Of a stretch of DNA of 56,310 nucleotides, positions 1 to 56,310 are shown piece after piece. The notes under the pieces are model-generated. The model was not told the DNA's origin. It was given only the letters and a program-made list of their open reading frames with translations, and did no database searches. The position numbers and the translations under genes were made by a program. This stretch comes from a virus, in IMG/VR virus record IMGVR_UViG_3300044617_001003, positions 1-56,310 of that record; one strand, given 5' to 3'. How positions within the stretch are numbered: the first letter of the stretch is position 1; each line of letters starts with the position of its first letter.

Positions 1-93
1 GGCGATCCCGGCGGCGGCCCGGCCGGCGGCCCGGCCGGCGGGCCGGCCCGCCGCCCGCCCGGCGGCGGCCCAAGCGCTAGCGCTAGCGCTATA
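1..93. repeat. GC-rich palindromic left end
   Basis: The first 70 bases are almost pure G+C, built of nested GGCC, CCGG and GGCGG palindromes that could fold very stably. They are followed by a perfect 18-bp palindrome at 73-90 made of three AGCGCT units. No coding frame is supported. It may be part of a packaging or replication region, or simply where assembly stopped; the sequence cannot tell these apart. Confidence 0.5.
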
Positions 94-144
94 GACCCCG
101 GTGTAGCAAAGACCCCGGTGTAGCAAAGACCCCGGTGTAGCAAA
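94..144 (+). repeat. Three tandem 17-bp repeats upstream of early promoter
   Basis: GACCCCGGTGTAGCAAA is present three times without mismatch or spacer (94-110, 111-127, 128-144). The array ends 13 bases before the sigma-54 promoter at 157. The position suggests binding sites for an activator or repressor of the first operon, but the binding protein is not identified. The right end of the window also carries a 17-bp tandem array of different sequence. Confidence 0.8.
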
Positions 145-156
145 GACGCGAAGCGA

Positions 157-173
157 TTGGCACGACTCTTGCA
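157..173 (+). promoter_or_regulatory. Sigma-54 (RpoN) promoter of the rightward operon
   Basis: TTGGCACGACTCTTGCA matches the RpoN consensus YTGGCACG-N4-TTGCW at every fixed position. The -24 GG is at 159-160 and the -12 GC at 171-172, the required 12 bases apart. Transcription would start near 184, about 38 bases ahead of the first gene at 222. Sigma-54 promoters need an AAA+ activator bound upstream. No such activator is encoded in the window, so a host activator would be needed. The triple 17-bp repeat just upstream is closer than usual for enhancer sites. Confidence 0.7.
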
Positions 174-221
174 CTGTGTCCATTCAGCACAGAACGAACC
201 ACGAATAACGGAGACCCCGGG

Positions 222-620
222 ATGACAAAGCGAACCATCGAGATCGACGACGTTCTGCCGGATTGCGTGGAGACAGCCAAAGAGCAGATGAACGACCTGC
301 TCCGCGACTACATCAAGGACAACGAGCCCGACAAAACCCCGTGTATGTCAAACGACTTGGACTACAGCGGCGAGGTTCACTCAATCGTGGACGACGCCGT
401 CCCGCACGGAACTTCCGACATCGAGGCCGCGTGGTTTCTGCACGGCAAAGACTTGGAGGAAGCCTACGAAAACGCCGGCGTCGGTGAGAACCCGCGCGAG
501 AACGGCGGCATGGCGGCCATCTACTGCTACATCTACGAGAAGGTGGCCGAGTGGTACGCGGCGAACGCCGAGCGGATCTTCGACGAACTGCGGCACGGCG
601 ATTGCACTGACAGTGAATAG
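222..620 (+). CDS. Hypothetical acidic protein, first gene of early operon
   Basis: A 132-residue acidic protein without membrane segments or a motif I recognise. The C-terminal third is helical in character (residues about 95-125, rich in Ala, Tyr and Glu), and the last residues are CTDSE. The ATG at 222 has GGAG at 210-213. It is the first gene after the sigma-54 promoter and upstream repeats, which suggests early expression. Phage proteins in this place often act on host functions, but nothing in the sequence names a target. Confidence 0.75.
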   Translation: MTKRTIEIDDVLPDCVETAKEQMNDLLRDYIKDNEPDKTPCMSNDLDYSGEVHSIVDDAVPHGTSDIEAAWFLHGKDLEEAYENAGVGENPRENGGMAAIYCYIYEKVAEWYAANAERIFDELRHGDCTDSE

Positions 621-663
621 CCCCGTCTGACTCAAACACACTCAAACACAAGGAGGCCAGCGC

Positions 664-921
664 ATGATGCCAAACACAGATAGTTTCACGGGCGACGTAA
701 TGACACTCCTGAATCTCCGTGGCAAAGACGAAGTTATTCGCGTCACTTCGGGCGTGGACGACGAAGCGCTGGCTGACTTTCTCCGCGACAACTTGTTCGT
801 AAGCCTGTACCCGCACGTTGACAAGATGCCGAACTTCGTCAAGCAGATTGTGGCACGGGCTTTGCTGGATCATGTCGATTGGAAGCACGTTGCCCACTGG
901 ATTCGAGCGGAGAACAACTGA
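664..921 (+). CDS. Hypothetical early protein
   Basis: An 85-residue soluble protein with a very good ribosome site (AAGGAGG at 650-656). The gap to the previous gene holds two direct copies of ACTCAAACAC. The N-terminal half looks like strand-rich sequence and the C-terminal half helical, ending in two tryptophan-containing turns (HVDWKHVAHWIRAENN). No family recognised. One base separates its stop from the next gene, so the two are translated from one message. A second sigma-54-like sequence lies inside its 3' end. Confidence 0.75.
   Translation: MMPNTDSFTGDVMTLLNLRGKDEVIRVTSGVDDEALADFLRDNLFVSLYPHVDKMPNFVKQIVARALLDHVDWKHVAHWIRAENN
851..866 (+). promoter_or_regulatory. Second sigma-54-like sequence inside a gene
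   Basis: TGGCACGGGCTTTGCT matches TGGCACG-N4-TTGCW with correct GG-GC spacing (852-853 and 864-865). It lies in the 3' end of the preceding gene and would start RNA near 877, just ahead of the gene at 923. An internal promoter is possible, but a chance match in GC-rich coding sequence is also possible; another such match occurs inside the SNF2 gene on the other strand. Confidence 0.35.
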
Positions 922-922
922 A

Positions 923-1381
923 ATGCAAACCTTCCTTCCGTACTCAAACTTCGTCGACTCGGCCCGCTGCCTGGACTATCGACGACTCGGCAAGCAAAGA
1001 GTCGAGTGCAAGCAGATCCTACAGGCGCTCGGCGTTCCGGTCGGTGGACCCCTGAGTGGCAAGCCGAGCAGTTGGCGAAGCCATCCTGCAACCCGAATGT
1101 GGCAAGGGCACGAGTATTCGCTCTGCGTGTACGCGATTGCCGTGTGCCGAGAGTGGCGCGGTCGAGGCTACAAGGACACGCTTCTGCCGCAGTTCATGTA
1201 TGCGGCGTCGTGCTGTCTTGAGAGCGGCGATCCGTCTAGTCCGCCGTGGCTGGGCGACGACGACTTTCATTCGTCGCACCGGAGCAACTTGCTCCGCAAA
1301 CTTCCCGGCCATTACTCGCAGTTCGGATGGAGCGAGCCCGACGACCTGCCATACGTCTGGCCGGCCGAGTTGGTCGCATGA
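923..1381 (+). CDS. Pyrimidine-dimer DNA glycosylase-like protein (MSMEG_6728 type)
   Basis: A 152-residue protein. It opens with MQTFLPYSNFVDSARCLDYR, followed by RLGKQRVECKQIL and, about residue 55, SHPATRMWQGHEYSLCVYA. This order is typical of the MSMEG_6728 family, related to endonuclease V-type pyrimidine-dimer glycosylases. These remove UV photoproducts from DNA. The start is fixed by the homology-like N-terminus and lies one base after the previous stop. In an early phage operon it would protect incoming DNA or the host from UV damage. Enzymatic activity is inferred from family resemblance only, and the C-terminal third diverges from what I remember of the family. Confidence 0.7.
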   Translation: MQTFLPYSNFVDSARCLDYRRLGKQRVECKQILQALGVPVGGPLSGKPSSWRSHPATRMWQGHEYSLCVYAIAVCREWRGRGYKDTLLPQFMYAASCCLESGDPSSPPWLGDDDFHSSHRSNLLRKLPGHYSQFGWSEPDDLPYVWPAELVA

Positions 1382-1392
1382 AGGAGGTGCCC

Positions 1393-1590
1393 ATGAGCAT
1401 GGAGGTTGTCGAGAAAGTCTACGCGGATCGGATCGCACGGCGGGCGCCAGAACTGATGGCGTTCGCCGAGGACTTCGCGATCGACCCGAGCAGGCGGAAT
1501 ATCTTCCGCCTCAAGATTGCTGTCGAGGAAGTTGAGCGAGATATCGCAGTTCGGGATGCCCTACGAAGCCAAATGGAGGTTCTGTCATGA
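1393..1590 (+). CDS. Small hypothetical helical protein
   Basis: A 65-residue highly charged, helical protein. The start at 1393 is chosen because AAGGAGGTG lies directly before it (1381-1389); the reading frame is open further upstream but without a ribosome site. Its stop overlaps the next ATG (ATGA, 1587-1590), showing translational coupling. No motif is recognised. Confidence 0.7.
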   Translation: MSMEVVEKVYADRIARRAPELMAFAEDFAIDPSRRNIFRLKIAVEEVERDIAVRDALRSQMEVLS

Positions 1591-1796
1591 AGATGACCAC
1601 GAAGAAGCAGATCACGATGACCCGAAAGGAAGCCGAAGTCTTGATGTTCGGCATGGACTTTGCAGTAGGTGAGATTGGAGAGCCCGAGTGTCCCAAATGC
1701 CGCAAGGCTCTCCACTCGATCGTCAAGAAACTCGACAAGGCGTTTGATTTTCTTCGCGGTGAGGCGGACGACTTTCAGGAGTGCTGCAATGACTGA
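1587..1796 (+). CDS. Small hypothetical protein with one CxxC
   Basis: A 69-residue protein beginning in an ATGA overlap with the previous gene. It has one CPKC pair about residue 35 and ends QECCND, so a single metal site is conceivable, but no known zinc domain is complete. The rest is helical and charged. Function unknown. Confidence 0.65.
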   Translation: MKMTTKKQITMTRKEAEVLMFGMDFAVGEIGEPECPKCRKALHSIVKKLDKAFDFLRGEADDFQECCND

Positions 1797-1917
1797 CCTA
1801 GAACTCAAGAGAAACGAAGTCGAGGGCACGCTGGCCGAACTCGACCGGCTTCTGGCGAAGGCCGAGGAAGCCTACGAACTGATGGCATGGGCGGAAGAAG
1901 ATGAAAACGACGAGTGA
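1789..1917 (+). CDS. 42-residue acidic coiled-coil peptide
   Basis: A very small gene overlapping its neighbours at both ends (8 bases with the previous stop, 17 with the next start). The product is one long acidic helix (ELKRNEVEGTLAELDRLLAK) with heptad spacing, ending EEDENDE. CAGGAG sits a few bases upstream of the start. The overlaps and good ribosome site support a real gene despite its length. Confidence 0.55.
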   Translation: MTDLELKRNEVEGTLAELDRLLAKAEEAYELMAWAEEDENDE

Positions 1918-2206
1918 CGAATACCGCGTTTCCCCGAAAGTCGTCCTACGGCCAGGAGATCGGTTCCGCATATCCGGCGGGCCGTACTGGAAGATGGGCG
2001 ACGGCAGGAAGATACCGCTCGCGGCCCGTGGCGTCTGCACGTTCGTGCGGGCCACTCGGGTCGGCCAGCGGGTCTACATCGAGGCCAGGAACAAGGACGG
2101 TTCCGTCCTGCTCCATGTCGAGGGCAGGCGAAAGAACAAGGCAGCCCCGGAAATCGTGTGCCGTCCGTACAAGATCCGGAGCAAAATCAGGAGCAAGAAG
2201 CGATGA
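1901..2206 (+). CDS. Hypothetical basic protein, possible SH3-like barrel
   Basis: A 101-residue protein, strongly basic at the C-terminus (KIRSKIRSKKR). Short alternating strands and glycine turns between residues 15 and 85 suggest a small barrel of the kind that binds nucleic acid, but no family is recognised. It overlaps the preceding gene and is coupled to the next by ATGA at 2203-2206. Confidence 0.65.
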   Translation: MKTTSDEYRVSPKVVLRPGDRFRISGGPYWKMGDGRKIPLAARGVCTFVRATRVGQRVYIEARNKDGSVLLHVEGRRKNKAAPEIVCRPYKIRSKIRSKKR

Positions 2207-2448
2207 AATGCTTGAGGCAGGGAGAGAAGCCGTACTCGACGTTCGTGCGGCAATACATGGCGGGGTACTACGCTGGCGAGTCGGCCGCAGAGATCGCGAA
2301 GCGGCTCGACACGACAGAAGGCGCGCTGCTGGTCTACGCCTGCGACCTTCGCAAGAAGGGCGTCCGAATCCCCAAACTCAATGACCGGCTGGACGTTGAC
2401 CATCTCAACGGCATCATTCGGAGGGCCGCAAAATCATGGGCGCGATGA
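2203..2448 (+). CDS. Small HTH-like protein
   Basis: An 81-residue protein started at the ATGA overlap (ATG 2203). Residues about 28-50 (SAAEIAKRLDTTEGALLVYA) have the spacing of a helix-turn-helix, followed by a basic turn and RIPKLND. It could bind DNA or act as a small regulator in the early operon. The HTH call rests on pattern only. Confidence 0.6.
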   Translation: MKCLRQGEKPYSTFVRQYMAGYYAGESAAEIAKRLDTTEGALLVYACDLRKKGVRIPKLNDRLDVDHLNGIIRRAAKSWAR

Positions 2449-2708
2449 AGGAAGTTATGATCGACTGCCTCGACTCCGGCGTGGTCCCGGTCGAGGCAAA
2501 GCGAATCGGAGAATGGGCCGACCAACTCGGCGACAACGCCAAGATCCTCAACGGGATGCCCATGAAGCATCGCTACGAGGGTCGCTACGGCGAGATCGAC
2601 GTTGACGTTCTGCCGGTGTCGGTGGCGTTTCGCGTTGGCGAACTCCTGCCCGACACCTACGATGAACTGGGGTGGATGATCGACTCTTTTCTGGAGACCC
2701 GGCTGTGA
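2436..2708 (+). CDS. Hypothetical early protein
   Basis: A 90-residue acidic protein with no recognised motif. Two starts are possible: ATG 2436 with GGAGGG at 2420-2425 (ten bases away), or ATG 2445 in an ATGA overlap. The first is preferred for its ribosome-site spacing. The C-terminus (YDELGWMIDSFLETRL) is helical. Coupled to the next gene by GTGA. Confidence 0.65.
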   Translation: MGAMKEVMIDCLDSGVVPVEAKRIGEWADQLGDNAKILNGMPMKHRYEGRYGEIDVDVLPVSVAFRVGELLPDTYDELGWMIDSFLETRL

Positions 2709-2920
2709 GAAAGAAACTTACGTCTGCGTATGACAGCCAAATCGACGCCGGCTCGGTCGTGCTGACCGGCGAGCAGGCCCGGGCGCTCGTGGTCGCCGTG
2801 GCGGACTCGATCCGCCACGGCCGCGCCGGGGGCGACGAGATCCTGACGGCCAGGATGCTGGCGGCCGTCGAGGCGCTGAACTATGTGTTTCAGATTGGCA
2901 TTGAGGAGGTGGACGCATGA
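2705..2920 (+). CDS. Hypothetical protein with GTG start
   Basis: A 71-residue protein. The start is a GTG overlapping the previous stop (GTGA at 2705-2708), the same style of coupling used elsewhere in this genome. The central region (LTGEQARALVVAVADSIRHG) is an Ala-rich amphipathic helix. Nothing identifies its role. It is coupled to the regulator that follows by ATGA at 2917-2920. Confidence 0.6.
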   Translation: MRKKLTSAYDSQIDAGSVVLTGEQARALVVAVADSIRHGRAGGDEILTARMLAAVEALNYVFQIGIEEVDA

Positions 2921-3297
2921 AAGTCGTCGATGCCGACGAGTTGGCCAAGATGCTTGGCGTGTGCCGGAGGACAGTGCTGTCGGCGGCCGGCGGGAACGTC
3001 GAGTACCTGGGCAACAAGGCTTTCATCCGGTCCAAAACCTCGGGAGTACCCGTTCGCGGCAAACACAAGACGCTGCAGCAGGTGGCCGATCAACTCGGTT
3101 GCTCGCGGTCCACGGTTCTGCGTGTGGTCAAGCGGACGGGCCTCGGCATCCAGATCGGCGGCCGTCGCTACATACCGGAGTCGCAGATCGGGCGGATCAA
3201 AAAGAGCATCCTCGCCCCCGGCGTCACGCAGATCCACGGCGACCGCAAAGCCATGAGCGAGCGCGGCCGGATGATGGCTCAGGCCCGATGGGGGTGA
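2917..3297 (+). CDS. DNA-binding protein with two helix-turn-helix segments
   Basis: A 126-residue protein, last in the rightward operon. Residues 5-25 (DADELAKMLGVCRRTVLSAA) and 49-70 (TLQQVADQLGCSRSTVLRVV) each have the pattern of an excisionase or MerR-type HTH. The second is followed by a wing-like GIQIGGRRYIPESQIGRI. The basic C-terminus ends RMMAQARWG. It is probably an early transcription regulator or excisionase-like protein. Its 3' end overlaps the opposing HNH gene by 19 bases, so the two operons converge tail to tail. Confidence 0.7.
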   Translation: MKVVDADELAKMLGVCRRTVLSAAGGNVEYLGNKAFIRSKTSGVPVRGKHKTLQQVADQLGCSRSTVLRVVKRTGLGIQIGGRRYIPESQIGRIKKSILAPGVTQIHGDRKAMSERGRMMAQARWG

Positions 3298-3581
3298 CCG
3301 ATCGAGTCCTCGGCGTGCCGCTTGCTGTGGCAACTGCTGCACAGAAGTCGCAGGTTGTGGATTGCGTCGGTTCCAAGGGGTTTCTCGATGATATGGTCGA
3401 CGTGCGCTTGCTTGCCGGAAACCAAGAACCCGCAGAGTTGGCACTTGCCTTCGTCGCGGGCGATCACGGCGAGCCGCGTTCGTCGCCATGCCGCAGAGCA
3501 GTACCCCCGCTCGGCCGCCGTCGGGCGGGGGGCTTTTGGTCGAGGACGGAAGGCCGGGATTCGTTTAGGCACAGACTTCAT
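3279..3581 (-). CDS. HNH endonuclease
   Basis: A 100-residue protein. The core is CQLCG, then HVDHIIEKPLG, then NLRLLCSSCHSKRH, giving the HNH beta-beta-alpha metal site framed by two zinc-binding CxxC pairs. The start at 3581 is chosen because the frame upstream overlaps the methyltransferase and has no ribosome site. HNH proteins in HK97-type phages often help terminase cut DNA, but those sit next to the terminase genes. This one lies beside an adenine methyltransferase, about 50 kb away. Either a packaging or a nuclease-modification role is possible. Confidence 0.85.
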   Translation of the reverse strand: MKSVPKRIPAFRPRPKAPRPTAAERGYCSAAWRRTRLAVIARDEGKCQLCGFLVSGKQAHVDHIIEKPLGTDAIHNLRLLCSSCHSKRHAEDSIGHPHRA

Positions 3582-4116
3582 TCCCCCAGGCGGCCCAGCC
3601 GTCGCGGCGCCTTCTGGCAAAGAGTTCGATTCGTGATGCGTCCGGGTACAAGCGCTCGATGCGGGCCTGGATCTCGCCGGGCTTTGCACTGTGGGCTCCG
3701 AGCGGCGAGAGGACGACCTGGGCCACAGACTCGTCGGCGATGGGCAGCGGTCGCCCTGACTTTTTCATGGACCCGGCTAGAACAAACTCGGTGGTCGGCT
3801 TGACGATGCTGGGCCGAACGCCGCGAGCGCCGAACGGCACGCCGGCCTTGGTTGCCTTCACCCACACGAACGCCACGCCACGGTAATAGCACCCCCACGA
3901 CGCAAGTGTGCGGATGGCCAGATCCAGCCGAGGCCCGGTGGCCCAAAGAAACACGACGGACGACGGCTTGAGCAGAGACTTGACATCGAGGGCGAGGATC
4001 TCGTCGTCGCTCATCGTGTCGTAGAACTTGGCGGCAGCGCCCCACTTGTCCTTGGCGCCGTAGTACGACCAAGGCGGGTCGGCAAGCACTACGTCATACT
4101 TCTCGCCCGGAAGCAT
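3565..4116 (-). CDS. MT-A70 family adenine methyltransferase
   Basis: A 183-residue protein with the catalytic DPPW at residues 13-16 (VVLADPPWSYYG), the SAM-site style segment FLWATGPRLDLA and a C-terminal PGEIQARIERLYP. This is the arrangement of MT-A70 enzymes that methylate the N6 of adenine in DNA. It would modify phage DNA against host restriction or mark it for regulation. It overlaps the HNH gene by 17 bases and the upstream membrane protein gene by 23 bases, so they form one operon. Confidence 0.85.
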   Translation of the reverse strand: MLPGEKYDVVLADPPWSYYGAKDKWGAAAKFYDTMSDDEILALDVKSLLKPSSVVFLWATGPRLDLAIRTLASWGCYYRGVAFVWVKATKAGVPFGARGVRPSIVKPTTEFVLAGSMKKSGRPLPIADESVAQVVLSPLGAHSAKPGEIQARIERLYPDASRIELFARRRRDGWAAWGNEVCA

Positions 4117-4417
4117 TGCGATGCCACCCCATCATGAGAACTCGATGCGAGTCGCGGGAGAACCACCACTCGACCACGATCTTGGCAATGGCGTTGACAA
4201 GCACGCTGATGATGAACATTGCCAGCACGCTGCCGTACTCCCTGCGGACCCGTATTCTCATTCGGGCCTTGAGAACGTCCACGAGCATGGCGGGGTCGCA
4301 GGTCTCGGGCCACTCGTCGACGGCCATTTCGATCAGCCGGTCGCGGAGTTTGCCGTGGGCGGCCAGCCTGAATCCGCCGCGCTTGGCGACGTAGGTCTTG
4401 AGCGGGGCGTAGATCAT
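4094..4417 (-). CDS. Small membrane protein with one transmembrane helix
   Basis: A 107-residue protein. Residues about 1-60 are basic and cytoplasmic in character, then VLAMFIISVLVNAIAKIVVE forms a clear membrane helix, followed by a short basic tail. It starts in an ATGA overlap with the lipoprotein gene upstream. A holin-like or membrane-anchoring part of a lysis cluster is possible, but one helix and no family match leave this open. Confidence 0.65.
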   Translation of the reverse strand: MIYAPLKTYVAKRGGFRLAAHGKLRDRLIEMAVDEWPETCDPAMLVDVLKARMRIRVRREYGSVLAMFIISVLVNAIAKIVVEWWFSRDSHRVLMMGWHRNASGREV

Positions 4418-4647
4418 CAGTTTTTTCCGGTGCCCTTACAGACGGGGCAGACCACGAACACGCGACCGTCGCCGATTTTTCCGGCGCCGCGGCAATTGTC
4501 GCACTGCCCCGACGGGGCCGGCTCTGGCTTTTGCATCATGCTGTATTGGCCGGCCACGGCGACGATCGGCTGAAGGTCTCGGCGCAACTGGCCGACGCAC
4601 CCCGCAACGAGGAAAGCAGCACAGATCAGCGGCAGTGTTTTAGACAT
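4417..4647 (-). CDS. Lipoprotein with DnaJ-type CxxCxGxG repeats
   Basis: A 76-residue protein. The N-terminus is a lipoprotein signal with the lipobox LVAGC (Cys17). After cleavage only about 60 residues remain. The C-terminal half has CDNCRGAG and CPVCKGTG, the paired motif of the DnaJ zinc finger. A short lipoprotein beside membrane proteins and a peptidase resembles an outer-membrane spanin (Rz1), but spanins do not carry zinc fingers. The role is therefore open: envelope lysis, or protection after infection. Confidence 0.75.
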   Translation of the reverse strand: MSKTLPLICAAFLVAGCVGQLRRDLQPIVAVAGQYSMMQKPEPAPSGQCDNCRGAGKIGDGRVFVVCPVCKGTGKN

Positions 4648-5641
4648 ACCCCATCGCCCCGTAAGTAGTGTGCTGACGGCGAGGCCAGCCGGCCACGCTG
4701 GACAAGGCGATGCACTGTGCCTTGTCGATAGTCGAAGCCAGCGCCCAGAACGAGCCCGGCGGAATGTCGATTGGCGTGCCGCGAACCCTTCGAGGCCCGG
4801 AGTTCCACGCCGCCCAGGTGTTGTTCCAGAGAACTAGCGCCTGGCCGTACTTCTGGTGCGTCTCGGGCCGGTCGTCGTATCCGATAAAACTCTGCGCATG
4901 GTGCCAAATGCCGGTCTGGCGAGAGAATCCGTCCTCGTTGCGCGTCCTCTCGAACGCCATCGAACTACAGTTGAAGATCCCGTAGCCCTGAAACAGAAAG
5001 TCGCGAACTTGGTCGCGGCCGCTCAGAATCGTGGATGTCCTGGCGACATACTTCGATGACTCGTCGAGCCACTTCTGGCCGGGAGCCCGGGAACCACCGA
5101 GCGAGATGGTCTTTTCGGTGTATTGCGTCAGATCAATGCCGAGTTCGGGATAGGGCTTCCTGACCAAAAAGCCCTTCGCCGTCGCAACATGGGCGGCGCG
5201 AGAGCAGATCCAGCCGTCGGAGTCGTACCCCCGCCACGCCCAAAGAGACTCCGACGCAATCACGGAGTCTCGAACGCCACGCTCCGAAATCTGCGGCGCG
5301 CCTTCGAGTTTTCCAGTGACTTCGTCGGGGACGTTGCTCGCAATCTCCATCCCGAGCGAGGTAAGCAGGCAGTTGGCGGCCGCACGGGCGACGCAGTCGC
5401 CCGTCAACTGGGTCGGCCCAGGCCAGCACCCTGGAAAGACGCCCTGCACCGTCGGGAACAGCAGAATCAGTTTGCCTTTTCCGGCGTCCGCAAACTCCCA
5501 ACTGTGGGCCACGCTGCCGCCGTCGGGGTTGCCGCCGTGCCGAATAATCGAGTCGACCAACTCCTCGTCGGCGCGAGGGTCGCGCCGGCAGCCCATCAGG
5601 CCACGCGAGTAGGCGGCGGCTGGGTCGAACAAATCACTCAT
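4640..5641 (-). CDS. Papain-like (C1-type) cysteine peptidase
   Basis: A 333-residue protein. The papain order of catalytic residues is visible: Gln78 and Cys83 in TQLTGDCVARAA, His248 in WHHAQSFIGYD, and Asn274 in LVLWNNTW. It lacks a signal peptide. It lies in a run of membrane and lipoprotein genes, so a role in host envelope or cell-wall breakdown at lysis is likely; no lysozyme or amidase is recognised elsewhere in the window. The start at 5641 overlaps the upstream stop by 8 bases. Which substrate it cleaves cannot be read from the sequence. Confidence 0.75.
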   Translation of the reverse strand: MSDLFDPAAAYSRGLMGCRRDPRADEELVDSIIRHGGNPDGGSVAHSWEFADAGKGKLILLFPTVQGVFPGCWPGPTQLTGDCVARAAANCLLTSLGMEIASNVPDEVTGKLEGAPQISERGVRDSVIASESLWAWRGYDSDGWICSRAAHVATAKGFLVRKPYPELGIDLTQYTEKTISLGGSRAPGQKWLDESSKYVARTSTILSGRDQVRDFLFQGYGIFNCSSMAFERTRNEDGFSRQTGIWHHAQSFIGYDDRPETHQKYGQALVLWNNTWAAWNSGPRRVRGTPIDIPPGSFWALASTIDKAQCIALSSVAGWPRRQHTTYGAMGYV

Positions 5642-6113
5642 CGCCGTGGATGTCCATGACCCATGCCAGTGCGCCGCACGCGGCAACGAGCCGCTCCTGG
5701 CCCTGGGCGTCCAGTGCTTTTTGGTCCGGGCCGAGCGCGGCCATGAACGTGCGGTCGATAGCCTCGGCGAGCCCGGGATACTTCCCTACGCTCTCCTTGT
5801 CGATCGCCAGCCGCAGTGAGCCAGAGTGAAACGTGATGAAGTCGTCCGTCGTGGCGACGATCGGCTTTTCCCGCCCGAAGTCACGCAGCAGGATGAACGC
5901 CATGGCTTCGTAGAAACTCGACAGGTACAGGCGGTCCTTGGGCAGCATCCTGGCTGCAACCGGCGACACGGGCTTCGCCCAATCGAGATATTCCTGGCCC
6001 GGCCGTGGTGTCGAGACGCTGGACTCCTCGGGCGGCCACGACAGGTCGAGCGTCACGCCTTTCCACGAAAAGAACAGCAGGATCACCACGAGCGCATACC
6101 TCGCGTATTTCAT
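5634..6113 (-). CDS. Membrane-anchored protein
   Basis: A 159-residue protein. Residues 5-20 (RYALVVILLFFSWKGV) form a signal anchor, and the remainder is soluble and probably periplasmic. No catalytic motif is recognised. It starts in an ATGA overlap with the gene upstream and overlaps the peptidase gene downstream by 8 bases. The position suggests it works with the peptidase and lipoprotein. Confidence 0.65.
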   Translation of the reverse strand: MKYARYALVVILLFFSWKGVTLDLSWPPEESSVSTPRPGQEYLDWAKPVSPVAARMLPKDRLYLSSFYEAMAFILLRDFGREKPIVATTDDFITFHSGSLRLAIDKESVGKYPGLAEAIDRTFMAALGPDQKALDAQGQERLVAACGALAWVMDIHGDE

Positions 6114-6382
6114 TGGTCGCTCCCATCAACCAGTGCGAGCGTCAGAACGTCGATGGCCTTCTTCTGGTCGTCGCCCAGGCACTCGGTCCTGAGAAGCCGC
6201 AGGCGGACGGCCGCCAGATTGGCGATTGCCGTCTGGTAGTTCGGCGCAACAGCCACCGAAAGCGGCTTCGGCGCCGGCACGTTTTTGTCGTCCGACATGG
6301 CCCACGCCAGCATCTTGCTGGCCTCTGGCCAGACAGCGACCGCGACGGCTGCCACCCCACAGGCGACCTGAAATACGCTCAT
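6110..6382 (-). CDS. Small membrane protein, holin-like
   Basis: A 90-residue protein. The N-terminal MSVFQVACGVAAVAVAVWPE is a hydrophobic anchor, followed by a soluble helical domain (QTAIANLAAVRLRLLRTECL). The start at 6382 is set by an ATGA overlap with the gene upstream. Size and topology fit a holin or inner-membrane spanin, but neither is proven. Confidence 0.6.
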   Translation of the reverse strand: MSVFQVACGVAAVAVAVWPEASKMLAWAMSDDKNVPAPKPLSVAVAPNYQTAIANLAAVRLRLLRTECLGDDQKKAIDVLTLALVDGSDQ

Positions 6383-6657
6383 CACAGCACCTTCCCGGCC
6401 GCCCACTCGAAGAAGGCCTTGCCCTCTGGCGAGCGGAGGACCGCCTCAAGATGGAACAGAGCCTCGTCGTCGACCTCTGTGCTGGACTTCCCGGCCGCCC
6501 ACTGGACCGCCGACACGATGGCAAGCGCCTGGGCGTGCGGAGTCGGAGCCGAGGTAATCGCCTGCAGGCGGCCGAGCATCGGCGCCCACTCGGCGAGCAA
6601 CTTGAGTTTCTCGAAAATCGGAAGATTCGCGCCATAGATATCAACCGGCTCGTCCAT
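6382..6657 (-). CDS. Hypothetical helical protein
   Basis: A 91-residue Ala- and Leu-rich helical protein, no membrane segment. Overlaps the next gene upstream by 17 bases and is coupled to the membrane protein downstream by ATGA. No family recognised. Confidence 0.6.
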   Translation of the reverse strand: MDEPVDIYGANLPIFEKLKLLAEWAPMLGRLQAITSAPTPHAQALAIVSAVQWAAGKSSTEVDDEALFHLEAVLRSPEGKAFFEWAAGKVL

Positions 6658-6832
6658 CTTTCTTGGCCTCCTTGCCCTTGTTGAGAAACTTGATGTATGC
6701 CGCAGACAGCGTCCTTGCCGTGCTGGTCAACTTGCCCCAATGACTCGGCGGCGCCTCGGGGACGAGCGACACAAGCGGTGTCGAGTCGTCGCCATACCGG
6801 GCCGCCGTGTAATCAAATCGTTCACCGCTCAT
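6641..6832 (-). CDS. Small hypothetical protein
   Basis: A 63-residue protein with a basic C-terminus (LNKGKEAKKDGRAG). It overlaps both neighbours (17 and 11 bases), which is the main support for it being real. Function unknown. Confidence 0.5.
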   Translation of the reverse strand: MSGERFDYTAARYGDDSTPLVSLVPEAPPSHWGKLTSTARTLSAAYIKFLNKGKEAKKDGRAG

Positions 6833-7013
6833 GCGTTGCGTACTGGAGGACTTGGTAGGCGTCCTGAAAAACGCACCGCGCGATCTCCTCGACCTCCGCT
6901 TTCGTCGGCCGGCGATCCAACTTCCACGCCTCGGACTCAGTCTCCCTGTCGTCCAATTTCAGGACGAGAGTCGCCTCTTTGCCCGCGAGTATCAGTCGTA
7001 CCTCGGCCGTCAT
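6822..7013 (-). CDS. Small hypothetical protein
   Basis: A 63-residue protein with a short strand-rich N-terminus (MTAEVRLILAGKEATLVLKL) and a helical C-terminus. GGAG lies about ten bases upstream of the ATG. It overlaps the 3' end of the HTH-type gene upstream by 77 bases, unusually long for this genome, so one of the two gene ends may be wrong. Confidence 0.5.
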   Translation of the reverse strand: MTAEVRLILAGKEATLVLKLDDRETESEAWKLDRRPTKAEVEEIARCVFQDAYQVLQYATHER

Positions 7014-7344
7014 TCATGTGTGGCTCCGTAGCATTATTCATTCTACAGAATGCGCCCGCGCCGAGCCGGGACTCGCGGTCTGCCTCCGACCATCCGGCGC
7101 GGATCTCGGCGGCGGCCACCCGAATCTGCTCAGGAGACGGGATAAACACGTTCGGCTCCACTCGCTCGCGTAGCCCCAGCGAAGCCGCGTAGGCCAGAAG
7201 TTCGTGCGCCGACATCTCCATCTCGTCGCAGACCTCGTCGAAGGACAAGTCGCTGTACGACCAGAGTTTTCTCAGTTTTCGCTTCTTGTTCGCGCTGACT
7301 TTATTCGCGCGAATCTCTTCTTCAGTCCTGCGCGGCGACGCCAT
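6937..7344 (-). CDS. Phage HTH-type protein, paralogue of the gene at 9112-9438
   Basis: A 135-residue protein. A basic N-terminus (RANKVSANKKRKLRKLW) precedes an HTH-like segment (SFDEVCDEMEMSAHELLAYA). After it comes PSPEQIRVAAAEIRAGWSEA, which closely resembles PTPAEIEAKCAEIRSRWTPQ in the protein at 9112-9438. The shared part is probably a recognition or oligomer module of a small regulator family. The C-terminal 35 residues run over the next gene and may be non-conserved. Confidence 0.6.
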   Translation of the reverse strand: MASPRRTEEEIRANKVSANKKRKLRKLWSYSDLSFDEVCDEMEMSAHELLAYAASLGLRERVEPNVFIPSPEQIRVAAAEIRAGWSEADRESRLGAGAFCRMNNATEPHMNDGRGTTDTRGQRGDSRPEIGRQGD

Positions 7345-8197
7345 GCGGTATGACGGCTGCATATCGGCAGCCGGGATTGAGGTACATTTGATATCCGGCC
7401 TGCCGCATGGTTTTGTGCAGGGCAACGTGTTCGCAGTCGCCGCCGACGTATTCGACCCCGTCCGCGAAAAAAGCCTGAGACCGGTAGACCGCCAGACCGC
7501 CGAATGCGGAGTTCATCGGGATCGGCTCGCTGCCGACCGGCGGCAGGAGTTCGTGAAACCAGCCGTGTTGCCGGCGGTCCTCCCACCAGTTCAGACGCGC
7601 GGCCCAGGCGTCGTACTGCATGACCCTAATCGCGCCCTCTTGCTCGGCGTGCGTGGAGGCCCAGAGCGAAACACTCGCCATGCCGCCCGGCCGAAGCGAT
7701 CGGCACTGCTCGGTGCCGTAGGCGTCAAGCCAGCCGATGCTGTTCAGGACGCCTTCCGGCGAGAACCCGCCCGTGGGATCCATGTCGATCACGACCACGA
7801 AGTCGCAGTCAGGGGCGTTTTGAACAGCCCAGCGGCGGCACCGGTTTCGGTACTCCGCCAGGGCGATCGTTCTGTCCTCCTCGAACCCCCGATAATCCGG
7901 CCTGTGCAGCGTGGCGTGTTCGTGGGTAGCCCACGGCCGGGACTCGGCGAACGAGGTGAGCATCTGGGTGGTGCCGTCGGTCGAGTCGTTTTCGTAGACG
8001 TAGAGCGACGCACTCTTGAAGAACCCGGCCGTCTCTTCGAGGAGAACCAGCGTGTTTTCGAGAAACGGCATGGCGTCCCTGGCGATGGCCAGGAAGCACA
8101 CCGACGACCTCGCGGCTGACTCTCGCCCAATGGCGACGTATTTGTCGTAATGCTCTTGATACGGCGGCTCGATTCGCCAGAAATCTTCAGGCTTCAT
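7322..8197 (-). CDS. Glycosyltransferase (GT-A fold, cap-like)
   Basis: A 291-residue protein. VCFLAIARDAMPFLENTL begins the nucleotide-sugar fold, VYENDSTDGT is a donor-loop motif, and DFVVVIDMDPTGG supplies the metal-binding DxD. Later NSAFGGLAVYRSQAF fits acceptor-side loops of glycosyltransferases acting on glycoconjugates. The start at 8197 overlaps the FkbM gene by 11 bases, so the two enzymes probably act in one modification pathway. The target could be host surface glycan or a virion protein. Confidence 0.75.
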   Translation of the reverse strand: MKPEDFWRIEPPYQEHYDKYVAIGRESAARSSVCFLAIARDAMPFLENTLVLLEETAGFFKSASLYVYENDSTDGTTQMLTSFAESRPWATHEHATLHRPDYRGFEEDRTIALAEYRNRCRRWAVQNAPDCDFVVVIDMDPTGGFSPEGVLNSIGWLDAYGTEQCRSLRPGGMASVSLWASTHAEQEGAIRVMQYDAWAARLNWWEDRRQHGWFHELLPPVGSEPIPMNSAFGGLAVYRSQAFFADGVEYVGGDCEHVALHKTMRQAGYQMYLNPGCRYAAVIPHGVAAQD

Positions 8198-8798
8198 TGA
8201 GGAATATCCAGAAGTGGTTCGGGTGGGCGCCTGGGTACGGGTGCGGAATGGCCATAAACTTCTCGTGGCCGAGCCGTTGAATCGCGTGGCTGACATCTCG
8301 CCTGTTGTCATGCACCTCGATCAGCCACCGCGTCCCCCTGAACTTCTCCGGCGTCGCGCCGTTCAGAACCAGATGCTCTGCGCCCTCAACGTCGATTTTC
8401 ACAAAATCGACGACACCGCCAGCGCAGGCGTCAAGGACGTAGTCCAGGGTTACTGCGGGGACACTCTCGACATCTATGACAGATGTTTTTTCTTGTCCAC
8501 CGCCGCCAATAGGGTGTGTCGGCAGGATCGACGATTGGTCAGGCTTGTCTCGGAGGTAAAAGTCCCTCTGACCGAAGGCGTCGGCGCACGCAAACTCGTG
8601 GAGCGTGGCGTTCCTGGGGATATGACGCCGGATTCGCTCTGCAGCCCGGCGGTCGGGCTCGACGGCAACGACGCTGTCGAAATACTGCGACAGCCAGTGC
8701 GTCCATTCGCCCTTGTTGGCCCCGATATCCAGGGCTACACGACGATGGCCTCGAAGAAAAAACTCGGCGTAATCCTGCAGCAAAAAGACTTCTTCCAT
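8187..8798 (-). CDS. FkbM family SAM-dependent methyltransferase
   Basis: A 203-residue protein with the SAM-binding motif LDIGANKGEW (residues 23-32), the acidic end of strand 2 (AVEPDR) and the FkbM signature VDFVKIDVEGAEHLVLNG. FkbM enzymes O-methylate sugars or small molecules. Overlap with the glycosyltransferase gene suggests it methylates the sugar that enzyme adds. The start at 8798 follows the upstream stop by one base. Confidence 0.8.
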   Translation of the reverse strand: MEEVFLLQDYAEFFLRGHRRVALDIGANKGEWTHWLSQYFDSVVAVEPDRRAAERIRRHIPRNATLHEFACADAFGQRDFYLRDKPDQSSILPTHPIGGGGQEKTSVIDVESVPAVTLDYVLDACAGGVVDFVKIDVEGAEHLVLNGATPEKFRGTRWLIEVHDNRRDVSHAIQRLGHEKFMAIPHPYPGAHPNHFWIFLNEA

Positions 8799-8799
8799 G

Positions 8800-9078
8800 C
8801 TACACGCACCTCTGCAGAAAAGTCCTCGCGTCCTTGGCCGAATAGACGACTGCGCACGGGCACCCAGCGGCAGCCAGTTCGGCCATTCGTTTTTCCTGAA
8901 TCTTGCTGGGGGAGTTCCCAGGCACTTTGGCCTCCATCCAGACCGCGCGGCCGCCCTTGATGGCAAGAACGTCGGGAAGCCCGGCCATCTGGTAGGCGCT
9001 GCCATGAATCTTGACAGCGAACCAGCCCAGAGACCGTGCCTCTGCGACGACTTTCGTGACGATCGTTCGCTCCAGCAT
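8800..9078 (-). CDS. VRR-NUC domain nuclease
   Basis: A 92-residue protein made only of a VRR-NUC fold. GLPDVLAIKGGRAVWMEAK gives the catalytic D...E-x-K of PD-(D/E)xK enzymes, and SPSKIQEKRMAELAAAGCPC is the typical following helix. Stand-alone phage VRR-NUC proteins resolve branched DNA, such as Holliday junctions, before packaging. Length is normal for the phage form. The shared GTAGCCTA element (TAGGCTAC on this strand) lies 22 bases ahead of the start. Confidence 0.85.
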   Translation of the reverse strand: MLERTIVTKVVAEARSLGWFAVKIHGSAYQMAGLPDVLAIKGGRAVWMEAKVPGNSPSKIQEKRMAELAAAGCPCAVVYSAKDARTFLQRCV

Positions 9079-9099
9079 GGAGCGTTAGTGTGGCAACCT

Positions 9100-9108
9100 G
9101 TAGCCTAC
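9100..9108 (-). promoter_or_regulatory. GTAGCCTA element, copy A
   Basis: On the minus strand this reads GTAGGCTAC and is preceded by TTGACCG. The eight bases GTAGCCTA occur four times in the window, always in this orientation and always ahead of a minus-strand gene (also at 14760, 28084 and 48083). Copy A lies between the HTH-like gene and the VRR-NUC gene. It shares 13 bases (ACCTGTAGCCTAC) with copy D. A promoter or operator is likely. Confidence 0.5.
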
Positions 9109-9111
9109 CGG

Positions 9112-9438
9112 TCAAGCCCGAAATGACATCGTCTCGCGATCGAACGACGAGTAGGACGGGGGGCGCCACTGCTTCCTGCCGCCGCCGACAAGCCGCTGCG
9201 CCTCCTCCTGCGGAGTCCATCGGCTCCGGATCTCGGCGCACTTGGCCTCGATCTCCGCAGGCGTCGGGTCGTCGTCCACAGAAGCCCGACTCACGAATCG
9301 CTTCGGGAGACCGTAGCGATCCTTGAGCAAATACATCAGTGTCCGCCTGATGCCGAGTTCCTTGCAGAGCATCTGATTGCTCATGTCGGTGTGCCAGAGT
9401 TCAAACAAACGCTTGACATCGACCCTCTGTCCTCTCAT
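9112..9438 (-). CDS. Phage HTH-type protein, paralogue of the gene at 6937-7344
   Basis: A 108-residue basic protein. DMSNQMLCKELGIRRTLMYL has HTH spacing, and PTPAEIEAKCAEIRSRWTPQ plus RLVGGGRKQWRPPSYS match the module seen at 6937-7344. AAGGAGG precedes the ATG at 9438, which also overlaps the stop of the gene upstream (ATGA). It is probably a small DNA-binding regulator. Confidence 0.65.
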   Translation of the reverse strand: MRGQRVDVKRLFELWHTDMSNQMLCKELGIRRTLMYLLKDRYGLPKRFVSRASVDDDPTPAEIEAKCAEIRSRWTPQEEAQRLVGGGRKQWRPPSYSSFDRETMSFRA

Positions 9439-9758
9439 TGCCCGGCCTCCTTGCAAATAGCCTTGTGTCCCTCGATCGCCTGCTCAACGCTTGAATATCT
9501 CTCGCAGATGTCGCACCCCGGAAACGTCATCGTCTCCCAGAGCAGCGGCGGCCCGCCGTCGTAGGCGTGGTTCAGCCCCAGAAAGACGGTCGAGACCCTG
9601 ATGCCGTTCTCCAGAACGTCGCTGGCGATGCTGAACCCGCAGCCTGTTTTGCTTGCGTACCAACTGGACGACTCCGGCATGGCGGCGTGCCACTCGAAGT
9701 ATTCGAGGACTCCGCACGGGCGTGTCGAGCCGCTCTCGTCGACTGTGTACCAGTTCAT
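9435..9758 (-). CDS. Conserved phage protein of unknown function
   Basis: A 107-residue protein. The block VSTVFLGLNHAYDGGPPLLWETM followed by RYSSVEQAIEGHKAIC (parts shown) is a pattern I know from many phage hypothetical proteins with no assigned role. It contains a Cys pair (CDIC). Coupled to both neighbours by ATGA overlaps. Here it directly follows the pseudopilin gene. Confidence 0.65.
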   Translation of the reverse strand: MNWYTVDESGSTRPCGVLEYFEWHAAMPESSSWYASKTGCGFSIASDVLENGIRVSTVFLGLNHAYDGGPPLLWETMTFPGCDICERYSSVEQAIEGHKAICKEAGQ

Positions 9759-10042
9759 TGCGCGGCCTCTGCTGGCTTTTGGCATGGGCAGTCGGGATGG
9801 TGCATCCCCCACTTGTCGCCAACGACGAACCAGTGGCCGCTGTGCTTCACGGTGCAGAGCGTCCACGACTCCGGCGGCTCGCTGTCCTCGGCGGCCGACG
9901 GCACCGTCATGTGGTCGGCGTTCTTGCGGGCGGCCAGGATCGCCGGCACGAGCAGGCCGACCAGCGTGGCGAGGATCGCCAGGACGGTGAGAGCCTCGAC
10001 GAGCGTGAAGCCGCGCCGGCCTGCGTTGTATCGCTGCGTCAT
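9755..10042 (-). CDS. Pseudopilin-like protein with type IV prepilin N-terminus
   Basis: A 95-residue protein. After ten basic residues comes RRGFTLVEALTVLAILATL: prepilin-peptidase cleavage after Gly11, then Phe12 and Glu16 at the +5 position, followed by a 20-residue hydrophobic helix. This is the full N-terminal signal of type IV pilins and type II secretion pseudopilins. The rest is only about 60 residues, with SGHWFVVGDKWGMHHPDC and CPC. The host's prepilin peptidase would process it. It could enter or block the host pilus or secretion system. Such N-termini are abundant in Planctomycetes. Confidence 0.8.
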   Translation of the reverse strand: MTQRYNAGRRGFTLVEALTVLAILATLVGLLVPAILAARKNADHMTVPSAAEDSEPPESWTLCTVKHSGHWFVVGDKWGMHHPDCPCQKPAEAAQ

Positions 10043-10290
10043 TCTTCGCCCTCAAGTTCCTCATCGAACAGTGCGTCGGCGAACTCCTGGGCGGCATCGC
10101 CCAGGTGTTCGTAACGCTCCCTCAGTGAAGTTTGCAGCCACCTCGTCCTTGAGTTGCACTTCTCCTGCAACCTCTCAATCTCCTTCACCGCCTCCTCAAT
10201 CCACGACTCCAGCACGAACTCATAGGTGCCGATGTCTTCTGTCCGGTGCTTGAGAAGATCGCGAAGGACTTGGAGCAGCGGTTTCTTCAT
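10039..10290 (-). CDS. Hypothetical helical protein
   Basis: An 83-residue charged helical protein; ESWIEEAVKEIERLQEKCNS has coiled-coil spacing and the C-terminus is acidic (FDEELEGEE). AAGGAA lies about ten bases ahead of the ATG. It is the first gene of the leftward block that runs to 3279, and its leader carries a perfect hairpin. Function unknown. Confidence 0.65.
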   Translation of the reverse strand: MKKPLLQVLRDLLKHRTEDIGTYEFVLESWIEEAVKEIERLQEKCNSRTRWLQTSLRERYEHLGDAAQEFADALFDEELEGEE

Positions 10291-10312
10291 CTGTCTCTTT
10301 TCCTTGATTTAT

Positions 10313-10337
10313 GCGACACGTTGAACCGTCGTGTCGC
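10313..10337 (-). promoter_or_regulatory. Perfect 8-bp inverted repeat in operon leader
   Basis: GCGACACG at 10313-10320 pairs with CGTGTCGC at 10330-10337 across a nine-base loop. It lies 23 bases ahead of the gene at 10290 and no T-run follows on the minus strand. An operator or an mRNA-stabilising hairpin is therefore more likely than a terminator. Confidence 0.45.
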
Positions 10338-10366
10338 CGCTTGCGACAGGTTTATATGCAGCACTC

Positions 10367-10469
10367 GGTAACGCCGTGCCTCGCGTCTCGCGGCCGTGCG
10401 GTGAAGATGCGGCGGGGTGTTATGCGGCACGGGGGGCGGCTATCGAGAACCGCATACTCACTGGTTCTG
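10367..10469 (-). repeat. Degenerate attC-like region downstream of the last cassette
   Basis: The region begins at 10469 on the minus strand with GCAGAAC, three bases after the stop of the upstream gene. This is the exact complement of the GTTCTGC at the far side of that gene. Further on are GCATAAC (10420-10426) and GTTACCG (10367-10373). A 7-bp stem, CCGTGCC with GGCACGG, and a short hairpin AGAACC/GGTTCT are present. The boundaries cannot be assigned as cleanly as for the three sites at 10748-11293; it may be two merged or decayed sites. Confidence 0.35.
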
Positions 10470-10470
10470 C

Positions 10471-10809
10471 CTACCCGTTCTCTGCCCGTGAAACAATCTC
10501 GCGAGCCACTTCGATCAGTTTCCACACCGCATCGTCGTAACCCTCGTCAGTCGCTCGGATTATCCGCTTGAGCATCGACAGCAAATCCGGTGAGGCGGCG
10601 AGTAGTCTGGCGTTGGCAAGATTCTCTGCGTTCTGGCAGCCAGGAAGCACAGCGAGGCACAAATACTTGCCAACGCCGTCGGGGGCAGTGGCGACGGCAA
10701 ACGACTCGCTTATCGTTGCGATCATCCACGGTGCTGGCGTGTGCGATGCAGAACCAGCGGATGCAGGAGGCATCGCTGCCGAGTCCTGCTGTGTAGTCGA
10801 ATCACTCAT
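10471..10809 (-). CDS. Conserved phage protein (HTPAPW...NARLLAASPDLL family)
   Basis: A 112-residue protein. SHTPAPW near residue 25, NARLLAASPDLLSML near 67-81 and a helical end mark a widely distributed phage protein family without known function. AGGAGC precedes the ATG at 10809. The whole start region, about 30 codons, lies inside the attC-like repeat at 10748-10838: the ribosome site is in one arm and the ATG at the edge of the loop. Its stop is three bases before another GCAGAAC box, so the gene occupies one cassette-like unit. Confidence 0.7.
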   Translation of the reverse strand: MSDSTTQQDSAAMPPASAGSASHTPAPWMIATISESFAVATAPDGVGKYLCLAVLPGCQNAENLANARLLAASPDLLSMLKRIIRATDEGYDDAVWKLIEVAREIVSRAENG

Positions 10810-10838
10810 GCGATGCTCCTGATCCTGCGTGTTATGCC
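10748..10838. repeat. attC-like site 1
   Basis: Plus-strand reading: GCAGAAC, CAGCGGATG, then CAGGAG-G-CATCGC, a 33-base loop, GCGATGCTCCTG, ATCCTGCGT and GTTATGCC. The 12-bp inner stem (10764-10776 with 10810-10821) is perfect except for one bulged G at 10770. The outer GGAT/ATCC pair and the AAC...GTT ends follow the integron attC plan (RYYYAAC ... GTTRRRY, with a one-sided extra base). The start codon of the phage gene ending at 10471 lies in the loop. Confidence 0.6.
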
Positions 10839-10996
10839 TTCAAGTCAGCGCGAGTCATTCCGTCGTAGAAGTTCCACATCGCGTAAGGAAACAGTGCAAA
10901 CGGAATCCACCATTTTTCCGTGAGAACGAGGAGCGTGAATGTAAACGCAAATGTCACCGCAATGTCGATCAGCCGCCTTTTTGTTCTCTCGCTCAC
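10832..10996 (-). CDS. 54-residue membrane protein in an attC-like cassette
   Basis: A GTG-start gene with GGAGG seven bases upstream, too short for ordinary gene finders. The protein begins MSERTKRRLIDIAVTF, continues FTFTLLVLTEKWWIPFALFP and ends AMWNFYDGMTRADLKA. Two short membrane segments are plausible (residues about 10-25 and 28-42). Its TAA stop is part of the GCATAAC box of site 1, and its GTG follows site 2 by 27 bases, so it fills one cassette-like unit. Function unknown. Confidence 0.65.
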   Translation of the reverse strand: MSERTKRRLIDIAVTFAFTFTLLVLTEKWWIPFALFPYAMWNFYDGMTRADLKA

Positions 10997-11023
10997 GGCA
11001 AATCCTCCGTTTCAATGATGCTT

Positions 11024-11081
11024 GGCATAACCAGCGGATGAAAGCGGACGGCAGAGCCGCCGCTTATCCTGCGTGTTCTCA
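11024..11081. repeat. attC-like site 2
   Basis: Plus-strand reading: GGCATAAC, CAGCGGATGA, AAGCGG-A-CGGC, loop AGA, GCCGCCGCTT, ATCCTGCGT, GTTCTCA. The ten-bp stem (11042-11052 with 11056-11065) has one bulged A at 11048. The flanking words CAGCGGATG and ATCCTGCGT are the same as in site 1. The end boxes match those of the neighbouring sites in the way expected for integron cassettes: GGCATAAC is complementary to GTTATGCC of site 1, and GTTCTCA equals that of site 3. Confidence 0.65.
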
Positions 11082-11234
11082 ATCAAAACAATGCAGGCGA
11101 ACGAACGCCTCCGCAAGAGCCAATGCGGCCCATTTCCTGAACTGCACAATCACTCGCCCGTCAATAACGACAGTCCACCCGGAACGCCGGTCGCATCCGT
11201 AGTCCCTGTCGTAGTGGAGGGCGAATGATTTCAT
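11079..11234 (-). CDS. 51-residue cassette protein
   Basis: The frame begins MKSFALHYDRDYGCDRRS, continues GWTVVIDGRVIVQFRKWAA and ends LHCFD. It is compact, with a strand-turn-strand centre and a helical end. A GTG at 11255 in frame would add seven residues; neither start has a clear ribosome site. The TGA stop forms the first bases of the TGAGAAC box of site 2, and the start follows site 3 directly. Real coding is supported by this exact fit and by sensible protein composition. Confidence 0.55.
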   Translation of the reverse strand: MKSFALHYDRDYGCDRRSGWTVVIDGRVIVQFRKWAALALAEAFVRLHCFD

Positions 11235-11245
11235 ATCTGATTCGT

Positions 11246-11293
11246 TGAGAACCACGCGATGCTGCGGACGAGCCGCAGATCGCAGCGTTCTCA
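11246..11293. repeat. attC-like site 3
   Basis: Plus-strand reading: TGAGAAC, CAC, GCGAT-G-CTGCGG, loop ACGAG, CCGCAGATCGC, AGC, GTTCTCA. The 11-bp stem has one bulged G at 11261, on the same side as the bulges of sites 1 and 2, and the terminal 7-mers are perfect complements. The TGA stop of the gene upstream (11291-11293) is part of the end box. Confidence 0.65.
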
Positions 11294-11710
11294 GCCTAAC
11301 CGCTCAATCACGCCGCGAAGCGTAGCCGCGACCCTCGCACAGTCCTCGTCATCGTCGTTGTCCGCATACGACTCCGCAGCACACGCAATCGCCTCCCGCT
11401 CCTCGTCGGTGAGCGTGGGCGAGCGGTAGAGCGGGACGACATCGGCCATGCCGACCACAGCACCTTCGGCGTCTTGTTGGCTGTACGACAGCCACATCGG
11501 CTGGCCGTTCTTGCCAACCGCTGCCCACGCCACCGGCTCCCGTGCATTGCCAGTGACCTCACCGTGTGCCGCCTCAAGCCGCAGCCTTGCGATCTCGGCA
11601 TCCCCTCGCAGGCGAGTGATCTCGTCTGCCGCCTCGTCAAACAACTCGCCGAGCCTCGCAAGGTGCAGGCCGCGCCAGCCGCGAAGTCGCGCCACAATGT
11701 CGTCACTCAT
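11291..11710 (-). CDS. Phage protein of the REPVAW / SPTLTDEEREAI type
   Basis: A 139-residue protein. A helical N-terminus (FDEAADEITRLRGDAEIARL) is followed by EPVAWAAVGKNGQPMW, VVPLYRSPTLTDEEREAI and an acidic end. This composition is typical of small Ea8.5- or Ead-like phage proteins of unknown function. The start at 11710 overlaps the gene upstream by 8 bases. The stop is embedded in attC-like site 3. Confidence 0.65.
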   Translation of the reverse strand: MSDDIVARLRGWRGLHLARLGELFDEAADEITRLRGDAEIARLRLEAAHGEVTGNAREPVAWAAVGKNGQPMWLSYSQQDAEGAVVGMADVVPLYRSPTLTDEEREAIACAAESYADNDDDEDCARVAATLRGVIERLG

Positions 11711-11975
11711 GCGAGCAGCATCCGTCGCAGCCGTGGATATTCTTGTGCCCCATGCCAACGCGATCCAAGTACGCCGCATCGTCTGGGTCTGGATGCCCTA
11801 CGCCGTGCTGGCAGATTCTCTCCATTTTCCCGGCGTCGTCTCGCCAGCGCATCGGCCACGACCTCATATGATGCTCCGAAGGGTTATGAATGCAGCAGAA
11901 CTCGCCAGCGCATTTCGCAGCGTCGTGAGTGACGAGGCTTTTCACTCTATTCCCCCGCATCAGCGGCCGCGTCAA
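11703..11975 (-). CDS. Conserved His/Cys-rich phage protein
   Basis: A 90-residue protein with VTHDAAKCAGEFCCIHNPSE, HHMRSW, ICQHGVGHPDPDD and HGCDGCCSHE. The many paired Cys and His suggest one or more metal sites. I recognise the sequence as a widespread actinobacterial and phage hypothetical family, without a known function. The start may be 11975 or 11960 (internal ATG); the later start reduces the overlap with the upstream gene. Confidence 0.65.
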   Translation of the reverse strand: MTRPLMRGNRVKSLVTHDAAKCAGEFCCIHNPSEHHMRSWPMRWRDDAGKMERICQHGVGHPDPDDAAYLDRVGMGHKNIHGCDGCCSHE

Positions 11976-12168
11976 TCAGCGCTTTGCCGAGCAGCCTCGC
12001 CACTTGCGCCGAAACAGTGAAGTCAATGTCCCCAAAATGCGCCTTGCTTGCCCCGTATGGTGCGCGAACCTCGACGCACCCCAAGCCGTCGCAGCCCGGC
12101 CCGACCTGAATGCACGCCCCGCTCTCGTCGTGGTAAATGCGGCGGACGAGTTCTACGCTGTATGCCAT
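11947..12168 (-). CDS. Hypothetical phage protein
   Basis: A 73-residue protein started at the ATG preceded by GGAG at six bases. VGPGCDGLGCVEVRAPYG and a C-terminal Ala-rich helix (VARLLGKALIDAAADAGE) are its visible features. No family name. Confidence 0.6.
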   Translation of the reverse strand: MAYSVELVRRIYHDESGACIQVGPGCDGLGCVEVRAPYGASKAHFGDIDFTVSAQVARLLGKALIDAAADAGE

Positions 12169-12191
12169 CGCTTTCTCCGTAGCGCTTGAGG

Positions 12192-12404
12192 TCACTCGCT
12201 CACCCTTACGCCGCTGTCTTGAATCATCAGAAGAACCTCGTTCGCGAGGCGGCGCTCGTCGTCGTCCGGGTCGCAATGATCCATGATGGATCGGCAGTGG
12301 CTTTCGATCTGCCACAGCGCAGCGATGGCGTCGTTGCCCTGGAGGGCGGCATCGAACTCGTCGGAATCGTCCGGAAGGGTGAACGAGAGCGTGGCTCGCA
12401 TCAT
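12192..12404 (-). CDS. Small phage protein (MRATLxFTLPDD type)
   Basis: A 70-residue acidic protein with MRATLSFTLPDDSDEFDAAL at the N-terminus, a pattern common in small phage proteins of unknown function. AAGGAG lies ahead of two adjacent ATGs (12404, 12401); either may be used. Coupled to the upstream gene by overlap. Confidence 0.65.
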   Translation of the reverse strand: MMRATLSFTLPDDSDEFDAALQGNDAIAALWQIESHCRSIMDHCDPDDDERRLANEVLLMIQDSGVRVSE

Positions 12405-12601
12405 TGCGGGATCTCCTTGTTCAAGAACTTGACCAACTCGGTTTCGTAGACATCGAACGATTGTTCGAGCATATGGCAGGCAAACAGCAGGCCGGTTGCA
12501 TCAACGCTTTCTGCAAACTCGGTGACTCTGCCGAACGCCTGCCGGAGAGACGAGAACTGCTCCTGCATTGCGACGAGGGCTCTCTCTACGCTCTTTTCCA
12601 T
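12401..12601 (-). CDS. Small helical protein
   Basis: A 66-residue all-helical protein (VERALVAMQEQFSSLRQAFG), probably a coiled coil. The start at 12601 overlaps the GNAT gene by 16 bases. Function unknown. Confidence 0.55.
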   Translation of the reverse strand: MEKSVERALVAMQEQFSSLRQAFGRVTEFAESVDATGLLFACHMLEQSFDVYETELVKFLNKEIPQ

Positions 12602-12993
12602 TGGTCTCGACTGTCTTTCTCGAAAAGAGTTGGGAACAGCCCGGCCGACTTCGCGACCATGAGCATTCGCGGGTGAAACACCGCGACAGACCCGAGTTCC
12701 GCGACTCCGGCGGCCTTCAGGCCAGCGGCGGCGAAGGTCGCGACGCCACGGCCACGAAAACCGCCGTGAACAAAGGCTTCGAGCGTGTCCCAGTAGCCGG
12801 CCCGCTCCTCTTGCCAAGGCTCCGAGCGAACCCAGCCGACCATCCGGCCGCCGCTGAACACCAGGGCGATATGGCCACGGTAGACGCCTTCGCGGAGCGA
12901 CTTCTGAAAGTCGCTGCCTTCTTTGGTCAACGCTTCGACTGCAGCGAGTTCCTGCCGAGAGCAGTCATCAAGCGGTTTGACTGTGCATTCCAC
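12586..12993 (-). CDS. GNAT family acetyltransferase
   Basis: A 135-residue protein. The acetyl-CoA pyrophosphate loop is visible as GFRGRGVATFAAAG, preceded by a strand with ALVFSGGRMVGWVRSE and followed by FHPRMLMVAKSAGLFPTLFE. Length is normal for a minimal GNAT fold. The substrate cannot be predicted; phage GNATs may modify host proteins, nucleotides or antitoxins. Overlaps the DNA methyltransferase gene upstream by 26 bases. Confidence 0.8.
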   Translation of the reverse strand: MECTVKPLDDCSRQELAAVEALTKEGSDFQKSLREGVYRGHIALVFSGGRMVGWVRSEPWQEERAGYWDTLEAFVHGGFRGRGVATFAAAGLKAAGVAELGSVAVFHPRMLMVAKSAGLFPTLFEKDSRDQWKRA

Positions 12994-13717
12994 GAGAAGC
13001 CTCCATGATTCTCTGGGCCGCGATCAGCCCGTACTCGGGATTGAGTTCAATTCCCGTTGCGTCCCTGTCCATTTGGACTGCTACTGCACAAACCGTGCCA
13101 GATCCCGCAAACGGATCGAGAACAGAGTCGCCAGGATTGCTCGACACGCCGACGATCCGGCGGACGAGTTCCTCTGGAAGTTGCGTCGGCACGCCCTTGA
13201 TTCGCTCGCGAAACGTGCCGCAGACCCGGCTCACCTGCCAGACATCGCCCATGATTTTTTTGCCGTCGGACGCAGCCCGCCGGTCGCCGTATTTTGCGTA
13301 CCTCGCTGACGGCACGAGGACCGCGTCGCGGTTGAAGGTGAACCGCCGGCTGTCCTTCGTCGCGTAGAAGATCGGCCTGGAGCATCGGCCGAACTTGCTG
13401 TGGCAGTAGACGCCGAACGTCTCGTGCCATGTAATCCTGTTTCGCATCGTCATGCCGGCGCGCCGGATGGCGATGTCGATGTCGGCGCCATGCTCCTGGC
13501 CGCTGATGACCCAGAGCGAGCCGTGCGGCTTGAGTACCCTGCAGCACAGGCCTACCCACTGCTCGCACCAGATGTCGTAGTCACCCCTCCTATCCGCCTT
13601 TGCGCCGGCCCCGTAGTCGATGCCGATGTTGTACGGAGGGTCCGCAATGACGAGGTCGACGCTCTCGCTGGGCATGGCCCTCATCGCGTCAGCGCAGTCG
13701 CCGATGATGATGCTCAT
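12968..13717 (-). CDS. DNA methyltransferase, DPPY type (N4-cytosine or N6-adenine)
   Basis: A 249-residue protein. The catalytic DPPY is at residues 26-29 (VIADPPYNIG), and the SAM-binding motif follows near residue 212 (DPFAGSGT), the beta-class order. The region between is about 180 residues and would contain target recognition. AAGGAG precedes the ATG at 13717. With the MT-A70 enzyme at 3565-4116, the phage carries two different base methyltransferases and no obvious partner restriction enzyme, so protection from host restriction is likely. Confidence 0.85.
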   Translation of the reverse strand: MSIIIGDCADAMRAMPSESVDLVIADPPYNIGIDYGAGAKADRRGDYDIWCEQWVGLCCRVLKPHGSLWVISGQEHGADIDIAIRRAGMTMRNRITWHETFGVYCHSKFGRCSRPIFYATKDSRRFTFNRDAVLVPSARYAKYGDRRAASDGKKIMGDVWQVSRVCGTFRERIKGVPTQLPEELVRRIVGVSSNPGDSVLDPFAGSGTVCAVAVQMDRDATGIELNPEYGLIAAQRIMEASRGMHSQTA

Positions 13718-13965
13718 GGTTGCAACTCCTTTGCCCGCATCAACAGCCGCACGACCTCGGCGTGAGGCAGGCGCCCCCAGCCGACTGCACGGGCCGCGCT
13801 CTTGACCACCGCGTCGTCGCCACGCCCGTTGGCGTCGGCGACAACAATGAGGTTGCGAACGTGAGCCTCAAGCAGCGATATGCGTTCCTTCAGCGGCTCG
13901 ATCCGACCATGTAGCCTCGCGTTGCCGCGTATCGCACCGGTCAGTTCCTTTCGATAGTCCTTCAT
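13714..13965 (-). CDS. Coiled-coil protein next to a tRNA-like sequence
   Basis: An 83-residue helical, basic protein (IEPLKERISLLEAHVRNLIV). The ATG at 13965 is three bases beyond the 3' end of the tRNA-like sequence, so its leader would be the tRNA acceptor stem. The open frame continues upstream only as a translation of the tRNA T-arm (RVQLPPGAL), which is not protein coding. If a tRNA were processed here, the mRNA would be almost leaderless. Confidence 0.6.
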   Translation of the reverse strand: MKDYRKELTGAIRGNARLHGRIEPLKERISLLEAHVRNLIVVADANGRGDDAVVKSAARAVGWGRLPHAEVVRLLMRAKELQP

Positions 13966-13968
13966 CAG

Positions 13969-14057
13969 TGCCCCCGGCGGGAGTTGAACCCGCGTCTCGC
14001 CTGCAGCGCGTTTTATCCGTTGGCAGCGTGCGCACTCTGCGTCCAAACTACGGGGAA
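13969..14057 (-). tRNA. tRNA-like sequence, atypical or degenerate
   Basis: The 3' half is a perfect tRNA end: T-arm GCGGG-TTCAACT-CCCGC, then CGGGGGC and a discriminator A, with no encoded CCA. The 5' side offers TTCCCCG-TA, giving six of seven acceptor pairs (one of them U-G). The D-stem (GTTT/GAGT) is weak. A loop CTGCCAA would give anticodon GCC (Gly), but only about three of five stem pairs form, and the total of 89 bases is long. It may be a decayed tRNA, an unusual class II tRNA, or the tRNA-derived attachment site of the integrase. Confidence 0.4.
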
Positions 14058-14061
14058 CCCG

Positions 14062-14175
14062 TCAGTCGTCACCGAACCATGTCGTGCTGGGGAGGATCGT
14101 GAAGAACACGACGACCCCTACGAGACACAGGACAGTTGCGACGTTCAGCCAGATGTTTAGGGCGTCGTGTATCAC
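14062..14175 (-). CDS. 37-residue single-span membrane protein
   Basis: A GTG-start gene in a GTGA overlap with the gene upstream (14172-14175). The protein opens MIHDALNIWLNV, continues ATVLCLVGVVVFFTILP and ends STTWFGDD: one membrane helix with an acidic tail. It is too short for routine annotation, but the overlap and composition support it. Confidence 0.6.
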   Translation of the reverse strand: MIHDALNIWLNVATVLCLVGVVVFFTILPSTTWFGDD

Positions 14176-14471
14176 GACGCATCCTCCCGAAGCAGCGAGA
14201 CGCCGATCTCGCCAGGAGCAGCCGGCGGAATCGTGTCGGTTGCGACGAACTCGCGGAGGGCCGGCTGACTGCGGTTGCCGGCATCGTCGATGTCGACGAG
14301 AGCGACCGAGACGTTCGAGTCCTGGGCGACCTTGATCTCGCCGAAGTCCGTCGTTTCCTTGGGGAACGAGACCCGGGAAATCTGCTCACCGTTGACGGCA
14401 ACCGTCAACTCGCGGGAGACGACATCAGCATCTACAGCAGGACCGGCAGAAACAGAGTAGACAAGCGCCAT
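14172..14471 (-). CDS. Small beta-rich protein, possibly Ig/Fn3-like
   Basis: A 99-residue protein with alternating strands (LTVAVNGEQISRVSFP, VSVALVDIDDAGNRSQP) resembling a fibronectin or Ig-like domain, and a C-terminal PPAAPGEIGVSLLRED. CAGGAG lies ahead of the ATG at 14471. It may be a small virion or surface-binding protein expressed early. No family confirmed. Confidence 0.6.
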   Translation of the reverse strand: MALVYSVSAGPAVDADVVSRELTVAVNGEQISRVSFPKETTDFGEIKVAQDSNVSVALVDIDDAGNRSQPALREFVATDTIPPAAPGEIGVSLLREDAS

Positions 14472-14472
14472 G

Positions 14473-14736
14473 CTATTTGGCTCCTGTATTGTTAGACGAA
14501 CCCACAGAACAGGCCCGCGACACGCTATCGCAAGGCTTTGTATTGACTTCCGGAGTCGCGCAAGTTCCGCAACGAGACCGAACATCCAGCAACTCCTCCC
14601 TGTAGACCCCGACCCCGTCAGGGGCTTTGATTCCGAGCCTGACGGATCCGTTTCGCTGGACCCTGACGACGCAGACCTCGATGCCGCTCGAAGGGATCAA
14701 GACGCTCTGGCCAGACTTCCTTGTCACGACGAGCAT
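14473..14736 (-). CDS. csrA: CsrA-family RNA-binding regulator
   Basis: An 87-residue protein whose first 51 residues are a clear CsrA: MLVVTRKSGQSVLIPSSGIE, then VRLGIKAPDGVGVYREELL with the RNA-contacting Arg near the end of strand 5. CsrA dimers bind GGA motifs in mRNA leaders and control translation. The 36-residue tail has CGTC and further Cys residues and is not part of the usual family. AGGAG lies ahead of the start, and GTAGCCTA element B lies 24 bases upstream. A phage CsrA could reprogramme host translation or tune its own GGAGG leaders. Confidence 0.85.
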   Translation of the reverse strand: MLVVTRKSGQSVLIPSSGIEVCVVRVQRNGSVRLGIKAPDGVGVYREELLDVRSRCGTCATPEVNTKPCDSVSRACSVGSSNNTGAK

Positions 14737-15200
14737 GGCTCACTCCTGTGTGTCGCGGGGTAGCCTATCGACGAAATCCATTTCTGGCAAGCCTCGCGGA
14801 CGGCGTCGCTCTTGTGCTTGGAGGCACACCAGCGAATATACGCCTCTCCGTTCTCTGTTCTGGATGCCTGTGCAAGTGTCATGCCGGAGCAGATGCCCTC
14901 GAAAAAAACGAAGTCGTCGCTTGGCGCAAGAACTCCCTCGACCGCAGGAACGTGCTGCTGCCAGCCGCAAAACGCGCAGGCGATCAGCCACTGGCTCCGG
15001 TAGTCGTCGAGAATGTCAAAATAGGTAGCCTGACACTTTGGATTGTGGCAGGTGAAGTGCCCGTCTGACTGCCCGAGAATCGTCTCTGGCTCGTAGGAAA
15101 CAGACTGCGCCGGCGCCGGTGGTGGCTCCTGCTTTTTTGCGCGACGGGGCTTCTTGGACTTCTCTGGCTCCTCCGGCGAGATGTCGAACAGCAGGCTCAT
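14724..15200 (-). CDS. Zn-ribbon protein with possible exonuclease X C-terminal-like domain
   Basis: A 158-residue protein. After a Pro/Lys-rich N-terminus come CHNPKC and CAFCGW, a four-Cys zinc site (residues about 52-80). The second half, EGICSGMTLAQASRTENGEA then YIRWCASK and AVREACQKWIS, resembles the small fold found at the end of ExoX-like nucleases and in phage replication proteins. It begins in an ATGA overlap with the helicase gene and is probably part of the replication module. The domain assignment is weak. Confidence 0.55.
   Translation of the reverse strand: MSLLFDISPEEPEKSKKPRRAKKQEPPPAPAQSVSYEPETILGQSDGHFTCHNPKCQATYFDILDDYRSQWLIACAFCGWQQHVPAVEGVLAPSDDFVFFEGICSGMTLAQASRTENGEAYIRWCASKHKSDAVREACQKWISSIGYPATHRSEPCSS
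14760..14768 (-). promoter_or_regulatory. GTAGCCTA element, copy B
   Basis: On the minus strand this reads ATAGGCTAC, 24 bases ahead of the csrA start and inside the last codons of the gene upstream. TTGCCA lies 17 bases further upstream, so TAGGCT could serve as a -10 box. Confidence 0.5.
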
Positions 15201-17737
15201 ATCCGCACCCCCATCCGGAAGTCGACCGGGTCGTCGGAGATAATCAGTTCTCGCCTCGCCCTCGTCACGCCGACATACTCGACGCGACGCTCCTCGTCGT
15301 GCTGTGCCCTGTCGGACGACCGAGCCTCGTGGATCTTGCGGGTCAGGGTCGTCGACAGGACGACAACGTCGGCCTCCATGCCTTTCGCCGAGTGGACGCT
15401 CCCGAGGCGAATCTGTGGCCGTGCGGCCAAATCGGCGCCCCACTTCAGGGCCGCCGCCCGAAACTTCTCGCCGCCGTCGACCAGATCGGCCCAGGTTCCA
15501 CCAAGCACCCTGTCCACCATGGCCTGCGTCATGCCGGTGTCGCCGAGCGCCGACGGAAAGACAGCGTCCCAGCGGCGCTGCGTCTCCTCGCGGCGCCAGT
15601 TGGTCTTGGTGCCCCGCTCCAGCAGCGGGCCGTCCTTTCCTCGCGACGGAATCTCCTCGATGGCGCAGGCGAAGTCTTCGCCAGAAACAGCCTCGCCGTG
15701 TTCGAGATCCCAGAGCGCCCGGATCCCACGAAGGACCGCCGTGTCACTCTTTGCCTTGAGTTTCGCGAACGGCAGCCGCTTCTTGCGAAGCACTGCGGCC
15801 CACTCGTCCAGCATGAAGTTGCATCGGGCGAGGATCAGCGTGGGCTTCGTCGGATCGAGGCCGGGCACCACGCTGTCGGCACCCTGGCCGCGAGAAATCC
15901 TGCCGTCGTGGTCGGCCGGGGACACCTCCCTGTCGAAGTACCCCTCGTGCATTTGCCGCAGGCACTTCTCGCCGAGCGACAAGATCGGCGCGGGGCACCG
16001 GTATGACTTCGGCATGATCCGCTTCTTGTCGGCAGGCCACGACATGAAGTGCTTGGAGTCAGAGCCGCAGAATCCGTAGATCGAGTTCCCGGTGACATAG
16101 CCGTTTTCGACGACGTAGGTGTGGTATTTCTCGACTTCGAGGCTGTAGACCCTCGCCGTACTTCCAGGGGCGAGCCTGCGAATCGACTTGACGGCGACCC
16201 ACTCGCAGTGCGACCCGACCGTCCTGCTGCCTCGCGGCCCAGTTCCTCGCTTCTTCCTCTCCAGAACGCCGTCGATGAGCCGTGGCGCCAAGTGAATACC
16301 GGGCAACACATTGACAGCCTGAAGAAACCGGCCGGCGCGGCAGCCGTTCTTGCTCCTGTCTGCTTTTTGACAGAACGGAAACAGGATGTCTCGGTCGTGG
16401 TCGTCGAGGCATCGGCGACCGGAATCAGTCATGTCGCCCATTGCGGAGAACACGCCGTCGATGAACTCTCGGCTCAGGTTCGTCTTCCCGTGCGGCGGCC
16501 GAAACGTCACCTGCGGGATGCCGTACCGGCACGACACGATCTGCTCGTGCATTCTGGCATCGCGGTCGGTGTCGAACACTTTGAGAACCCAGACAGAGTC
16601 AGCGTCTTCTTGATTCATTCGCATCTTGAGCCTGAACTCGCCGTTCTTCTCGGATCGCTTTTTCGAGAACATCTGCACCGTACCTACCCGCCACCGGTTG
16701 CCTTTTCGCATCAGGTAGGTCGCGTATGCCTCGCGCTTTTTCGTTCGGACGTACCACTTGTGGTTCGTCGTACAGACTGACTTGGTGCCGTCCTCGAACG
16801 TGACCTCGATCAAGTCTCGCGAATCAACATCTCGCCACGCCTTTCTGAACGGGATCTGCTTGCTCGTTCCGTAGAACCTACCCTCGTTCTTCGAGAACGC
16901 GATCAGTTTGTCGGTCCTGGGGTCGAGATCCTCGATCGGCTTGTAGCCAGACGCGGTCAGGACGGGTGTCCCTTCAAGGGAGCATTGAAAGGGGTCTCCC
17001 GCGACGTAAACCCACGCCACCTCCGGCCCGCTGGCGAGCCGGCGGCAGACCTTGTCCACCAAGGCCGAGGCATCCTGTGCCTCGTCGAAGATCCACGCCC
17101 TCACGCCGGCCGGCAGTTCGCCTTCCGGGTCAGTGAAGTAGAAGCCGTCGGCCTCGAAGTGGATGCCGGCGTACCGGGCAAGCAGGTCCGTAAAGTCAGA
17201 CCTGTTCTCCAGACGCTTGGCCTGCTCGTACCGGTCAACCAACTGCTTGCAGCGGGCGAACGGCGGCACCTCTCGGCCGGCGCGCACCATCCTCTCAACC
17301 GTTTTCTTGAGCGGCTCAATACGCGCCCGGCTGACATCCCAGCATTCCAGTGCTGCGGCCGCCGTCTTGTCTCCAGCATACCTGACCCGGCCGTCGTCCT
17401 CGTCCAGTAGCGTCCGGATGTCGACCTTCAGGGCTCCGGCAAGCCAAATCTGGCTCTCCTTCTTGTCGTCGATCATCTGGCCCTTCACGATCCCCAACTG
17501 CTTGTGGCAGATGCCGTGGGCCGTCTTGAACCAGCCGTCTCGGGACAGAACCTCCACCGGAACGCCCCAGGCGAGGCTCGCCCGCTCGACGGCCTCCTGC
17601 CGGGCGGCCTTCGTCATGCTTGCGAAACCGACAGCAAACGGGCTGCCGCCGAGGGCCGACTTGGCCCCCTCCATGACCCGGAGAAGTTCCGTAGTCTTCC
17701 CAGACCCCGCAGATCCAATGAGCATTGCTGTTTTCAT
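15197..17737 (-). CDS. UvrD/Rep-like superfamily 1 helicase containing an intein
   Basis: An 846-residue precursor; about 546 residues remain after intein removal. Helicase motifs: Walker A GSAGSGKTT (8-16), motif II IFDEAQDA (216-223), motif III GDPFQ (247-251) split by the intein and resuming at SIYGFCGS, then KSYRCPAPI, HSAKGMEADVV and VEYVGVTRARRELI. This is a 3'-5' DNA helicase of the UvrD/PcrA class for replication or repair. The start at 17737 has no ribosome site; the frame extends to a TTG at 17827 through a CPVC sequence that is probably regulatory DNA. Confidence 0.9.
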   Translation of the reverse strand: MKTAMLIGSAGSGKTTELLRVMEGAKSALGGSPFAVGFASMTKAARQEAVERASLAWGVPVEVLSRDGWFKTAHGICHKQLGIVKGQMIDDKKESQIWLAGALKVDIRTLLDEDDGRVRYAGDKTAAAALECWDVSRARIEPLKKTVERMVRAGREVPPFARCKQLVDRYEQAKRLENRSDFTDLLARYAGIHFEADGFYFTDPEGELPAGVRAWIFDEAQDASALVDKVCRRLASGPEVAWVYVAGDPFQCSLEGTPVLTASGYKPIEDLDPRTDKLIAFSKNEGRFYGTSKQIPFRKAWRDVDSRDLIEVTFEDGTKSVCTTNHKWYVRTKKREAYATYLMRKGNRWRVGTVQMFSKKRSEKNGEFRLKMRMNQEDADSVWVLKVFDTDRDARMHEQIVSCRYGIPQVTFRPPHGKTNLSREFIDGVFSAMGDMTDSGRRCLDDHDRDILFPFCQKADRSKNGCRAGRFLQAVNVLPGIHLAPRLIDGVLERKKRGTGPRGSRTVGSHCEWVAVKSIRRLAPGSTARVYSLEVEKYHTYVVENGYVTGNSIYGFCGSDSKHFMSWPADKKRIMPKSYRCPAPILSLGEKCLRQMHEGYFDREVSPADHDGRISRGQGADSVVPGLDPTKPTLILARCNFMLDEWAAVLRKKRLPFAKLKAKSDTAVLRGIRALWDLEHGEAVSGEDFACAIEEIPSRGKDGPLLERGTKTNWRREETQRRWDAVFPSALGDTGMTQAMVDRVLGGTWADLVDGGEKFRAAALKWGADLAARPQIRLGSVHSAKGMEADVVVLSTTLTRKIHEARSSDRAQHDEERRVEYVGVTRARRELIISDDPVDFRMGVRI
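16085..16984 (-). other. Intein within the helicase gene (300 codons)
   Basis: The intein begins with Cys (CSLEGTPVLTASGYKP), has the block B TTNH about residue 73, and ends VYSLEVEKYHTYVVENGYV then TGN, followed by Ser of the extein. It is inserted between Gln and Ser of GDPFQ-SIYGF, a central, highly conserved helicase motif. The usual penultimate His is Gly here, which can slow cleavage but is known in active inteins. About 180 residues in the middle (including HEQIVSCRYGIPQ and FIDGVFSAMGD) are the size of a small homing domain, but no certain LAGLIDADG or HNH motif is visible. Confidence 0.9.
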
Positions 17738-17738
17738 G

Positions 17739-17832
17739 ACCACAAAACCAAAAACCGTTTTATTCCCAGGATTTGTGGTACGTCGTAAACCCTTGCAAAC
17801 AGGGCACTTACGACTCGAAAACCACAAAACCA
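17739..17832 (-). promoter_or_regulatory. AT-rich leader with inverted repeat and flanking direct repeats
   Basis: Between primase and helicase genes lies an unusually AT-rich stretch. GTCGTAA (17782-17788) and TTACGAC (17808-17814) form a 7-bp inverted repeat with an inner CCCT/AGGG pair. On both sides ACCACAAAACCA is repeated exactly (17739-17750 and 17821-17832). This looks like an operator or attenuator of the helicase operon. Confidence 0.5.
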
Positions 17833-17874
17833 GAAAACCAACGCAAAATGAGGATGCGAAACGTCGTTTTTTTT

Positions 17875-19590
17875 CTAATTACTAGCCGGAACTTCCACGG
17901 TCGCCCGGAAGCCGTCGGGCACCTCGCCGGCAGCGATCCGCTCCAGGGCACGGATATGCCGCCCGGTGAACCGGATGTACCGCCGGGATGACCCGCCGTC
18001 GCTCAGGTGCCGGCCGGTCAGGAAACTGGCCTCCCCGGTCGAGGCGAGGATCAGCCGCTTCATCTTGAGTTTGTCGCCCTCCTCAAGACGCCGCTGGGGC
18101 CGCCCGATGTCCTCCCAGAGCCTCGACCAGCCGAACCAGAGTTCCCACACGCCGTCCTTGGATCGGACCCACACGGGCCTGCCAGACGGGTCTGGCTCGC
18201 CGTCGTCCTCCTCCTCCTCGCCCGGCTCGGGGACAATGCACAGGGAGTCGAGGATCCAGCCCGCCACGGCGGCGTACCGGAGGTTCTCGGCCGTCGCCTC
18301 CTCCTGCAGAGCCTCGTCCATCAGTTTGGCCTTCAGCCCCCGGGCCGCCGGCTGGCCGGCTCGCGGGCCACGGGTGCGGGCCGCCGTGCCGCACCAGATG
18401 ACGCCCCACTCCTCCGGCACGGCGTCGAGGATGACCGTGTGGGTGGCCTCCAGAACGGCACAGGCCACCTTGGCCGCCGACCGGTAGGTCTCAGCGTCCA
18501 TGGTTACGTCTACCGTCTTGGTCTCGCCCTTCGAGAACACCGGGATCGAGAGGACGAACGTGACCGGGTCGGAATGGACGACCTTGAGCCGCCACTGGCC
18601 CGGGAACCACTCGCCGTCCCGGTACTCCAGGCCGTTCAGGGTGAATGGGCAGTCCACGCGATCTTCTTCAGCCGGCCCGTCGTCCTCGCCGCCTGACTCG
18701 ATCCGCTCGGCGAGTTTCTGCTTCAAGAACTCCGGCCCGCCGCCCTCCGACCGCACCTTGATGGCCCACCGCAGTTGGCCACGCCAGATGTTCTCGACTT
18801 CATGCTCGGGGAGCGGCGGAACGCACTGGGTCGCGTTGATCGCCTTGGACTCGATCAGGGTGTCCTGCTGTTCCTGCGGGTCGTGTGGGTCCAGCATCTT
18901 CACGCACTTCGAGGCGATGTAGCGGACCATCGTCAGGTGCCTCGACCCGGCGTCGGCCTTCTTGTGGAGGATCTCGCTGGCCGGCGCCTTGCCGATCTCG
19001 CTGCCACGCCCCCCCGTCGCCGCGACGATCGCCTGCATGAGTTGCGGCGGGATCTCGGCAACGTCGACCTCGTCGGGGCCGAATCCATACTTCCACCGGT
19101 ATCTGACCCCCGAGGCGTGAATGCTGGGCGGAAACACCGACTGCGCCCCCTTGCCGCCGCCGCCGATTCGCACTTCGAGGCCGCCGATCTTGATGACGGC
19201 CTGCTCCGGCAGGCGATCGTCGAACCGAAAGATCCGATGCTCGCTGCGGTGCGAAATGTAGGTCGGCGTCTCGACCAGATGCAGGCCGAACTTCTCGGCT
19301 GTCTCTTTGCCTGCTTCGTCGTCCCACTCGATGTCGACGATGCCTGACTCTTTGCCGAGGGCCACGCCGATGTTCGCGTTCGTCACGCCGTCGAACCAAT
19401 CAGCCAGCGTGTCCTCGTCGGTGGTGGCGATCCGCTGCCACTTCGGATGCACCGGATGCTTGCCGGGCGTCCCGCACGCTGTCCCGTAGTGGCAGGTGCA
19501 GGTCTTGCCGTCCTCGCGAAGCCCGTTGATCGGGAGCGCCCGCCAGCCCTTCGCCGCGTAGAGCGCAGCGGCTTTGAACATATCTTCCAT
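17875..19590 (-). CDS. Bifunctional DNA primase-polymerase (Prim-Pol)
   Basis: A 571-residue protein. The Prim-Pol N-terminal domain is clear: AALYAAKGWRALPI, GKHPVHPKWQRIATT, LADWFDG, NIGVALGKESGIVDIEWDD with the metal-binding acidic residues, and later HRSEHRIFRF. A tail region EVENIWRGQLRWAI is typical of primase C-terminal parts. The last 200 residues are less conserved and include an acidic stretch (EPGEEEEDDGEPDPSG). It starts phage DNA synthesis. GGAGGTG lies ahead of the ATG at 19590. No separate replicative polymerase is recognised in the window. Confidence 0.85.
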   Translation of the reverse strand: MEDMFKAAALYAAKGWRALPINGLREDGKTCTCHYGTACGTPGKHPVHPKWQRIATTDEDTLADWFDGVTNANIGVALGKESGIVDIEWDDEAGKETAEKFGLHLVETPTYISHRSEHRIFRFDDRLPEQAVIKIGGLEVRIGGGGKGAQSVFPPSIHASGVRYRWKYGFGPDEVDVAEIPPQLMQAIVAATGGRGSEIGKAPASEILHKKADAGSRHLTMVRYIASKCVKMLDPHDPQEQQDTLIESKAINATQCVPPLPEHEVENIWRGQLRWAIKVRSEGGGPEFLKQKLAERIESGGEDDGPAEEDRVDCPFTLNGLEYRDGEWFPGQWRLKVVHSDPVTFVLSIPVFSKGETKTVDVTMDAETYRSAAKVACAVLEATHTVILDAVPEEWGVIWCGTAARTRGPRAGQPAARGLKAKLMDEALQEEATAENLRYAAVAGWILDSLCIVPEPGEEEEDDGEPDPSGRPVWVRSKDGVWELWFGWSRLWEDIGRPQRRLEEGDKLKMKRLILASTGEASFLTGRHLSDGGSSRRYIRFTGRHIRALERIAAGEVPDGFRATVEVPASN

Positions 19591-19606
19591 GAATCACCTC
19601 CATGCG

Positions 19607-19650
19607 AAAAAATGGCGCCGCCGGGGAGGGGGACCAGCCCCGGCGGCGCC
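19607..19650 (-). terminator. Strong intrinsic terminator
   Basis: On the minus strand a perfect 13-bp GC stem (GGCGCCGCCGGGG with CCCCGGCGGCGCC, 19614-19626 and 19638-19650) with an 11-base loop is followed by ATTTTTT. It ends the transcript that carries the SNF2 helicase, the coiled-coil gene and the gene at 19783-20559, and separates it from the primase. The gap 19651-19782 shows no gene. Confidence 0.85.
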
Positions 19651-19782
19651 TTGCGGCTGTCTGGTGCGGCTGTGGGAGAAGGCACCCCGCAGTCAGACAA
19701 CTTCCAGCGTTACGACGCCACTACTGGCTAGGCGACCGGCCCACGATTCTGTGGGTTTCAGGCCGCCGGCCCAGCCGTTGAA

Positions 19783-20559
19783 CTACTCCTCGCCGAGATC
19801 GTCCGACGCGACCGCCGAGGCAATCGGCGGCGCGGTGAACATGGCGCGGATCGGGTCGGCGTAGACTCGCTTCGCAACGTCGCCCTGCGTCTGCGTGATG
19901 GTGCCGACGAGGCGAGGGACGATCTGGCTGTAGGGCTGGCCGCCCTTGCCCTTCGCCTTCACCAACTTCAGCCCGATGACCGCCTCGTGCGGGAACACCG
20001 GCAGCCGCTTCAGGAACGGGATGATGTTCCTCAGTGATCCCGGGCCGACGGTGACGAGGATGGGCCACGTTTCGCCCTGGCGAAGAATCGCCAGAACACG
20101 GGCTTCCTTGCACCGCTTCCCGTTGCCGTTCCGGCCCGACCCGTAGCCAAACTCAGGGCCGGTCGAGAGCGACACCCAATCGTACTTTCGCTCGCCGATC
20201 CGGTACCGCTCCAGCGACTCCGGGTTGATGGACCCGAGTTCGTCCGACACGCGGTACGCGACCTGCAGGTCGTTCGTGACGAGGACCGGCCGCATTTCAG
20301 ACGGATCTTCCTCTGGCCACAAGACACCTCGCTTTCCGATGCCGACCAGCAGGCCGACGATCTCGTCGCTGGTCGTGACGTTGCCGTCAACGTCGATCGA
20401 CCACTGCGTCGCCCCGCCGAGCGGCGTCTTGACGCGAACGAGGTCCGTCTCCTGCATCCCCTCGCCTTCGAGGTTCGAGGCGATGATCTGCATTTGCCTC
20501 GAATCCGGAGCGAGGGCCGGGTAATCAACCGCCTTCACCGCCAACTCTGCCGTGGCCAT
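19783..20559 (-). CDS. Conserved phage replication-module protein of unknown function
   Basis: A 258-residue protein. DLVRVKTPLGGATQWSIDVD followed by GLLVGIGKRGVLW, then VLAILRQGETWPILVTVGPG and LKLVKAKGKGGQPYSQIVPR form a pattern I know from phage and mobile-element proteins placed in recombination and replication modules. A single-strand DNA-binding or recombination-mediator role is a guess from context. The Cys residues usual in the middle of that family are mostly missing here. Confidence 0.6.
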   Translation of the reverse strand: MATAELAVKAVDYPALAPDSRQMQIIASNLEGEGMQETDLVRVKTPLGGATQWSIDVDGNVTTSDEIVGLLVGIGKRGVLWPEEDPSEMRPVLVTNDLQVAYRVSDELGSINPESLERYRIGERKYDWVSLSTGPEFGYGSGRNGNGKRCKEARVLAILRQGETWPILVTVGPGSLRNIIPFLKRLPVFPHEAVIGLKLVKAKGKGGQPYSQIVPRLVGTITQTQGDVAKRVYADPIRAMFTAPPIASAVASDDLGEE

Positions 20560-20598
20560 TTGTGGCCTCCTGTAGTTATGTGGAACCGACCAAGTACG

Positions 20599-21048
20599 TC
20601 AGCCAACCGTGACATGACGCAGTTTCATCTCCGTGTATTCACCGACGAGGCCGTCGAACGGCGTCCCGGCGGCGAACGGAGAGCCGGCCTCCCTGCCGGC
20701 TTCCTTTGCCCGCTCGACGAGCCATGCCTTGAGCGTGGTCGTCGCAACCGTCGTGATCGCATCCTCGATCCCGGCGGCACGCGCTGCCTCCAGCACCGCG
20801 TCTCGCCGATCCTTCGGCACCGACAGGTGAAGGCTCTCCTCCACCCGCCAACTCCTCCCTGCGACCCGAACTCCGTCGAGCCGTTGTGTCGTCATCTCCT
20901 CGACGGCGAGCGTCTCTAAATTCGCCCTCCGCTTCTTCATGTCGTCGACCTGTGCAGAAAGCGTGCCAATCTGCTTGTCGAGCGACGAGATTTCTTCAAG
21001 AAGCCCCGACAGCCCGTCGTGTGATTCTGTAGCCAATAATGAGTGCAT
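20599..21048 (-). CDS. Coiled-coil protein of the replication module (Gp157-like)
   Basis: A 149-residue protein. Residues about 10-50 (LEEISSLDKQIGTLSAQVDD, then MKKRRANLETLAVEEM) form a coiled coil. A basic middle part (RVAGRSWRVEESLHLSVPKD) and ATTTLKAWLVERAKEAG follow. Similar proteins accompany recombinase genes in many phages. GGAGG precedes the ATG at 21048, which lies inside the 3' end of the helicase gene (53-base overlap). Confidence 0.6.
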   Translation of the reverse strand: MHSLLATESHDGLSGLLEEISSLDKQIGTLSAQVDDMKKRRANLETLAVEEMTTQRLDGVRVAGRSWRVEESLHLSVPKDRRDAVLEAARAAGIEDAITTVATTTLKAWLVERAKEAGREAGSPFAAGTPFDGLVGEYTEMKLRHVTVG

Positions 21049-22372
21049 CAATGACCTCCTGCCTGCTTTCGAGCGCCTTGTAGACTGAACCGTCGACAGT
21101 CATGCCGCCGTCTACCGTAGCGACAAGGCTGTAGAAGTGCGTTTTCTTGGTCTGGCCTGGGCGGTGCAGCCTTGCGATCGCCTGCAGGTACTCGCTCAGG
21201 CTGTGGCCCAGCGAGTAGAACACGCCGTAGGCCGCCCTGGTCAGGTCGATGCCGATGCCACCGCTGGCTGTGTTGGCCACAAGCACCGTTGTCTTTCCGG
21301 CCTGCCAATCGGCCAGTTCGTTCTGCCGGCCGTTCAAGACACTGACCTCGCGGCCGGCATTCTTGCACGCAGCCACGGCAGCCTCGCCGTCGGCCTTGAA
21401 GCGGTGAAACACGACGAGCGGCTCGCTGGGGTCCAAACAGTCGAGGATATCAGCCAGCGCCGCCCCCTTGCTGGGAGTGTCGTCGATTTTCTTGGCGTCC
21501 CGATCTCCGTCGGCGTGGACATTCCCGCCGCAGATTTCGAGTAGCCGCGTCAACTGCACCAGCACGTTGGCGGGCGTCACCTCGGCGTCACCGATCGTGG
21601 CGCAGAAATCCTGCTCCAGCGCCTTGTAGAGCCGGGCTTCTGCCGGCGAGAGTTCTACGTCCACTTGCTCGTGCATGATGTCTGGCAGATCCAAAACGTC
21701 CTCTGACCGTCGATGAAACGTCGTTTCTGCAACCTTCGTGCCAAACTCATCTGTGTTTCTGTAGCCAACTACCCACCCTGGGTAGCCTGGGCGGGATATG
21801 GCGTATCGTGACCGAAAGGCCGTATAGGAAGTTCCGAACGTCTTGCACTCCGGGGATTCGACAGCCCGGTAGACGCCGTAGGCGTCGAGCGGCGAGTGAG
21901 CGAGCATGGTGCCCGACAGGCCGACTCGCTTGGCGGTCGGGTTCTTTTTGCCCATTCGTGCGGCCCACCGAGAGGCGGTGCCGGATGGACTCTTGAGTTT
22001 GTGGATCTCGTCGTAGACGAGGCAGTCCCACGGCGTCTTTTCGAGCGACGGGATACGCCACGCCGACTCGTAGTTCGTGACGACGATGACCGGCCTGGAG
22101 TCTGAAAGGGCCGCCCGCAAGGCCTCGTCCTTCTGCTTGGACGACCCCTTATCCAGCAGCACGACGCGCCACTCGGGCAGCCAGAGGCCGGCCTGCTTTT
22201 TCCAGGCTGGGATCACAGCCTTCGGGCAGCACACCAGAACCCTTGCGAGATTTTCAGCCCGCAGGATCTCAAGAAGGGCGCGCGACTTGCCTGTGCCCAT
22301 CCCCATATGCAGGAGAACGCAGAGCCGGCCGAGCGCCCACTGAACTGCCTCTTGCTGGTGTTTCCAGAGCAT
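20996..22372 (-). CDS. SNF2-type DEAD/H-box helicase
   Basis: A 458-residue protein. Motifs: Walker A MGMGTGKS (about 27-34), VIVVTNYESAW, the DEIH box in LVYDEIHKLKSPSGTASRWA, RVGLSGTMLAHSPLDAYGVY, then VLVANTASGGIGIDLTRA and LQAIARLHRPGQTKKTHFY. This is the complete set of SF2/SNF2 motifs seen in phage helicases that remodel DNA-protein complexes in replication. AAGGAGGGG lies directly ahead of the ATG at 22372, and a -35/-10 pair lies further upstream at 22395-22422. Confidence 0.9.
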   Translation of the reverse strand: MLWKHQQEAVQWALGRLCVLLHMGMGTGKSRALLEILRAENLARVLVCCPKAVIPAWKKQAGLWLPEWRVVLLDKGSSKQKDEALRAALSDSRPVIVVTNYESAWRIPSLEKTPWDCLVYDEIHKLKSPSGTASRWAARMGKKNPTAKRVGLSGTMLAHSPLDAYGVYRAVESPECKTFGTSYTAFRSRYAISRPGYPGWVVGYRNTDEFGTKVAETTFHRRSEDVLDLPDIMHEQVDVELSPAEARLYKALEQDFCATIGDAEVTPANVLVQLTRLLEICGGNVHADGDRDAKKIDDTPSKGAALADILDCLDPSEPLVVFHRFKADGEAAVAACKNAGREVSVLNGRQNELADWQAGKTTVLVANTASGGIGIDLTRAAYGVFYSLGHSLSEYLQAIARLHRPGQTKKTHFYSLVATVDGGMTVDGSVYKALESRQEVIDALIIGYRITRRAVGAS

Positions 22373-22394
22373 CTGCCCCTCCTTGGCGGAAGGG

Positions 22395-22422
22395 AAGATA
22401 GCAGTCACTGGCTACCGGTCAA
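22395..22422 (-). promoter_or_regulatory. Possible sigma-70-type promoter of the SNF2 operon
   Basis: Minus-strand TTGACC (22417-22422) and TATCTT (22395-22400) are 16 bases apart and lie just upstream of the helicase ribosome site. The same TTGACCGGTAG string occurs ahead of the VRR-NUC gene (element A). Weak -10, so moderate support only. Confidence 0.4.
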
Positions 22423-22930
22423 CAGTTTTTCGCTTGCGGCCGCGCTTTTTGCCGGCCTGCTCCAGTTTGGACACCTCCGCCGCGTGTCGCTGGCACGACT
22501 CGCGGGAGACGATCCAGATTCGAGCGCCGCCGGCCCGCCCGGAGGTCAGGACACGGCCCACGATCTTCCCGCTTTCGACGAGCCGTGGCACGAGCGTCCA
22601 GTAGACGCCCATGGCTTTGGCGGCCTCCTCTACGCTGATGGCGTCGCCGAAGGCGATTCGGGGCCGCTTCTTGGAGGCCAGCGCCTTCACCATCCCGGGC
22701 CGCAGATCCAGGGCCGTCCTGGGCCGTCGCGTGACGACCCGCTTTTCGATGTAGTCCTGATAGTTCTGCTCGCAGTCCTCTCTGGAGTAGACGGCGAACT
22801 CCCGCCCGTCCTGGCCGGAGACCGCCCGGGAGACGATGTCCCCCTTGGCGGCCATCTTGGCTGGCCGAGACCAGTGAACCCCCATGAGGCAGGCTGCCTC
22901 CCACGGCCCGATTGCTTCGTCGTTGCTCAT
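22412..22930 (-). CDS. Duplicated HTH regulator, probable phage repressor
   Basis: A 172-residue protein made of two related halves. First: AIGPWEAACLMGVHWSRPAK, then EFAVYSREDCEQNYQDYI. Second: AISVEEAAKAMGVYWTLVPR, then IWIVSRESCQRHAAEV. Each half is an excisionase/MerR-type HTH with a wing, so one chain can bind two half-sites. The tail is very basic (KKRGRKRKTVDR). It is divergent from the integrase operon and has no ribosome site; a -10 box lies only seven bases from the ATG, which suggests a leaderless message like that of lambda cI. A lysogeny repressor is the best reading. Confidence 0.7.
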   Translation of the reverse strand: MSNDEAIGPWEAACLMGVHWSRPAKMAAKGDIVSRAVSGQDGREFAVYSREDCEQNYQDYIEKRVVTRRPRTALDLRPGMVKALASKKRPRIAFGDAISVEEAAKAMGVYWTLVPRLVESGKIVGRVLTSGRAGGARIWIVSRESCQRHAAEVSKLEQAGKKRGRKRKTVDR

Positions 22931-22936
22931 GCCGGT

Positions 22937-22987
22937 ATTCTCGGCACAGACCCCCTGCTTGACAATGCTACTGGAGGCGAGAACAAT
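22937..22987. promoter_or_regulatory. Divergent promoters sharing one -35 element
   Basis: Rightward: TTGACA (22959-22964), 17 bases, AACAAT (22982-22987), giving RNA for the small gene at 23016 and the integrase. Leftward: TTGTCA (22960-22965 on the minus strand), 17 bases, GAGAAT (22937-22942), with a start at the ATG of the HTH gene. The two -35 boxes are the two strands of the same TTGACAA. RNA polymerase can occupy only one direction at a time, the basis of a simple genetic switch. Confidence 0.55.
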
Positions 22988-23015
22988 CTACTGCGTCACA
23001 AGGAGGAGACGCAAG

Positions 23016-23213
23016 ATGAAGCGATGGATCGTAGTGATTGATTGGATTGACGGTGACGTTGAGGACTCCGACGAGTTGACCGTTCTCGCGAGAAGCGAGG
23101 CCGAGGCTGTGACTGCGGCGGTTGAGTCGTGGGTGGAATCAAACGAATGGCCGTCCTGTGCGTTGCAGGGCGTCTCGGTTTTCTCTCCGAAACGACTTCG
23201 GGGACTTGCCTGA
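23016..23213 (+). CDS. Small protein ahead of the integrase
   Basis: A 65-residue acidic protein (WIVVIDWIDGDVEDSDELTV then RSEAEAVTAAVESWVES), small alpha-beta fold. AAGGAGGAG lies ahead of the ATG at 23016. It is first behind the rightward switch promoter. It could be an excisionase partner or anti-repressor, but it is acidic and lacks an HTH. Confidence 0.65.
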   Translation: MKRWIVVIDWIDGDVEDSDELTVLARSEAEAVTAAVESWVESNEWPSCALQGVSVFSPKRLRGLA

Positions 23214-23261
23214 CCGCAGGGAGGTGGTAGATCACCGCTACGGCGGGTCGGAGAACCACCC

Positions 23262-24128
23262 ATGTTGCTGGAAGACTTCTTGAGGGACATCTACGTCCCT
23301 CTCAAGGGCATCTGTGCCCAGACCGAGTTGCTCTACAAGATGACGATTGCGGAGTTCGGCAAATCGTTGGGCAAAGACCCGGAACTTGCCGACCTCGAAG
23401 AACTCAAAGTCGCCAAGTTTCTGGCCAAGCGAGTCCGCGAGCGCAAGCCGGCCACGGCGGCCAAGGACCGCAGCCAAATCCGCGCTTTGTGGGAGTTGGC
23501 GGCCCGCAGGCGCATGGTCAACGAGTGGCCGACGATTTCTAGGATCCGGGTGCCAGAGCGCGTCCCGGAGGCGTGGCTGACGGGCGAGATGGAGTCGCTG
23601 CTCGTCTCGGCGTCCCTGGAGACTTCTAGGTACGTCGGCATTCCGGCGGCGCTCTGGTGGCGAGCCATCCTGCTGGTCTGCTACGACACCGGGGAGCGCA
23701 TCGGCTCTGTGGTGTCGGCTCGGTGGCGAGACGTTCGCGGCGGCAGCATTTTGTTCGTCGCCGAAAACAGGAAGGGGAAGCGTCGGGACATTCTTCGTGC
23801 CCTCAAGCCGGAGACGCTCGCCGCCCTGCAGGTGATCCGCTTTGACCGCGAACCCGGCGACCTCGTGTTCCCATGGCCCAGGTCTCGCGGCTACCTGTGG
23901 AGGCGGCTTGAAATCATTCTGAAGCGGGCCGGGCTGCCGCACGACCGGTCGTGCAAGTTCCACAAGATCAGGCGCACGACGGCCAGTTATTCGGCCGCTG
24001 CCGGCCTGTCGGCCCAGGAGATCCTCGATCACTCAGACCCGAAGGTCACTCGCCGCTACATCGACCCGAGGATCGTCACTCAGCCGACGGCGGCCGATGT
24101 CATTCCGCCGCTTCGGGAGCCGGCGTGA
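23262..24128 (+). CDS. int: Tyrosine recombinase (phage integrase)
   Basis: A 288-residue protein. N-terminal SAM-like core-binding domain (residues 1-90), then a catalytic domain with Arg146 (GERIGS), Lys171 or Lys173, His234-x-x-Arg237 (HKIRRT), His257 (LDHSDP) and the nucleophile Tyr266 (TRRYID). All six active-site positions are present, so it should be active. It inserts phage DNA into the host chromosome. The IntI-specific insertion of integron integrases is not evident. No attachment site could be identified next to it. Confidence 0.9.
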   Translation: MLLEDFLRDIYVPLKGICAQTELLYKMTIAEFGKSLGKDPELADLEELKVAKFLAKRVRERKPATAAKDRSQIRALWELAARRRMVNEWPTISRIRVPERVPEAWLTGEMESLLVSASLETSRYVGIPAALWWRAILLVCYDTGERIGSVVSARWRDVRGGSILFVAENRKGKRRDILRALKPETLAALQVIRFDREPGDLVFPWPRSRGYLWRRLEIILKRAGLPHDRSCKFHKIRRTTASYSAAAGLSAQEILDHSDPKVTRRYIDPRIVTQPTAADVIPPLREPA

Positions 24129-24420
24129 CCACCAACCCCGCCACCTCGCTCATCGGCACCACCTCCACCTGCGCCATGATCTCTGGCGTCAGTTGTTCAA
24201 CGGCCCAGCCGAGTATGCCGCCGGGATAGAGTTCGCTCAGGAGATGCCCGCCCAGCATCCAGCGTCCATCGGTCAGTTGCGTGGCCGTCGCAACGTGTCG
24301 CGGATCGCCATGCTCCTGCTGAGTTGTGTACCAGACGACAGCGACCTCGTATGGGTAGACCATCGCAAGGTCTTTGCACTCGTCGTATGGCATCGGGAGC
24401 GTGAGGTCGGAGAGCCACAT
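24100..24420 (-). CDS. Hypothetical protein at the end of the late operon
   Basis: A 106-residue protein. YEVAVVWYTTQQEHGDPRHV and GGILGWAVEQLTPEIMAQVE suggest a small alpha-beta fold. Its 3' end overlaps the integrase gene tail to tail by 29 bases. It follows the fibre gene with a one-base overlap, so it may be a fibre assembly chaperone. No family recognised. Confidence 0.6.
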   Translation of the reverse strand: MWLSDLTLPMPYDECKDLAMVYPYEVAVVWYTTQQEHGDPRHVATATQLTDGRWMLGGHLLSELYPGGILGWAVEQLTPEIMAQVEVVPMSEVAGLVVTPAPEAAE

Positions 24421-27398
24421 CAGACGTTCCTACTAAGGGCGGTCTGGAACGCCTGCATGGCGTTGTAGTAGGCGGCGGCTTGCGAAGCAGTCATAGCACT
24501 ACCGATGGAATATGCGCCAAGCCTCCCACCGTAATGAGAGGTCGCGGAGTCGCTTCGATTCAGGGCATACACATAGAAGTTTCTTGATGAAAGAGTCTGC
24601 GCGGTCTGCGTGTTTGACGCCTCAAGAGTTCCGTTTCTGTAGAGTTGACCAGCGGTGTCGGGCGAGTTGACGCCAATCCAGTGGGCGCCCGTAGACACGG
24701 ACGTAACGGTTATATTTGCACTGAAAGCGCCGTAGCCGAACTGTATGGTGCTGCCGATTCCACCGTACTCTAGGGTAAACCTCTGCGAACCGGCCTCATC
24801 TGTGCCTAAAAAGGTCTGAAACGTACCGCCGCTGCGAACAGTCTCATAGGCAGACAGATGCCTGTCTCCAGCGCTCAACACATTCGACGCCAGCCCCGTG
24901 TTGAGGTATCGCGCGCCGCCTCCCGCAAGGCCTCCATTGGGGCCGAGTTCGCTGTAGTCCCCGCTGACGAACAGCACGCCAACATTGCTGTCGGTGGCGT
25001 TGCCATACTGCGCCCCGCTACGCGACTGCCCGCGATACAGCGGGACGAGGCAGGCATTGAGCCCGCCGCCGCAGAAAAGATTCAGCCGATAGAAGCGGTC
25101 GCGGATGCTGACTCCGCTTACGCCAAAGTCAATGGCATCGCAGAACGTATTCACCGCGCTCGCCGTGCTGGCACTCACCGTGCCGCCGTTGGCGTAGACG
25201 CGGTTGATCCAATCCTGTGCGTCTGCGTTGGAGACGATAGGGGCCAGAGTGATGCCCCACTTGGAGGCGAGGTAGCGTTCGACGCGAGCAATCTGCGCAT
25301 CCGTTAGGTCGGATTGGTAGACGAGCAACTCCGCTATCTGGCCGTTCCAAAACTGGTCGTTCGCGCTATTCCTAAACCTACAGCCAACTCTATTGGCACC
25401 ACCCGCGTCCTGCACGGCCACAGTGAACGGCAGGCCGCTGCCGTTGACTCGGCCTACGAGCCCGCCGCCGCCAGAAGACTGCGATGACGTAAGCAGGAAG
25501 GATGCGCCAAGTACGTCGATTTTGTCTGCGGTGAACGACGAGCGTGAGGAGTTGTGTGTCAGCCCAATCATCTGCGACGCGCCGGACTGTATGAACTGCG
25601 CGTGAATGTATGATGCACCGTCGCTGAAGGCGTATGGAGTTCTCGCTGCGGTCGTCGTTCCAGAGTTGTGCCGCACAACGCTGAAAACAGTGGCCGGTGT
25701 GGTGTCAAGTGCCGCTATGTCAAGACGGTCGTCAGAACCGTCGAAGCCCAGTGTTCGCCGCCCGTTCAGCGTAGTGGTGCTGACGGTCGGCCTATTCGCC
25801 CCCGTCGCCTGAGCGTGCCTCGCGTTCCCGCTCTTGTCGCCCCAGTACCCCACCGGAGGCGTGGGGTCAGGGACGTTGGCGATGCCCCATTTGTTCGCGA
25901 GGTACTTCTCCACGCGGGCGCGGTCAGTCGCGGAGAGGGCGGTGTTGTAGACGACGATCTCGGCGATGTCGCCGTTGTAGGAGTTGACAGTCGAAGCCTC
26001 AGACCCAACTGAAGCAAGCCCGGAGCCAGCGTTGGCTGGGTCGCCAGAACTACCGGCCGCCCCATTGCCGAACAAGGCAATGGATACATCGCTTGCGATA
26101 ACCCCTGCGGCGACGTTGAAAGACGTTGAGGATGCTCCTGTGGAGAAGTTTCCACTCCACCAACGCACCTCAGATGTGCCCGCGAACGCGCTTCTGTCCG
26201 CGCCGTAACTAAAGATGCGTTGCCCGCCAGTTGGCGATACAGCGCGAGACACAATGAAGAAGGTCTGCTGCGACGAGTCTGCCAGCGTTGTCGCGAGGTG
26301 GTCGCCTGATCCATCAAACCGCACAACGCTTCTGCCGTTCTGCACTTCTACCTGAAGCGACGGTCTGTTGCCGGAAGTTGATTGAACGCCGTGTCGCCCG
26401 TTTCCGCTCTTGTCCTGCCACCTAGCCACCGCACCGCCCGCTGCGACCTGCGAGCCGCCGCTTGTTGCGTCGAACATTGAAGTCGCGTCGTCGCCATCCA
26501 GCCACAGCGCACACCCGGCCAGTTCTGTGGGGCTACTGACAGGAGCGATCTCGTCGCGAGCGGCGCGGTGGACGCCGCTGATGCCCCACTTGGCGGCGAG
26601 GTAGGCTTCGACGCGGGCGCGGTCGGCGGTGGAGAGGGCGGTTGGGTAGAGGATTATTTCGGCAATGTCGCAAGTGTTGAATCCCGTTCCACCCTGTGCG
26701 GCAACACCAACACCGAGACGAGTGACTGCCGTAGAGAGCGTGGCGGCGGCCGATGCGACTGACATCCCGCCTGCCGAGTTTGTAACGAGATTCGACGACA
26801 GCACCCCTGCGAACACGCCGTATGACGCGAAGCCAGTGACGCCACTTGCGTTCGTTCCTTGCGTTCCAGCAAACGCGGACAGGGCTCCGGCGTTGGATAC
26901 GCACGGAATGACGCTACCAGACGCGAAATCGTTGCCTGCGCCAGCCGTGCTAAACACTCGTCCATTTGTAGACGCGCCAGAGATTCGGCACACCACAAAC
27001 ACGCTGTATGCGTTGGTGCTGATGCTGGCTGTCAGGTTCCCGGTTAGCCCCTGCGACCCGCCAAACGTCAATACGCTCCGGCTATTCAAAGCGTTGCCTG
27101 TCAGCGTTGGGCGAAGCCCCCCGCTCGCCGTCACGTTGTTTCCGTTTCCGCTCTTATCCCTCCACGTTTCGACAAGCGAACCCGAGAGCGTCATGCTCGC
27201 CGCCGACGAGTCTGCGCCATCCAGCCACAGCACACACCCACTAATATCCAGCGGCGAACTCACCGCCGTCACCGGCCCGGCATCGGTGGTGTAGAGCGAC
27301 GAGGCATCCGCGCCGTCCAGCCACAGGGCGAGGCCGCTGATCTGGCGGGGGTTGAAGCCGCTGCTCGCCGGACGGAGGGTGCGTGGGGAGAGGGGCAT
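24420..27398 (-). CDS. Large LamG/concanavalin-like repeat protein, probable receptor-binding fibre
   Basis: A 992-residue protein. It opens with ISGLALWLDGADASSLY and repeats the same unit: CVLWLDGADSS, CALWLDGDDATS, each with DKSGNG and a closing RVEAYLAAKWGI, RVEKYLANKWGI or RVERYLASKWGI. These are lectin-like (LamG) jelly-roll modules of about 230 residues, with a further LamG-like domain at the C-terminus. Such repeats bind sugars and are common in planctomycete surface proteins. At the end of the tail operon it most likely recognises the host surface. The start at 27398 is the first ATG in the LamG-containing part. Confidence 0.75.
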   Translation of the reverse strand: MPLSPRTLRPASSGFNPRQISGLALWLDGADASSLYTTDAGPVTAVSSPLDISGCVLWLDGADSSAASMTLSGSLVETWRDKSGNGNNVTASGGLRPTLTGNALNSRSVLTFGGSQGLTGNLTASISTNAYSVFVVCRISGASTNGRVFSTAGAGNDFASGSVIPCVSNAGALSAFAGTQGTNASGVTGFASYGVFAGVLSSNLVTNSAGGMSVASAAATLSTAVTRLGVGVAAQGGTGFNTCDIAEIILYPTALSTADRARVEAYLAAKWGISGVHRAARDEIAPVSSPTELAGCALWLDGDDATSMFDATSGGSQVAAGGAVARWQDKSGNGRHGVQSTSGNRPSLQVEVQNGRSVVRFDGSGDHLATTLADSSQQTFFIVSRAVSPTGGQRIFSYGADRSAFAGTSEVRWWSGNFSTGASSTSFNVAAGVIASDVSIALFGNGAAGSSGDPANAGSGLASVGSEASTVNSYNGDIAEIVVYNTALSATDRARVEKYLANKWGIANVPDPTPPVGYWGDKSGNARHAQATGANRPTVSTTTLNGRRTLGFDGSDDRLDIAALDTTPATVFSVVRHNSGTTTAARTPYAFSDGASYIHAQFIQSGASQMIGLTHNSSRSSFTADKIDVLGASFLLTSSQSSGGGGLVGRVNGSGLPFTVAVQDAGGANRVGCRFRNSANDQFWNGQIAELLVYQSDLTDAQIARVERYLASKWGITLAPIVSNADAQDWINRVYANGGTVSASTASAVNTFCDAIDFGVSGVSIRDRFYRLNLFCGGGLNACLVPLYRGQSRSGAQYGNATDSNVGVLFVSGDYSELGPNGGLAGGGARYLNTGLASNVLSAGDRHLSAYETVRSGGTFQTFLGTDEAGSQRFTLEYGGIGSTIQFGYGAFSANITVTSVSTGAHWIGVNSPDTAGQLYRNGTLEASNTQTAQTLSSRNFYVYALNRSDSATSHYGGRLGAYSIGSAMTASQAAAYYNAMQAFQTALSRNV

Positions 27399-27406
27399 GG
27401 TTCGGC

Positions 27407-27652
27407 CTAGTTCTCCGGCTTTGCGTGGCTCTTGGGCTGAAGGGCGTACAGGAGCCTCGTCTGCTCGCTGACCGCCTCGGCGATCTCTTTCTGACTGTCG
27501 GCGATCGTCTTCAGGAACGTCGCGTGCTGGTCGACAAGAGGCACCAAAACGTCCTGACGCAAAACGTAAAATGCCGCCAGCGCCACGAGGGTCGGAAAAC
27601 CCCACCTCTCGATGATCGTCTTGAGCGTCTCGCTCACCTCTGCGCCACTCAT
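27407..27652 (-). CDS. Holin-like small membrane protein
   Basis: An 81-residue protein. One membrane helix (FPTLVALAAFYVLRQDVLVP) is followed by an amphipathic helix (FLKTIADSQKEIAEAVSEQT), the usual plan of one-span phage membrane proteins next to fibre genes. It may be the holin, or a membrane-bound tail accessory. Confidence 0.6.
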   Translation of the reverse strand: MSGAEVSETLKTIIERWGFPTLVALAAFYVLRQDVLVPLVDQHATFLKTIADSQKEIAEAVSEQTRLLYALQPKSHAKPEN

Positions 27653-27655
27653 CGG

Positions 27656-28012
27656 TCAGGTCTTCATCGTCACGATGCACACCGCCGCCGTCGCGGCAGC
27701 CTGACCGGCGACAAGCCGGATCGCCCCCGCGCCGTAGCAGGCATCCGGCAGGGCGTAGACCCTCGCCTCCGTCGCGGACGGGGCCAGGGTGATGTCGGCC
27801 GCCGACCCGCTGGCGTCGTACAACCGGCCGAACGTGCCGACCGTGGCGTCGGAGGCCCAGACCTGAATGCTGGTGGCGGCCGTCGAGACGGTGCCCATCT
27901 CCAGCGTCCCGCCGGCAACGTCGTCCCAGCGGAGGGTAGTGGCGGCGGCTACGGCCGTCGAGAGCGTGACGCCGATCGCCTTGAACTTACGTCGAATCTT
28001 CGGCTCAGACAT
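27656..28012 (-). CDS. Small virion-type beta protein
   Basis: A 118-residue Ala/Thr-rich beta protein (TLRWDDVAGGTLEMGTVSTA). AAGGAGGTG precedes the ATG. It lies between the holin-like gene and nucleotide enzymes. A baseplate or fibre-base protein is plausible. GTAGCCTA element C lies 72 bases upstream. Confidence 0.6.
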   Translation of the reverse strand: MSEPKIRRKFKAIGVTLSTAVAAATTLRWDDVAGGTLEMGTVSTAATSIQVWASDATVGTFGRLYDASGSAADITLAPSATEARVYALPDACYGAGAIRLVAGQAAATAAVCIVTMKT

Positions 28013-28060
28013 ATCGCACCTCCTTGTGCGTTGCGGGCCTCGCGGGCCACTCGTGGCGTG

Positions 28061-28606
28061 TCACCCTCTCATTGTAGCACTGAGTAGCCTATCGTAAGCG
28101 GCATCCACGGCAGCCGCGAGGTCGCCCATGCTCCCGGAGTTCACGATCTCTGCAGAGACATACTTGCCGGCCACGCCGGCCTCGCTGGCGTGCCGAGACG
28201 CGTCGCCAATCTCGGCCGCCCGGCCCGTGATCCGCCATACTTCGCCCCCGCGAGCCAGGATCGCCTCGGCCTCGTTGTTGAATCGAACGTCTGTAACCAC
28301 GGCATCGGCCGCGCCCTCGATCCGCCGCAGCGTCGCCATGATCCAGATTTCCGGATGAATCATGTCCCGGCCCCACTCTGTCCCCAGGGACTGCAGCAGG
28401 CGCCGGGGGGAGTAACTGATCCAGCCGAGCGTGTTTTCTTTCCGGCTCCGGTCTTTCAACTCGTCGATCGTCAGGCCCGTAATGGCCGAGACGGCCTCGT
28501 ACAGCGGATCGGCGAAGGCGAACTTCGCAAAGCCGTGCCTCGTGGCCAGGATTTCCGCCGCACTGTCTTTTCCGGCCCCGGCGGCCCCGCACAGACCAAT
28601 CAGCAT
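28061..28606 (-). CDS. Deoxynucleoside monophosphate kinase
   Basis: A 181-residue P-loop protein: GLCGAAGAGKDSAAE (Walker A, 7-15), FADPLYEAV, then RRLLQSLGTEWGRDMIHPEI and VVTDVRFNNEAEAI. This order is that of phage dNMP kinases (T4 gene 1 type), which phosphorylate dGMP, dTMP and related nucleotides to feed dNTP synthesis. The neighbour is a dCMP deaminase, so the pair forms a nucleotide-supply unit inside the late region. Confidence 0.85.
   Translation of the reverse strand: MLIGLCGAAGAGKDSAAEILATRHGFAKFAFADPLYEAVSAITGLTIDELKDRSRKENTLGWISYSPRRLLQSLGTEWGRDMIHPEIWIMATLRRIEGAADAVVTDVRFNNEAEAILARGGEVWRITGRAAEIGDASRHASEAGVAGKYVSAEIVNSGSMGDLAAAVDAAYDRLLSATMRG
28084..28092 (-). promoter_or_regulatory. 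GTAGCCTA element, copy C
   Basis: On the minus strand this reads ATAGGCTAC, followed after seven bases by TACAAT, a good -10 box. It lies in the last codons of the dNMP kinase gene and would drive the beta protein and fibre genes. Confidence 0.5.
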
Positions 28607-28608
28607 GA

Positions 28609-29085
28609 CTACAACTCCAGAACCCTGCCGTCGAACAGAATGGGCACGCCCAGGCGGCCGGCGAGCCAGCGAATGCTGACGCCGCCGTCCCGCAGGATTG
28701 CCTCGCCGTCTCTAATCAGTGGCCGCCACCGCTCCGGCGTCGCGTCGACCGTGACCACGCTGCCGACGACTTCCCGGATCCCGCAGGCTACGATCGCCCG
28801 AGCGCAGTCCGGGCAGGCGAACCACGGGCAGTAGAGCCTCGCGCCCAGCGTCCTGTGGCCGTCGCGAGCGGCGGCGTAGATCGCGCCCCTTTCGGCGTGT
28901 TCGATGACCTTGTATTTCTCGGGCCTGTCGTGCCTGATCGGAGAGCCGGGCGAAAACCTGTTCGCCGCCATGACCAGAACATCGCCATTACGGACGAGGA
29001 CTGCCCCGTTCTGCGTACTCTTGTCCTGGGAGTACGAGACGCCGTAGACCGCCGCGAGCCGCAGGAACTCAAGGTCGCTGATCAT
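28609..29085 (-). CDS. dCMP/deoxycytidylate deaminase
   Basis: A 158-residue protein with zinc ligands His63 in EHAERGAIYAAA (Glu65 catalytic) and Cys91/Cys94 in CPWFACPDCARAI. It turns dCMP into dUMP, the precursor of dTMP. No phage thymidylate synthase is seen, so the host would finish the pathway. The start overlaps the metallophosphoesterase stop (ATGA). Confidence 0.85.
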   Translation of the reverse strand: MISDLEFLRLAAVYGVSYSQDKSTQNGAVLVRNGDVLVMAANRFSPGSPIRHDRPEKYKVIEHAERGAIYAAARDGHRTLGARLYCPWFACPDCARAIVACGIREVVGSVVTVDATPERWRPLIRDGEAILRDGGVSIRWLAGRLGVPILFDGRVLEL

Positions 29086-30089
29086 GACACGAACACCGGG
29101 AGGACTTTTGTGACCCTGTCGTGGTCGTGATCGACGATGATCAACGACTGCGATGGCGGCTGGTATTCCGCCTTGATTCTGTCGGCGAACGCGTTGTGGC
29201 CGATCAGGCTCCCGTTGGCCACGAAGCGATACGGGAGCCACGAAAAGCAGTGCCAGTGGCCGAATACGTCGAGTGACACTCGCCTGGAGATATTCCAGTT
29301 CGCGATGGCTTTGTTGGCCGGAATGGTCAGCCCGCCGACGCCGCCGCCAAACCGGATCGCGTGACCGTGGTGAAACCTGACCAGAAAGCCGTCGAGATCG
29401 ACGACATTGAGATACCCCTTGCCGACCTGCCACTGAACGTGCTTGCGTTTCTCGGACGCCGCCATCGTCAGGTAGAGGTGCTGCTCGAACGAATGCTCGT
29501 TCTCGGTGGCGATGCGGGGCTTGTGTGTCGTTCTGCCGTGATTTCCGCTGGCCGTCGGCACCAACACCGGCGCGATTTCGGCCATGGCGTCGATGACGCC
29601 GCCCAGCCGCTCGCCGGCCCACCGCGTTGCAGCCAGCGGCGCCAGTTGCGTCGTCTCGACGAGGTCGTCGTGGATGTGGCCAGTGATGAAGTCCCCGAGG
29701 GCGGCGACTACGATCCGTCGGATGTTGGTCAGAGACTTCTCGTGCTCAATGAGCATCGACGCCCGCTGCACGAGTTGCTGGATCCGGCGCTCGGCGATTT
29801 CGAGGGAGTAGTCGTTCCCCGGGACGTTCGTCGCCGGGTCGACTCGTTCCTCAACGTGCCAATCGGAGCAGACGAGAATGGCCGTGGCGTCGGGCCGGCC
29901 GCCTCCGGACTTGGCCCTGCCGATTTTCTTGGGCCGCACGCCAGCCAGCGCCGTCAGGCTTTCGTGGGCCTGCTTCTCGCGTTCGAGTTGCCCGAGGGCC
30001 GCCTCGTATTTCTTGCGGAGGGCCGACAGTTCGCCGCGCAGTCGCGAGGCTTCTGCGTCCGCCGCAACCGCGATGACTCGATCTTTCAT
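29082..30089 (-). CDS. Calcineurin-like metallophosphoesterase with N-terminal coiled coil
   Basis: A 335-residue protein. Residues 10-50 form a coiled coil. The phosphoesterase motifs follow in order: VCSDWHVEE, GDFITGHIHDD, GNHGR, FHHGHAIRF and FGHWHC. These are all metal-binding positions of Mre11/calcineurin-type enzymes. Probably a DNA or nucleotide phosphodiesterase; phage examples often sit beside dNTP enzymes, as here. The start at 30089 overlaps the stop upstream (ATGA). Confidence 0.8.
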   Translation of the reverse strand: MKDRVIAVAADAEASRLRGELSALRKKYEAALGQLEREKQAHESLTALAGVRPKKIGRAKSGGGRPDATAILVCSDWHVEERVDPATNVPGNDYSLEIAERRIQQLVQRASMLIEHEKSLTNIRRIVVAALGDFITGHIHDDLVETTQLAPLAATRWAGERLGGVIDAMAEIAPVLVPTASGNHGRTTHKPRIATENEHSFEQHLYLTMAASEKRKHVQWQVGKGYLNVVDLDGFLVRFHHGHAIRFGGGVGGLTIPANKAIANWNISRRVSLDVFGHWHCFSWLPYRFVANGSLIGHNAFADRIKAEYQPPSQSLIIVDHDHDRVTKVLPVFVS

Positions 30090-30424
30090 TTTCCGGATAT
30101 CCACAGGCGAAGGGTGTCCAGGCCGCATGGCTTGATGCCCCGGCTGGACTGCAGGTCGGCGAGGATGGCGCGAGACAGCGACATCGCGGTCACGCCCGTT
30201 CCGCCGGCCTGAAACTCTGCCCGGATCTCGACGAGGTCATTTCGGACCTCTTCCGGCAGGGTGTCAAACCATGTCTGCCTGCGCTGCCCCGCCCTTGCCG
30301 CATCGAAGACGCGATCACGAAGGCGGCTTGCGATAGCCGAGCGACCAGAGGACGCGGGCGATGTCCCTGGCGGCCTCGGTGATGGTTTCTTCCGACATCT
30401 GGGGGAAGCAGGCGTGGAGGCACT
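30086..30424 (-). CDS. Small helical regulator-like protein, start uncertain
   Basis: The sure part is the last 78 residues (about RDRVFDAARAGQRRQTWFDT, LPEEVRNDLVEIRAEFQAGG and LDTLRLWISGK), which look like a small HTH protein of phage origin. No ATG, GTG or TTG lies directly before this part. The ATG at 30424, with GGAG ten bases upstream, is used here, but it overlaps the zincin gene by 110 bases. A rarer start codon nearer residue 34 is possible. Confidence 0.45.
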   Translation of the reverse strand, partial: SASTPASPRCRKKPSPRPPGTSPASSGRSAIASRLRDRVFDAARAGQRRQTWFDTLPEEVRNDLVEIRAEFQAGGTGVTAMSLSRAILADLQSSRGIKPCGLDTLRLWISGK

Positions 30425-30605
30425 CATGAATAATGGTCTCCAGAAGAGCGCGGCCCTTGAGCCGCTCGTCGACAAGAATCTTCCGCTCAGTCAGCGGATT
30501 CTTGGGGTCGGGCCAGTTCGCCCAGCCGGCCGCAGCGCCACGCAGCCGCGTGAACCGCAGGAGCCACTTGACTCCGGCCAACGTGAAGTGGTGGTCGGTC
30601 GGCAT
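30315..30605 (-). CDS. Small HExxH metalloprotein
   Basis: A 96-residue protein. ALLETIIHECLHACFPQMSE contains the zinc-binding HExxH (IIHECLH), followed by a helix typical of phage zincin-like proteins. It also has NPLTERKILVDERLKGR before the motif. Similar small proteins occur in many phages and are often called SprT-like; a peptidase activity is likely, with unknown substrate. Confidence 0.65.
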   Translation of the reverse strand: MPTDHHFTLAGVKWLLRFTRLRGAAAGWANWPDPKNPLTERKILVDERLKGRALLETIIHECLHACFPQMSEETITEAARDIARVLWSLGYRKPPS

Positions 30606-30636
30606 CTGTATAGTGTCGCTGCGTAGCGTCTGTGGG

Positions 30637-31875
30637 TCAAGGCAGTTTGCGCGTCCACCAAGTTTGATCTACGCCAAGTTCGACGCGGCCTCCGAACGCC
30701 TCATCGACAGCCCGCTTGACCCCCCACTTGCCGCGCCGCTCCATCGGGTGATCGTAGTCGTGGCCCCCGATCCAGCCCCCCGGCCGAACCTTCGGCAGCC
30801 ACGCCGCGATGTCTGCGGCAACGGCCTCGTAGGTGTGTTCGGCGTCGATGTAGCAGAGGTCAAGGGAGCCATCTTGGACAGCGCTGGCGCCAGCAATGCT
30901 GTCACAGTCCAAGATTCTGGGAGAGTACGGCGCCGTGAGCCCAGCCGCCCTGCCCTTGACGACCGCCCACTGGGCCTCCGTCAGCGAGGCGGCCAAGTCG
31001 CCGCTGTCCCGGTATCGGTCGCCCGCGACAGACCACTGATCGACGAGCGTGGCCTTCGACTGCGGGCGGCGTGACAGCACGCCGAGGGCGTTGTACCCGT
31101 CAGCGACGCCGACCTCGGCCCACGATGACCCGTCTGCGAGCCGCTGCGCGATTTCGTCGCACGGCGACTTCTGCCACCGCGTTCGCTGAATCCGCGCCCG
31201 GCGCCTGGTCGGCCCGGTGAAGTGGTAGATGAAACCGTTCATCACTCCCGTGTTGTGTTCCGGCCGGTGGGCCTGTGCGGCTGCGACCACGTTCCATTCG
31301 TGGGGGAGCCAAGTCACTTTTGCGTCGGTGTTGTCGATGAGGACAGATAGGGACGCCTGCTCCGGCAGTCTCCATTTCGTCCACCCCGCAGACTCGCCGA
31401 CTCCCCGGAGGTGCCGAAACAGTTGCTCGTGATGCCGGGGCGAGTAGAGAAACAGCCCGCCGTTGAGATGCTTGCTGTCGTGGCAGGGCTCCATTCCCAT
31501 CCGCGCCGCCCAGACGCGGACGCACTTGTCTCGGTGCCTGCTGATGATCGACGCGGCGCTCTCTGCGCGGTCAAACTCCGGTGGGTCGAACTGCCGTGCG
31601 GAAACGACGCCGATGTGGTCTTCTGGCACGAGGTCAAACGGGCTGGGCGCATCCCACCGGATCAGCATATCGGCGTCCAGTTGGATCACGCGGTCGTAGT
31701 CGGCCAGCCTGAGAGGCGCGAACGCCTTCTGCCAGAAGTGATGGATGTCGCGGAGCGGCTCGGTGAACTCGACGAAGTCGCACCCCCACCTGTCGCACGC
31801 CGCCAGAAACGACTCGCGGCTTTTCTGGTGGATGCAGCCGCCTCCGACATTCAAGACAGCCAAGGCCAGTTTCAT
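30637..31875 (-). CDS. Two-domain glycan enzyme: glycosyltransferase plus SAM methyltransferase
   Basis: A 412-residue protein. Domain 1 (1-240) is a GT-A glycosyltransferase of the glycogenin/GT8 type: DRVIQLDADMLIRW with DxD at 67-69, then KHLNGGLFLYSP. Domain 2 (about 250-412) is a class I methyltransferase of the Methyltransf_24 type: WAEVGVADGYNALG, CYIDAEHTYEAVAADI, PGGWIGGHDY. The two steps, sugar transfer and methylation, probably act on the same glycan. It is next to a second two-domain glycan enzyme, with a 4-base overlap. Confidence 0.8.
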   Translation of the reverse strand: MKLALAVLNVGGGCIHQKSRESFLAACDRWGCDFVEFTEPLRDIHHFWQKAFAPLRLADYDRVIQLDADMLIRWDAPSPFDLVPEDHIGVVSARQFDPPEFDRAESAASIISRHRDKCVRVWAARMGMEPCHDSKHLNGGLFLYSPRHHEQLFRHLRGVGESAGWTKWRLPEQASLSVLIDNTDAKVTWLPHEWNVVAAAQAHRPEHNTGVMNGFIYHFTGPTRRRARIQRTRWQKSPCDEIAQRLADGSSWAEVGVADGYNALGVLSRRPQSKATLVDQWSVAGDRYRDSGDLAASLTEAQWAVVKGRAAGLTAPYSPRILDCDSIAGASAVQDGSLDLCYIDAEHTYEAVAADIAAWLPKVRPGGWIGGHDYDHPMERRGKWGVKRAVDEAFGGRVELGVDQTWWTRKLP

Positions 31876-33146
31876 GCCCCACCTCTGACAACGTGAGAAA
31901 TCGCCGCAGCCTTCTGATCGTCGCTGGGCGATATGCCGAGGAAGTCGACCATGCTCTCGACCGCCTGCGCCGGGTCGGCCAGAAGTGCGTCGTGGCGAAC
32001 GTCAAGAACCGCTTCGGCCGGGAGCGACGCAAGGAACTTCTCCTTCTCCTCCCAGAGCCACCGCTGGACGGCCTCGCACTGCTCGTCCGTCGCGGCCAGC
32101 CACCCGCGAGACTTGGCGCTGCGTCGCTTCAGCGAATCAATGGAATCTGCCAGCGGCCTGTCGCAGTGAATCACCTTCAGGCCGTCGCCGCAGATCGAAA
32201 CCAAGTGGTCGCCCGCCGCGCACAGGTGCGGATACTTTCCGCCCACCAGCCCGCTGCCTCCTCGGCTGGCGATCCACCGAGAGAGCCGCTGGCCGAACTC
32301 GCCCTGGTCTGCGACGCCCACGGTCGGGAACCTCGCCGCTCGCTCGCATAGCCGCGCCAGACCGACGGCCTCGCCGCCGCCGCCGTTGCGGGCCTCGTAT
32401 CCGCCTAGTTTGTCGCCCATGTTGACGCCGAGTTTGTGCAGCATCATTGCAATGCAACTCGACCCGCTTCGGTGCAGCCCAACGACCGCCACGAACGGCC
32501 GCGAACTGGACTTTCGGTGCCACCACCGCTCAGGCACCTCCTTCCACGAAACGTCGCTCTTGCCGTCAGCGGCCTGACCGCAGAGCCACTCCTCCGGTGC
32601 GTAGCACGGGATGAGTTTCGCCTTGTGCATTCGGCCGTAGTGATGGTCGATATGGTTTCGGTCTACCCAGTGATCGCAGGCGTTGAGCCACTGGTAGGCC
32701 TCTCGCATCGCTGCGGCCCCACGCAACGCATAGGCGTGCGTGCGGTTGATGTTCTTTGCCTGCACCACGCCCGCCGCGATCCGCTCTGCTCGCTTCAGAT
32801 GCTGGCCGCCGAGATACGCCTGCCCCCAATCCTGCGGAACCGCGCGGAAGAATCCGTCGGCCTTGTCCGAGAAGCCATCGCAGAAAGTGGCGTCGTCCTC
32901 GAAGATCAAGACGGACTCGACGCCGTCGTTGAGGCACTGCTCGATGATGCTCAGGTGGCTTCTGTAGCACCCCCAGGCGCCGCCGCCCTGCTTCCACCAC
33001 GCCGGGTGCGGGGCGAGTTTTCCGTCCACGGCCGGGAAGACCTCGATCTCGCCCAGGCGGAAGTCGACAGGGACTCGCGACAAGAATGCTTCGAGCCTTT
33101 CGGGCCGCCGCTTGAGCGACACGACGCAGACGCGGCCGAACTTCAT
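31872..33146 (-). CDS. Two-domain glycan enzyme: GT25-like glycosyltransferase plus sulfotransferase
   Basis: A 424-residue protein. Domain 1 (1-210): VCVVSLKRRPERLEAF, WGCYRSHLSIIEQCL and LIFEDDATF (acidic residues 83-85) are the signatures of GT25 lipooligosaccharide transferases. Domain 2 (about 217-424): VAVVGLHRSGSSCIAMML is the PAPS 5'-phosphosulfate loop of sulfotransferases, with VIHCDRPLADSIDSLKRR as the 3'-phosphate side. It would transfer a sugar and then sulfate. Such a fusion is unusual for a phage and may decorate virion or host surface. Confidence 0.8.
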   Translation of the reverse strand: MKFGRVCVVSLKRRPERLEAFLSRVPVDFRLGEIEVFPAVDGKLAPHPAWWKQGGGAWGCYRSHLSIIEQCLNDGVESVLIFEDDATFCDGFSDKADGFFRAVPQDWGQAYLGGQHLKRAERIAAGVVQAKNINRTHAYALRGAAAMREAYQWLNACDHWVDRNHIDHHYGRMHKAKLIPCYAPEEWLCGQAADGKSDVSWKEVPERWWHRKSSSRPFVAVVGLHRSGSSCIAMMLHKLGVNMGDKLGGYEARNGGGGEAVGLARLCERAARFPTVGVADQGEFGQRLSRWIASRGGSGLVGGKYPHLCAAGDHLVSICGDGLKVIHCDRPLADSIDSLKRRSAKSRGWLAATDEQCEAVQRWLWEEKEKFLASLPAEAVLDVRHDALLADPAQAVESMVDFLGISPSDDQKAAAISHVVRGGA

Positions 33147-33535
33147 TGTGCGCCCCACTTTCCGACCGGGCACGACTGATCGGCCCACGACAGTTTGCTC
33201 AGGAACTTCTTCTCTCGGACGATCGGGCAGCCGCACTTCTTGCAGGCACTGCCGTCGAAGAACTCGCACCCTCGGCAGATGGCGTACCGCCGCTCCACCT
33301 CAGACTCGGTCGCCATCGGGGCTCCGGCGGCAACGTGCTTCGAGGCCGCCGAAACGAAGTTGATAGCCTTGCGAAGCAGCGTCGGCCCTGGCTTCGGGCG
33401 CGGGTAGTCCTTGTGCGACTCGTCCACCGTGATTGTGTCGCCGTCCTCGCTGACGATGCACGCGCGCACCTCGTCAAGCGTGTATCCGCGCTCGCTGCAT
33501 CGCTTCTCAAACGATGATCGGCGGCCTGTGATCAC
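33143..33535 (-). CDS. Cys-rich zinc protein of the tail region
   Basis: A 130-residue protein started at a GTG in a GTGA overlap (33532-33535). The C-terminal half has CRGCEFF, CKKCGCPI and CPVGKWG, a multi-Cys metal site seen in many phage tail-cluster proteins. The N-terminal half is mixed alpha/beta with VSEDGDTITVDESHKDYP. Confidence 0.65.
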   Translation of the reverse strand: MITGRRSSFEKRCSERGYTLDEVRACIVSEDGDTITVDESHKDYPRPKPGPTLLRKAINFVSAASKHVAAGAPMATESEVERRYAICRGCEFFDGSACKKCGCPIVREKKFLSKLSWADQSCPVGKWGAQ

Positions 33536-34059
33536 GGGAACTCGTTGCAGTCGACTGTTGGGACGAGGTAGTCTTGATCGGGGTCGTTGGGGCATGGAAT
33601 CCCGCCACACGCAGCGGACTCACCGCCCACTGGGTCGCCGCCAAAGATTTGGTATTGCTCGAATGGTCCGTTTGTCGTCGCCGTGTCTGTGATGTCAGTC
33701 AGTTCGCCGTCCTCGCATTTGTAAAGTATGAACTTTTCCCATTGCGACGAGACGTAACTGTAGAAGCCGGGAAATCCAAGCGACGCAGACGCTACAAGGC
33801 AGGAGTTTGTGGCGCGCCACCAGAACCAATCGCAGTTGCCGAGTGCCTCTGGGTAACCTTCGGCGTACTGGACGCCGGTAGGGCCACCGCTTCCGGCAAC
33901 GAGCGCGGTCTTCGCATACCCTTGGTAGATGACGACTGCGGTTCCTTCTGGCGTACACGGCTCTTTGGAGTCTTCGATCAGAGACTGCGATATCTCGCAG
34001 TTCGCGCAGGAGCATCCTCCGCAGCATTCGCACGCGCCGATATTCGATGTCTGCGGCAT
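33532..34059 (-). CDS. Cys-rich minor virion protein
   Basis: A 175-residue protein. The N-terminus has a tight Cys cluster (CECCGGCSCANC) and the C-terminus further Cys residues (CGGIPCPNDPDQDY, VDCNEF). The middle is aromatic and strand-rich. Probably a disulfide- or metal-stabilised tail accessory. Coupled to the neighbours by ATGA and GTGA. Confidence 0.6.
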   Translation of the reverse strand: MPQTSNIGACECCGGCSCANCEISQSLIEDSKEPCTPEGTAVVIYQGYAKTALVAGSGGPTGVQYAEGYPEALGNCDWFWWRATNSCLVASASLGFPGFYSYVSSQWEKFILYKCEDGELTDITDTATTNGPFEQYQIFGGDPVGGESAACGGIPCPNDPDQDYLVPTVDCNEFP

Positions 34060-34829
34060 CAGTCAACCACCACTGCGCATATCGTTGTCTTTGTGACTTG
34101 TATCTGGCCGCCGACGCACTGAACGTCGGTGACGACTTCGATGTTTTCGCACGGCGGCGGGGGTGGCGGCGGCGAGCCGCTGCTAGACGAGCCACTGCTG
34201 CCGGGCGATCCGCTGCTCGACGGCTCGCTGCTGCCGGACGAGCCGCTGCCCGAAGACCCGCTGCCCGAAGACCCGCTGCCTGAAGACGATGAGTAACTGC
34301 TGCCCGACGACGAGTAACTGCTATCAGAAGGCTCGCTACCGCTGCTGGACGACGACGACGGCGGCGGCCCGCAGTCGCACGACATGATTTGCAGAATCTT
34401 CCAGAAGAACTCGACTTCGTCGCCCCCGCTGCCGCCTCCGTACCTACTGTCACGAATCGCCTCGACGACCGTGCCCGTCGGGGCCGGCGCGTTGATGTTC
34501 AACTGCTTGACGAGATTGTAGACCCTTACGGAGTTCGATACGTCAAACAGTTCTTCGTCGGCGAGGCCGTTCTCAACGTCCTCGAACGCAAGGCAGTCGA
34601 CATCGGTGATGCGAACCTCGACGCCGAAGGCGCTCAGGCACGGCGCGAGGCTGCCGGTGAGCCTGAAGTATTTGCTGCCCTTCGGCCTCTGAGGCACGCT
34701 TTGCAATCGCACCGGCACGTTCGCGGATCCGCCGGCCCCGAGCGGCGTGCCGCTGGTGCGCGCGATGACATCGCGAAGTTTGTCGCGAAGCCCGGGGCCG
34801 ATCAAGTATCGCTCTGGCCTCTGAGCCAT
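34059..34829 (-). CDS. Minor tail protein with Ser/Gly low-complexity linker
   Basis: A 256-residue protein. Residues 1-150 are a folded domain (KYFRLTGSLAPCLSAFGVEV). Then about 70 residues of Ser, Gly and Pro repeats, and a poly-Pro run, lead to a 28-residue C-terminal strand pair with three Cys (CENIEVVTDVQCVGGQIQVT). The low-complexity part is a flexible linker holding the end domain away from the tail; Ser-rich tracts are also good glycosylation sites, and glycosyltransferases are encoded next door. Confidence 0.65.
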   Translation of the reverse strand: MAQRPERYLIGPGLRDKLRDVIARTSGTPLGAGGSANVPVRLQSVPQRPKGSKYFRLTGSLAPCLSAFGVEVRITDVDCLAFEDVENGLADEELFDVSNSVRVYNLVKQLNINAPAPTGTVVEAIRDSRYGGGSGGDEVEFFWKILQIMSCDCGPPPSSSSSSGSEPSDSSYSSSGSSYSSSSGSGSSGSGSSGSGSSGSSEPSSSGSPGSSGSSSSGSPPPPPPPCENIEVVTDVQCVGGQIQVTKTTICAVVVD

Positions 34830-35923
34830 CAGAACAGCCTCAGTCCGAGCGTGTTGAAGTCGTATTCCCTGTAGATCCGATACCGCCAGACGAGAACCTT
34901 TGGGTTGGCGCTCTCGGACAGCGGGTATCCGTCTGATGTGAGCGGGACAGGCTGCGCAGAAGGAACCTGCGAGGCGCCGCCATTTTCGTACTCGAACACC
35001 CTGACCATGGCTCTAACTTTTTCGTTGGGGTCGATCCCCTCCGGGAGTGCGAGCGGGGTCTTGATTTTTCCATTCTCGTGACGGAGCGGCTGGCCAAAGC
35101 GGTCGATGAACGCAGCGGCGGCGTTGGGATTGAAAGACTTGACGTTGAAACCCGTGACAGGGATGGCAACATCCCAGCCGATGTCCACTTCCCGCATTAC
35201 GCCGCTTTCGCCAGTAATGAATGCTGGGTTCTCTTTGTAGAGAAACTCGTAGGTCGCCGACCAGCCGCGAAAGATCCCACTGCCCCACGCCTCGACGACA
35301 GGCGACGACTGAATGGACCGCAGCAAGACGGTGGCCCTTGGGAATGTCCGGCCGCCGATCCTCATTTCATTGCTATTGATTCGCCCCACGGCGTAGGTTT
35401 TCGCCAGCGGATCGAGTGTTTGCGGCTGCACGACAGAAATGGTGACAATCGGCTCAAGCCGCACGACGCCGTCGTACATATCTCCGACGGGGTTCGCCGC
35501 AGCCGTTGCGCCATTTAGCGTCTCATCGTCGTTCACGAACCGCCACGTTCGGACGGGCGACTCGTAGGTGGCGACGCTCGTCGTCCAGTTGGCGGGCCTG
35601 ATCTCCGGCGCGCCTCCTCCACCCCCCCCGCCGCTGCCACCCCCACCCCCGCTCGAAGCCCTGGTCGCGTAGTTGAACGTGGCCAGCAGAACCATGCGGC
35701 TCTCGCCGTCAAATCTGCCCTCGAACGATTGGCAGAAGATCCCGGGATTCGACGGGTGCTGGTCGCCGACATAGACACCACAGACGCCCTGGAAATCGAC
35801 GTACTCGCCCGGCTCATCGAGAACGATCCGAAAAACCCTGGTCAGGGAGTCGGCAATCGCCCCCTCGTTCGACGAGCGGGTAAACTGTGCCCCTGTGGCG
35901 ATTTCAGATACTGCCTGCGGCAT
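34829..35923 (-). CDS. Minor tail protein (distal tail or baseplate)
   Basis: A 364-residue strand-rich protein with one poly-Gly run (about 89-105). LTRVFRIVLDEPGEYVDFQG near the start and VLVWRYRIYREYDFNTLGLR at the end look like assembly surfaces. Position right after the tape measure and a small protein suggests a distal-tail or hub protein. No family name is certain. Confidence 0.65.
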   Translation of the reverse strand: MPQAVSEIATGAQFTRSSNEGAIADSLTRVFRIVLDEPGEYVDFQGVCGVYVGDQHPSNPGIFCQSFEGRFDGESRMVLLATFNYATRASSGGGGGSGGGGGGGAPEIRPANWTTSVATYESPVRTWRFVNDDETLNGATAAANPVGDMYDGVVRLEPIVTISVVQPQTLDPLAKTYAVGRINSNEMRIGGRTFPRATVLLRSIQSSPVVEAWGSGIFRGWSATYEFLYKENPAFITGESGVMREVDIGWDVAIPVTGFNVKSFNPNAAAAFIDRFGQPLRHENGKIKTPLALPEGIDPNEKVRAMVRVFEYENGGASQVPSAQPVPLTSDGYPLSESANPKVLVWRYRIYREYDFNTLGLRLF

Positions 35924-35925
35924 GA

Positions 35926-36294
35926 TCAGCCCTCTGTGATGTCGACGCGAAGCCTGGCGCCTGTCGTTCCCTTGGCTTCGTACTCAGTGCCGCTGGCGAG
36001 CCTGAGCAGCGCGGCCTCGCCGGCGCGCAGCGTTGCGAAACTCAGAAACGATCCGCCAGCATCGACGCCTATGGCGCAGGTCGACGCGGTGTGCGTCGAT
36101 AAGTTTCTCATGTACGCCAGACCTACGGCCCCGAGATTTGCCGTGCTTAGGCCAACGGCGGTGGACGAGAGCGTGTAGGTCTCGCTGCGGAGACCCGTCA
36201 GGTTCATGTTCGCGGTAACGCCGCTGACGCTCACCGTGTTGTCGAGGTTGTCCTTCGAGACGCGAAGTGATACTGAATAAGTGATGTCTGCCAT
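35926..36294 (-). CDS. Small tail-tip or tube-like protein
   Basis: A 122-residue beta-rich protein (YSVSLRVSKDNLDNTVSVSG). Similar size and composition to the tail tube genes at 41309 and 41695. It follows the tape measure directly and may cap the tube. Confidence 0.6.
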   Translation of the reverse strand: MADITYSVSLRVSKDNLDNTVSVSGVTANMNLTGLRSETYTLSSTAVGLSTANLGAVGLAYMRNLSTHTASTCAIGVDAGGSFLSFATLRAGEAALLRLASGTEYEAKGTTGARLRVDITEG

Positions 36295-36303
36295 GCTGCT
36301 TCC

Positions 36304-39300
36304 TTACAGGTTCAGGACACCGGGCGGTGCGCCGTTTTCTCGTGCGATCCGAACAAGTTCTTCGAGGCTGGACGACTGCTTCTGCAGTTCGACGAGGTCT
36401 TGGTTCCTGGCCGAGTCGTCGCCGCGCAGGAGCCGGTTGAGTTCGGCGGCCCCCTGAGCCGTCGTTACGTCGCTGGCCTGGAGCGCCGCTCGCGACGGCC
36501 CTTGCAGGACGGCGTTCTGGACTTGGTCGGCGAGGCCGAAGATGGCTGGGGCTGCGGATCGAAACGATTCACCTATCAACCGCTGCTGGTCTGCGGCGAG
36601 GTCTTGCGGGTTGCCGATCTGGCCGGCATCGAAAGCGGCCTGAAGATCGCGGAGGTTCCGGCCAAGTTCTCGGCCAGCCCTCTCGGCTGGACTGAGGGCG
36701 AGTTCGCGGCCACGGGCCTCGGCATTTTGCCGCTCCGCAATCGCGTTGGCTTCGTCTCTCGCCGCGATCGCCGAAGGGTCGGCCTGCGCGGCGGCGTCAA
36801 CCTGATCCTGCAGACGGCGTCGCTCCGCAATCAGCGCGTCGCTGTTTGCGGCATTGCCTGCCAAGAGCGACTCGTTGATCTCTCTGATTCGGCGCAGAGA
36901 CTCCGAGTTCGGGTCGACATCCCGCTCGATCCGCGTCCTGGCTGCGGTAACGGCATCCTGAACGCGAGCATCGGCAGCCCTCTGCTCGTCAAGGTCTCGG
37001 CGTGCCCTGTCAGCGTCAATCCGGTCGGCGTTGGCAGCCCCAGGCGCGGCGACCGCACGACGGGCCTCTTCCTCTCGCTGGGCGGCGGCCTGCACGTTTG
37101 CAGCCGACTCCTGAGCGGCCTTGTCGAGAGCCTCGGCAAAACGAGACAGCGCAACTGTGGCGGCCTCGACGGCAGCGGCCTGCTCGGCCAGACTCTGCAG
37201 TTGGGCCTGGGCCGCCTCCCTGACGACAGCATCCCTCGGGGACGCCTTCAGCGATTCTTCGACAGTCGTCCTCTCGGCCTCGATCTCCCGGAGCCGTCTG
37301 GCGAAGGCGCCGGAGCCGAAACCGCTTGACTGAAGCGCTGCCGCAGCACGTTCGGCGATAGCGGCTGGAGTGCCCTGCGGATCGACCGTTGACCTGATGC
37401 GGAGAGCCCTGGCGGCCTGTGTCGCTGCGTCCCGCTCGGCACGGCTTGCGTCAATCTTTGCCGTCTCTTCGGCGACGATGCGATTCCTCTCCGAGTCGTC
37501 GATCCTGCCCCTCGACAGGTCTTCGTTTGCCCTGGAGATTCGCTTCTCGGAGGCCTGAATGCCTTCGGCGAGGGCGTCGAGAGACCCCTGAATGGCGACC
37601 GCCTCGGGGATTCCGCGCTGAAGTGCGGCTGCGGCGTTCTCCTGCGCGGTGGCCAAGGACTGCGACGCGCTCTTGAGCGACTTGAAGAAGTCCGCAAGAT
37701 CGCCTTCGCCTTGCAGCCTGAGCCGAAGTTGCTCAAGTTCGAGAATCGCCTGATTGGCCGCCTGCGCGGCGGCCGTTTCAAAGCCAAATGCCGTCTGGTT
37801 GCCAATTGGCGACAGTTGGTCGATGAGATCCTGAATGCCGCTGGACTGCGCGGCGCGGTCGGCTGGCGAGTCCCCGAGCGGAAGCCCACGGGCGATGATC
37901 TGCGCCCGGCCGGCTGCCGCCCGAAGCAGCGGGCTCGCGTCGTATCCGAAGGCGGCGCCGGCCGACTCGCCGAGCCTGCCGGTCGCAATGGCGTCGACGG
38001 TCCCGGTGATGCCCTGAATGTTCCTTCTCGCCCGATCAAGGGCAGTGCCGACTCCGGCTACTGCGCCGGAAACGTCAGCGCCTGATGGCTGCCCGAGCGA
38101 GAGAAGCCTTTCTTCGTCTTGCGAAATGCGCCTCGCGAGTAGCGCCCGTTGGCGCCGGATGGCGATGGCCCTGCCCGGCGAGGAGGCCTCTTCCTGCTGC
38201 TGCGCAAGCCGCTCGTCCTGCGACAGTCGGCGGACGCCAGCAATGTCCGTCGTCAGGAGGGACGCGCCCTGGAGTTCTCGCTGCTGACGAACGATCTTCT
38301 CAAGCGAATCCGCGAACTCGCTGGCCGATCGCGCTGCCTCAGAGAAAGCCGCCGACCCGAGGTTGCCAAAAGACTCTACGCTCTGCGCGACTTGCGATGC
38401 GAGGTTCTTCTGACGCTCAAAAGCCTTGCCAAGCGCCTTGCTCGTCTCCTCCGCTTCCTTCGCCGCCGTGACGTACCGGAGCAGCGCGCTGACAACCTGA
38501 CCGCCAATGACAACGCCAAGGCCGATTGCAAGGCCGGTGGTTGCCGAGAGTCCGGGGATGATTCCGGACTGCCCGAGAAGCAGGCCGAGTTGCGTGATGT
38601 TGTTGCCGATCGCACGAAGGCGGTACTCAAGCCCGCCCGTCGCCGAAATCAGATCGTCGATGGCGAAAAGCCCCTGCTGCGCCGCCAGTTGCGCCACGGC
38701 GGCGCTGCCGACTCCAAAAGAACCCCTGTTCTTTAGCCCTCTTTCGGCTATGGCCCTGGCGCGGTCACGGCTAATGCCAATCGCGCCGCCCTCTCGGGAC
38801 GCATCAGATACCGTGTCAATAAATGCATCACTTCGCTGCCTTGCCGCGAACTCGACAGCGCGCCTGGCGCGGTTCCTGCTTTCCTCGCTCTTGAACTTTC
38901 CGTCGGCGATCTTCTGCTGCTTGGCGGCGAGTTTCTCAAAGAACTTCAGGTCTCGGTCGATTGCCTGCTCGACTGTTCTGCGGCCAGAAATGTTTCCTGC
39001 CTCGAAGTTTCCGGCCAACTGTCGCCCGGTAGAGATGAAACTTGCCGCGCGCTCAAGGTCGGCGCCGAGTTTGTCGCTGCGGCTGCCGGAGATGGAGAGA
39101 AACTGGTCGAACCGCTTTCTGGCAGTCTCCGCTGACTTGAGTTTTGACTCAAATGCGTCGAGTTCTGGAAGCAGCGCTGCCAGTTTTGCTCTGTAGTTGT
39201 CTAACCCCTGCGCGCCTGCGGCCGTCGTCTTTGCATCGAATGCTGAACGGAGTGTCGAGTTTGCGTCGGCGGCCAGTTTCCTGATTTTGTCGAACTCTCC

Positions 39301-40659
39301 GGCTACGCCGGCGCTCTTGAGGTCTTTGACCCTCGAAGAAAGATCATCGAAACGCCCCGCGACGCTTCTGTTGAACTCCTCTCGCGACAGGGCGATGTCT
39401 TCCCGAAGGTTCACTGCGGCAACGGACGCCTGTCGCCTTCTGCCGAGGATCGGGCTAGCGCCGATGATGTTGTTTCGCTGAGTTTGGGCGTCGCGCCTGA
39501 TCTTGTCGATCGTCCTTTCTGATTCAGTTCTGATCAGCGCGTCAGCCTTGTCGAAACCGCTTCTCCCGAAAGCCTTCGTCGCGTCTGCGGCTGCCAGCGC
39601 CTCGATGGCCTGCTTCGCCCGCTTCGCCGAGACCTCGCTGCGGTTGAGTTGCTCGATGACCCGGCCGACAGATGAGATCAGCCCGTCAAACCTCTGATCG
39701 TCGCCGTCTCGAAGTTTTGCCGACAGCGAGGACAACTTTTCGGTGAGTTTGTCGACCTGAGACGCGGCCTGCGGGGAGACAATCTGGCGGATGCTCGCGC
39801 TGCGGAGTTCTCGGTCAAAAAGGCTATTGATCGTCTCCTGGCGAGAGACCTCGCTGTCGAGCCTCTGCTGGGCGATGCCGCGAAACTGCAACTGTCGCGG
39901 CGTGACAGCGCGTCCGTTTCGCTCGGTGTTCGCGATAATCAGTTGCGCCCGGGCCACCCGGGCCGCAGCCCTGGCCACTCGCTCGGCGCTCTCCTCGGCC
40001 TGCACGGCGATGTCGGCGAATACATCCGACCGGAAGGCCGCCGGCACGGCCTGGGCGCGGTTTCGCAGGTCAAGCGACCGCTGGAGCGAGTCTCTTGCCC
40101 TGGCCTGGAAGAACGACCCACCCGTATTGTTGGCATTGAGGGCGTCGGCCAGCCGGCCAAAGTCGCCTGCGGCTGCCGTCGCCCGGCCGAGAGCCACGAT
40201 TCTGGCACGCAGGTTGTCGATCCGCTGCTCGGCGGCCGAGATCGTCGTCGTGCCAGAGCCGATTTCACGATACAGCCGCTGAAACCCTCCCTGAATCCGG
40301 TTGAGTTCCGGCGTCAGTTGGGACTGCAGGGCGTTCGACAGCCGCTCGACCTGATTTTTGACATCGGTCAGCGGCCTGCCGACATCCTCGAACGCTCGCA
40401 ACTGCTGCCGCAGCCGGCCCGGATCTGGAAGGCCAGCGCCGAGCCCCTGCCGCTGGAGGTTCTGAATCTCCCGCAGCGTCCGCTGGAACCGCTGGAGTTG
40501 CGTCAGCGTGCCGTTTAGGGCACGGTTGTCGAGATTGAACTGCAGCCCACGAGCCTGCTGGGCGAACTGATTCAGTTCACGGCGTGCTGTGCCGATCTGG
40601 CGACTGAAGTCCTGCGTGTTCGCAGTCAGGACAGCCGAGATTTTGCCGAGCAGTGCCAT
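36304..40659 (-). CDS. Tape measure protein
   Basis: A 1451-residue protein, the longest in the window and mostly helical with long coiled coils (Arg-, Ala-, Glu- and Gln-rich). A hydrophobic segment in the middle (IPGLSATTGLAIGLGVVIGG) is typical of the pore-forming part of tape measures. Its length sets tail length; 1451 residues at about 1.5 angstrom per residue implies a tail of roughly 210 nm. The gene follows the frameshifted chaperone gene, the usual order. Confidence 0.9.
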   Translation of the reverse strand: MALLGKISAVLTANTQDFSRQIGTARRELNQFAQQARGLQFNLDNRALNGTLTQLQRFQRTLREIQNLQRQGLGAGLPDPGRLRQQLRAFEDVGRPLTDVKNQVERLSNALQSQLTPELNRIQGGFQRLYREIGSGTTTISAAEQRIDNLRARIVALGRATAAAGDFGRLADALNANNTGGSFFQARARDSLQRSLDLRNRAQAVPAAFRSDVFADIAVQAEESAERVARAAARVARAQLIIANTERNGRAVTPRQLQFRGIAQQRLDSEVSRQETINSLFDRELRSASIRQIVSPQAASQVDKLTEKLSSLSAKLRDGDDQRFDGLISSVGRVIEQLNRSEVSAKRAKQAIEALAAADATKAFGRSGFDKADALIRTESERTIDKIRRDAQTQRNNIIGASPILGRRRQASVAAVNLREDIALSREEFNRSVAGRFDDLSSRVKDLKSAGVAGEFDKIRKLAADANSTLRSAFDAKTTAAGAQGLDNYRAKLAALLPELDAFESKLKSAETARKRFDQFLSISGSRSDKLGADLERAASFISTGRQLAGNFEAGNISGRRTVEQAIDRDLKFFEKLAAKQQKIADGKFKSEESRNRARRAVEFAARQRSDAFIDTVSDASREGGAIGISRDRARAIAERGLKNRGSFGVGSAAVAQLAAQQGLFAIDDLISATGGLEYRLRAIGNNITQLGLLLGQSGIIPGLSATTGLAIGLGVVIGGQVVSALLRYVTAAKEAEETSKALGKAFERQKNLASQVAQSVESFGNLGSAAFSEAARSASEFADSLEKIVRQQRELQGASLLTTDIAGVRRLSQDERLAQQQEEASSPGRAIAIRRQRALLARRISQDEERLLSLGQPSGADVSGAVAGVGTALDRARRNIQGITGTVDAIATGRLGESAGAAFGYDASPLLRAAAGRAQIIARGLPLGDSPADRAAQSSGIQDLIDQLSPIGNQTAFGFETAAAQAANQAILELEQLRLRLQGEGDLADFFKSLKSASQSLATAQENAAAALQRGIPEAVAIQGSLDALAEGIQASEKRISRANEDLSRGRIDDSERNRIVAEETAKIDASRAERDAATQAARALRIRSTVDPQGTPAAIAERAAAALQSSGFGSGAFARRLREIEAERTTVEESLKASPRDAVVREAAQAQLQSLAEQAAAVEAATVALSRFAEALDKAAQESAANVQAAAQREEEARRAVAAPGAANADRIDADRARRDLDEQRAADARVQDAVTAARTRIERDVDPNSESLRRIREINESLLAGNAANSDALIAERRRLQDQVDAAAQADPSAIAARDEANAIAERQNAEARGRELALSPAERAGRELGRNLRDLQAAFDAGQIGNPQDLAADQQRLIGESFRSAAPAIFGLADQVQNAVLQGPSRAALQASDVTTAQGAAELNRLLRGDDSARNQDLVELQKQSSSLEELVRIARENGAPPGVLNL

Positions 40660-40663
40660 TTTG

Positions 40664-41292
40664 TTACTTCAGTTTCGCCAGTTCAGCCCACATCTCTTCC
40701 TGAGTCTGGTGCGGCCGTACCACTGACGGGACGAAGATTTTCTCTTCAGGCACCCGCTTGTAGTTGCCGCTCGCCGCCATGATGGTTCGGCAGATTCGTG
40801 CCGTTTGCCACCAATGGTCAGGGAGCGGCCACCTCTGGTCGTAGGCGAACCACTCGCTCAGTTCTTCGGAGTCAATCTCACTCAACAGCCTCTTGACGGT
40901 CATGCCAAGCGCGAGCGCTAGGCGGAAATAGAATCTCCGCTCAGGTCGCTCGGTGAATCTTTTCCCAGGCCTTCCACAGCCTCCTGCGTAAAGGCGTTGT
41001 GTGCCCAGGCCTTCTCGAACAGCCGGTTGATGACGACGCTCGACTTCTTGCCGAGCGCATCGGTGTCGTCGTCCGAGAACAGGCGTTCGCCGGAGTCGTC
41101 GCACAGCGTCAGGACGAGGAACCGGACGCGGAACGACTTCATCTTCTGCTCGGCGTAGGACTCCTCGAACGCGTCTCGCTCAAGGCCGGAGAGCGTCTTG
41201 ACGAACACATCGCCCTTCCATTCCGGCACCGGAATGGCATCACTGAGTCGAACGTCCTTCGCCGCGAGGATTGCAGTCTTGCTGAGAGCCAT
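40664..41292 (-). CDS. Tail assembly chaperone, frameshifted long form (G-GT)
   Basis: A -1 ribosomal frameshift at GGGAAAA (40960-40966) joins 111 residues of the upstream frame to 98 residues of the next, giving a 209-residue protein. The join reads EGLGK-RFTERPERRF. The second part (SEWFAYDQRWPLPDHWWQTA) has no start codon of its own with a ribosome site. Lambda-like and HK97-like phages make such G and GT proteins in fixed ratio to load tail tube subunits on the tape measure. Position between tube and tape measure genes agrees. Confidence 0.85.
40918..41292 (-). CDS. Tail assembly chaperone, short form (G)
   Basis: A 124-residue acidic helical protein (VKTLSGLERDAFEESYAEQK, CDDSGERLFSDDDTDALGKK), composition typical of gpG-type chaperones. 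This is the product when no frameshift takes place; translation ends 13 codons after the slippery site. Confidence 0.85.
   Translation of the reverse strand: MALSKTAILAAKDVRLSDAIPVPEWKGDVFVKTLSGLERDAFEESYAEQKMKSFRVRFLVLTLCDDSGERLFSDDDTDALGKKSSVVINRLFEKAWAHNAFTQEAVEGLGKDSPSDLSGDSISA
40960..40966 (-). promoter_or_regulatory. Slippery heptamer GGGAAAA for -1 frameshift
   Basis: In the zero frame the codons are CTG-GGA-AAA-GAT, so the site has the X-XXY-YYZ form. A possible downstream hairpin, GCGGA with TCCGC, is nested in GAGCG/CGCTC. This is close to the lambda GGGAAAG site. Confidence 0.85.
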
Positions 41293-41308
41293 GGGATTCC
41301 TTTGTCGT

Positions 41309-41671
41309 TTATGTGAGGTTGATCAAAAAAGACGCCTGCCCGCGAATAACGTCACCAACAGCCATCTCGTGCGTGAGGGACTCCACGGCGGCCAACTTGG
41401 TGATGTTGATACTCGGAGACGCTATTGAGAGAGTCCCGGTGGCCCCCTGCATGAACAGCGGGGCAGGCGTGGTCGCAGTCCGGATGAACTCGATCGACAC
41501 CTTGGGCGCCGTGAGAATGGCGCCGGTGGCAACCAGCCGCCGGTAGCCCACGGGGTCGGCGATGGCCGTCATGTCGACGACCTCGCTCTGCGCCTCCTCT
41601 ATCGAGATAGAGGTGACGTTCGCGGAAAAACCGCTGAACGAAAAAGTCGTGCCATGCGACGAGATCGCCAC
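41309..41671 (-). CDS. Tail tube protein paralogue 2
   Basis: A 120-residue beta protein starting MAISSHGTTFSFSGFSANVT. It aligns along its length with the next gene (MSVSSQGMTFTFGGSTITVT), sharing the turn EEAQSEVVDMTA versus NDSQDLLDATHL and the C-terminal GDVIRGQASFLI versus GDFVRGSATFRL. Two tube-like paralogues suggest one forms the tube and the other a tip or decoration. Confidence 0.75.
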   Translation of the reverse strand: MAISSHGTTFSFSGFSANVTSISIEEAQSEVVDMTAIADPVGYRRLVATGAILTAPKVSIEFIRTATTPAPLFMQGATGTLSIASPSINITKLAAVESLTHEMAVGDVIRGQASFLINLT

Positions 41672-41694
41672 TGCCGCCTCCCGTCACGCATTGG

Positions 41695-42027
41695 TCAGGC
41701 GAGCCGGAAGGTGGCAGAGCCTCGCACGAAGTCGCCCACCGAGCCGCCGATGCTGGCCGTCGAGCAGGTCGCGGTGCCGCTGATCGAAAACGGCCCCGAG
41801 ATGCTGAGTTGCCCAGACACGCCGGCAGTGAGGATCGTGGTCGAGATGTAGTCGATCTGCACCTCGCGCTCGGTGGCGAAGCCGCCGATAAACACACGCC
41901 GCGCGTTCGGGGCGATGCCAAGGTGGGTCGCGTCGAGGAGGTCTTGCGAGTCATTGACCTGCACAGAAGTCACGGTGATGGTGCTGCCACCGAACGTGAA
42001 CGTCATTCCCTGTGACGAAACGGACAT
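41695..42027 (-). CDS. Tail tube protein paralogue 1
   Basis: A 110-residue beta protein (see paralogue at 41309). Small tail tube proteins of this type form hexameric rings stacked along the tape measure. GGAGG lies about eight bases ahead of the ATG. Confidence 0.75.
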   Translation of the reverse strand: MSVSSQGMTFTFGGSTITVTSVQVNDSQDLLDATHLGIAPNARRVFIGGFATEREVQIDYISTTILTAGVSGQLSISGPFSISGTATCSTASIGGSVGDFVRGSATFRLA

Positions 42028-42056
42028 TTGCGTGCGCCTCCTTGCGCGAGAGAGTG

Positions 42057-42485
42057 TTAGCCGGTAGCCTCAGTCCAACGAATCTGAAACAGTTGCCGCA
42101 CTTCGTAGGCTGGGGGCAGTTGCGCCCCGACCGCCGTGGGATCGAGGAAGTCGTCGACCTCGGAAACCAGCCTCATATCGTGTATTGTAACCCCAGAGAG
42201 TGTGCCGGTGTGGCCATCCAAGGCCAGCCGAACCTCGTCTGCCAACTCCTTCGCGCCGTCGTAGGACAGAGACCACGAGGCCACCTGCATCGAGACCTCG
42301 GGCATGAAAAGCGGGGTGTTCGAGAGCGTGCCCTCGCGACGGACGTTCGCCCGCTTGTAGATGATGAACGGCATGGCGGCCCCCTTGGGCACGGCGATCG
42401 GGTAAATCTGGAACCCGACCAGCCGGGCCACGCCCGGGGCCGAAGTCAGCCGCGTGTAGATATGCCGTTCCGGCAGCAGAAGCAT
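42057..42485 (-). CDS. Tail terminator / tail completion protein
   Basis: A 142-residue protein (LLPERHIYTRLTSAPGVARL, YDGAKELADEVRLALDGHTG) with the plan of DUF3168-type tail-end proteins that cap the tube on the head side. Place between the gp10-like and tube genes agrees. The start at 42485 is an ATGA overlap. Confidence 0.7.
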   Translation of the reverse strand: MLLLPERHIYTRLTSAPGVARLVGFQIYPIAVPKGAAMPFIIYKRANVRREGTLSNTPLFMPEVSMQVASWSLSYDGAKELADEVRLALDGHTGTLSGVTIHDMRLVSEVDDFLDPTAVGAQLPPAYEVRQLFQIRWTEATG

Positions 42486-43207
42486 CAGAGAGCCCCCGAG
42501 ACTGCGGCGTTGATCGCGTCGATCAGCCCGTTGCGGATGATGCCCTGAACCTGGGTCCGCCGGGCGTTGATGGTGTTTTCCATGAGGTGATAGGCCGGCA
42601 TGGCACCGTAGTCCTCGCCCGGGTGCAGGGTGAACGGCCGGGGGCCGTCTCCGGCGTCCGGAAGGAAGTCGTGGGTGTACCCACGGCCGGCACGGGCCTG
42701 CCTCGTCGGCTCCCGCCACGAGGACATCAGGAAGTAGTACCCACGGCCGCGCCTCGAAAAATCGTCGCTGTCTTCGAGTTTGGCCACCTTGGTCATGCGG
42801 CGGTTGATGATCTGGTGGACGTTGACGTAGGTCTTGCGGGTTCCGCGAGACTGCGGTCGGCGGCGGCCGTTTGACCCAAATTCCACCAGCCAACTGTGAT
42901 TCCCGCTTGCAACCTCGCCGGTGGCCCCCTGGTTGCCGGTGTGCCTTGGGCCGGCGATGGCGACAGTGACGCCGGGGCGGTAGGTCCGCACCTTGCTCGT
43001 GGTGCTGCGGGCGAGGTTCCCGGTGGCGTCGTGCCTCGCCGCTGCCGCCCGGTAGGTGTTGACGATCGGCCGAGCCGCCCGCCTCATGATGGCTTCGAGT
43101 GTCGTGCCGGCGGCCAGGATGCCGGCGACGTTCTCCAGTGTGTCGATGACGGGCTCGACCCCTCGAACGTCGATCCGAACGAAAGCGCGTGCGGCTGCGA
43201 GAGACAT
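42485..43207 (-). CDS. HK97 gp10-like head-tail protein
   Basis: A 240-residue protein with EAIMRRAARPIVNTYRAAAA near the start and NAAVSGAL at the end, the plan of HK97 gp10 neck proteins. It is longer than usual (about 130-170) because of a basic insert around residues 110-190. Confidence 0.7.
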   Translation of the reverse strand: MSLAAARAFVRIDVRGVEPVIDTLENVAGILAAGTTLEAIMRRAARPIVNTYRAAAARHDATGNLARSTTSKVRTYRPGVTVAIAGPRHTGNQGATGEVASGNHSWLVEFGSNGRRRPQSRGTRKTYVNVHQIINRRMTKVAKLEDSDDFSRRGRGYYFLMSSWREPTRQARAGRGYTHDFLPDAGDGPRPFTLHPGEDYGAMPAYHLMENTINARRTQVQGIIRNGLIDAINAAVSGAL

Positions 43208-43521
43208 TACTGCACCTCTTTGGCGAGGATTTCCAGCGCGGTGCTGTTGTCCCTGGACACGACGCTGGCAATCTCCATCGTCTTGCCGTCGCAGATGAGC
43301 CTGTCGGTGTGGACAACGTCACTGCGGTAGCGAATGCGGATCTTGTGCGTGGCCACGACGTTTGCCTGCTGGGCCTGGAGGATGTCCCTTGAAGACAGCC
43401 CGTCAACGCTGCCCCAGACAGTCGCGACCGTGACCCACGACAGCGTGGTCTCGCCTGACGGGCTGCGAGACTCCGACGGCCGCTGAATGGTCACTCTGTC
43501 GCGGAGTTTGCCGATGTTCAC
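43207..43521 (-). CDS. Head closure protein (phage head-tail joining type)
   Basis: A 104-residue protein with MNIGKLRDRVTIQRPSESRS and VATVWGSVDGLSSRDILQAQ, the signature of SPP1 gp16-type head-closure proteins. They seal the portal after packaging. ATGA-type overlaps with both neighbours. Confidence 0.85.
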   Translation of the reverse strand: MNIGKLRDRVTIQRPSESRSPSGETTLSWVTVATVWGSVDGLSSRDILQAQQANVVATHKIRIRYRSDVVHTDRLICDGKTMEIASVVSRDNSTALEILAKEVQ

Positions 43522-44006
43522 GAGATCGTGCCCTCGCCAATGAGGACGATTTCGTATGAGCCGGCAGTTTCAGTTGCGTTGAAGACGGCAATCCCGGCGG
43601 TGGCGCCTGCGGTCGACCATCCTGCGGCCCCCGGGGCGACCAGCGCGACCGCGCCTCCAGGGGGCACGAGGACGCCTCTTTCGGCGGCGAATGGGCCGGA
43701 AAACCAATCGCCGGCTCTGCCGAGTTCAAGTTCGACGGTGCCGGTGTTCTTGAAATAGACAGCCTTGAGGGCTGTCATCGCGATCGTCCCGCGATCGTCA
43801 GCGAAGCCGGAGAACGCATACGCCTCGTCGCCGTTATCCTGAACAGTCGCGGACGCGCTGAACGCGACCTGCGCCTGGTTCGCTCCAGTGCCGTCCGAGA
43901 ACGCGACGGCGTAGGTGGCGGGAGTTACTCGCATCTGCCTGGACAAGTCCCCACTCGACGACTCGTGGGCGACCATGGATAGGAGGACTTGGGCTGAAAG
44001 CGGCAT
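43518..44006 (-). CDS. Beta-rich virion protein, paralogue of the next gene
   Basis: A 162-residue protein (MPLSAQVLLSMVAHESSSGD ... GSYEIVLIGEGTIS). The start and end resemble the protein at 44010-44495 (MTLAAQVAVDIKAT ... GSSYEIFVMGN), so they arose by tandem duplication. Lying between connector genes, they may be collar or decoration proteins. Confidence 0.6.
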   Translation of the reverse strand: MPLSAQVLLSMVAHESSSGDLSRQMRVTPATYAVAFSDGTGANQAQVAFSASATVQDNGDEAYAFSGFADDRGTIAMTALKAVYFKNTGTVELELGRAGDWFSGPFAAERGVLVPPGGAVALVAPGAAGWSTAGATAGIAVFNATETAGSYEIVLIGEGTIS

Positions 44007-44009
44007 CGG

Positions 44010-44495
44010 TCAGTTCCCCATAACGAAGATTTCGTAGGACGAGCCGCTCGCGCCGCCGATGCGCAGGCGGCTGCCGCCCGAGGTGGTGGCAAATCCGCTG
44101 GAGTTCGGGCACGACAGCAAGTATGAGCCGCCAGCCCGGATGGGCATTCCCCGCAGCGTCAGGCTGCCGAGGTTGATCATCGGGGCGAAGTTCCACGCCA
44201 GCGTGTCAACAATGAAGTTCCGAAAATCCACGCCGTTGTAGCCAGCCGAAAGCGCCATGTCCGACGACGACAAGTTCTTGACGCACAGGAGTTTGACGGC
44301 CGAGACGCCGAGCGTGGAGAAGTCGATGTCGTCGAAACCAAAGGCACCGACGGTCCTGCGGTCGCTCCAGACCTTCGAGCAGTCGCCGACGGAGACGGAA
44401 ATACTGAGCGGGTGCTGATCGACAGACGACGTAAGCCCAGACTGAGCCGTCTTCGTCGCCTTGATGTCGACAGCAACCTGCGCGGCCAGCGTCAT
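44010..44495 (-). CDS. Beta-rich virion protein, paralogue of the previous gene
   Basis: A 161-residue protein of strand-rich composition (ALSAGYNGVDFRNFIVDTLA, PIRAGGSYLLSCPNSSGF). It is related to the product of 43518-44006. The start at 44495 is in an ATGA overlap with the connector gene. Confidence 0.6.
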   Translation of the reverse strand: MTLAAQVAVDIKATKTAQSGLTSSVDQHPLSISVSVGDCSKVWSDRRTVGAFGFDDIDFSTLGVSAVKLLCVKNLSSSDMALSAGYNGVDFRNFIVDTLAWNFAPMINLGSLTLRGMPIRAGGSYLLSCPNSSGFATTSGGSRLRIGGASGSSYEIFVMGN

Positions 44496-45142
44496 CGGTA
44501 TCCGCCCCACCCTGACGCGGCCATCAGGGTGTCGAACGTCGTCGGGATCGGGAGGATCTGCGAGTAGCCGGCGACCACAGGCTGCCGGGTCTCGTACCAG
44601 TGCGCCACGAGAAGCAGGATGGCGTGCTTGAGCGTGTTTGGCGCGCTGGCGCCGGATGCCCCGTACCCGGCCGACCAGCGGACGGTGACGCTGTTCTCGT
44701 CGCCTCGAACCGCCGGCCAAGTCTCCTGATAGTTGGGATAGATCCTGCCAGGGGTCGCGTAGTGGTCGATCTGGAAGGCCGACGCCGCGCTGGTGATCGT
44801 CCGATTCGTCCCGGCCTCGTCGCGATAGATGACCGTAACGGTACCGCTCTGCATCGGCGGCCTGGGCAGGACAATCTCCCACAGCGGGAAGCAGTCGTAG
44901 CGCGCCTCCCAGACGGTCGTGATGATCGAAATGTCGAGGATCTCCTCGACATACTGCCTCGCCGTCGAGATCAGCGTCGTCAGGTACGAATCCTCGTCGC
45001 TGGAGTCGACGCGGCACTGAACCTTCGCCTCCGCAAGCGTAACGGGCTCGACGGCCGGCGCAGTGTGGCGAACGAGGCTGCGGTACGGCGTGACGCTCGA
45101 CGACGGCTCGCCGGGGATGCCGTAGCGGATAGTGATGGTCAC
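44492..45142 (-). CDS. Head-tail connector protein (gp6-like)
   Basis: A 216-residue protein. PVTLAEAKVQCRVDSSDEDS then YLTTLISTARQYVEEILDI is the standard start of HK97 gp6/phiE125 gp8-type connectors, and LKHAILLLVAHWYETRQPVV the standard end. It forms the ring under the portal. Confidence 0.85.
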   Translation of the reverse strand: MTITIRYGIPGEPSSSVTPYRSLVRHTAPAVEPVTLAEAKVQCRVDSSDEDSYLTTLISTARQYVEEILDISIITTVWEARYDCFPLWEIVLPRPPMQSGTVTVIYRDEAGTNRTITSAASAFQIDHYATPGRIYPNYQETWPAVRGDENSVTVRWSAGYGASGASAPNTLKHAILLLVAHWYETRQPVVAGYSQILPIPTTFDTLMAASGWGGYR

Positions 45143-45333
45143 TTGAACCTCTTCTTTCCTTGCGGCTGGACAGCCCGTTCCGCCTGCCGCTCAACGGCCG
45201 CCACCTCGACCGCGCGGTCCTCGACCTGGGCGACGAGGCCTCTCGCGACCAGCACGCGGGCCATTCCGTCGCCCCACTCGAACTCGCTGCCGACCTTGTA
45301 GCCGCCAAACGGCTTGACGATGCGAACTCTCAT
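45139..45333 (-). CDS. Small basic head-region protein
   Basis: A 64-residue protein (RVRIVKPFGGYKVGSEFEWG) with a small beta barrel start and a basic end (AVQPQGKKRFK). Coupled by ATGA to genes on both sides. Found in this place in many phages, no known role. Confidence 0.6.
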   Translation of the reverse strand: MRVRIVKPFGGYKVGSEFEWGDGMARVLVARGLVAQVEDRAVEVAAVERQAERAVQPQGKKRFK

Positions 45334-46058
45334 TTCATGAACCCCCAGGCGTCTTCGGGCGGGGTCTTGTCCAGATTCCAGAACTCGGTGCAGTGCTGCT
45401 GAACCTTGCCGTCCGGGACCGACCGCGACGGCCAAGTGATCATCAGTTCGGCGTGACCAACGCTGATGTTGGTTGCGATGCCCAACTTGTTGCCTGAGGA
45501 GCAGAACTTCTTCCAGAAGTAGATGTCCTCGTCGATATGCCCACCGCGATAGTCGCCGCTGTCGCTGGCCTGGGCCAGAAAGAACGGCTTGCCCATCTTC
45601 TTGATGGCTGACGTTCGGATGAACGTGCAGCCGAAGTGGGCCGTCTCGACAGGCTGCACCGGCTTCGAGAACCAATCCGCCTCGACGGTCGCCTTGTCCT
45701 CCGGGCTGACGCCCGGCAGGGCGAACATGACCGTGTTGGCCTCGCGCTTGGTCTGCAGCGGGGCGATTGCGTCGTACCCCGAATACATCATCAGCGTGAG
45801 GAGCGCCTCGACGGTCCTCGACGTAAAGATCGTGTCGTAGTCGATCGTCAGAATGACATCGTGCGACTCGATCGTGTCTTCCATGCACCGCTGCAGGCAC
45901 TGCCCCCAGAACGCGCCGGTGTATTTGATCGGCGAGATCCGGTGGGGTGCCAGCGCTGCGGTGACGCAGAAGAAATTATCAGTGAAGCCGAGGCGGGGGC
46001 AACTCATCAGAGCGGCCACCTTGACCTCGGCTTCACACTGACCTACACGAACCAGCAT
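45330..46058 (-). CDS. Glycosyltransferase located in the head gene cluster
   Basis: A 242-residue GT-A protein: VILTIDYDTIFTSRTVEALL carries the DxD, ANTVMFALPGVS and HFGCTFIRTSAIKKM are donor/acceptor loops, and GGHIDEDIYFWKKF the usual acidic base region. It lies between the capsid/decoration genes and the connector genes, so a virion protein is the likely acceptor. Its ribosome site is locked in a perfect 18-bp palindrome (46063-46080), which would keep expression low. Confidence 0.75.
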   Translation of the reverse strand: MLVRVGQCEAEVKVAALMSCPRLGFTDNFFCVTAALAPHRISPIKYTGAFWGQCLQRCMEDTIESHDVILTIDYDTIFTSRTVEALLTLMMYSGYDAIAPLQTKREANTVMFALPGVSPEDKATVEADWFSKPVQPVETAHFGCTFIRTSAIKKMGKPFFLAQASDSGDYRGGHIDEDIYFWKKFCSSGNKLGIATNISVGHAELMITWPSRSVPDGKVQQHCTEFWNLDKTPPEDAWGFMK

Positions 46059-46062
46059 CTTT

Positions 46063-46135
46063 CGCTCCTTGTAAGGAGCGGGCGCGCATCCTTGCGCCTT
46101 GACCGGCCGTCACTGGCCGTCCCGCTTGTACGGGA
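46063..46135 (-). promoter_or_regulatory. Cluster of hairpins that hides a ribosome site
   Basis: CGCTCCTTGTAAGGAGCG (46063-46080) is a perfect palindrome; on the minus strand it contains the AAGGAG that serves the glycosyltransferase gene. Next to it are GGCGC/GCGCC (46081-46098) and TCCCG/CGGGA (46120-46135, touching the upstream stop). Together they could reduce read-through and translation after the abundant capsid message. Confidence 0.6.
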
Positions 46136-46582
46136 TCAGCCCTTGACCAGACCGATGACGTTGGTTTCCGCAGCCGTCACGGGTGCTTCTTCGGCGCGGC
46201 CGAGCCGCGCGACGATGCCAACCGTGGCGGTCGCACCGGGCGAGTAGGACACCTTGAGGTATCGCTTCTTCGCCTTGGTGTCGACATCCATCTTCAGCAC
46301 AGCCGCCGAGGCGGTTCCGGCCACCGAGATGGCCGGAATGCTGAAGCCACCGGTGCCGCCGCCGACGAGGGCGGTGACGTTCGAGAAGCCGGAGCCGCTC
46401 TCGTCCGACTCCTCGACCTTGACGGCGGTGGCGAACACGGTCGACGCGTTCGAGGCACGCACAACCGTGATGCTGGCGTGGTCGTAGCCAAGGGTGTCAA
46501 TCGTCATCGTGGCCGTGGCCGTGGCGCCCACCGCAGCGGTGGGCAGTTCGGCGACGATCCGTTCGTTCTGGGAGTGAATCAT
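46136..46582 (-). CDS. Head decoration-like protein
   Basis: A 148-residue beta-rich protein (TATATMTIDTLGYDHASITV ... KRYLKVSYSPGATATVGIVA). Place right after the major capsid gene and a strong AAAGGAG leader suggest an abundant capsid decoration protein. Confidence 0.7.
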   Translation of the reverse strand: MIHSQNERIVAELPTAAVGATATATMTIDTLGYDHASITVVRASNASTVFATAVKVEESDESGSGFSNVTALVGGGTGGFSIPAISVAGTASAAVLKMDVDTKAKKRYLKVSYSPGATATVGIVARLGRAEEAPVTAAETNVIGLVKG

Positions 46583-46600
46583 GCTGTCATGGCTCCTTTA

Positions 46601-47938
46601 TCACGAGGCGGCCGAACGGAGGGCAACCACGGGGCCGACCTCGCTGTTCGTGCCAAGGGAGTGGTGGTTCACATCGAATCGCATCGTGCCCTGGAGGAGC
46701 AGTTGGTCGGTGGTCGCGTAGACCTGATCGAACAGCCGCACCGAGAAGTCCCGACGACGGGCGTAGATGCTGGACAGGCCCATGTTGCCGAACAGAACCT
46801 TCACCTTGCTGGTGTCGGCGCCGAGCGTGCTGTTGAGGACATGCACCATTCGCACTGGGTATCCCAGGAACGTCTCGCCAGCGTCACGACCGAGGTTGTC
46901 GACCGTGTTGCCGCCAGCCGCGTACTTCAGGCGGCTGATGCTGGCCGCGTAGCCGGCCGGAGAGACGTACCACGCGGCGCCCTGGCGGGCGTACAGCGGC
47001 AACTTGCCCATGGCACCGAGGAAGTCCTCGATGTCGAGGGTCTCGAACGAGGTGTTGCCCGACGCGGCGGAATGCACCGACGCCGTATGCGTGCCGTCGT
47101 TGATCTTGTTCACGACGCCGTTGATGCCGCCGAACTGGCTGGTGCCGTCACCGAGCCAGCCGCAGGTGTCGATCTTGTACGCCAGCGAGGTGGCGAACTC
47201 GGCAGCCACGGCGTCGGCCAGCGACACCAGGGCATCCTCGACAACCTCGCTCGACATCCGGCAGGACACCGCGAGTTTCTTGGCCGTCAGCGAGACGTTC
47301 GCATAGGTCGGCTCGCTCTCGGTCACGCTCGACCCCTCGCCCACAAAGTAGGCGGTGGTGCCCGAAATCCGCTTGGGCACCACGAGGGTGTCACGGTTCA
47401 TCGACACGTTCTCGGCGGCGCCGGGGAAGGTGCCGAAGGTCTCGACCAGCCGGATGACCCGGTTGGCGAACTCCTCGGGAACCAGCGCACCGCCGGCCGA
47501 GTTGCTGCCCTCGTTCAAGGCGCGGCTCTCGACGCCGTGGTCGCGGCACCACCGGAGATCGTCCTCGTTGCGGAACACCGTGGCCCGGAGCCAGCGGCCG
47601 CAGCGATAGGCCGACTCAACCGCGTCGGCCGAGTCGTTGAAGGCCCGAAGGGTCGTGTGATGCGGGTGGATCGCCCGGATCTCGACCTTCTTCGGCGCCT
47701 CGGCCGGGGCCGGCGTGGGGGCCGGGGCGGCCCGCTCGACCACCGAGCGAAGTTCCGCCTCCTTGGCGGCCAGCCTCTGCTCGAACTCCAGATCGGACTT
47801 GACCTTGTCCGCCTCGTCCGTCAGCCGACGGAGTTCTGCGGTCTGCTCCTCCGACCGCTCCTCGATGTCGGCGAGTTCGTTGAGGCGAGCGGCGATGGCC
47901 GCGGCACGATCCTGAAGACGCTTGAGGTTGGAAGCCAT
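46601..47938 (-). CDS. Major capsid protein (HK97 fold) with N-terminal delta domain
   Basis: A 445-residue protein. Residues 1-95 are a coiled-coil delta/scaffold domain (LQDRAAAIAARLNELADIEE) that the prohead protease should remove. The capsid fold follows: GGALVPEEFANRVIRLVETF, SLTAKKLAVSCRMSSEVVED, AAWYVSPAGYAASISRLKYA, LFGNMGLSSIYARRRDFSVR. The start at 47938 is fixed by AAGGAG eleven bases upstream; the frame is open before it but without support. The 5' leader is long and structured. Confidence 0.9.
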   Translation of the reverse strand: MASNLKRLQDRAAAIAARLNELADIEERSEEQTAELRRLTDEADKVKSDLEFEQRLAAKEAELRSVVERAAPAPTPAPAEAPKKVEIRAIHPHHTTLRAFNDSADAVESAYRCGRWLRATVFRNEDDLRWCRDHGVESRALNEGSNSAGGALVPEEFANRVIRLVETFGTFPGAAENVSMNRDTLVVPKRISGTTAYFVGEGSSVTESEPTYANVSLTAKKLAVSCRMSSEVVEDALVSLADAVAAEFATSLAYKIDTCGWLGDGTSQFGGINGVVNKINDGTHTASVHSAASGNTSFETLDIEDFLGAMGKLPLYARQGAAWYVSPAGYAASISRLKYAAGGNTVDNLGRDAGETFLGYPVRMVHVLNSTLGADTSKVKVLFGNMGLSSIYARRRDFSVRLFDQVYATTDQLLLQGTMRFDVNHHSLGTNSEVGPVVALRSAAS

Positions 47939-47973
47939 TTGGCTGTTGCTCCTTGTCTGAGCCAGCCAAACGC

Positions 47974-48093
47974 AAAAAAGCGGCGGCTGGCGGGGTGTTT
48001 CCCGCAAGCACGCCGCGACAAGAATCCTCAAGTCGCTCGCACTGCTCTCCGCGAAATCCATCGCGGAGCAATATGTCTACCTGTAGCCTACAG
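47974..48093 (-). promoter_or_regulatory. Structured leader of the capsid gene
   Basis: Three parts are seen on the minus strand: GTAGCCTA element D inside the palindrome CTGTAGCCTACAG (48081-48093); a perfect 8-b stem CTCCGCGA/TCGCGGAG (48047-48068); and an imperfect GC hairpin (47980-48016) followed by six T (47974-47979), which looks like an intrinsic terminator. The capsid gene is only 36 bases further on, so this should be an attenuator or an mRNA end/stability element rather than a plain stop. Confidence 0.55.
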
Positions 48094-48130
48094 AGCCGCC
48101 GCAGCGCGGTGCAAGTCAGTCGGCGGGCGG

Positions 48131-48520
48131 CTACGAGACGATCGTCGCCTTGACGCCCCACTTGGCAAGAAACGCCACGGCGTCTTCGTACAGTTCAGCG
48201 CGAGTCTTGTCGGAGTCGATGTATTCCTTGATGCGGCTCTCGCCGAACTCCTCGCGGAGCATCCCCAGCGGCGCCGACTCGTCGTCGGCCTCCCACCCCA
48301 TCGTGTCGTAGTCGAACCACGCGTACCAGCCGCTGCCTTGGATGAACTGGGTCGACGGCGGAAGCGCTGCCACGGCGGCGTCGAGGTCCGCCTGCGTGTC
48401 CGGTGTCTGCTTCGGCCAATCGGCGTTGTCGAGGTCGTCATCCGGCGAAGCGTCGCCGTAGTCCCACCCCTCCTCGTCGCTCCCTGTTGGGTTCAGTGCG
48501 TACTCGTCATCGGCTGTCAT
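48131..48520 (-). CDS. Acidic hypothetical protein
   Basis: A 129-residue very acidic protein (GSDEEGWDYGDASPDDDLDN). The C-terminal part (ESRIKEYIDSDKTRAELYED) is helical. Weak ribosome site (GGTAGG). It lies between the ADP-ribosyltransferase-domain gene and the capsid gene. Its acidity beside the very basic neighbour suggests a partner or antitoxin-like inhibitor, an inference only. Confidence 0.55.
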   Translation of the reverse strand: MTADDEYALNPTGSDEEGWDYGDASPDDDLDNADWPKQTPDTQADLDAAVAALPPSTQFIQGSGWYAWFDYDTMGWEADDESAPLGMLREEFGESRIKEYIDSDKTRAELYEDAVAFLAKWGVKATIVS

Positions 48521-48527
48521 TTTGCAC

Positions 48528-50132
48528 CTACCACTTTGACCTATTGTCAACCAGACGGCCGCGAACCACACCTCCGAGTATAACGATCTCCTGCTCGTGC
48601 ATACATCCGAAGCCGGTCGTACACATAGACAGGACTCTGCTGGCCGGTATGGTTGTCGTCAGGTATCTGGCCGTCTTTCCTGTGCCGGCAAATTTCTCCG
48701 CGACCGGCTTGCTCATCGAAAAACTCGACGCGGGCTGAAGCGCGACATCTTGATCTCCGGTCTGGTTCACTCTGGCGCTGCTTTTGTAGCCCCGCACAAG
48801 CGTCAGTTCTGTTATCCCCTTGCTCTTGAGGTCTGCCTGCGTTGCCTCATGATGCGCCTTCAGGACGGCATGGACGACCTTATGCTTTCTGATTTTCTCG
48901 ACCGTTTCTTTCCAGGCCGGAAAGTTCTTCAACTGGTCTGTGAGTTTGCGCGTGTGTGCGCGCTTGACTTTGAATACGTCCGACGCGGCGTATTGAACTC
49001 CAATGGCGGGAGAGCCCTTGCTTGATGTGCTTGCCCATCCGCTGACCATGGCGGCCGAAATGGCATACCTCCTGTGCAGGCTTTCGGGGATGCCTGCTTT
49101 GATAAGTTGCTCGGCATTTGTAGGGCCAAGGAAATCGCCGGCCCTGAACAGCCTAAATATCTCGTCGTCTACGTCGGACTCTTTCACCCCCATCTTGTCG
49201 AGCCGCATCGCAGCCTGATGGGAGATGATCCGCTTCTGCTCGCTGCGGATTTTCGCGCCGTCCGACACCGCACCGGAACCGTAGTACCAGCCGGCCTTGA
49301 GGTGTTCGCCGAACACCAGCGACCGTTCTTTGCTGAGGGCGTCTTCCTGTGTGATGGTCGTGCTGTTTTGCTTGAGCATGAGCGTTTTGCCCACGCTGAC
49401 GGCTGGCTTTTCAGGCTCGGGCGCGCTCTCGGCCTTCTTGACGGCCGCGACAGCCTTCTTTTGGGCCGCCAACTTTGCCTTGAGTGCGTCGAGTTCCTTC
49501 CTGATGCTCGGCGCAGACGCCACCTTCAGGGATTCGCTGGCTTTCCTCAGTTTGAGTTCTTCGATCTCCTGCTTGATGCTTTTGGGAGTCCCCGCAACAG
49601 TCAGTCGTGCTGTCGCCTTCTTGATGCGGATTTTCTGCAGCATCGCGGCGCGCTTCTTGTCGGCAGCCTGCTTTGCCGCCTTCTTTTCCGCCGCGTCCCG
49701 CTGGTCTTTTTGGGCCTTTCGTTCCGCCGCCTTGCGGCGCAGGTACTGGATCTTCTTGGCCTTTGCCTTCGCCTCTCGCTGCGGCTTCGCGGCCTCGGAC
49801 TTCTTCCGATCGAGCGCCTCCTTGCGGGCCTTCCTGGCGGCCGCTTTCTCGCTGAGTTTCTTCGCCAGCGCGAGGTCGGCCTTGGCGTCGGCTTTCTTCA
49901 GGCCGCCGCCTTGACCAAGGGGGCGCTGCGGGATGCCGTCCTCCTTGGCGCACTGGTTGCCGGCCTTGAAGCCCCCCTTCCCGGTGCCGCAGCCAGCCGA
50001 CGGCCCGCCCTTGCCGGCGACGCGGGCGACCGCCTTGACCTTCTTGTTCTTGCCAGGGGCACGCCGGCCGCCGCCGCCCATCCTCGCGCGGGCCTCGGCG
50101 ATCGCCGCAATCAGTCTTGCGATGGCGTCCAT
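48528..50132 (-). CDS. Virion-module protein with ADP-ribosyltransferase domain
   Basis: A 534-residue protein. Residues 1-230 are extremely Lys/Ala-rich helices. The C-terminal domain shows the R-S-E triad of arginine-type mono-ADP-ribosyltransferases: Arg447 in LTLVRGYKSS, the SSFSMSKPVAEKFA motif (469-482), and Glu513-Gln-Glu515 in CMHEQEIVILGG. Such domains fused to minor head proteins occur in some phages, where they can be injected and modify host RNA polymerase or other targets. Here it sits between capsid and protease genes. The Lys-rich part may bind DNA inside the head. Confidence 0.8.
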   Translation of the reverse strand: MDAIARLIAAIAEARARMGGGGRRAPGKNKKVKAVARVAGKGGPSAGCGTGKGGFKAGNQCAKEDGIPQRPLGQGGGLKKADAKADLALAKKLSEKAAARKARKEALDRKKSEAAKPQREAKAKAKKIQYLRRKAAERKAQKDQRDAAEKKAAKQAADKKRAAMLQKIRIKKATARLTVAGTPKSIKQEIEELKLRKASESLKVASAPSIRKELDALKAKLAAQKKAVAAVKKAESAPEPEKPAVSVGKTLMLKQNSTTITQEDALSKERSLVFGEHLKAGWYYGSGAVSDGAKIRSEQKRIISHQAAMRLDKMGVKESDVDDEIFRLFRAGDFLGPTNAEQLIKAGIPESLHRRYAISAAMVSGWASTSSKGSPAIGVQYAASDVFKVKRAHTRKLTDQLKNFPAWKETVEKIRKHKVVHAVLKAHHEATQADLKSKGITELTLVRGYKSSARVNQTGDQDVALQPASSFSMSKPVAEKFAGTGKTARYLTTTIPASRVLSMCTTGFGCMHEQEIVILGGVVRGRLVDNRSKW

Positions 50133-50878
50133 GCCAAGTCGCCTCCGGTGGTTACAGCCTCAATCCAATCGAGGTACTCGGAGACGTTCGTGTGCCCGCT
50201 CTCCTGCCCGTTCGTGCTTTTGACGGCGCCGCGGCCCTCTCGCATGACGATCGAGTGAATCCCCGCCAACCGCCCCCGAACGAGCAGCGGCCCGCCGGAG
50301 TCCCCCGGAGCCGTGAGCATCTCCCTCGGAGACGTTCCGGCCGCGCCGTGGCACACCCACAGGCTCCGCTCGCGGCGGCAGATCGTGTTCGTCCCGGCCC
50401 GCAGCCGGCCGTCGAACGCCTTCCATCCGGCGTCGAGCGTCCCCTCCGCGCCGTAGCCCACCACGACCGCGTCGTCGCCGACCGCCTCGGTGCCGTCAGC
50501 CAGTGGCGGGTAGGCATCGAGGCCAAGAGGCTCGCTGACTTCGAGGAGGGCGATGTCGTGCTGCCCCATCATCGCGTGCTGGAATCCGCTGTGGCAGACG
50601 ATGCGACGGATCTTCCACGACCGCTGGCCGTTCCGGACGGTGGCTTCTTTGGCCTCGTGGACGATATGCGCAGCGGTGATCGCCCACGAGTCGGAGATGG
50701 CGACCGCCGTGCCGACCCCCAGGTCGCCGCCCTCACGGGTGGCTTCGATGGTCAGCGTGTATTCGGCGTGCGGCTCGGCGGCGTCGAGGTACTCAGAGTC
50801 CTCGACGTTCGGGTCGCGAGTGCCGGCGAGAGACATCAAGGCGGCGACTAGAACAAGAAACCTAGCGACGGATCCCAT
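50111..50878 (-). CDS. Secreted trypsin-like serine protease
   Basis: A 255-residue protein. A signal peptide (ARFLVLVAALMSLAGT) precedes a chymotrypsin fold with the complete triad: His71 (ITAAHIV), Asp108 (QHDIALLEV) and Ser194 (APGDSGGPLL). Two further Cys are near the active site. It should be exported and active outside the cytoplasm. Trypsin-type proteases are rare in tailed phages; this one lies among head genes, yet a signal peptide argues against a role in head assembly. It could attack the envelope or act with lysis proteins. Confidence 0.85.
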   Translation of the reverse strand: MGSVARFLVLVAALMSLAGTRDPNVEDSEYLDAAEPHAEYTLTIEATREGGDLGVGTAVAISDSWAITAAHIVHEAKEATVRNGQRSWKIRRIVCHSGFQHAMMGQHDIALLEVSEPLGLDAYPPLADGTEAVGDDAVVVGYGAEGTLDAGWKAFDGRLRAGTNTICRRERSLWVCHGAAGTSPREMLTAPGDSGGPLLVRGRLAGIHSIVMREGRGAVKSTNGQESGHTNVSEYLDWIEAVTTGGDLAWTPSQD

Positions 50879-52385
50879 GAGCGGCAGTCTCCAGTGACTT
50901 GGCCTTCAATCGAGCCGCCTCGGCCGCCGGATCGACGGCCCGCTGGCTCTCGGTGGCCGGCTCCGACAGCCGCTCCTCCGGAATCACCCACAACTTGCAG
51001 ACCGCGTTGGGGTCGATCTCGCCGGAAACAACGTCGCAGGAGCCGCCTTCGTTCCAGAACACGCAGTTCTCACACCGAATACCCCGCTCGGCGAACGGGC
51101 TTTCGTTCATGTAGTGGGCGCCGTCCGGGCCACCCTGCGGCCACTGGCCGTTCTCGACAGCGACCTGGGCGATCGCCTCGTAGAGCGCGAAGTTCGCCGG
51201 GGACAGCGACTCGGCGTCCTCCTGATCCTCCGGCTCGGGGTCGACGGCGCGGCCCTCCATGGCCTTTGCCTTGCGGGCGGACCAGTTCTTCGCCGGCGTG
51301 CCGCCCCACAGGAGCCACGCAACGAAGCCGGGCTTTTCCTCGCCCGGCTTGTCCCAGCCCTCGGACTTGCTGGCCGACTCGTGCCTCGCAAACCACGCGT
51401 TCATTTCGCGAACGTGATCCTCGGTCAGTTCCTCTCGGCGGGCGATCTTGTTCGCCCTGGCCACTGTCTCGGGCTTGAGCCCGTCGCCGGACTTGCCCTC
51501 CTCGTGCAGCCGCAGCCCACGCTTGGCCGCAGCCGCCATGCCGGCCGTCGGCTTGAGGCTCCCGGCTGCACGCTCGTCGGCCGGCTCGTCAGTCATGACG
51601 CCGGCGGCGACGAGGTCGGACATCGGCTTGCCGATGAACTTGTCGGTCTCTTCCCAGACGCCCTCTTCGGACTCCCAGATCCGAACGAGCGCCGCCGGAG
51701 ACTCCGGCGTAGCCTCGATCGAATACTCGGAGCCATCCATGCCAAGGCGGCCCTCGGTCATGACATACTCGACGCGACCCACCCCGCCGTCCCACGCTAC
51801 GAAGTCACCGACATCAAGCATGGCTCGCGTCTCGCCGCGAGCGATCTCCATTGCTCGCCGGCTGACGAACGTCTCGGTGGCTGGGTACGCGGGCCGAAGC
51901 ACGGGGCCGACATCAAAGAGACCGTCGAAGTCGACGATTTCCCTCAGTTGCCGGCCGTCCTGCATCTTGCTCCAGCGCTCGCCCTGCCCCTTCACCTTGA
52001 AGGCGAACGAACTTCCGCGAACATCCCCGCGCTCGATCGCCTCAACAACGTCAGCGCGGCTCTCCGGGGCGTCGATTTCGTACCGCAGGCCGCGCTCGTC
52101 GACCGACAGCCGCAGCGTGCCGGCCGACTCGCGGCCGAGCAGGAACATTGGCTCGTGGTTGTAGAGGCCGACGACATCGGTGCCGCGACTGATGACGTTG
52201 TCGAAGGCGCCGGGGAGAATCCGCTCCACGAACCCACCCAAGTCCTGCGAGTCAGACTGAAACAAGGCCGCGTAGCCACGAATTGTGACCTTCTTCTTGC
52301 CGGTCTTGTCGCACAGGCAGCGTTCGACGGCCGTGTCGGACTCGATCAGCCGGCGTTCAATGTCTTCTCGACCCTGTCCGTCCAT
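50862..52385 (-). CDS. Prohead protease with long C-terminal extension
   Basis: A 507-residue protein. The HK97-type (U35) protease is residues 1-190: IRGYAALFQSDSQDLGGFVE, NHEPMFLLGR (catalytic His) and VRGSSFAFKVKG (catalytic Ser). The extension holds VAWDGGVGRVEYVMTEGRLG, a segment ARRGELTED-like helix with FARHESASK and AWLLWGGTPAKNW, and a final Cys motif CENCVFWNEGGSCDVV...AVCKLW. Usual length is 180-250, so it is a large fusion. It cleaves the capsid delta domain. Confidence 0.85.
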   Translation of the reverse strand: MDGQGREDIERRLIESDTAVERCLCDKTGKKKVTIRGYAALFQSDSQDLGGFVERILPGAFDNVISRGTDVVGLYNHEPMFLLGRESAGTLRLSVDERGLRYEIDAPESRADVVEAIERGDVRGSSFAFKVKGQGERWSKMQDGRQLREIVDFDGLFDVGPVLRPAYPATETFVSRRAMEIARGETRAMLDVGDFVAWDGGVGRVEYVMTEGRLGMDGSEYSIEATPESPAALVRIWESEEGVWEETDKFIGKPMSDLVAAGVMTDEPADERAAGSLKPTAGMAAAAKRGLRLHEEGKSGDGLKPETVARANKIARREELTEDHVREMNAWFARHESASKSEGWDKPGEEKPGFVAWLLWGGTPAKNWSARKAKAMEGRAVDPEPEDQEDAESLSPANFALYEAIAQVAVENGQWPQGGPDGAHYMNESPFAERGIRCENCVFWNEGGSCDVVSGEIDPNAVCKLWVIPEERLSEPATESQRAVDPAAEAARLKAKSLETAAHGIRR

Positions 52386-53965
52386 GTCTCAAGCACCTCT
52401 TCGTAGGGGCGGCCGCTGCGGTGGCACGAAAGCAGGAGATCCCGCGTTTCGTTCATCCAGCCGGCCGTCAGTTCCTCAATCTGTCGCCCTGCCGCCTGTG
52501 CGGCGTCACAAAGTTCCGTCCGCATCCGCTTCTCGTGCGCCTCCAGCCACGCCGCCAACTTGGCTGGCTTCGTTCGCCGTTCGCGAATCCCGTCCGCTTC
52601 GACGGCGGCCAGTTTCCGCAACGTCTGCTTGAGGAGAACCTCGGCCGCCGAGCGGGCGGCGTCCGCCGGCATCTCTTCCTCTGGCGCTGGCGCTGGCTCC
52701 GCTTCCTCCTCGGGAGCGGCGGGCTCCTCTTCGGGGTCGGTGGGCGGAACCTCGGGCTCAGGCGGCTGCACCACAAAGGATTCGAGCAGGGCCATGTTGA
52801 CCTGCACGAACCGCTTGTCGCCGCCCTCGATCGGGTTCATGCCTTCGGCGGCCCGGATTTCGTTTATAGAAAGAACGCCAAGGTTCCAAAGTTCCCGGAA
52901 ATACTGGGCGCGACCAGCGTTGTCCCCACGGAGCAGCCCGCGAACGTCGAACTCGGCAAAGTAGTTGTCGTCGTCGGCGATCAAGTCCCGGCGAACGGCG
53001 CTTTCCCAGCGACGCAGCCACGGCACAAGCGTGAACGTGACGAAGTCCAGCCCCTGCTGCTCGACCGACGAATACGACGACTTCGTCAGGTCGCCGATCA
53101 TGTAGGCCGGCACTCGGTAGGCGCGAGCGATTTCCTCGACTTGATAGCGCCTGGTCTCAATCAGTTGAGCGGACTCGTTCGACCCGGAGAGTTCCCGAAC
53201 CTTGATGCCATGCGGGAGGACGGCTGTCTTGGACGAGTTGTGCGGGCCTCGGCCGTGGATGTCGTCCCACGACTGCCGTAGCCGCTGGGCCGTCTCGGGC
53301 TTCAGAGGCTGGTCCGATTCGAGGACGATCCCCGGCCTCGCGCCGTTGCCAAAAAATGCCCCAGAGTGTAGTTCTGTAGCCCGCGCTAGCGCGATTGCCT
53401 CGCGGGAGATGGTGGTGGGGACGTAGCAGTTCACGCCGTCTTTCGTCATCCACGGGATGCGAAAAATCTGATCCTGGCTGTACGGCGTCGGGGTGGCCTT
53501 GTCGGGTTCCTGATACAGAAACCGCAGGCGGCCGTTCTTGATTCGCTCGACCGTCATGCGGCTGGGGTGCAGAGGCCAGAGTTCTGTCACGGCCCCGAAC
53601 TTGCCCGGCCGAATCTCGGCGTAGGCGGCGCCCCAGAGCATCGCCCACGACTGCATGAGTTCCCGGAACTCGAAACTCGTCATCCACGAGTTCGGCTGTT
53701 GAGACAGGACGCGGTTCAGGGGCATCCCGCCGGCGATTTCCTTGCCGCCGGCCGTCAGCGCCCGGTAGAGCGAGAAGGGCAGGGACGCGACCGACTCGGA
53801 GACCACCCGGACGCAGGCCAGGACGGCGCTGCACTGGAGGGCTGTTTCAGGTGAGACATAGACGCCGGAGACAGTTTTGTTGCTGTCGGTGATTTCCTCG
53901 AACACGCGGGACAGCCCGCTGCGGACTTCGAGGATGTCGTCGATCGCGGCGTTCTGTGATTCCAC
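52346..53965 (-). CDS. Portal protein (HK97 family)
   Basis: A 539-residue protein. VSPETALQCSAVLACVRVVS, LYRALTAGGKEIAG, NSWMTSFEFRELMQSWAMLW and EEIARAYRVPAYMIGDLTKS are portal signatures. It has an extra C-terminal region of about 120 residues (Pro/Glu-rich then helical). It forms the DNA-entry ring. Overlaps the protease gene by 40 bases and the terminase gene by one. Confidence 0.9.
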   Translation of the reverse strand: MESQNAAIDDILEVRSGLSRVFEEITDSNKTVSGVYVSPETALQCSAVLACVRVVSESVASLPFSLYRALTAGGKEIAGGMPLNRVLSQQPNSWMTSFEFRELMQSWAMLWGAAYAEIRPGKFGAVTELWPLHPSRMTVERIKNGRLRFLYQEPDKATPTPYSQDQIFRIPWMTKDGVNCYVPTTISREAIALARATELHSGAFFGNGARPGIVLESDQPLKPETAQRLRQSWDDIHGRGPHNSSKTAVLPHGIKVRELSGSNESAQLIETRRYQVEEIARAYRVPAYMIGDLTKSSYSSVEQQGLDFVTFTLVPWLRRWESAVRRDLIADDDNYFAEFDVRGLLRGDNAGRAQYFRELWNLGVLSINEIRAAEGMNPIEGGDKRFVQVNMALLESFVVQPPEPEVPPTDPEEEPAAPEEEAEPAPAPEEEMPADAARSAAEVLLKQTLRKLAAVEADGIRERRTKPAKLAAWLEAHEKRMRTELCDAAQAAGRQIEELTAGWMNETRDLLLSCHRSGRPYEEVLETWTDRVEKTLNAG

Positions 53966-55470
53966 TACAGCACCAGAATTTCGGGTTCTACTTGCTTGCC
54001 GTAGACCTCGCCGCTGGCGAGCGAGAGCGCCATGCAGCAGGAGACGATGCCGTCGATGCGGCCGATGTCGTGAGTTGACTTTTTGACAGGCTTGATGAGT
54101 CCTTCGTCGTTGGTTTTCACTTGGACGTTACTCGCCTGCCATGTCAGGACCGGATTTCCGGCGTGTCGAAGTTTGCCCGAAGTCACAAGGTTTTCGAGCA
54201 ACTTCGTCGGCCCGTTCATCGGGCCAAAACCCTGCCCGAACGGGTGAACTGTCACCCCTTCGGCCGAGAGTTGGGTCATGAGATGGACCGCATTCCAGCG
54301 GTCAATCGCCACGCCCTTCACCCAGTTCTTCTCGCAAAACGCGAGAATGTAGTCCCGAATCTCGTCGTAATCAGTGATGTCGCCATCAGTAAGTCTAACA
54401 AAACCGTCCTTGGCCCATTGGGTATACGGCACCCGATCCGCCTTGTCGCGCTTGTCAGCGTTCTCTTCGGGGATCCAGAACATCGCCTCGATGTCGACGC
54501 TGCCGTCCTCGTCAGGCCACACGGCCACGAACGCGGTCGTGTCGTAGGTACTGGCGAGGTCGAGGCCGCAGTAGCACGGGCGGCCGGCGCGATTGCGGAG
54601 CGGGCCGTCGCAGGACTCGAAAATGCCGTGCCGGAAGAACTTTTCCTCCGAGTTCGTCCACTGATTCAAATGGAGGCGACGAAAGGTCATTTCGTCGCTG
54701 GTCGACGTTCGGGCCTTGGCGGCCATCTCCCGGAAGTAGTCGTCCTTGATGGTCACGCCGTAGTTCGGATTAGCCATCCGCCAAGTAGTTTCATCGAACG
54801 GGTCTGCGTCACTTGGGGCCGCAAATATGCAGGGCAGGAACGTCGGGTCGTCGATGATGCCGTCTCGCACTTTCTCGGCGTACTGCCAAATCTGATAGCA
54901 GATGCTCTGGCGGTCGAAACCCGCAGTCGTGATCAGAATGGTCAGCGGCTGGCGCCTGGCGCCGGTACTCGTGGTCAAAACGTCGTAGAGTTCCCTGTCC
55001 CGCTGAACATGGAACTCGTCGAACAGGATCATCGAGCATCCGTAGCCGTGCTTGCTCGCAGCCTCGCTGGAAATGACCTTCAGGACGCTGTTGGTCGACG
55101 GAACGGCGAGGGCTTTGCGGTAGGGCTTGATGATGCCCGAGAGAGTCTCGTTGCTCTCGACCATCTGCTTCGCGGCGTCGAAAAGAATGGACGCCTGCTC
55201 TCGGTCGCCGGCCACGCAGACGATCTCGGCCCCGGGCTCGCCGTCGGCAACGAGGCCGTACAGCCCGATGCCGGCCGACATCTGGGTCTTTCCGTTCTTG
55301 CGCCCAATGGCCAGGAGGGACTGCCGGTACTGCCTCGCCCCGTCGGGGCGCTTGGTGTTGAACAGCCGGTGCAGGTAGTCGCCCTGCCACGGGAACAGTT
55401 CAAACGGTTTGCCGGCGAACTCGCCCCGCGAGTGCCGCAGGCAGGAGATGAAATCGCGTATGTCAGCCAC
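53965..55470 (-). CDS. terL: Terminase large subunit
   Basis: A 501-residue protein. ATPase: Walker A GRKNGKT (56-62), Walker B MILFDE (147-152). Nuclease: CGLDLASTYD with Asp304 and later acidic residues. It pumps DNA into the head and cuts it. Overlaps the small subunit gene by 8 bases. Confidence 0.9.
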   Translation of the reverse strand: MADIRDFISCLRHSRGEFAGKPFELFPWQGDYLHRLFNTKRPDGARQYRQSLLAIGRKNGKTQMSAGIGLYGLVADGEPGAEIVCVAGDREQASILFDAAKQMVESNETLSGIIKPYRKALAVPSTNSVLKVISSEAASKHGYGCSMILFDEFHVQRDRELYDVLTTSTGARRQPLTILITTAGFDRQSICYQIWQYAEKVRDGIIDDPTFLPCIFAAPSDADPFDETTWRMANPNYGVTIKDDYFREMAAKARTSTSDEMTFRRLHLNQWTNSEEKFFRHGIFESCDGPLRNRAGRPCYCGLDLASTYDTTAFVAVWPDEDGSVDIEAMFWIPEENADKRDKADRVPYTQWAKDGFVRLTDGDITDYDEIRDYILAFCEKNWVKGVAIDRWNAVHLMTQLSAEGVTVHPFGQGFGPMNGPTKLLENLVTSGKLRHAGNPVLTWQASNVQVKTNDEGLIKPVKKSTHDIGRIDGIVSCCMALSLASGEVYGKQVEPEILVL

Positions 55471-55951
55471 CGGCCAGCAGCGCCTTCATCGGGTCTGCCG
55501 ACTTGGCCTGACGGTCGACGACGGCCATTCCTAGGCGCGTCCGGTCGGCGGGCGTGAACCCAAGAACCGACTCCAGTTGCCGCAACTGCTCATGGCAGGC
55601 GGCTGACTGTGCGAAAAACGGCGACGGCTTTGCAGCCTTTTCCTCGCCCTGCCGCCCCACCATGGAGTGAAAGTGGATGGCCGACTTGGCCAGTTCTTCC
55701 TCGGCCGAATACCAGCGATCCAGCGTCACGGCGTACCGCAGAACCGAGTGCTTGTCGGTCTTGGCCAGGACGCCCATGTTGTCGAGGTGGCGGCAGGCCT
55801 CTCGAAACAGTTCGGCGGCCCGCTCCCGAACGAAGTCAGGCGGCTCGGGCAGAGTTTCGTAAAACTCGCCGAGTTCCTCGCGGTGGTCAGCGCGCCACGA
55901 ACCACTCATGGCGAGAACGTGCTTCGGCTTCGGGGGCGGGCCTGGACGCAT
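55463..55951 (-). CDS. terS: Terminase small subunit (P27 family)
   Basis: A 162-residue protein starting MRPGPPPKPKHVLAMSGSWR, with LRYAVTLDRWYSAEEELAKS and LGFTPADRTRLGMAV, the plan of P27-type small terminases that bind the packaging start. The ATG at 55951 is chosen over an upstream TTG because AGGAGC lies seven bases ahead of it. It is the first gene of the leftward late operon. Confidence 0.85.
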   Translation of the reverse strand: MRPGPPPKPKHVLAMSGSWRADHREELGEFYETLPEPPDFVRERAAELFREACRHLDNMGVLAKTDKHSVLRYAVTLDRWYSAEEELAKSAIHFHSMVGRQGEEKAAKPSPFFAQSAACHEQLRQLESVLGFTPADRTRLGMAVVDRQAKSADPMKALLAGG

Positions 55952-56219
55952 TGACAATGCTCCTACTATTCATAGGATACCCAGTACCACTTGGTCGGCG
56001 CAGGGAGTCGCCGGAACCGGGGGAGTTAGCCGTGCGCGACAGAAACCCACGAGAACCCTACATGAATCCCGCGAGGGTCGCGTGCGCGCGCGTTGGCGTC
56101 CCGTGCGCACGAGGTCTTTTTCTGCTGATCCCGTGAACGCGCACGGGGCGTTGGCGTGCGGTCTGCCGGGGGGGCCGAAAAACTCCCGCCGCCCCCCCTC
56201 CCCGGCCGGGGAATTTTCC
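55952..56219. other. Non-coding right-end region
   Basis: No gene is supported. Visible structures are CGTGCGC/GCGCACG (stem around 56081-56110), two direct copies of GCGTTGGCGT (56090-56099 and 56148-56157), runs of G and C, and palindromes CCCCGGCCGGGG. The place next to the small terminase makes it a candidate packaging (cos or pac) site and promoter region for the late operon. No clear promoter was found. Confidence 0.5.
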
Positions 56220-56310
56220 GGGGCTTCGAGCAGGCCGGGGCTTCGAGCAGGCCGGGGCTTCGAGCAGGCCGGGGCTTCGAGCAGGCCGGGGCTTCGAGCA
56301 GGCCGGGGCT
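56220..56310. repeat. 17-bp tandem repeats at the right end
   Basis: GGGGCTTCGAGCAGGCC occurs five times without mismatch (56220-56304), and the window stops six bases into a sixth copy. The period equals that of the left-end array although the sequence differs. It may be a protein-binding array, or the place where assembly failed. Confidence 0.8.

Follow-up and report, generated by a model that had tools for sequence, protein, structure and literature searches.

Evidence for an integron-type gene cassette array on an HK97-fold, probably planctomycete phage

A phage with an HK97-fold capsid, probably infecting planctomycetes, is likely to carry an integron-type cassette array that would be served in trans by an integron integrase (IntI) of its host. 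The DNA analyzed is the whole IMG/VR record IMGVR_UViG_3300044617_001003, a stretch of 56,310 bases referred to below as the window. It is a genuine phage sequence and encodes an HK97 major capsid protein, a portal, a head protease, and a large terminase, i.e., the genes of a tailed phage. Region 10441 to 11294 holds one attI-like site, three cassettes, and three attC sites and is followed by a variable stretch that reaches as far as approximately 11597. Since it has three attC sites but lacks a neighbouring integron integrase, the locus falls under the definition of a CALIN (at least two attC sites lacking an integrase); it was not classed as a complete integron, as intI adjoining attI is absent from the window. 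The features are listed below with the scores of two covariance models, R1, trained on 49 viral sites, none of them from the window, and R2, a refined model for which the three window sites were among the training sequences.

10441 to 10466, plus strand: attI-like left boundary TATCGAGAACCGCATACTCACTGGTT; the first cassette begins at its G^TT (10464)
10465 to 10831, plus strand: cassette 0, ending with attC A (box complementarity; limits placed by the G^TT rule)
10471 to 10809, minus strand: cassette 0 gene, 112 amino acids, phrog_1273-like (unknown function)
10747 to 10838, plus strand: attC A, long class (R1, 49.4 bits, E = 2.4e-14; R2, 58.2 bits)
10832 to 11075, plus strand: cassette 1, ending with attC B (GTTATGCC at 10831 exactly complements GGCATAAC at 11024)
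10832 to 10996, minus strand: cassette 1 gene, 54 amino acids, GTG start, GGAGG at 11004 to 11008
11024 to 11082, plus strand: attC B, 58-nt class, common core (R1, 73.5 bits, E = 1.3e-22)
11076 to 11287, plus strand: cassette 2, ending with attC C (GTTCTCAA at 11075 exactly complements TTGAGAAC at 11245)
11079 to 11234, minus strand: cassette 2 gene, 51 amino acids from ATG (58 amino acids from GTG at 11255)
11245 to 11294, plus strand: attC C, about 50-nt class (R1, 31.3 bits, E = 4.4e-8; R2, 46.6 bits)
11288 to 11597, unstranded: variable segment past the last attC, C-terminal part of a resident gene (11291 to 11779, minus strand)
23262 to 24128, plus strand: phage Xer-like tyrosine recombinase (PF00589, E = 9.8e-14)

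An earlier note, made from the sequence alone, had described three inverted repeats at the positions of A, B, and C and read them as integron attC sites, and both the repeats and this identification were borne out. The covariance check it had proposed, run with our own models, gave scores far above background: R1 recovers the three sites, all on the plus strand, and hardly anything beyond them, with a pronounced strand contrast for attC B (only 20.9 bits on the minus strand), and R2 finds the same three sites and nothing further below E = 0.3. The proposed folding check agreed as well, with single-strand DNA folds of the hairpins reaching z = -2.0 to -4.6 versus shuffles. The bulged purine that had been noticed on the left arm is real in that extrahelical purines are present and that extrahelical bases are confined to one arm, consistent with the strand polarity of attC sites; attC B has GA following GGAT and an additional A further on. 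The window boxes GCAGAAC, GCATAAC, and TGAGAAC match the consensus RYYYAAC/GTTRRRY only partly, with AAC/GTT retained; known attCs likewise depart from this consensus. At gathering scores, no Rfam family matched the hairpins, and similar DNA was found neither in INPHARED phages nor in PLSDB plasmids.

Sites of the same kind are widespread in viral contigs. IMG/VR was scanned for the words AACCAGCGGATG and ATCCTGCGTGTT at a spacing of 20 to 50 bases, a pattern that occurred in 52 contigs versus approximately 0.01 expected by chance (our own estimate) and in one contig among approximately 85,000 bacterial and archaeal species genomes. R2 identified 183 sites in 53 contigs, which lie on one strand per contig without exception and fall into three size classes; the window array has one attC of each. 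Altogether, 77 viral contigs were counted as array-bearing. In 135 sites, 97.1% of the pair cells are paired (83.9% in shuffles), and two-sided changes number 249, versus 67 in shuffles. Within the core triplets AAC...GTT, the AU/AU pairs are kept in 133 of 133 distinct sites and the CG pair in 132 of 133. The arrays often lie near contig or sequence-stretch ends (L006, L032, L036, L041, and others) and would be undercounted if repeated attCs break assembly.

Although the earlier reading of the locus is largely supported, it overlooked the attI-like left boundary at 10441 to 10466, the complementarity between start and end boxes, and the inverted direction of the genes. Within an integron cassette, the bases that follow the initial G^TT are complementary to those preceding the terminal AAC. 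Of 52 sites, 46 are preceded by a complement of their own box, compared with 5.6% when the boxes of other sites were used as a control, and correct chaining is seen for 122 of 131 pairs of neighbouring sites. In the window, besides the two exact matches listed above, the end box of cassette 0, GCAGAAC (10748 to 10754), is complementary to GTTCTGC at 10464 in 7 of 7 bases. Such chained complementarity is not predicted by terminators or other hairpins and speaks for cassettes. Since it is symmetric, it cannot alone decide polarity; an attC polarity in the direction of the genes was considered and rejected in view of the scores per strand, the arm that bears the extrahelical bases, the polarity of the attI-like site, and the fact that genes in homologous host arrays run forward.

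In many arrays, the first cassette begins at one conserved site. When TATNNNNNNCCGCATAMWYACTGGTT was used as the search pattern for this boundary, it was found in 44 viral contigs versus approximately 0.6 expected (our own estimate), and 25 of 34 new contigs with the pattern have an R2 attC in the available stretch, several others ending too early to tell. Across the boundary-bearing contigs, the sequence to the left of G^TT is conserved, whereas that to the right is variable. Judged from this pattern, the conserved left site would act as an attI-like primary insertion site. Three candidates for clean empty sites (L099, L107, and L117) were discarded, as they retain a cassette-like body after the attI-like site. 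Among 294 planctomycete genomes, the exact phage site was not found and a single-mismatch match occurred once; given this near-absence, the attI-like site looks phage-specific.

The genes of these arrays run against their attC sites. The earlier note had placed one or two very small genes between the sites; genes are indeed present, but there is one per cassette, and all are on the minus strand. Among 147 distinct cassettes, the longest frame is opposite to attC in 124, and in most cassettes the reverse-frame stop codon lies no more than 15 nt from the cassette start. Differences between homologous cassettes are distributed over the reverse-frame codon positions as 57/29/139 (the pairs being partly dependent), and those between cassette 2 and its copy in the sister phage L115 as 6/5/16 in the minus frame, i.e., mostly at position 3. 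In related bacterial arrays, the longest frames are 32 forward and 9 reverse. Since the block of phage genes in which they lie is also leftward, the inverted genes of captured cassettes would be transcribed by the phage.

Sites of the long class commonly show AGGAG or GGAG on the reverse strand, followed by ATG and an in-frame leader of mostly 13 to 20 codons, which often ends in ...ASAG and continues in frame with the gene. A start codon in the frame of the gene is present in 62 of 76 long-class phage attCs; in the related bacterial arrays, an in-frame attC ATG is found in 6 of 37 long sites. For attC A, the ATG of the cassette 0 gene is located in the loop and the Shine-Dalgarno sequence AGGAG (10816 to 10820, minus strand) in the right arm, and the site encodes the leader MSDSTTQQDSAAMPPASAG of this gene. 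With a long-class cassette, the ribosome-binding site and the start codon would accordingly arrive as part of attC. The leader residues displayed no clear third-position codon bias within subtypes, so the proposal is limited to the Shine-Dalgarno sequence, the ATG, and the frame; the peptide itself may not matter.

The enzyme that recombines these cassettes probably comes from the host. No integron integrase was found in the 50 array-bearing records, and the Xer-like recombinase of the window has no match to TIGR02249, so that the earlier description of an integrase-less cassette array on a phage is right as regards an integron integrase. The planctomycete genome search suggested by that note yielded R2 matches in 48 of 294 planctomycete genomes, and the chromosomal attCs have the same core and extrahelical positions as the phage attCs. 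A planctomycete MAG contig, L054, which carries chromosomal genes (named by eye), encodes an integron integrase, intI (443.7 bits), beside phage-type attCs, and its array includes an inverted cassette homologous to a cassette of phage L029; 22 of 72 genomes of the MAG's family have R2 matches. The shared attC core and the position of intI beside phage-type attCs in L054 make a host integrase acting in trans the likeliest recombinase. The hosts of these phages are probably planctomycetes, to judge from two MAGs and the attC similarity.

The array may thus be pictured as a series of cassettes, each closed by an attC of the planctomycete type, behind an attI-like site specific to phages. The chromosomal integron integrase of the host would recombine folded attC bottom strands in the course of infection or lysogeny, and cassettes would move among circles, phage arrays, and host arrays. 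If the host integrase recombines the cassettes, the phage would require the sites alone. Host IntI may act at the phage attI-like site, but counting against it, no such site was found adjoining a host intI in the 294 genomes, and the attI region of L054 differs from it.

Three observations touch on the host and on integrase distribution. A 95-amino-acid open reading frame of the window (9755 to 10042, minus strand) has a prepilin-like N terminus (GFTLVEALTVLAILATLVGLLVPAILAARKN) that resembles planctomycete DUF1559-type proteins (by eye), consistent with a planctomycete host. In the bacterial array L159 (G382:C23), positions 132 to 730, ordinary forward cassettes have as neighbours two inverted ones of the phage style with short attCs. 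The viral contig L165 (IMGVR_UViG_3300025000_000207) encodes a distant integron-integrase relative (43% identity), the only IntI relative found in viral contigs, and no R2 attCs were found alongside it.

It is unlikely that the phage's Xer-like tyrosine recombinase is itself the cassette integrase, with the left site as its cognate attI, which would constitute a phage-dedicated integron class. A tyrosine recombinase is encoded in 25 of the 50 array records; it ends approximately 80 bp before the attI-like site in L010 and lies less than 1 kb from the array in L050 and L024. Also compatible with this explanation are the occurrence of the attI-like site in phages and its absence from the host genomes searched, as well as the higher and more uniform scores of phage attCs compared to host attCs. 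In most records, however, the enzyme is located many kilobases from the array (approximately 12 kb in the window), and it lacks, in the alignment, the insertion of IntI1 and looks like an ordinary lysogeny integrase; the attC core equals that of host integrons and phage-type attCs occur beside a true intI in L054. Doubtful to a similar degree is the combination of a non-IntI phage recombinase and a phage-specific attI with attCs that double as recombination site and translation start module. Were there a phage-dedicated class, swapped genes would be expressed at once inside a phage operon.

Comparison of closely related phages argues for continued exchange at these sites. The sister phage L115 is 98.95% identical to the window over 7,987 bp on the left, up to window position 10010, and 98.96% identical over 4,244 bp on the right, where similarity resumes at 11598; beside the attI-like site, identity is 92% over 424 bp. 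The array of L115 nevertheless differs from that of the window, and the sole common cassette (cassette 2) is only 86.7% identical. Segment 11288 to 11597 is without similarity to the corresponding place in L115. In other phage pairs, the left flanks are 90 to 99% identical and the first cassettes unrelated, the change of array starting at the GTT of the attI-like site. Cassettes also recur with their own right-hand attC in different neighbourhoods (L017|1 and L033|1; L009|4 and L042|3). The contrast between flanks and arrays indicates gene exchange, as far as can be deduced from comparing sequences, and contradicts the refuting case named in the earlier note, hairpins kept without gene exchange. 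One pair, L033|7 and L048|3, combines a 99% identical body with different attCs at both sides and is not accounted for by simple cassette capture. At the right edge of the array, the resident gene (window 11291 to 11779, minus strand; L115 9721 to 10152, minus strand) keeps its N terminus, while the C-terminal part is wholly different.

These data also bear on the view that the cassettes are inert relics of a past capture out of a host integron and owe their changes to homologous recombination between phages. The lack of an integron integrase in the records, a decayed attC at the right-hand end in L115, and some bodies exchanged with neither attC would fit, but the near-invariance of AAC/GTT and stem pairing in 135 sites, together with replacement that starts at the attI-like GTT between phages with 99% identical flanks, points to ongoing site-specific activity and renders this view very improbable. 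Short GC-rich hairpins between genes, without an Rfam match, might also bring to mind ordinary hairpins with a regulatory or terminator role, or else mobile REP-like repeats, in either case with no exchange of genes. This reading is already contradicted and extremely unlikely, as neither chained box complementarity and one-sided extrahelical bases (unexpected for terminators or REPs) nor a fixed boundary and cassette turnover would be anticipated.

CALINs in phages and phage attCs that are active with IntI1 are already known. Qi et al. 2023 (PMC9892861) reported integrons or parts thereof in 21 phages, including attC clusters without integrase, and showed phage attCs to be recombined by IntI1 in E. 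coli; their two best examples have the typical gene direction, and planctomycetes are unmentioned. Those CALINs resemble the present arrays in being integrase-less attC clusters and in having DNA methyltransferases among their cassettes, whereas the latter share a single attC family and a single attI-like site across many diverse phages, and their genes are inverted with start signals inside attC. The CALIN of prophage M16-3 (PMC9892861) is likewise phage-borne and starts at an attI, which belongs to the type found in its Shewanella host, in contrast to the separate sequence common to phages found here. The sedentary chromosomal integrons of planctomycetes share the attC core GATGCAGCGGACGGC..GCCGCCGCTGATC and the extrahelical positions with the phage arrays. 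They differ in that their genes are mostly forward and start near the cassette start, and several adjoin intI; a search of them for the attI-like site of the phages did not find it. Within the literature searched, preprints and subscription journals excepted, an array family extending across a phage group with its own attI-like site looks new, as do genes opposed to attC and a start signal inside attC.

A group of environmental phages thus appears to swap accessory genes fast and in a modular fashion via integron cassettes, and near-identical phages can bear different ones. Phage variation is usually ascribed to homologous or illegitimate recombination. With the same cassette kind present in host integrons, a cassette pool shared by phage and bacterium becomes directly testable. 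An attC that supplies ribosome-binding site and start codon to an inverted gene would be a new way of expressing captured cassettes.

As to the cargo, 19 of 119 cassette proteins match DUF551, a few give hits to cytosine or adenine DNA methyltransferases or to HTH or HNH domains, and most are without a named domain. The cassettes probably deliver small phage proteins, most commonly of the DUF551 type and including some DNA methyltransferases, that adjust host interaction. In the window, the cassette 1 gene product is predicted by eye to be a small membrane protein, family searches giving no match. The cassette 0 gene contains a 21-nt inverted repeat (GTTGGCAAG/CTTGCCAAC, 10609 to 10677) with 81% complementarity and a 27-nt loop. 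A DNA methyltransferase gene (12968 to 13717, minus strand) lies close to the array and outside it, and a tRNA-Gly (gcc) gene of 90 nt is predicted at 13968 to 14057 on the minus strand.

Follow-up and report, generated by a model that had tools for sequence, protein, structure and literature searches.

The 56.3-kb virus record examined here (IMGVR_UViG_3300044617_001003, taken over its whole length of 56,310 nucleotides and referred to below as the window) contains a UvrD-like helicase gene whose motif III is split by 300 codons, raising the question of what these codons encode, whether a working helicase can be recovered from the precursor and how the insertion came to lie there. The record also encodes a terminase, a portal, a head protease, a major head protein and a primase/helicase module, the terminase, portal and head genes marking it as that of a tailed phage.

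An intein in motif III of the helicase

The helicase precursor is an 846-aa ORF on the minus strand, running from an ATG at 17737 to 15197, which matches the DNA helicase family PHROG 1967 (E 6e-45) and whose exteins score over cut-off with both UvrD_C and UvrD-helicase of Pfam. The original prediction was of a 300-residue intein between Gln and Ser of GDPFQ-SIYGF, in motif III of a UvrD-like gene; translation puts the in-frame 300-codon insert at exactly this point (16085-16984), and the Pfam and PHROG matches agree on the nature of the host gene. The insert is open from Cys1 to Asn300, with zero Ns in the sequence, and a second contig, L001, carries an identical insert, which excludes the sequencing frameshift that had been named as a possible refutation. 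The gene and its splicing parts are as follows.

15197..17737, minus strand: UvrD/Rep-like SF1 DNA helicase precursor, 846 aa (PHROG 1967 and Pfam)
16985..17737, minus strand: N-extein, from Walker A to GDPFQ (translation)
16739..16984, minus strand: Hint N-terminal half, residues 1-82, with Cys1 and block B T72/H75 (partial TIGR01445 match; structure Z 19.6; 25/25 invariants)
16085..16219, minus strand: Hint C-terminal half, residues 256-300, with block F (H288) and block G VTGN (TIGR01443 over cut-off; structure)
15197..16084, minus strand: C-extein from Ser+1 (SIYGF), with stop (translation)

Cys1, block B T72xxH75, a terminal Asn300 preceded by Gly, and Ser+1 are in place, in keeping with a class 1 intein; C1, T72 and H75 are invariant in 25/25 aligned intein sequences, and Cys1, Asn300 and Ser or Cys at +1 are retained in all six intein-bearing loci (carriers) examined. 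A profile search had been suggested as a check and its outcome was divided. On the Hint side, intein_Cterm (TIGR01443) reached 24.7 bits, over its cut-off of 15.6, with intein_Nterm (19.1 bits, or 21.6 with the insert alone; cut-off 24.5) and PF14890 (22.7-26.8 bits; cut-off 35.8) falling below theirs, and on the homing endonuclease side there was no match. An AlphaFold2 model of the insert built from 18 relatives (mean pLDDT 86.8, pTM 0.83) has the Hint fold, with Z 19.6 to the AceL NrdHF intein (6zgq; 142 aligned residues, rmsd 1.7) and Z 18.7 to an intein-like domain of bacterial origin. The intein signal is far beyond chance, and residues and model together support a class-1-type intein at GDPFQ/SIYGF that is predicted to splice.

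Distribution and mobility of the intein

The insertion site itself is already known, an intein being annotated in SPO1-type phage helicases. That of SPO1 gp34.33, a UvrD-type helicase of a Bacillus phage, and of its CampHawk relative lies at the same motif III site, is annotated as an intein in GenBank and is homologous to the window intein over its full length, including the middle; the SPO1 intein differs in being about 31% identical and in having a penultimate His, and the records name no nuclease type. Full-length homologues of the insert also occur in Streptococcus prophages, Vibrio phage RYC and IMG/VR phages. Inteins of the same make-up, with the kind of middle described below, are found in a Providencia plasmid gene, in cyanobacterial plasmid helicases, in a UvrD/PcrA-type helicase of a genome from the Streptococcus phylum and in adenine methyltransferases of Streptococcus suis prophages and environmental phages. 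Queries with the SPO1, Thermobispora and Stanieria sequences yielded no additional viral loci, and an 8-row alignment was too diverse for scanning collections.

Relatives of the C-extein were found at 80 loci, one of them truncated, leaving 79 with a readable junction. The exteins are joined at an empty site in 76 of these and the intein is present in three. The window exteins are 73-76% identical to those of the intein-free loci L081-L086, but the nearest intein to the window's (67%) sits in L002, where extein identity to the window falls to 48%; between L004 and L018 the exteins are 88% identical and the inteins 72%. Placing six carriers on the extein tree requires five gains or losses, and a single clade of carriers is rejected (p-AU 0.0003). 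We consider mobility of the intein between genomes well supported by these sequence comparisons.

A closer view is offered by L002, a carrier, and L114, which is intein-free and 94-97% identical to it in the flanks. The 120 nt past the insertion (L002:4913-5032 vs L114:3501-3620) contain 17 mismatches, whereas the 770 nt that follow have 14 (p 3e-8); at +1, L114 has the codon GCG (Ala) where L002 has TGC (Cys). This tract looks like a natural homing footprint of the kind expected from co-conversion; archaeal MCM inteins offer a parallel in a described change of Pro to Ser (PMC10643990). Residues at +1 of the empty sites include Ser (36), Ala (31) and Val (9), thus about half would need a change at +1, from Ala or Val, in order to splice. 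The apparent co-conversion is seen in the relative L002 and not in the window. A 1689-nt run without mismatches between the window (15305-16993) and L001 (3991-5680), spanning the intein together with most of the C-extein within 8.9 kb of surroundings that differ by 1.2%, is suggestive of a recent conversion tract, but its circular-shift p value is 0.10 and it was dropped as evidence.

The helicase and methyltransferase insertion sites have a common downstream coding motif, [S/C]-[I/L/M]-[Y/F/H]-x-[F/W], and this similarity may explain how the intein jumped between the two kinds of gene.

A candidate GIY-YIG-like core in the middle of the intein

Between the Hint halves lie two further segments, both on the minus strand.

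16505..16735, minus strand: candidate GIY-YIG-like catalytic core, residues 84-160, with Y90, R99-V-G101, R122 and E147 (topology, structural matches, invariants, hhalign to URI)
16220..16504, minus strand: accessory segment, residues 161-255, with helices at 172-182 and 186-195 (secondary structure of the model)

The middle of the insert has no match among the Pfam, PHROG or NCBIfam models. The original prediction had found no homing nuclease there that could be identified with certainty, and indeed no homing-nuclease profile matches; fold and motif nonetheless point to GIY-YIG. The Pfam GIY-YIG models detect no member of the intein family, PF01541 being without a match in the window record. 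Other identities were rejected: the LAGLIDADG model PF14528 finds nothing in the record, hhalign aligns just 10 columns with T5orf172 (PF10544), and the genes with PF01541 matches in some relatives are separate and free-standing, and so do not represent this domain. Sub-threshold PF01541 matches were also noted in other ORFs of L004 (14959-15168, 213 aa) and L018 (8049-8294, 176 aa), at a distance of some kilobases from the helicase with the intein. Vibrio phage RYC (AP014858), which has a GIY-YIG-like intein, contains a separate LAGLIDADG_3 match at 130729-130938 in a 1016-aa frame.

In the model the core has the predicted topology strand-strand-helix-strand-helix (beta-beta-alpha-beta-alpha), which would fit a core like that of UvrC, URI and Slx1, though Z scores are only 3.1-4.2. 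A structure search with the full-length insert was uninformative on the middle, as its matches were filled by the Hint part, and Foldseek of the domain alone against PDB gave nothing below E 1; the assignment is carried by a second look with VIA-align and by a viral structure library. In the former the 15 best rows from PDB are all GIY-YIG (including URI, Z 4.2; Slx1, 4.2; a 5hmC restriction enzyme, 3.9; and UvrC, 3.6), weak scores ahead of a first unrelated entry at Z 2.4. The viral library returned three intein precursors first, followed by named matches, most of them endonucleases of GIY-YIG type or from group I introns (E 0.005-0.3). An hhalign comparison with the URI family gave a weak match (score 19.4, 55 colinear columns); under a lenient shuffled-profile null (10.0 +/- 2.1) the same score was reached once in 300 and never with at least 50 columns.

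Eight residues of the core (Y90, M92, R99, G101, R122, W132, A143 and E147) are invariant in 25/25 sequences, down to about 26% identity. Among them Y90, G101, R122 and E147 form the GIY-YIG set (GIY Tyr, YIG Gly, catalytic Arg and Glu) in the expected order. R122 would be the positional equivalent of the catalytic Arg, lying later in the sequence than usual, behind a longer loop. The YIG Tyr, which is common but not obligatory, is replaced by Arg99 in all 25. The accessory segment has conserved positions of its own in the same alignment (L193, P203, A223 and N225) and presumably binds DNA. On this evidence from sequence and model we regard the middle as probably a diverged GIY-YIG nuclease with Arg in place of the YIG Tyr.

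This fold could also be retained without nuclease activity, the middle serving only to stabilise the Hint halves and the intein being passed on by descent or carried along passively in phage recombination, which alone can spread alleles. Loss of the YIG Tyr in every member and the failure of all GIY-YIG profiles are in keeping with such a history. However, the catalytic-type residues have stayed invariant despite low overall identity, dN/dS is low in the nuclease part of the intein and similar to that of the Hint part, and the site shows repeated gain and a conversion tract. Nor is the substitution decisive, as R.Hpy188I is assigned to the superfamily with a Lys in place of this Tyr (PMC2630997). 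We consider an inactive middle unlikely. Somewhat less likely again is that the middle is a nuclease with a different, perhaps new, fold and resembles GIY-YIG merely in the order of its secondary structure elements; the weak Z scores, the lack of a confident Foldseek match in PDB and the absence of the domain from Pfam, PHROGs and NCBIfam would fit this, but all 15 leading structural rows come from a single superfamily, the viral library agrees, and the invariant Y, G, R and E fall in order on the expected elements.

Predicted splicing with a penultimate Gly

The penultimate residue is Gly299, as originally noted, and the typical though non-obligatory His is missing. It has been lost only in the window's own clade and is kept in the SPO1, Streptococcus, phi92 and RYC versions. 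The RDF intein of mycobacteriophage Bethlehem, which also belongs to class 1 and has Gly at the penultimate position, undergoes complete splicing, and a change of this Gly to His slows the reaction (PMC5050341); the Bethlehem intein differs from the window intein in its host gene, and in that its splicing has been measured whereas the window intein is known from sequence. Since this Gly-bearing intein splices fully, and only the window clade has lost the His, the penultimate Gly gives no warning of dead splicing. The loss is presumably tolerated, with Asn cyclisation possibly aided by other residues such as the block-F His288, a position occupied by Asn in the relative L020. That the insert is a non-splicing intein-like domain within a dead or specially processed helicase, as this Gly and the sub-threshold intein_Nterm and PF14890 scores might suggest, is highly improbable given the Bethlehem precedent, the splice-site residues kept in 6/6 carriers and exteins that make up intact helicases.

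Proposed mechanism and relation to known systems

We propose, with a probability of roughly 0.72, that the insert is a mobile class-1-type helicase intein with a diverged GIY-YIG homing endonuclease, which splices, cuts empty alleles and spreads with co-conversion. Judging from their anatomy, the Hint halves would excise the intein and ligate GDPFQ to SIYGF, and the GIY-YIG-like middle would cut intein-free helicase alleles near this junction. Repair off the intein-bearing copy would then spread the intein and co-convert the flank, bringing in the +1 residue required for splicing; for these latter steps there is comparative support in the relatives. A broader proposal, to which we give slightly better than even odds, is that phage helicases, plasmid and bacterial helicases and prophage adenine methyltransferases share a widespread, undescribed intein family which homes by an embedded GIY-YIG endonuclease with YIG Tyr replaced by Arg, jumps between unrelated genes via similar DNA just past the two insertion sites and supplies the +1 residue by co-conversion at alleles where it could not otherwise splice.

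The arrangement resembles LAGLIDADG and HNH inteins (e.g. PI-SceI) in its homing logic and in having an endonuclease domain between Hint blocks B and F, but the window middle lacks a LAGLIDADG or other Pfam nuclease match and its fold suggests GIY-YIG. With I-TevI and SegE, GIY-YIG homing endonucleases encoded in group I introns or by phage genes that stand alone, it shares the predicted core topology, the Tyr/Gly/Arg/Glu set and a presumed role in phage homing; it differs from them in its location within an intein, in the Arg at the YIG Tyr and in the longer loop before the Arg helix. The AceL NrdHF split intein also has a GIY-YIG nuclease at the breakpoint where endonucleases usually lie, that nuclease being a separate gene between the split halves (PMC7891396), whereas the window intein is one continuous polypeptide.

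A 2006 survey listed no GIY-YIG enzyme in inteins (PMC1564403), and in a survey of Jug phage the GIY-YIG genes all stand alone (PMC12363816). In the open-access literature that could be searched, GIY-YIG enzymes are described from introns, from genes of their own and from split-intein gaps, and we found no account there of one embedded in an intein. The helicase site and the SPO1 intein were thus known already, and what sequence and model point to as new is the GIY-YIG-like middle inside the intein. If this domain is active in homing, it adds one more catalytic fold to those that inteins have taken up and accounts for the hitherto unnamed middle of the SPO1 intein, itself long known. SPO1 in Bacillus subtilis provides a ready laboratory system, and L002 and L114 form a natural pair of carrier and empty alleles in which homing and the Ala-to-Cys co-conversion are directly testable.

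Other features of the phage record

A 1451-aa ORF without PHROG match lies at 36304-40659 of the window. A tRNA-Gly (gcc) gene (13968-14057, minus strand) overlaps the start of a small ORF (13714-14046). Several methyltransferase genes, together with genes for a dCMP deaminase and a protein resembling glucosyltransferases (8187-9005, 12968-13717, 28609-29622, 30637-31875 and 31872-33269) make DNA base modification possible in this phage.
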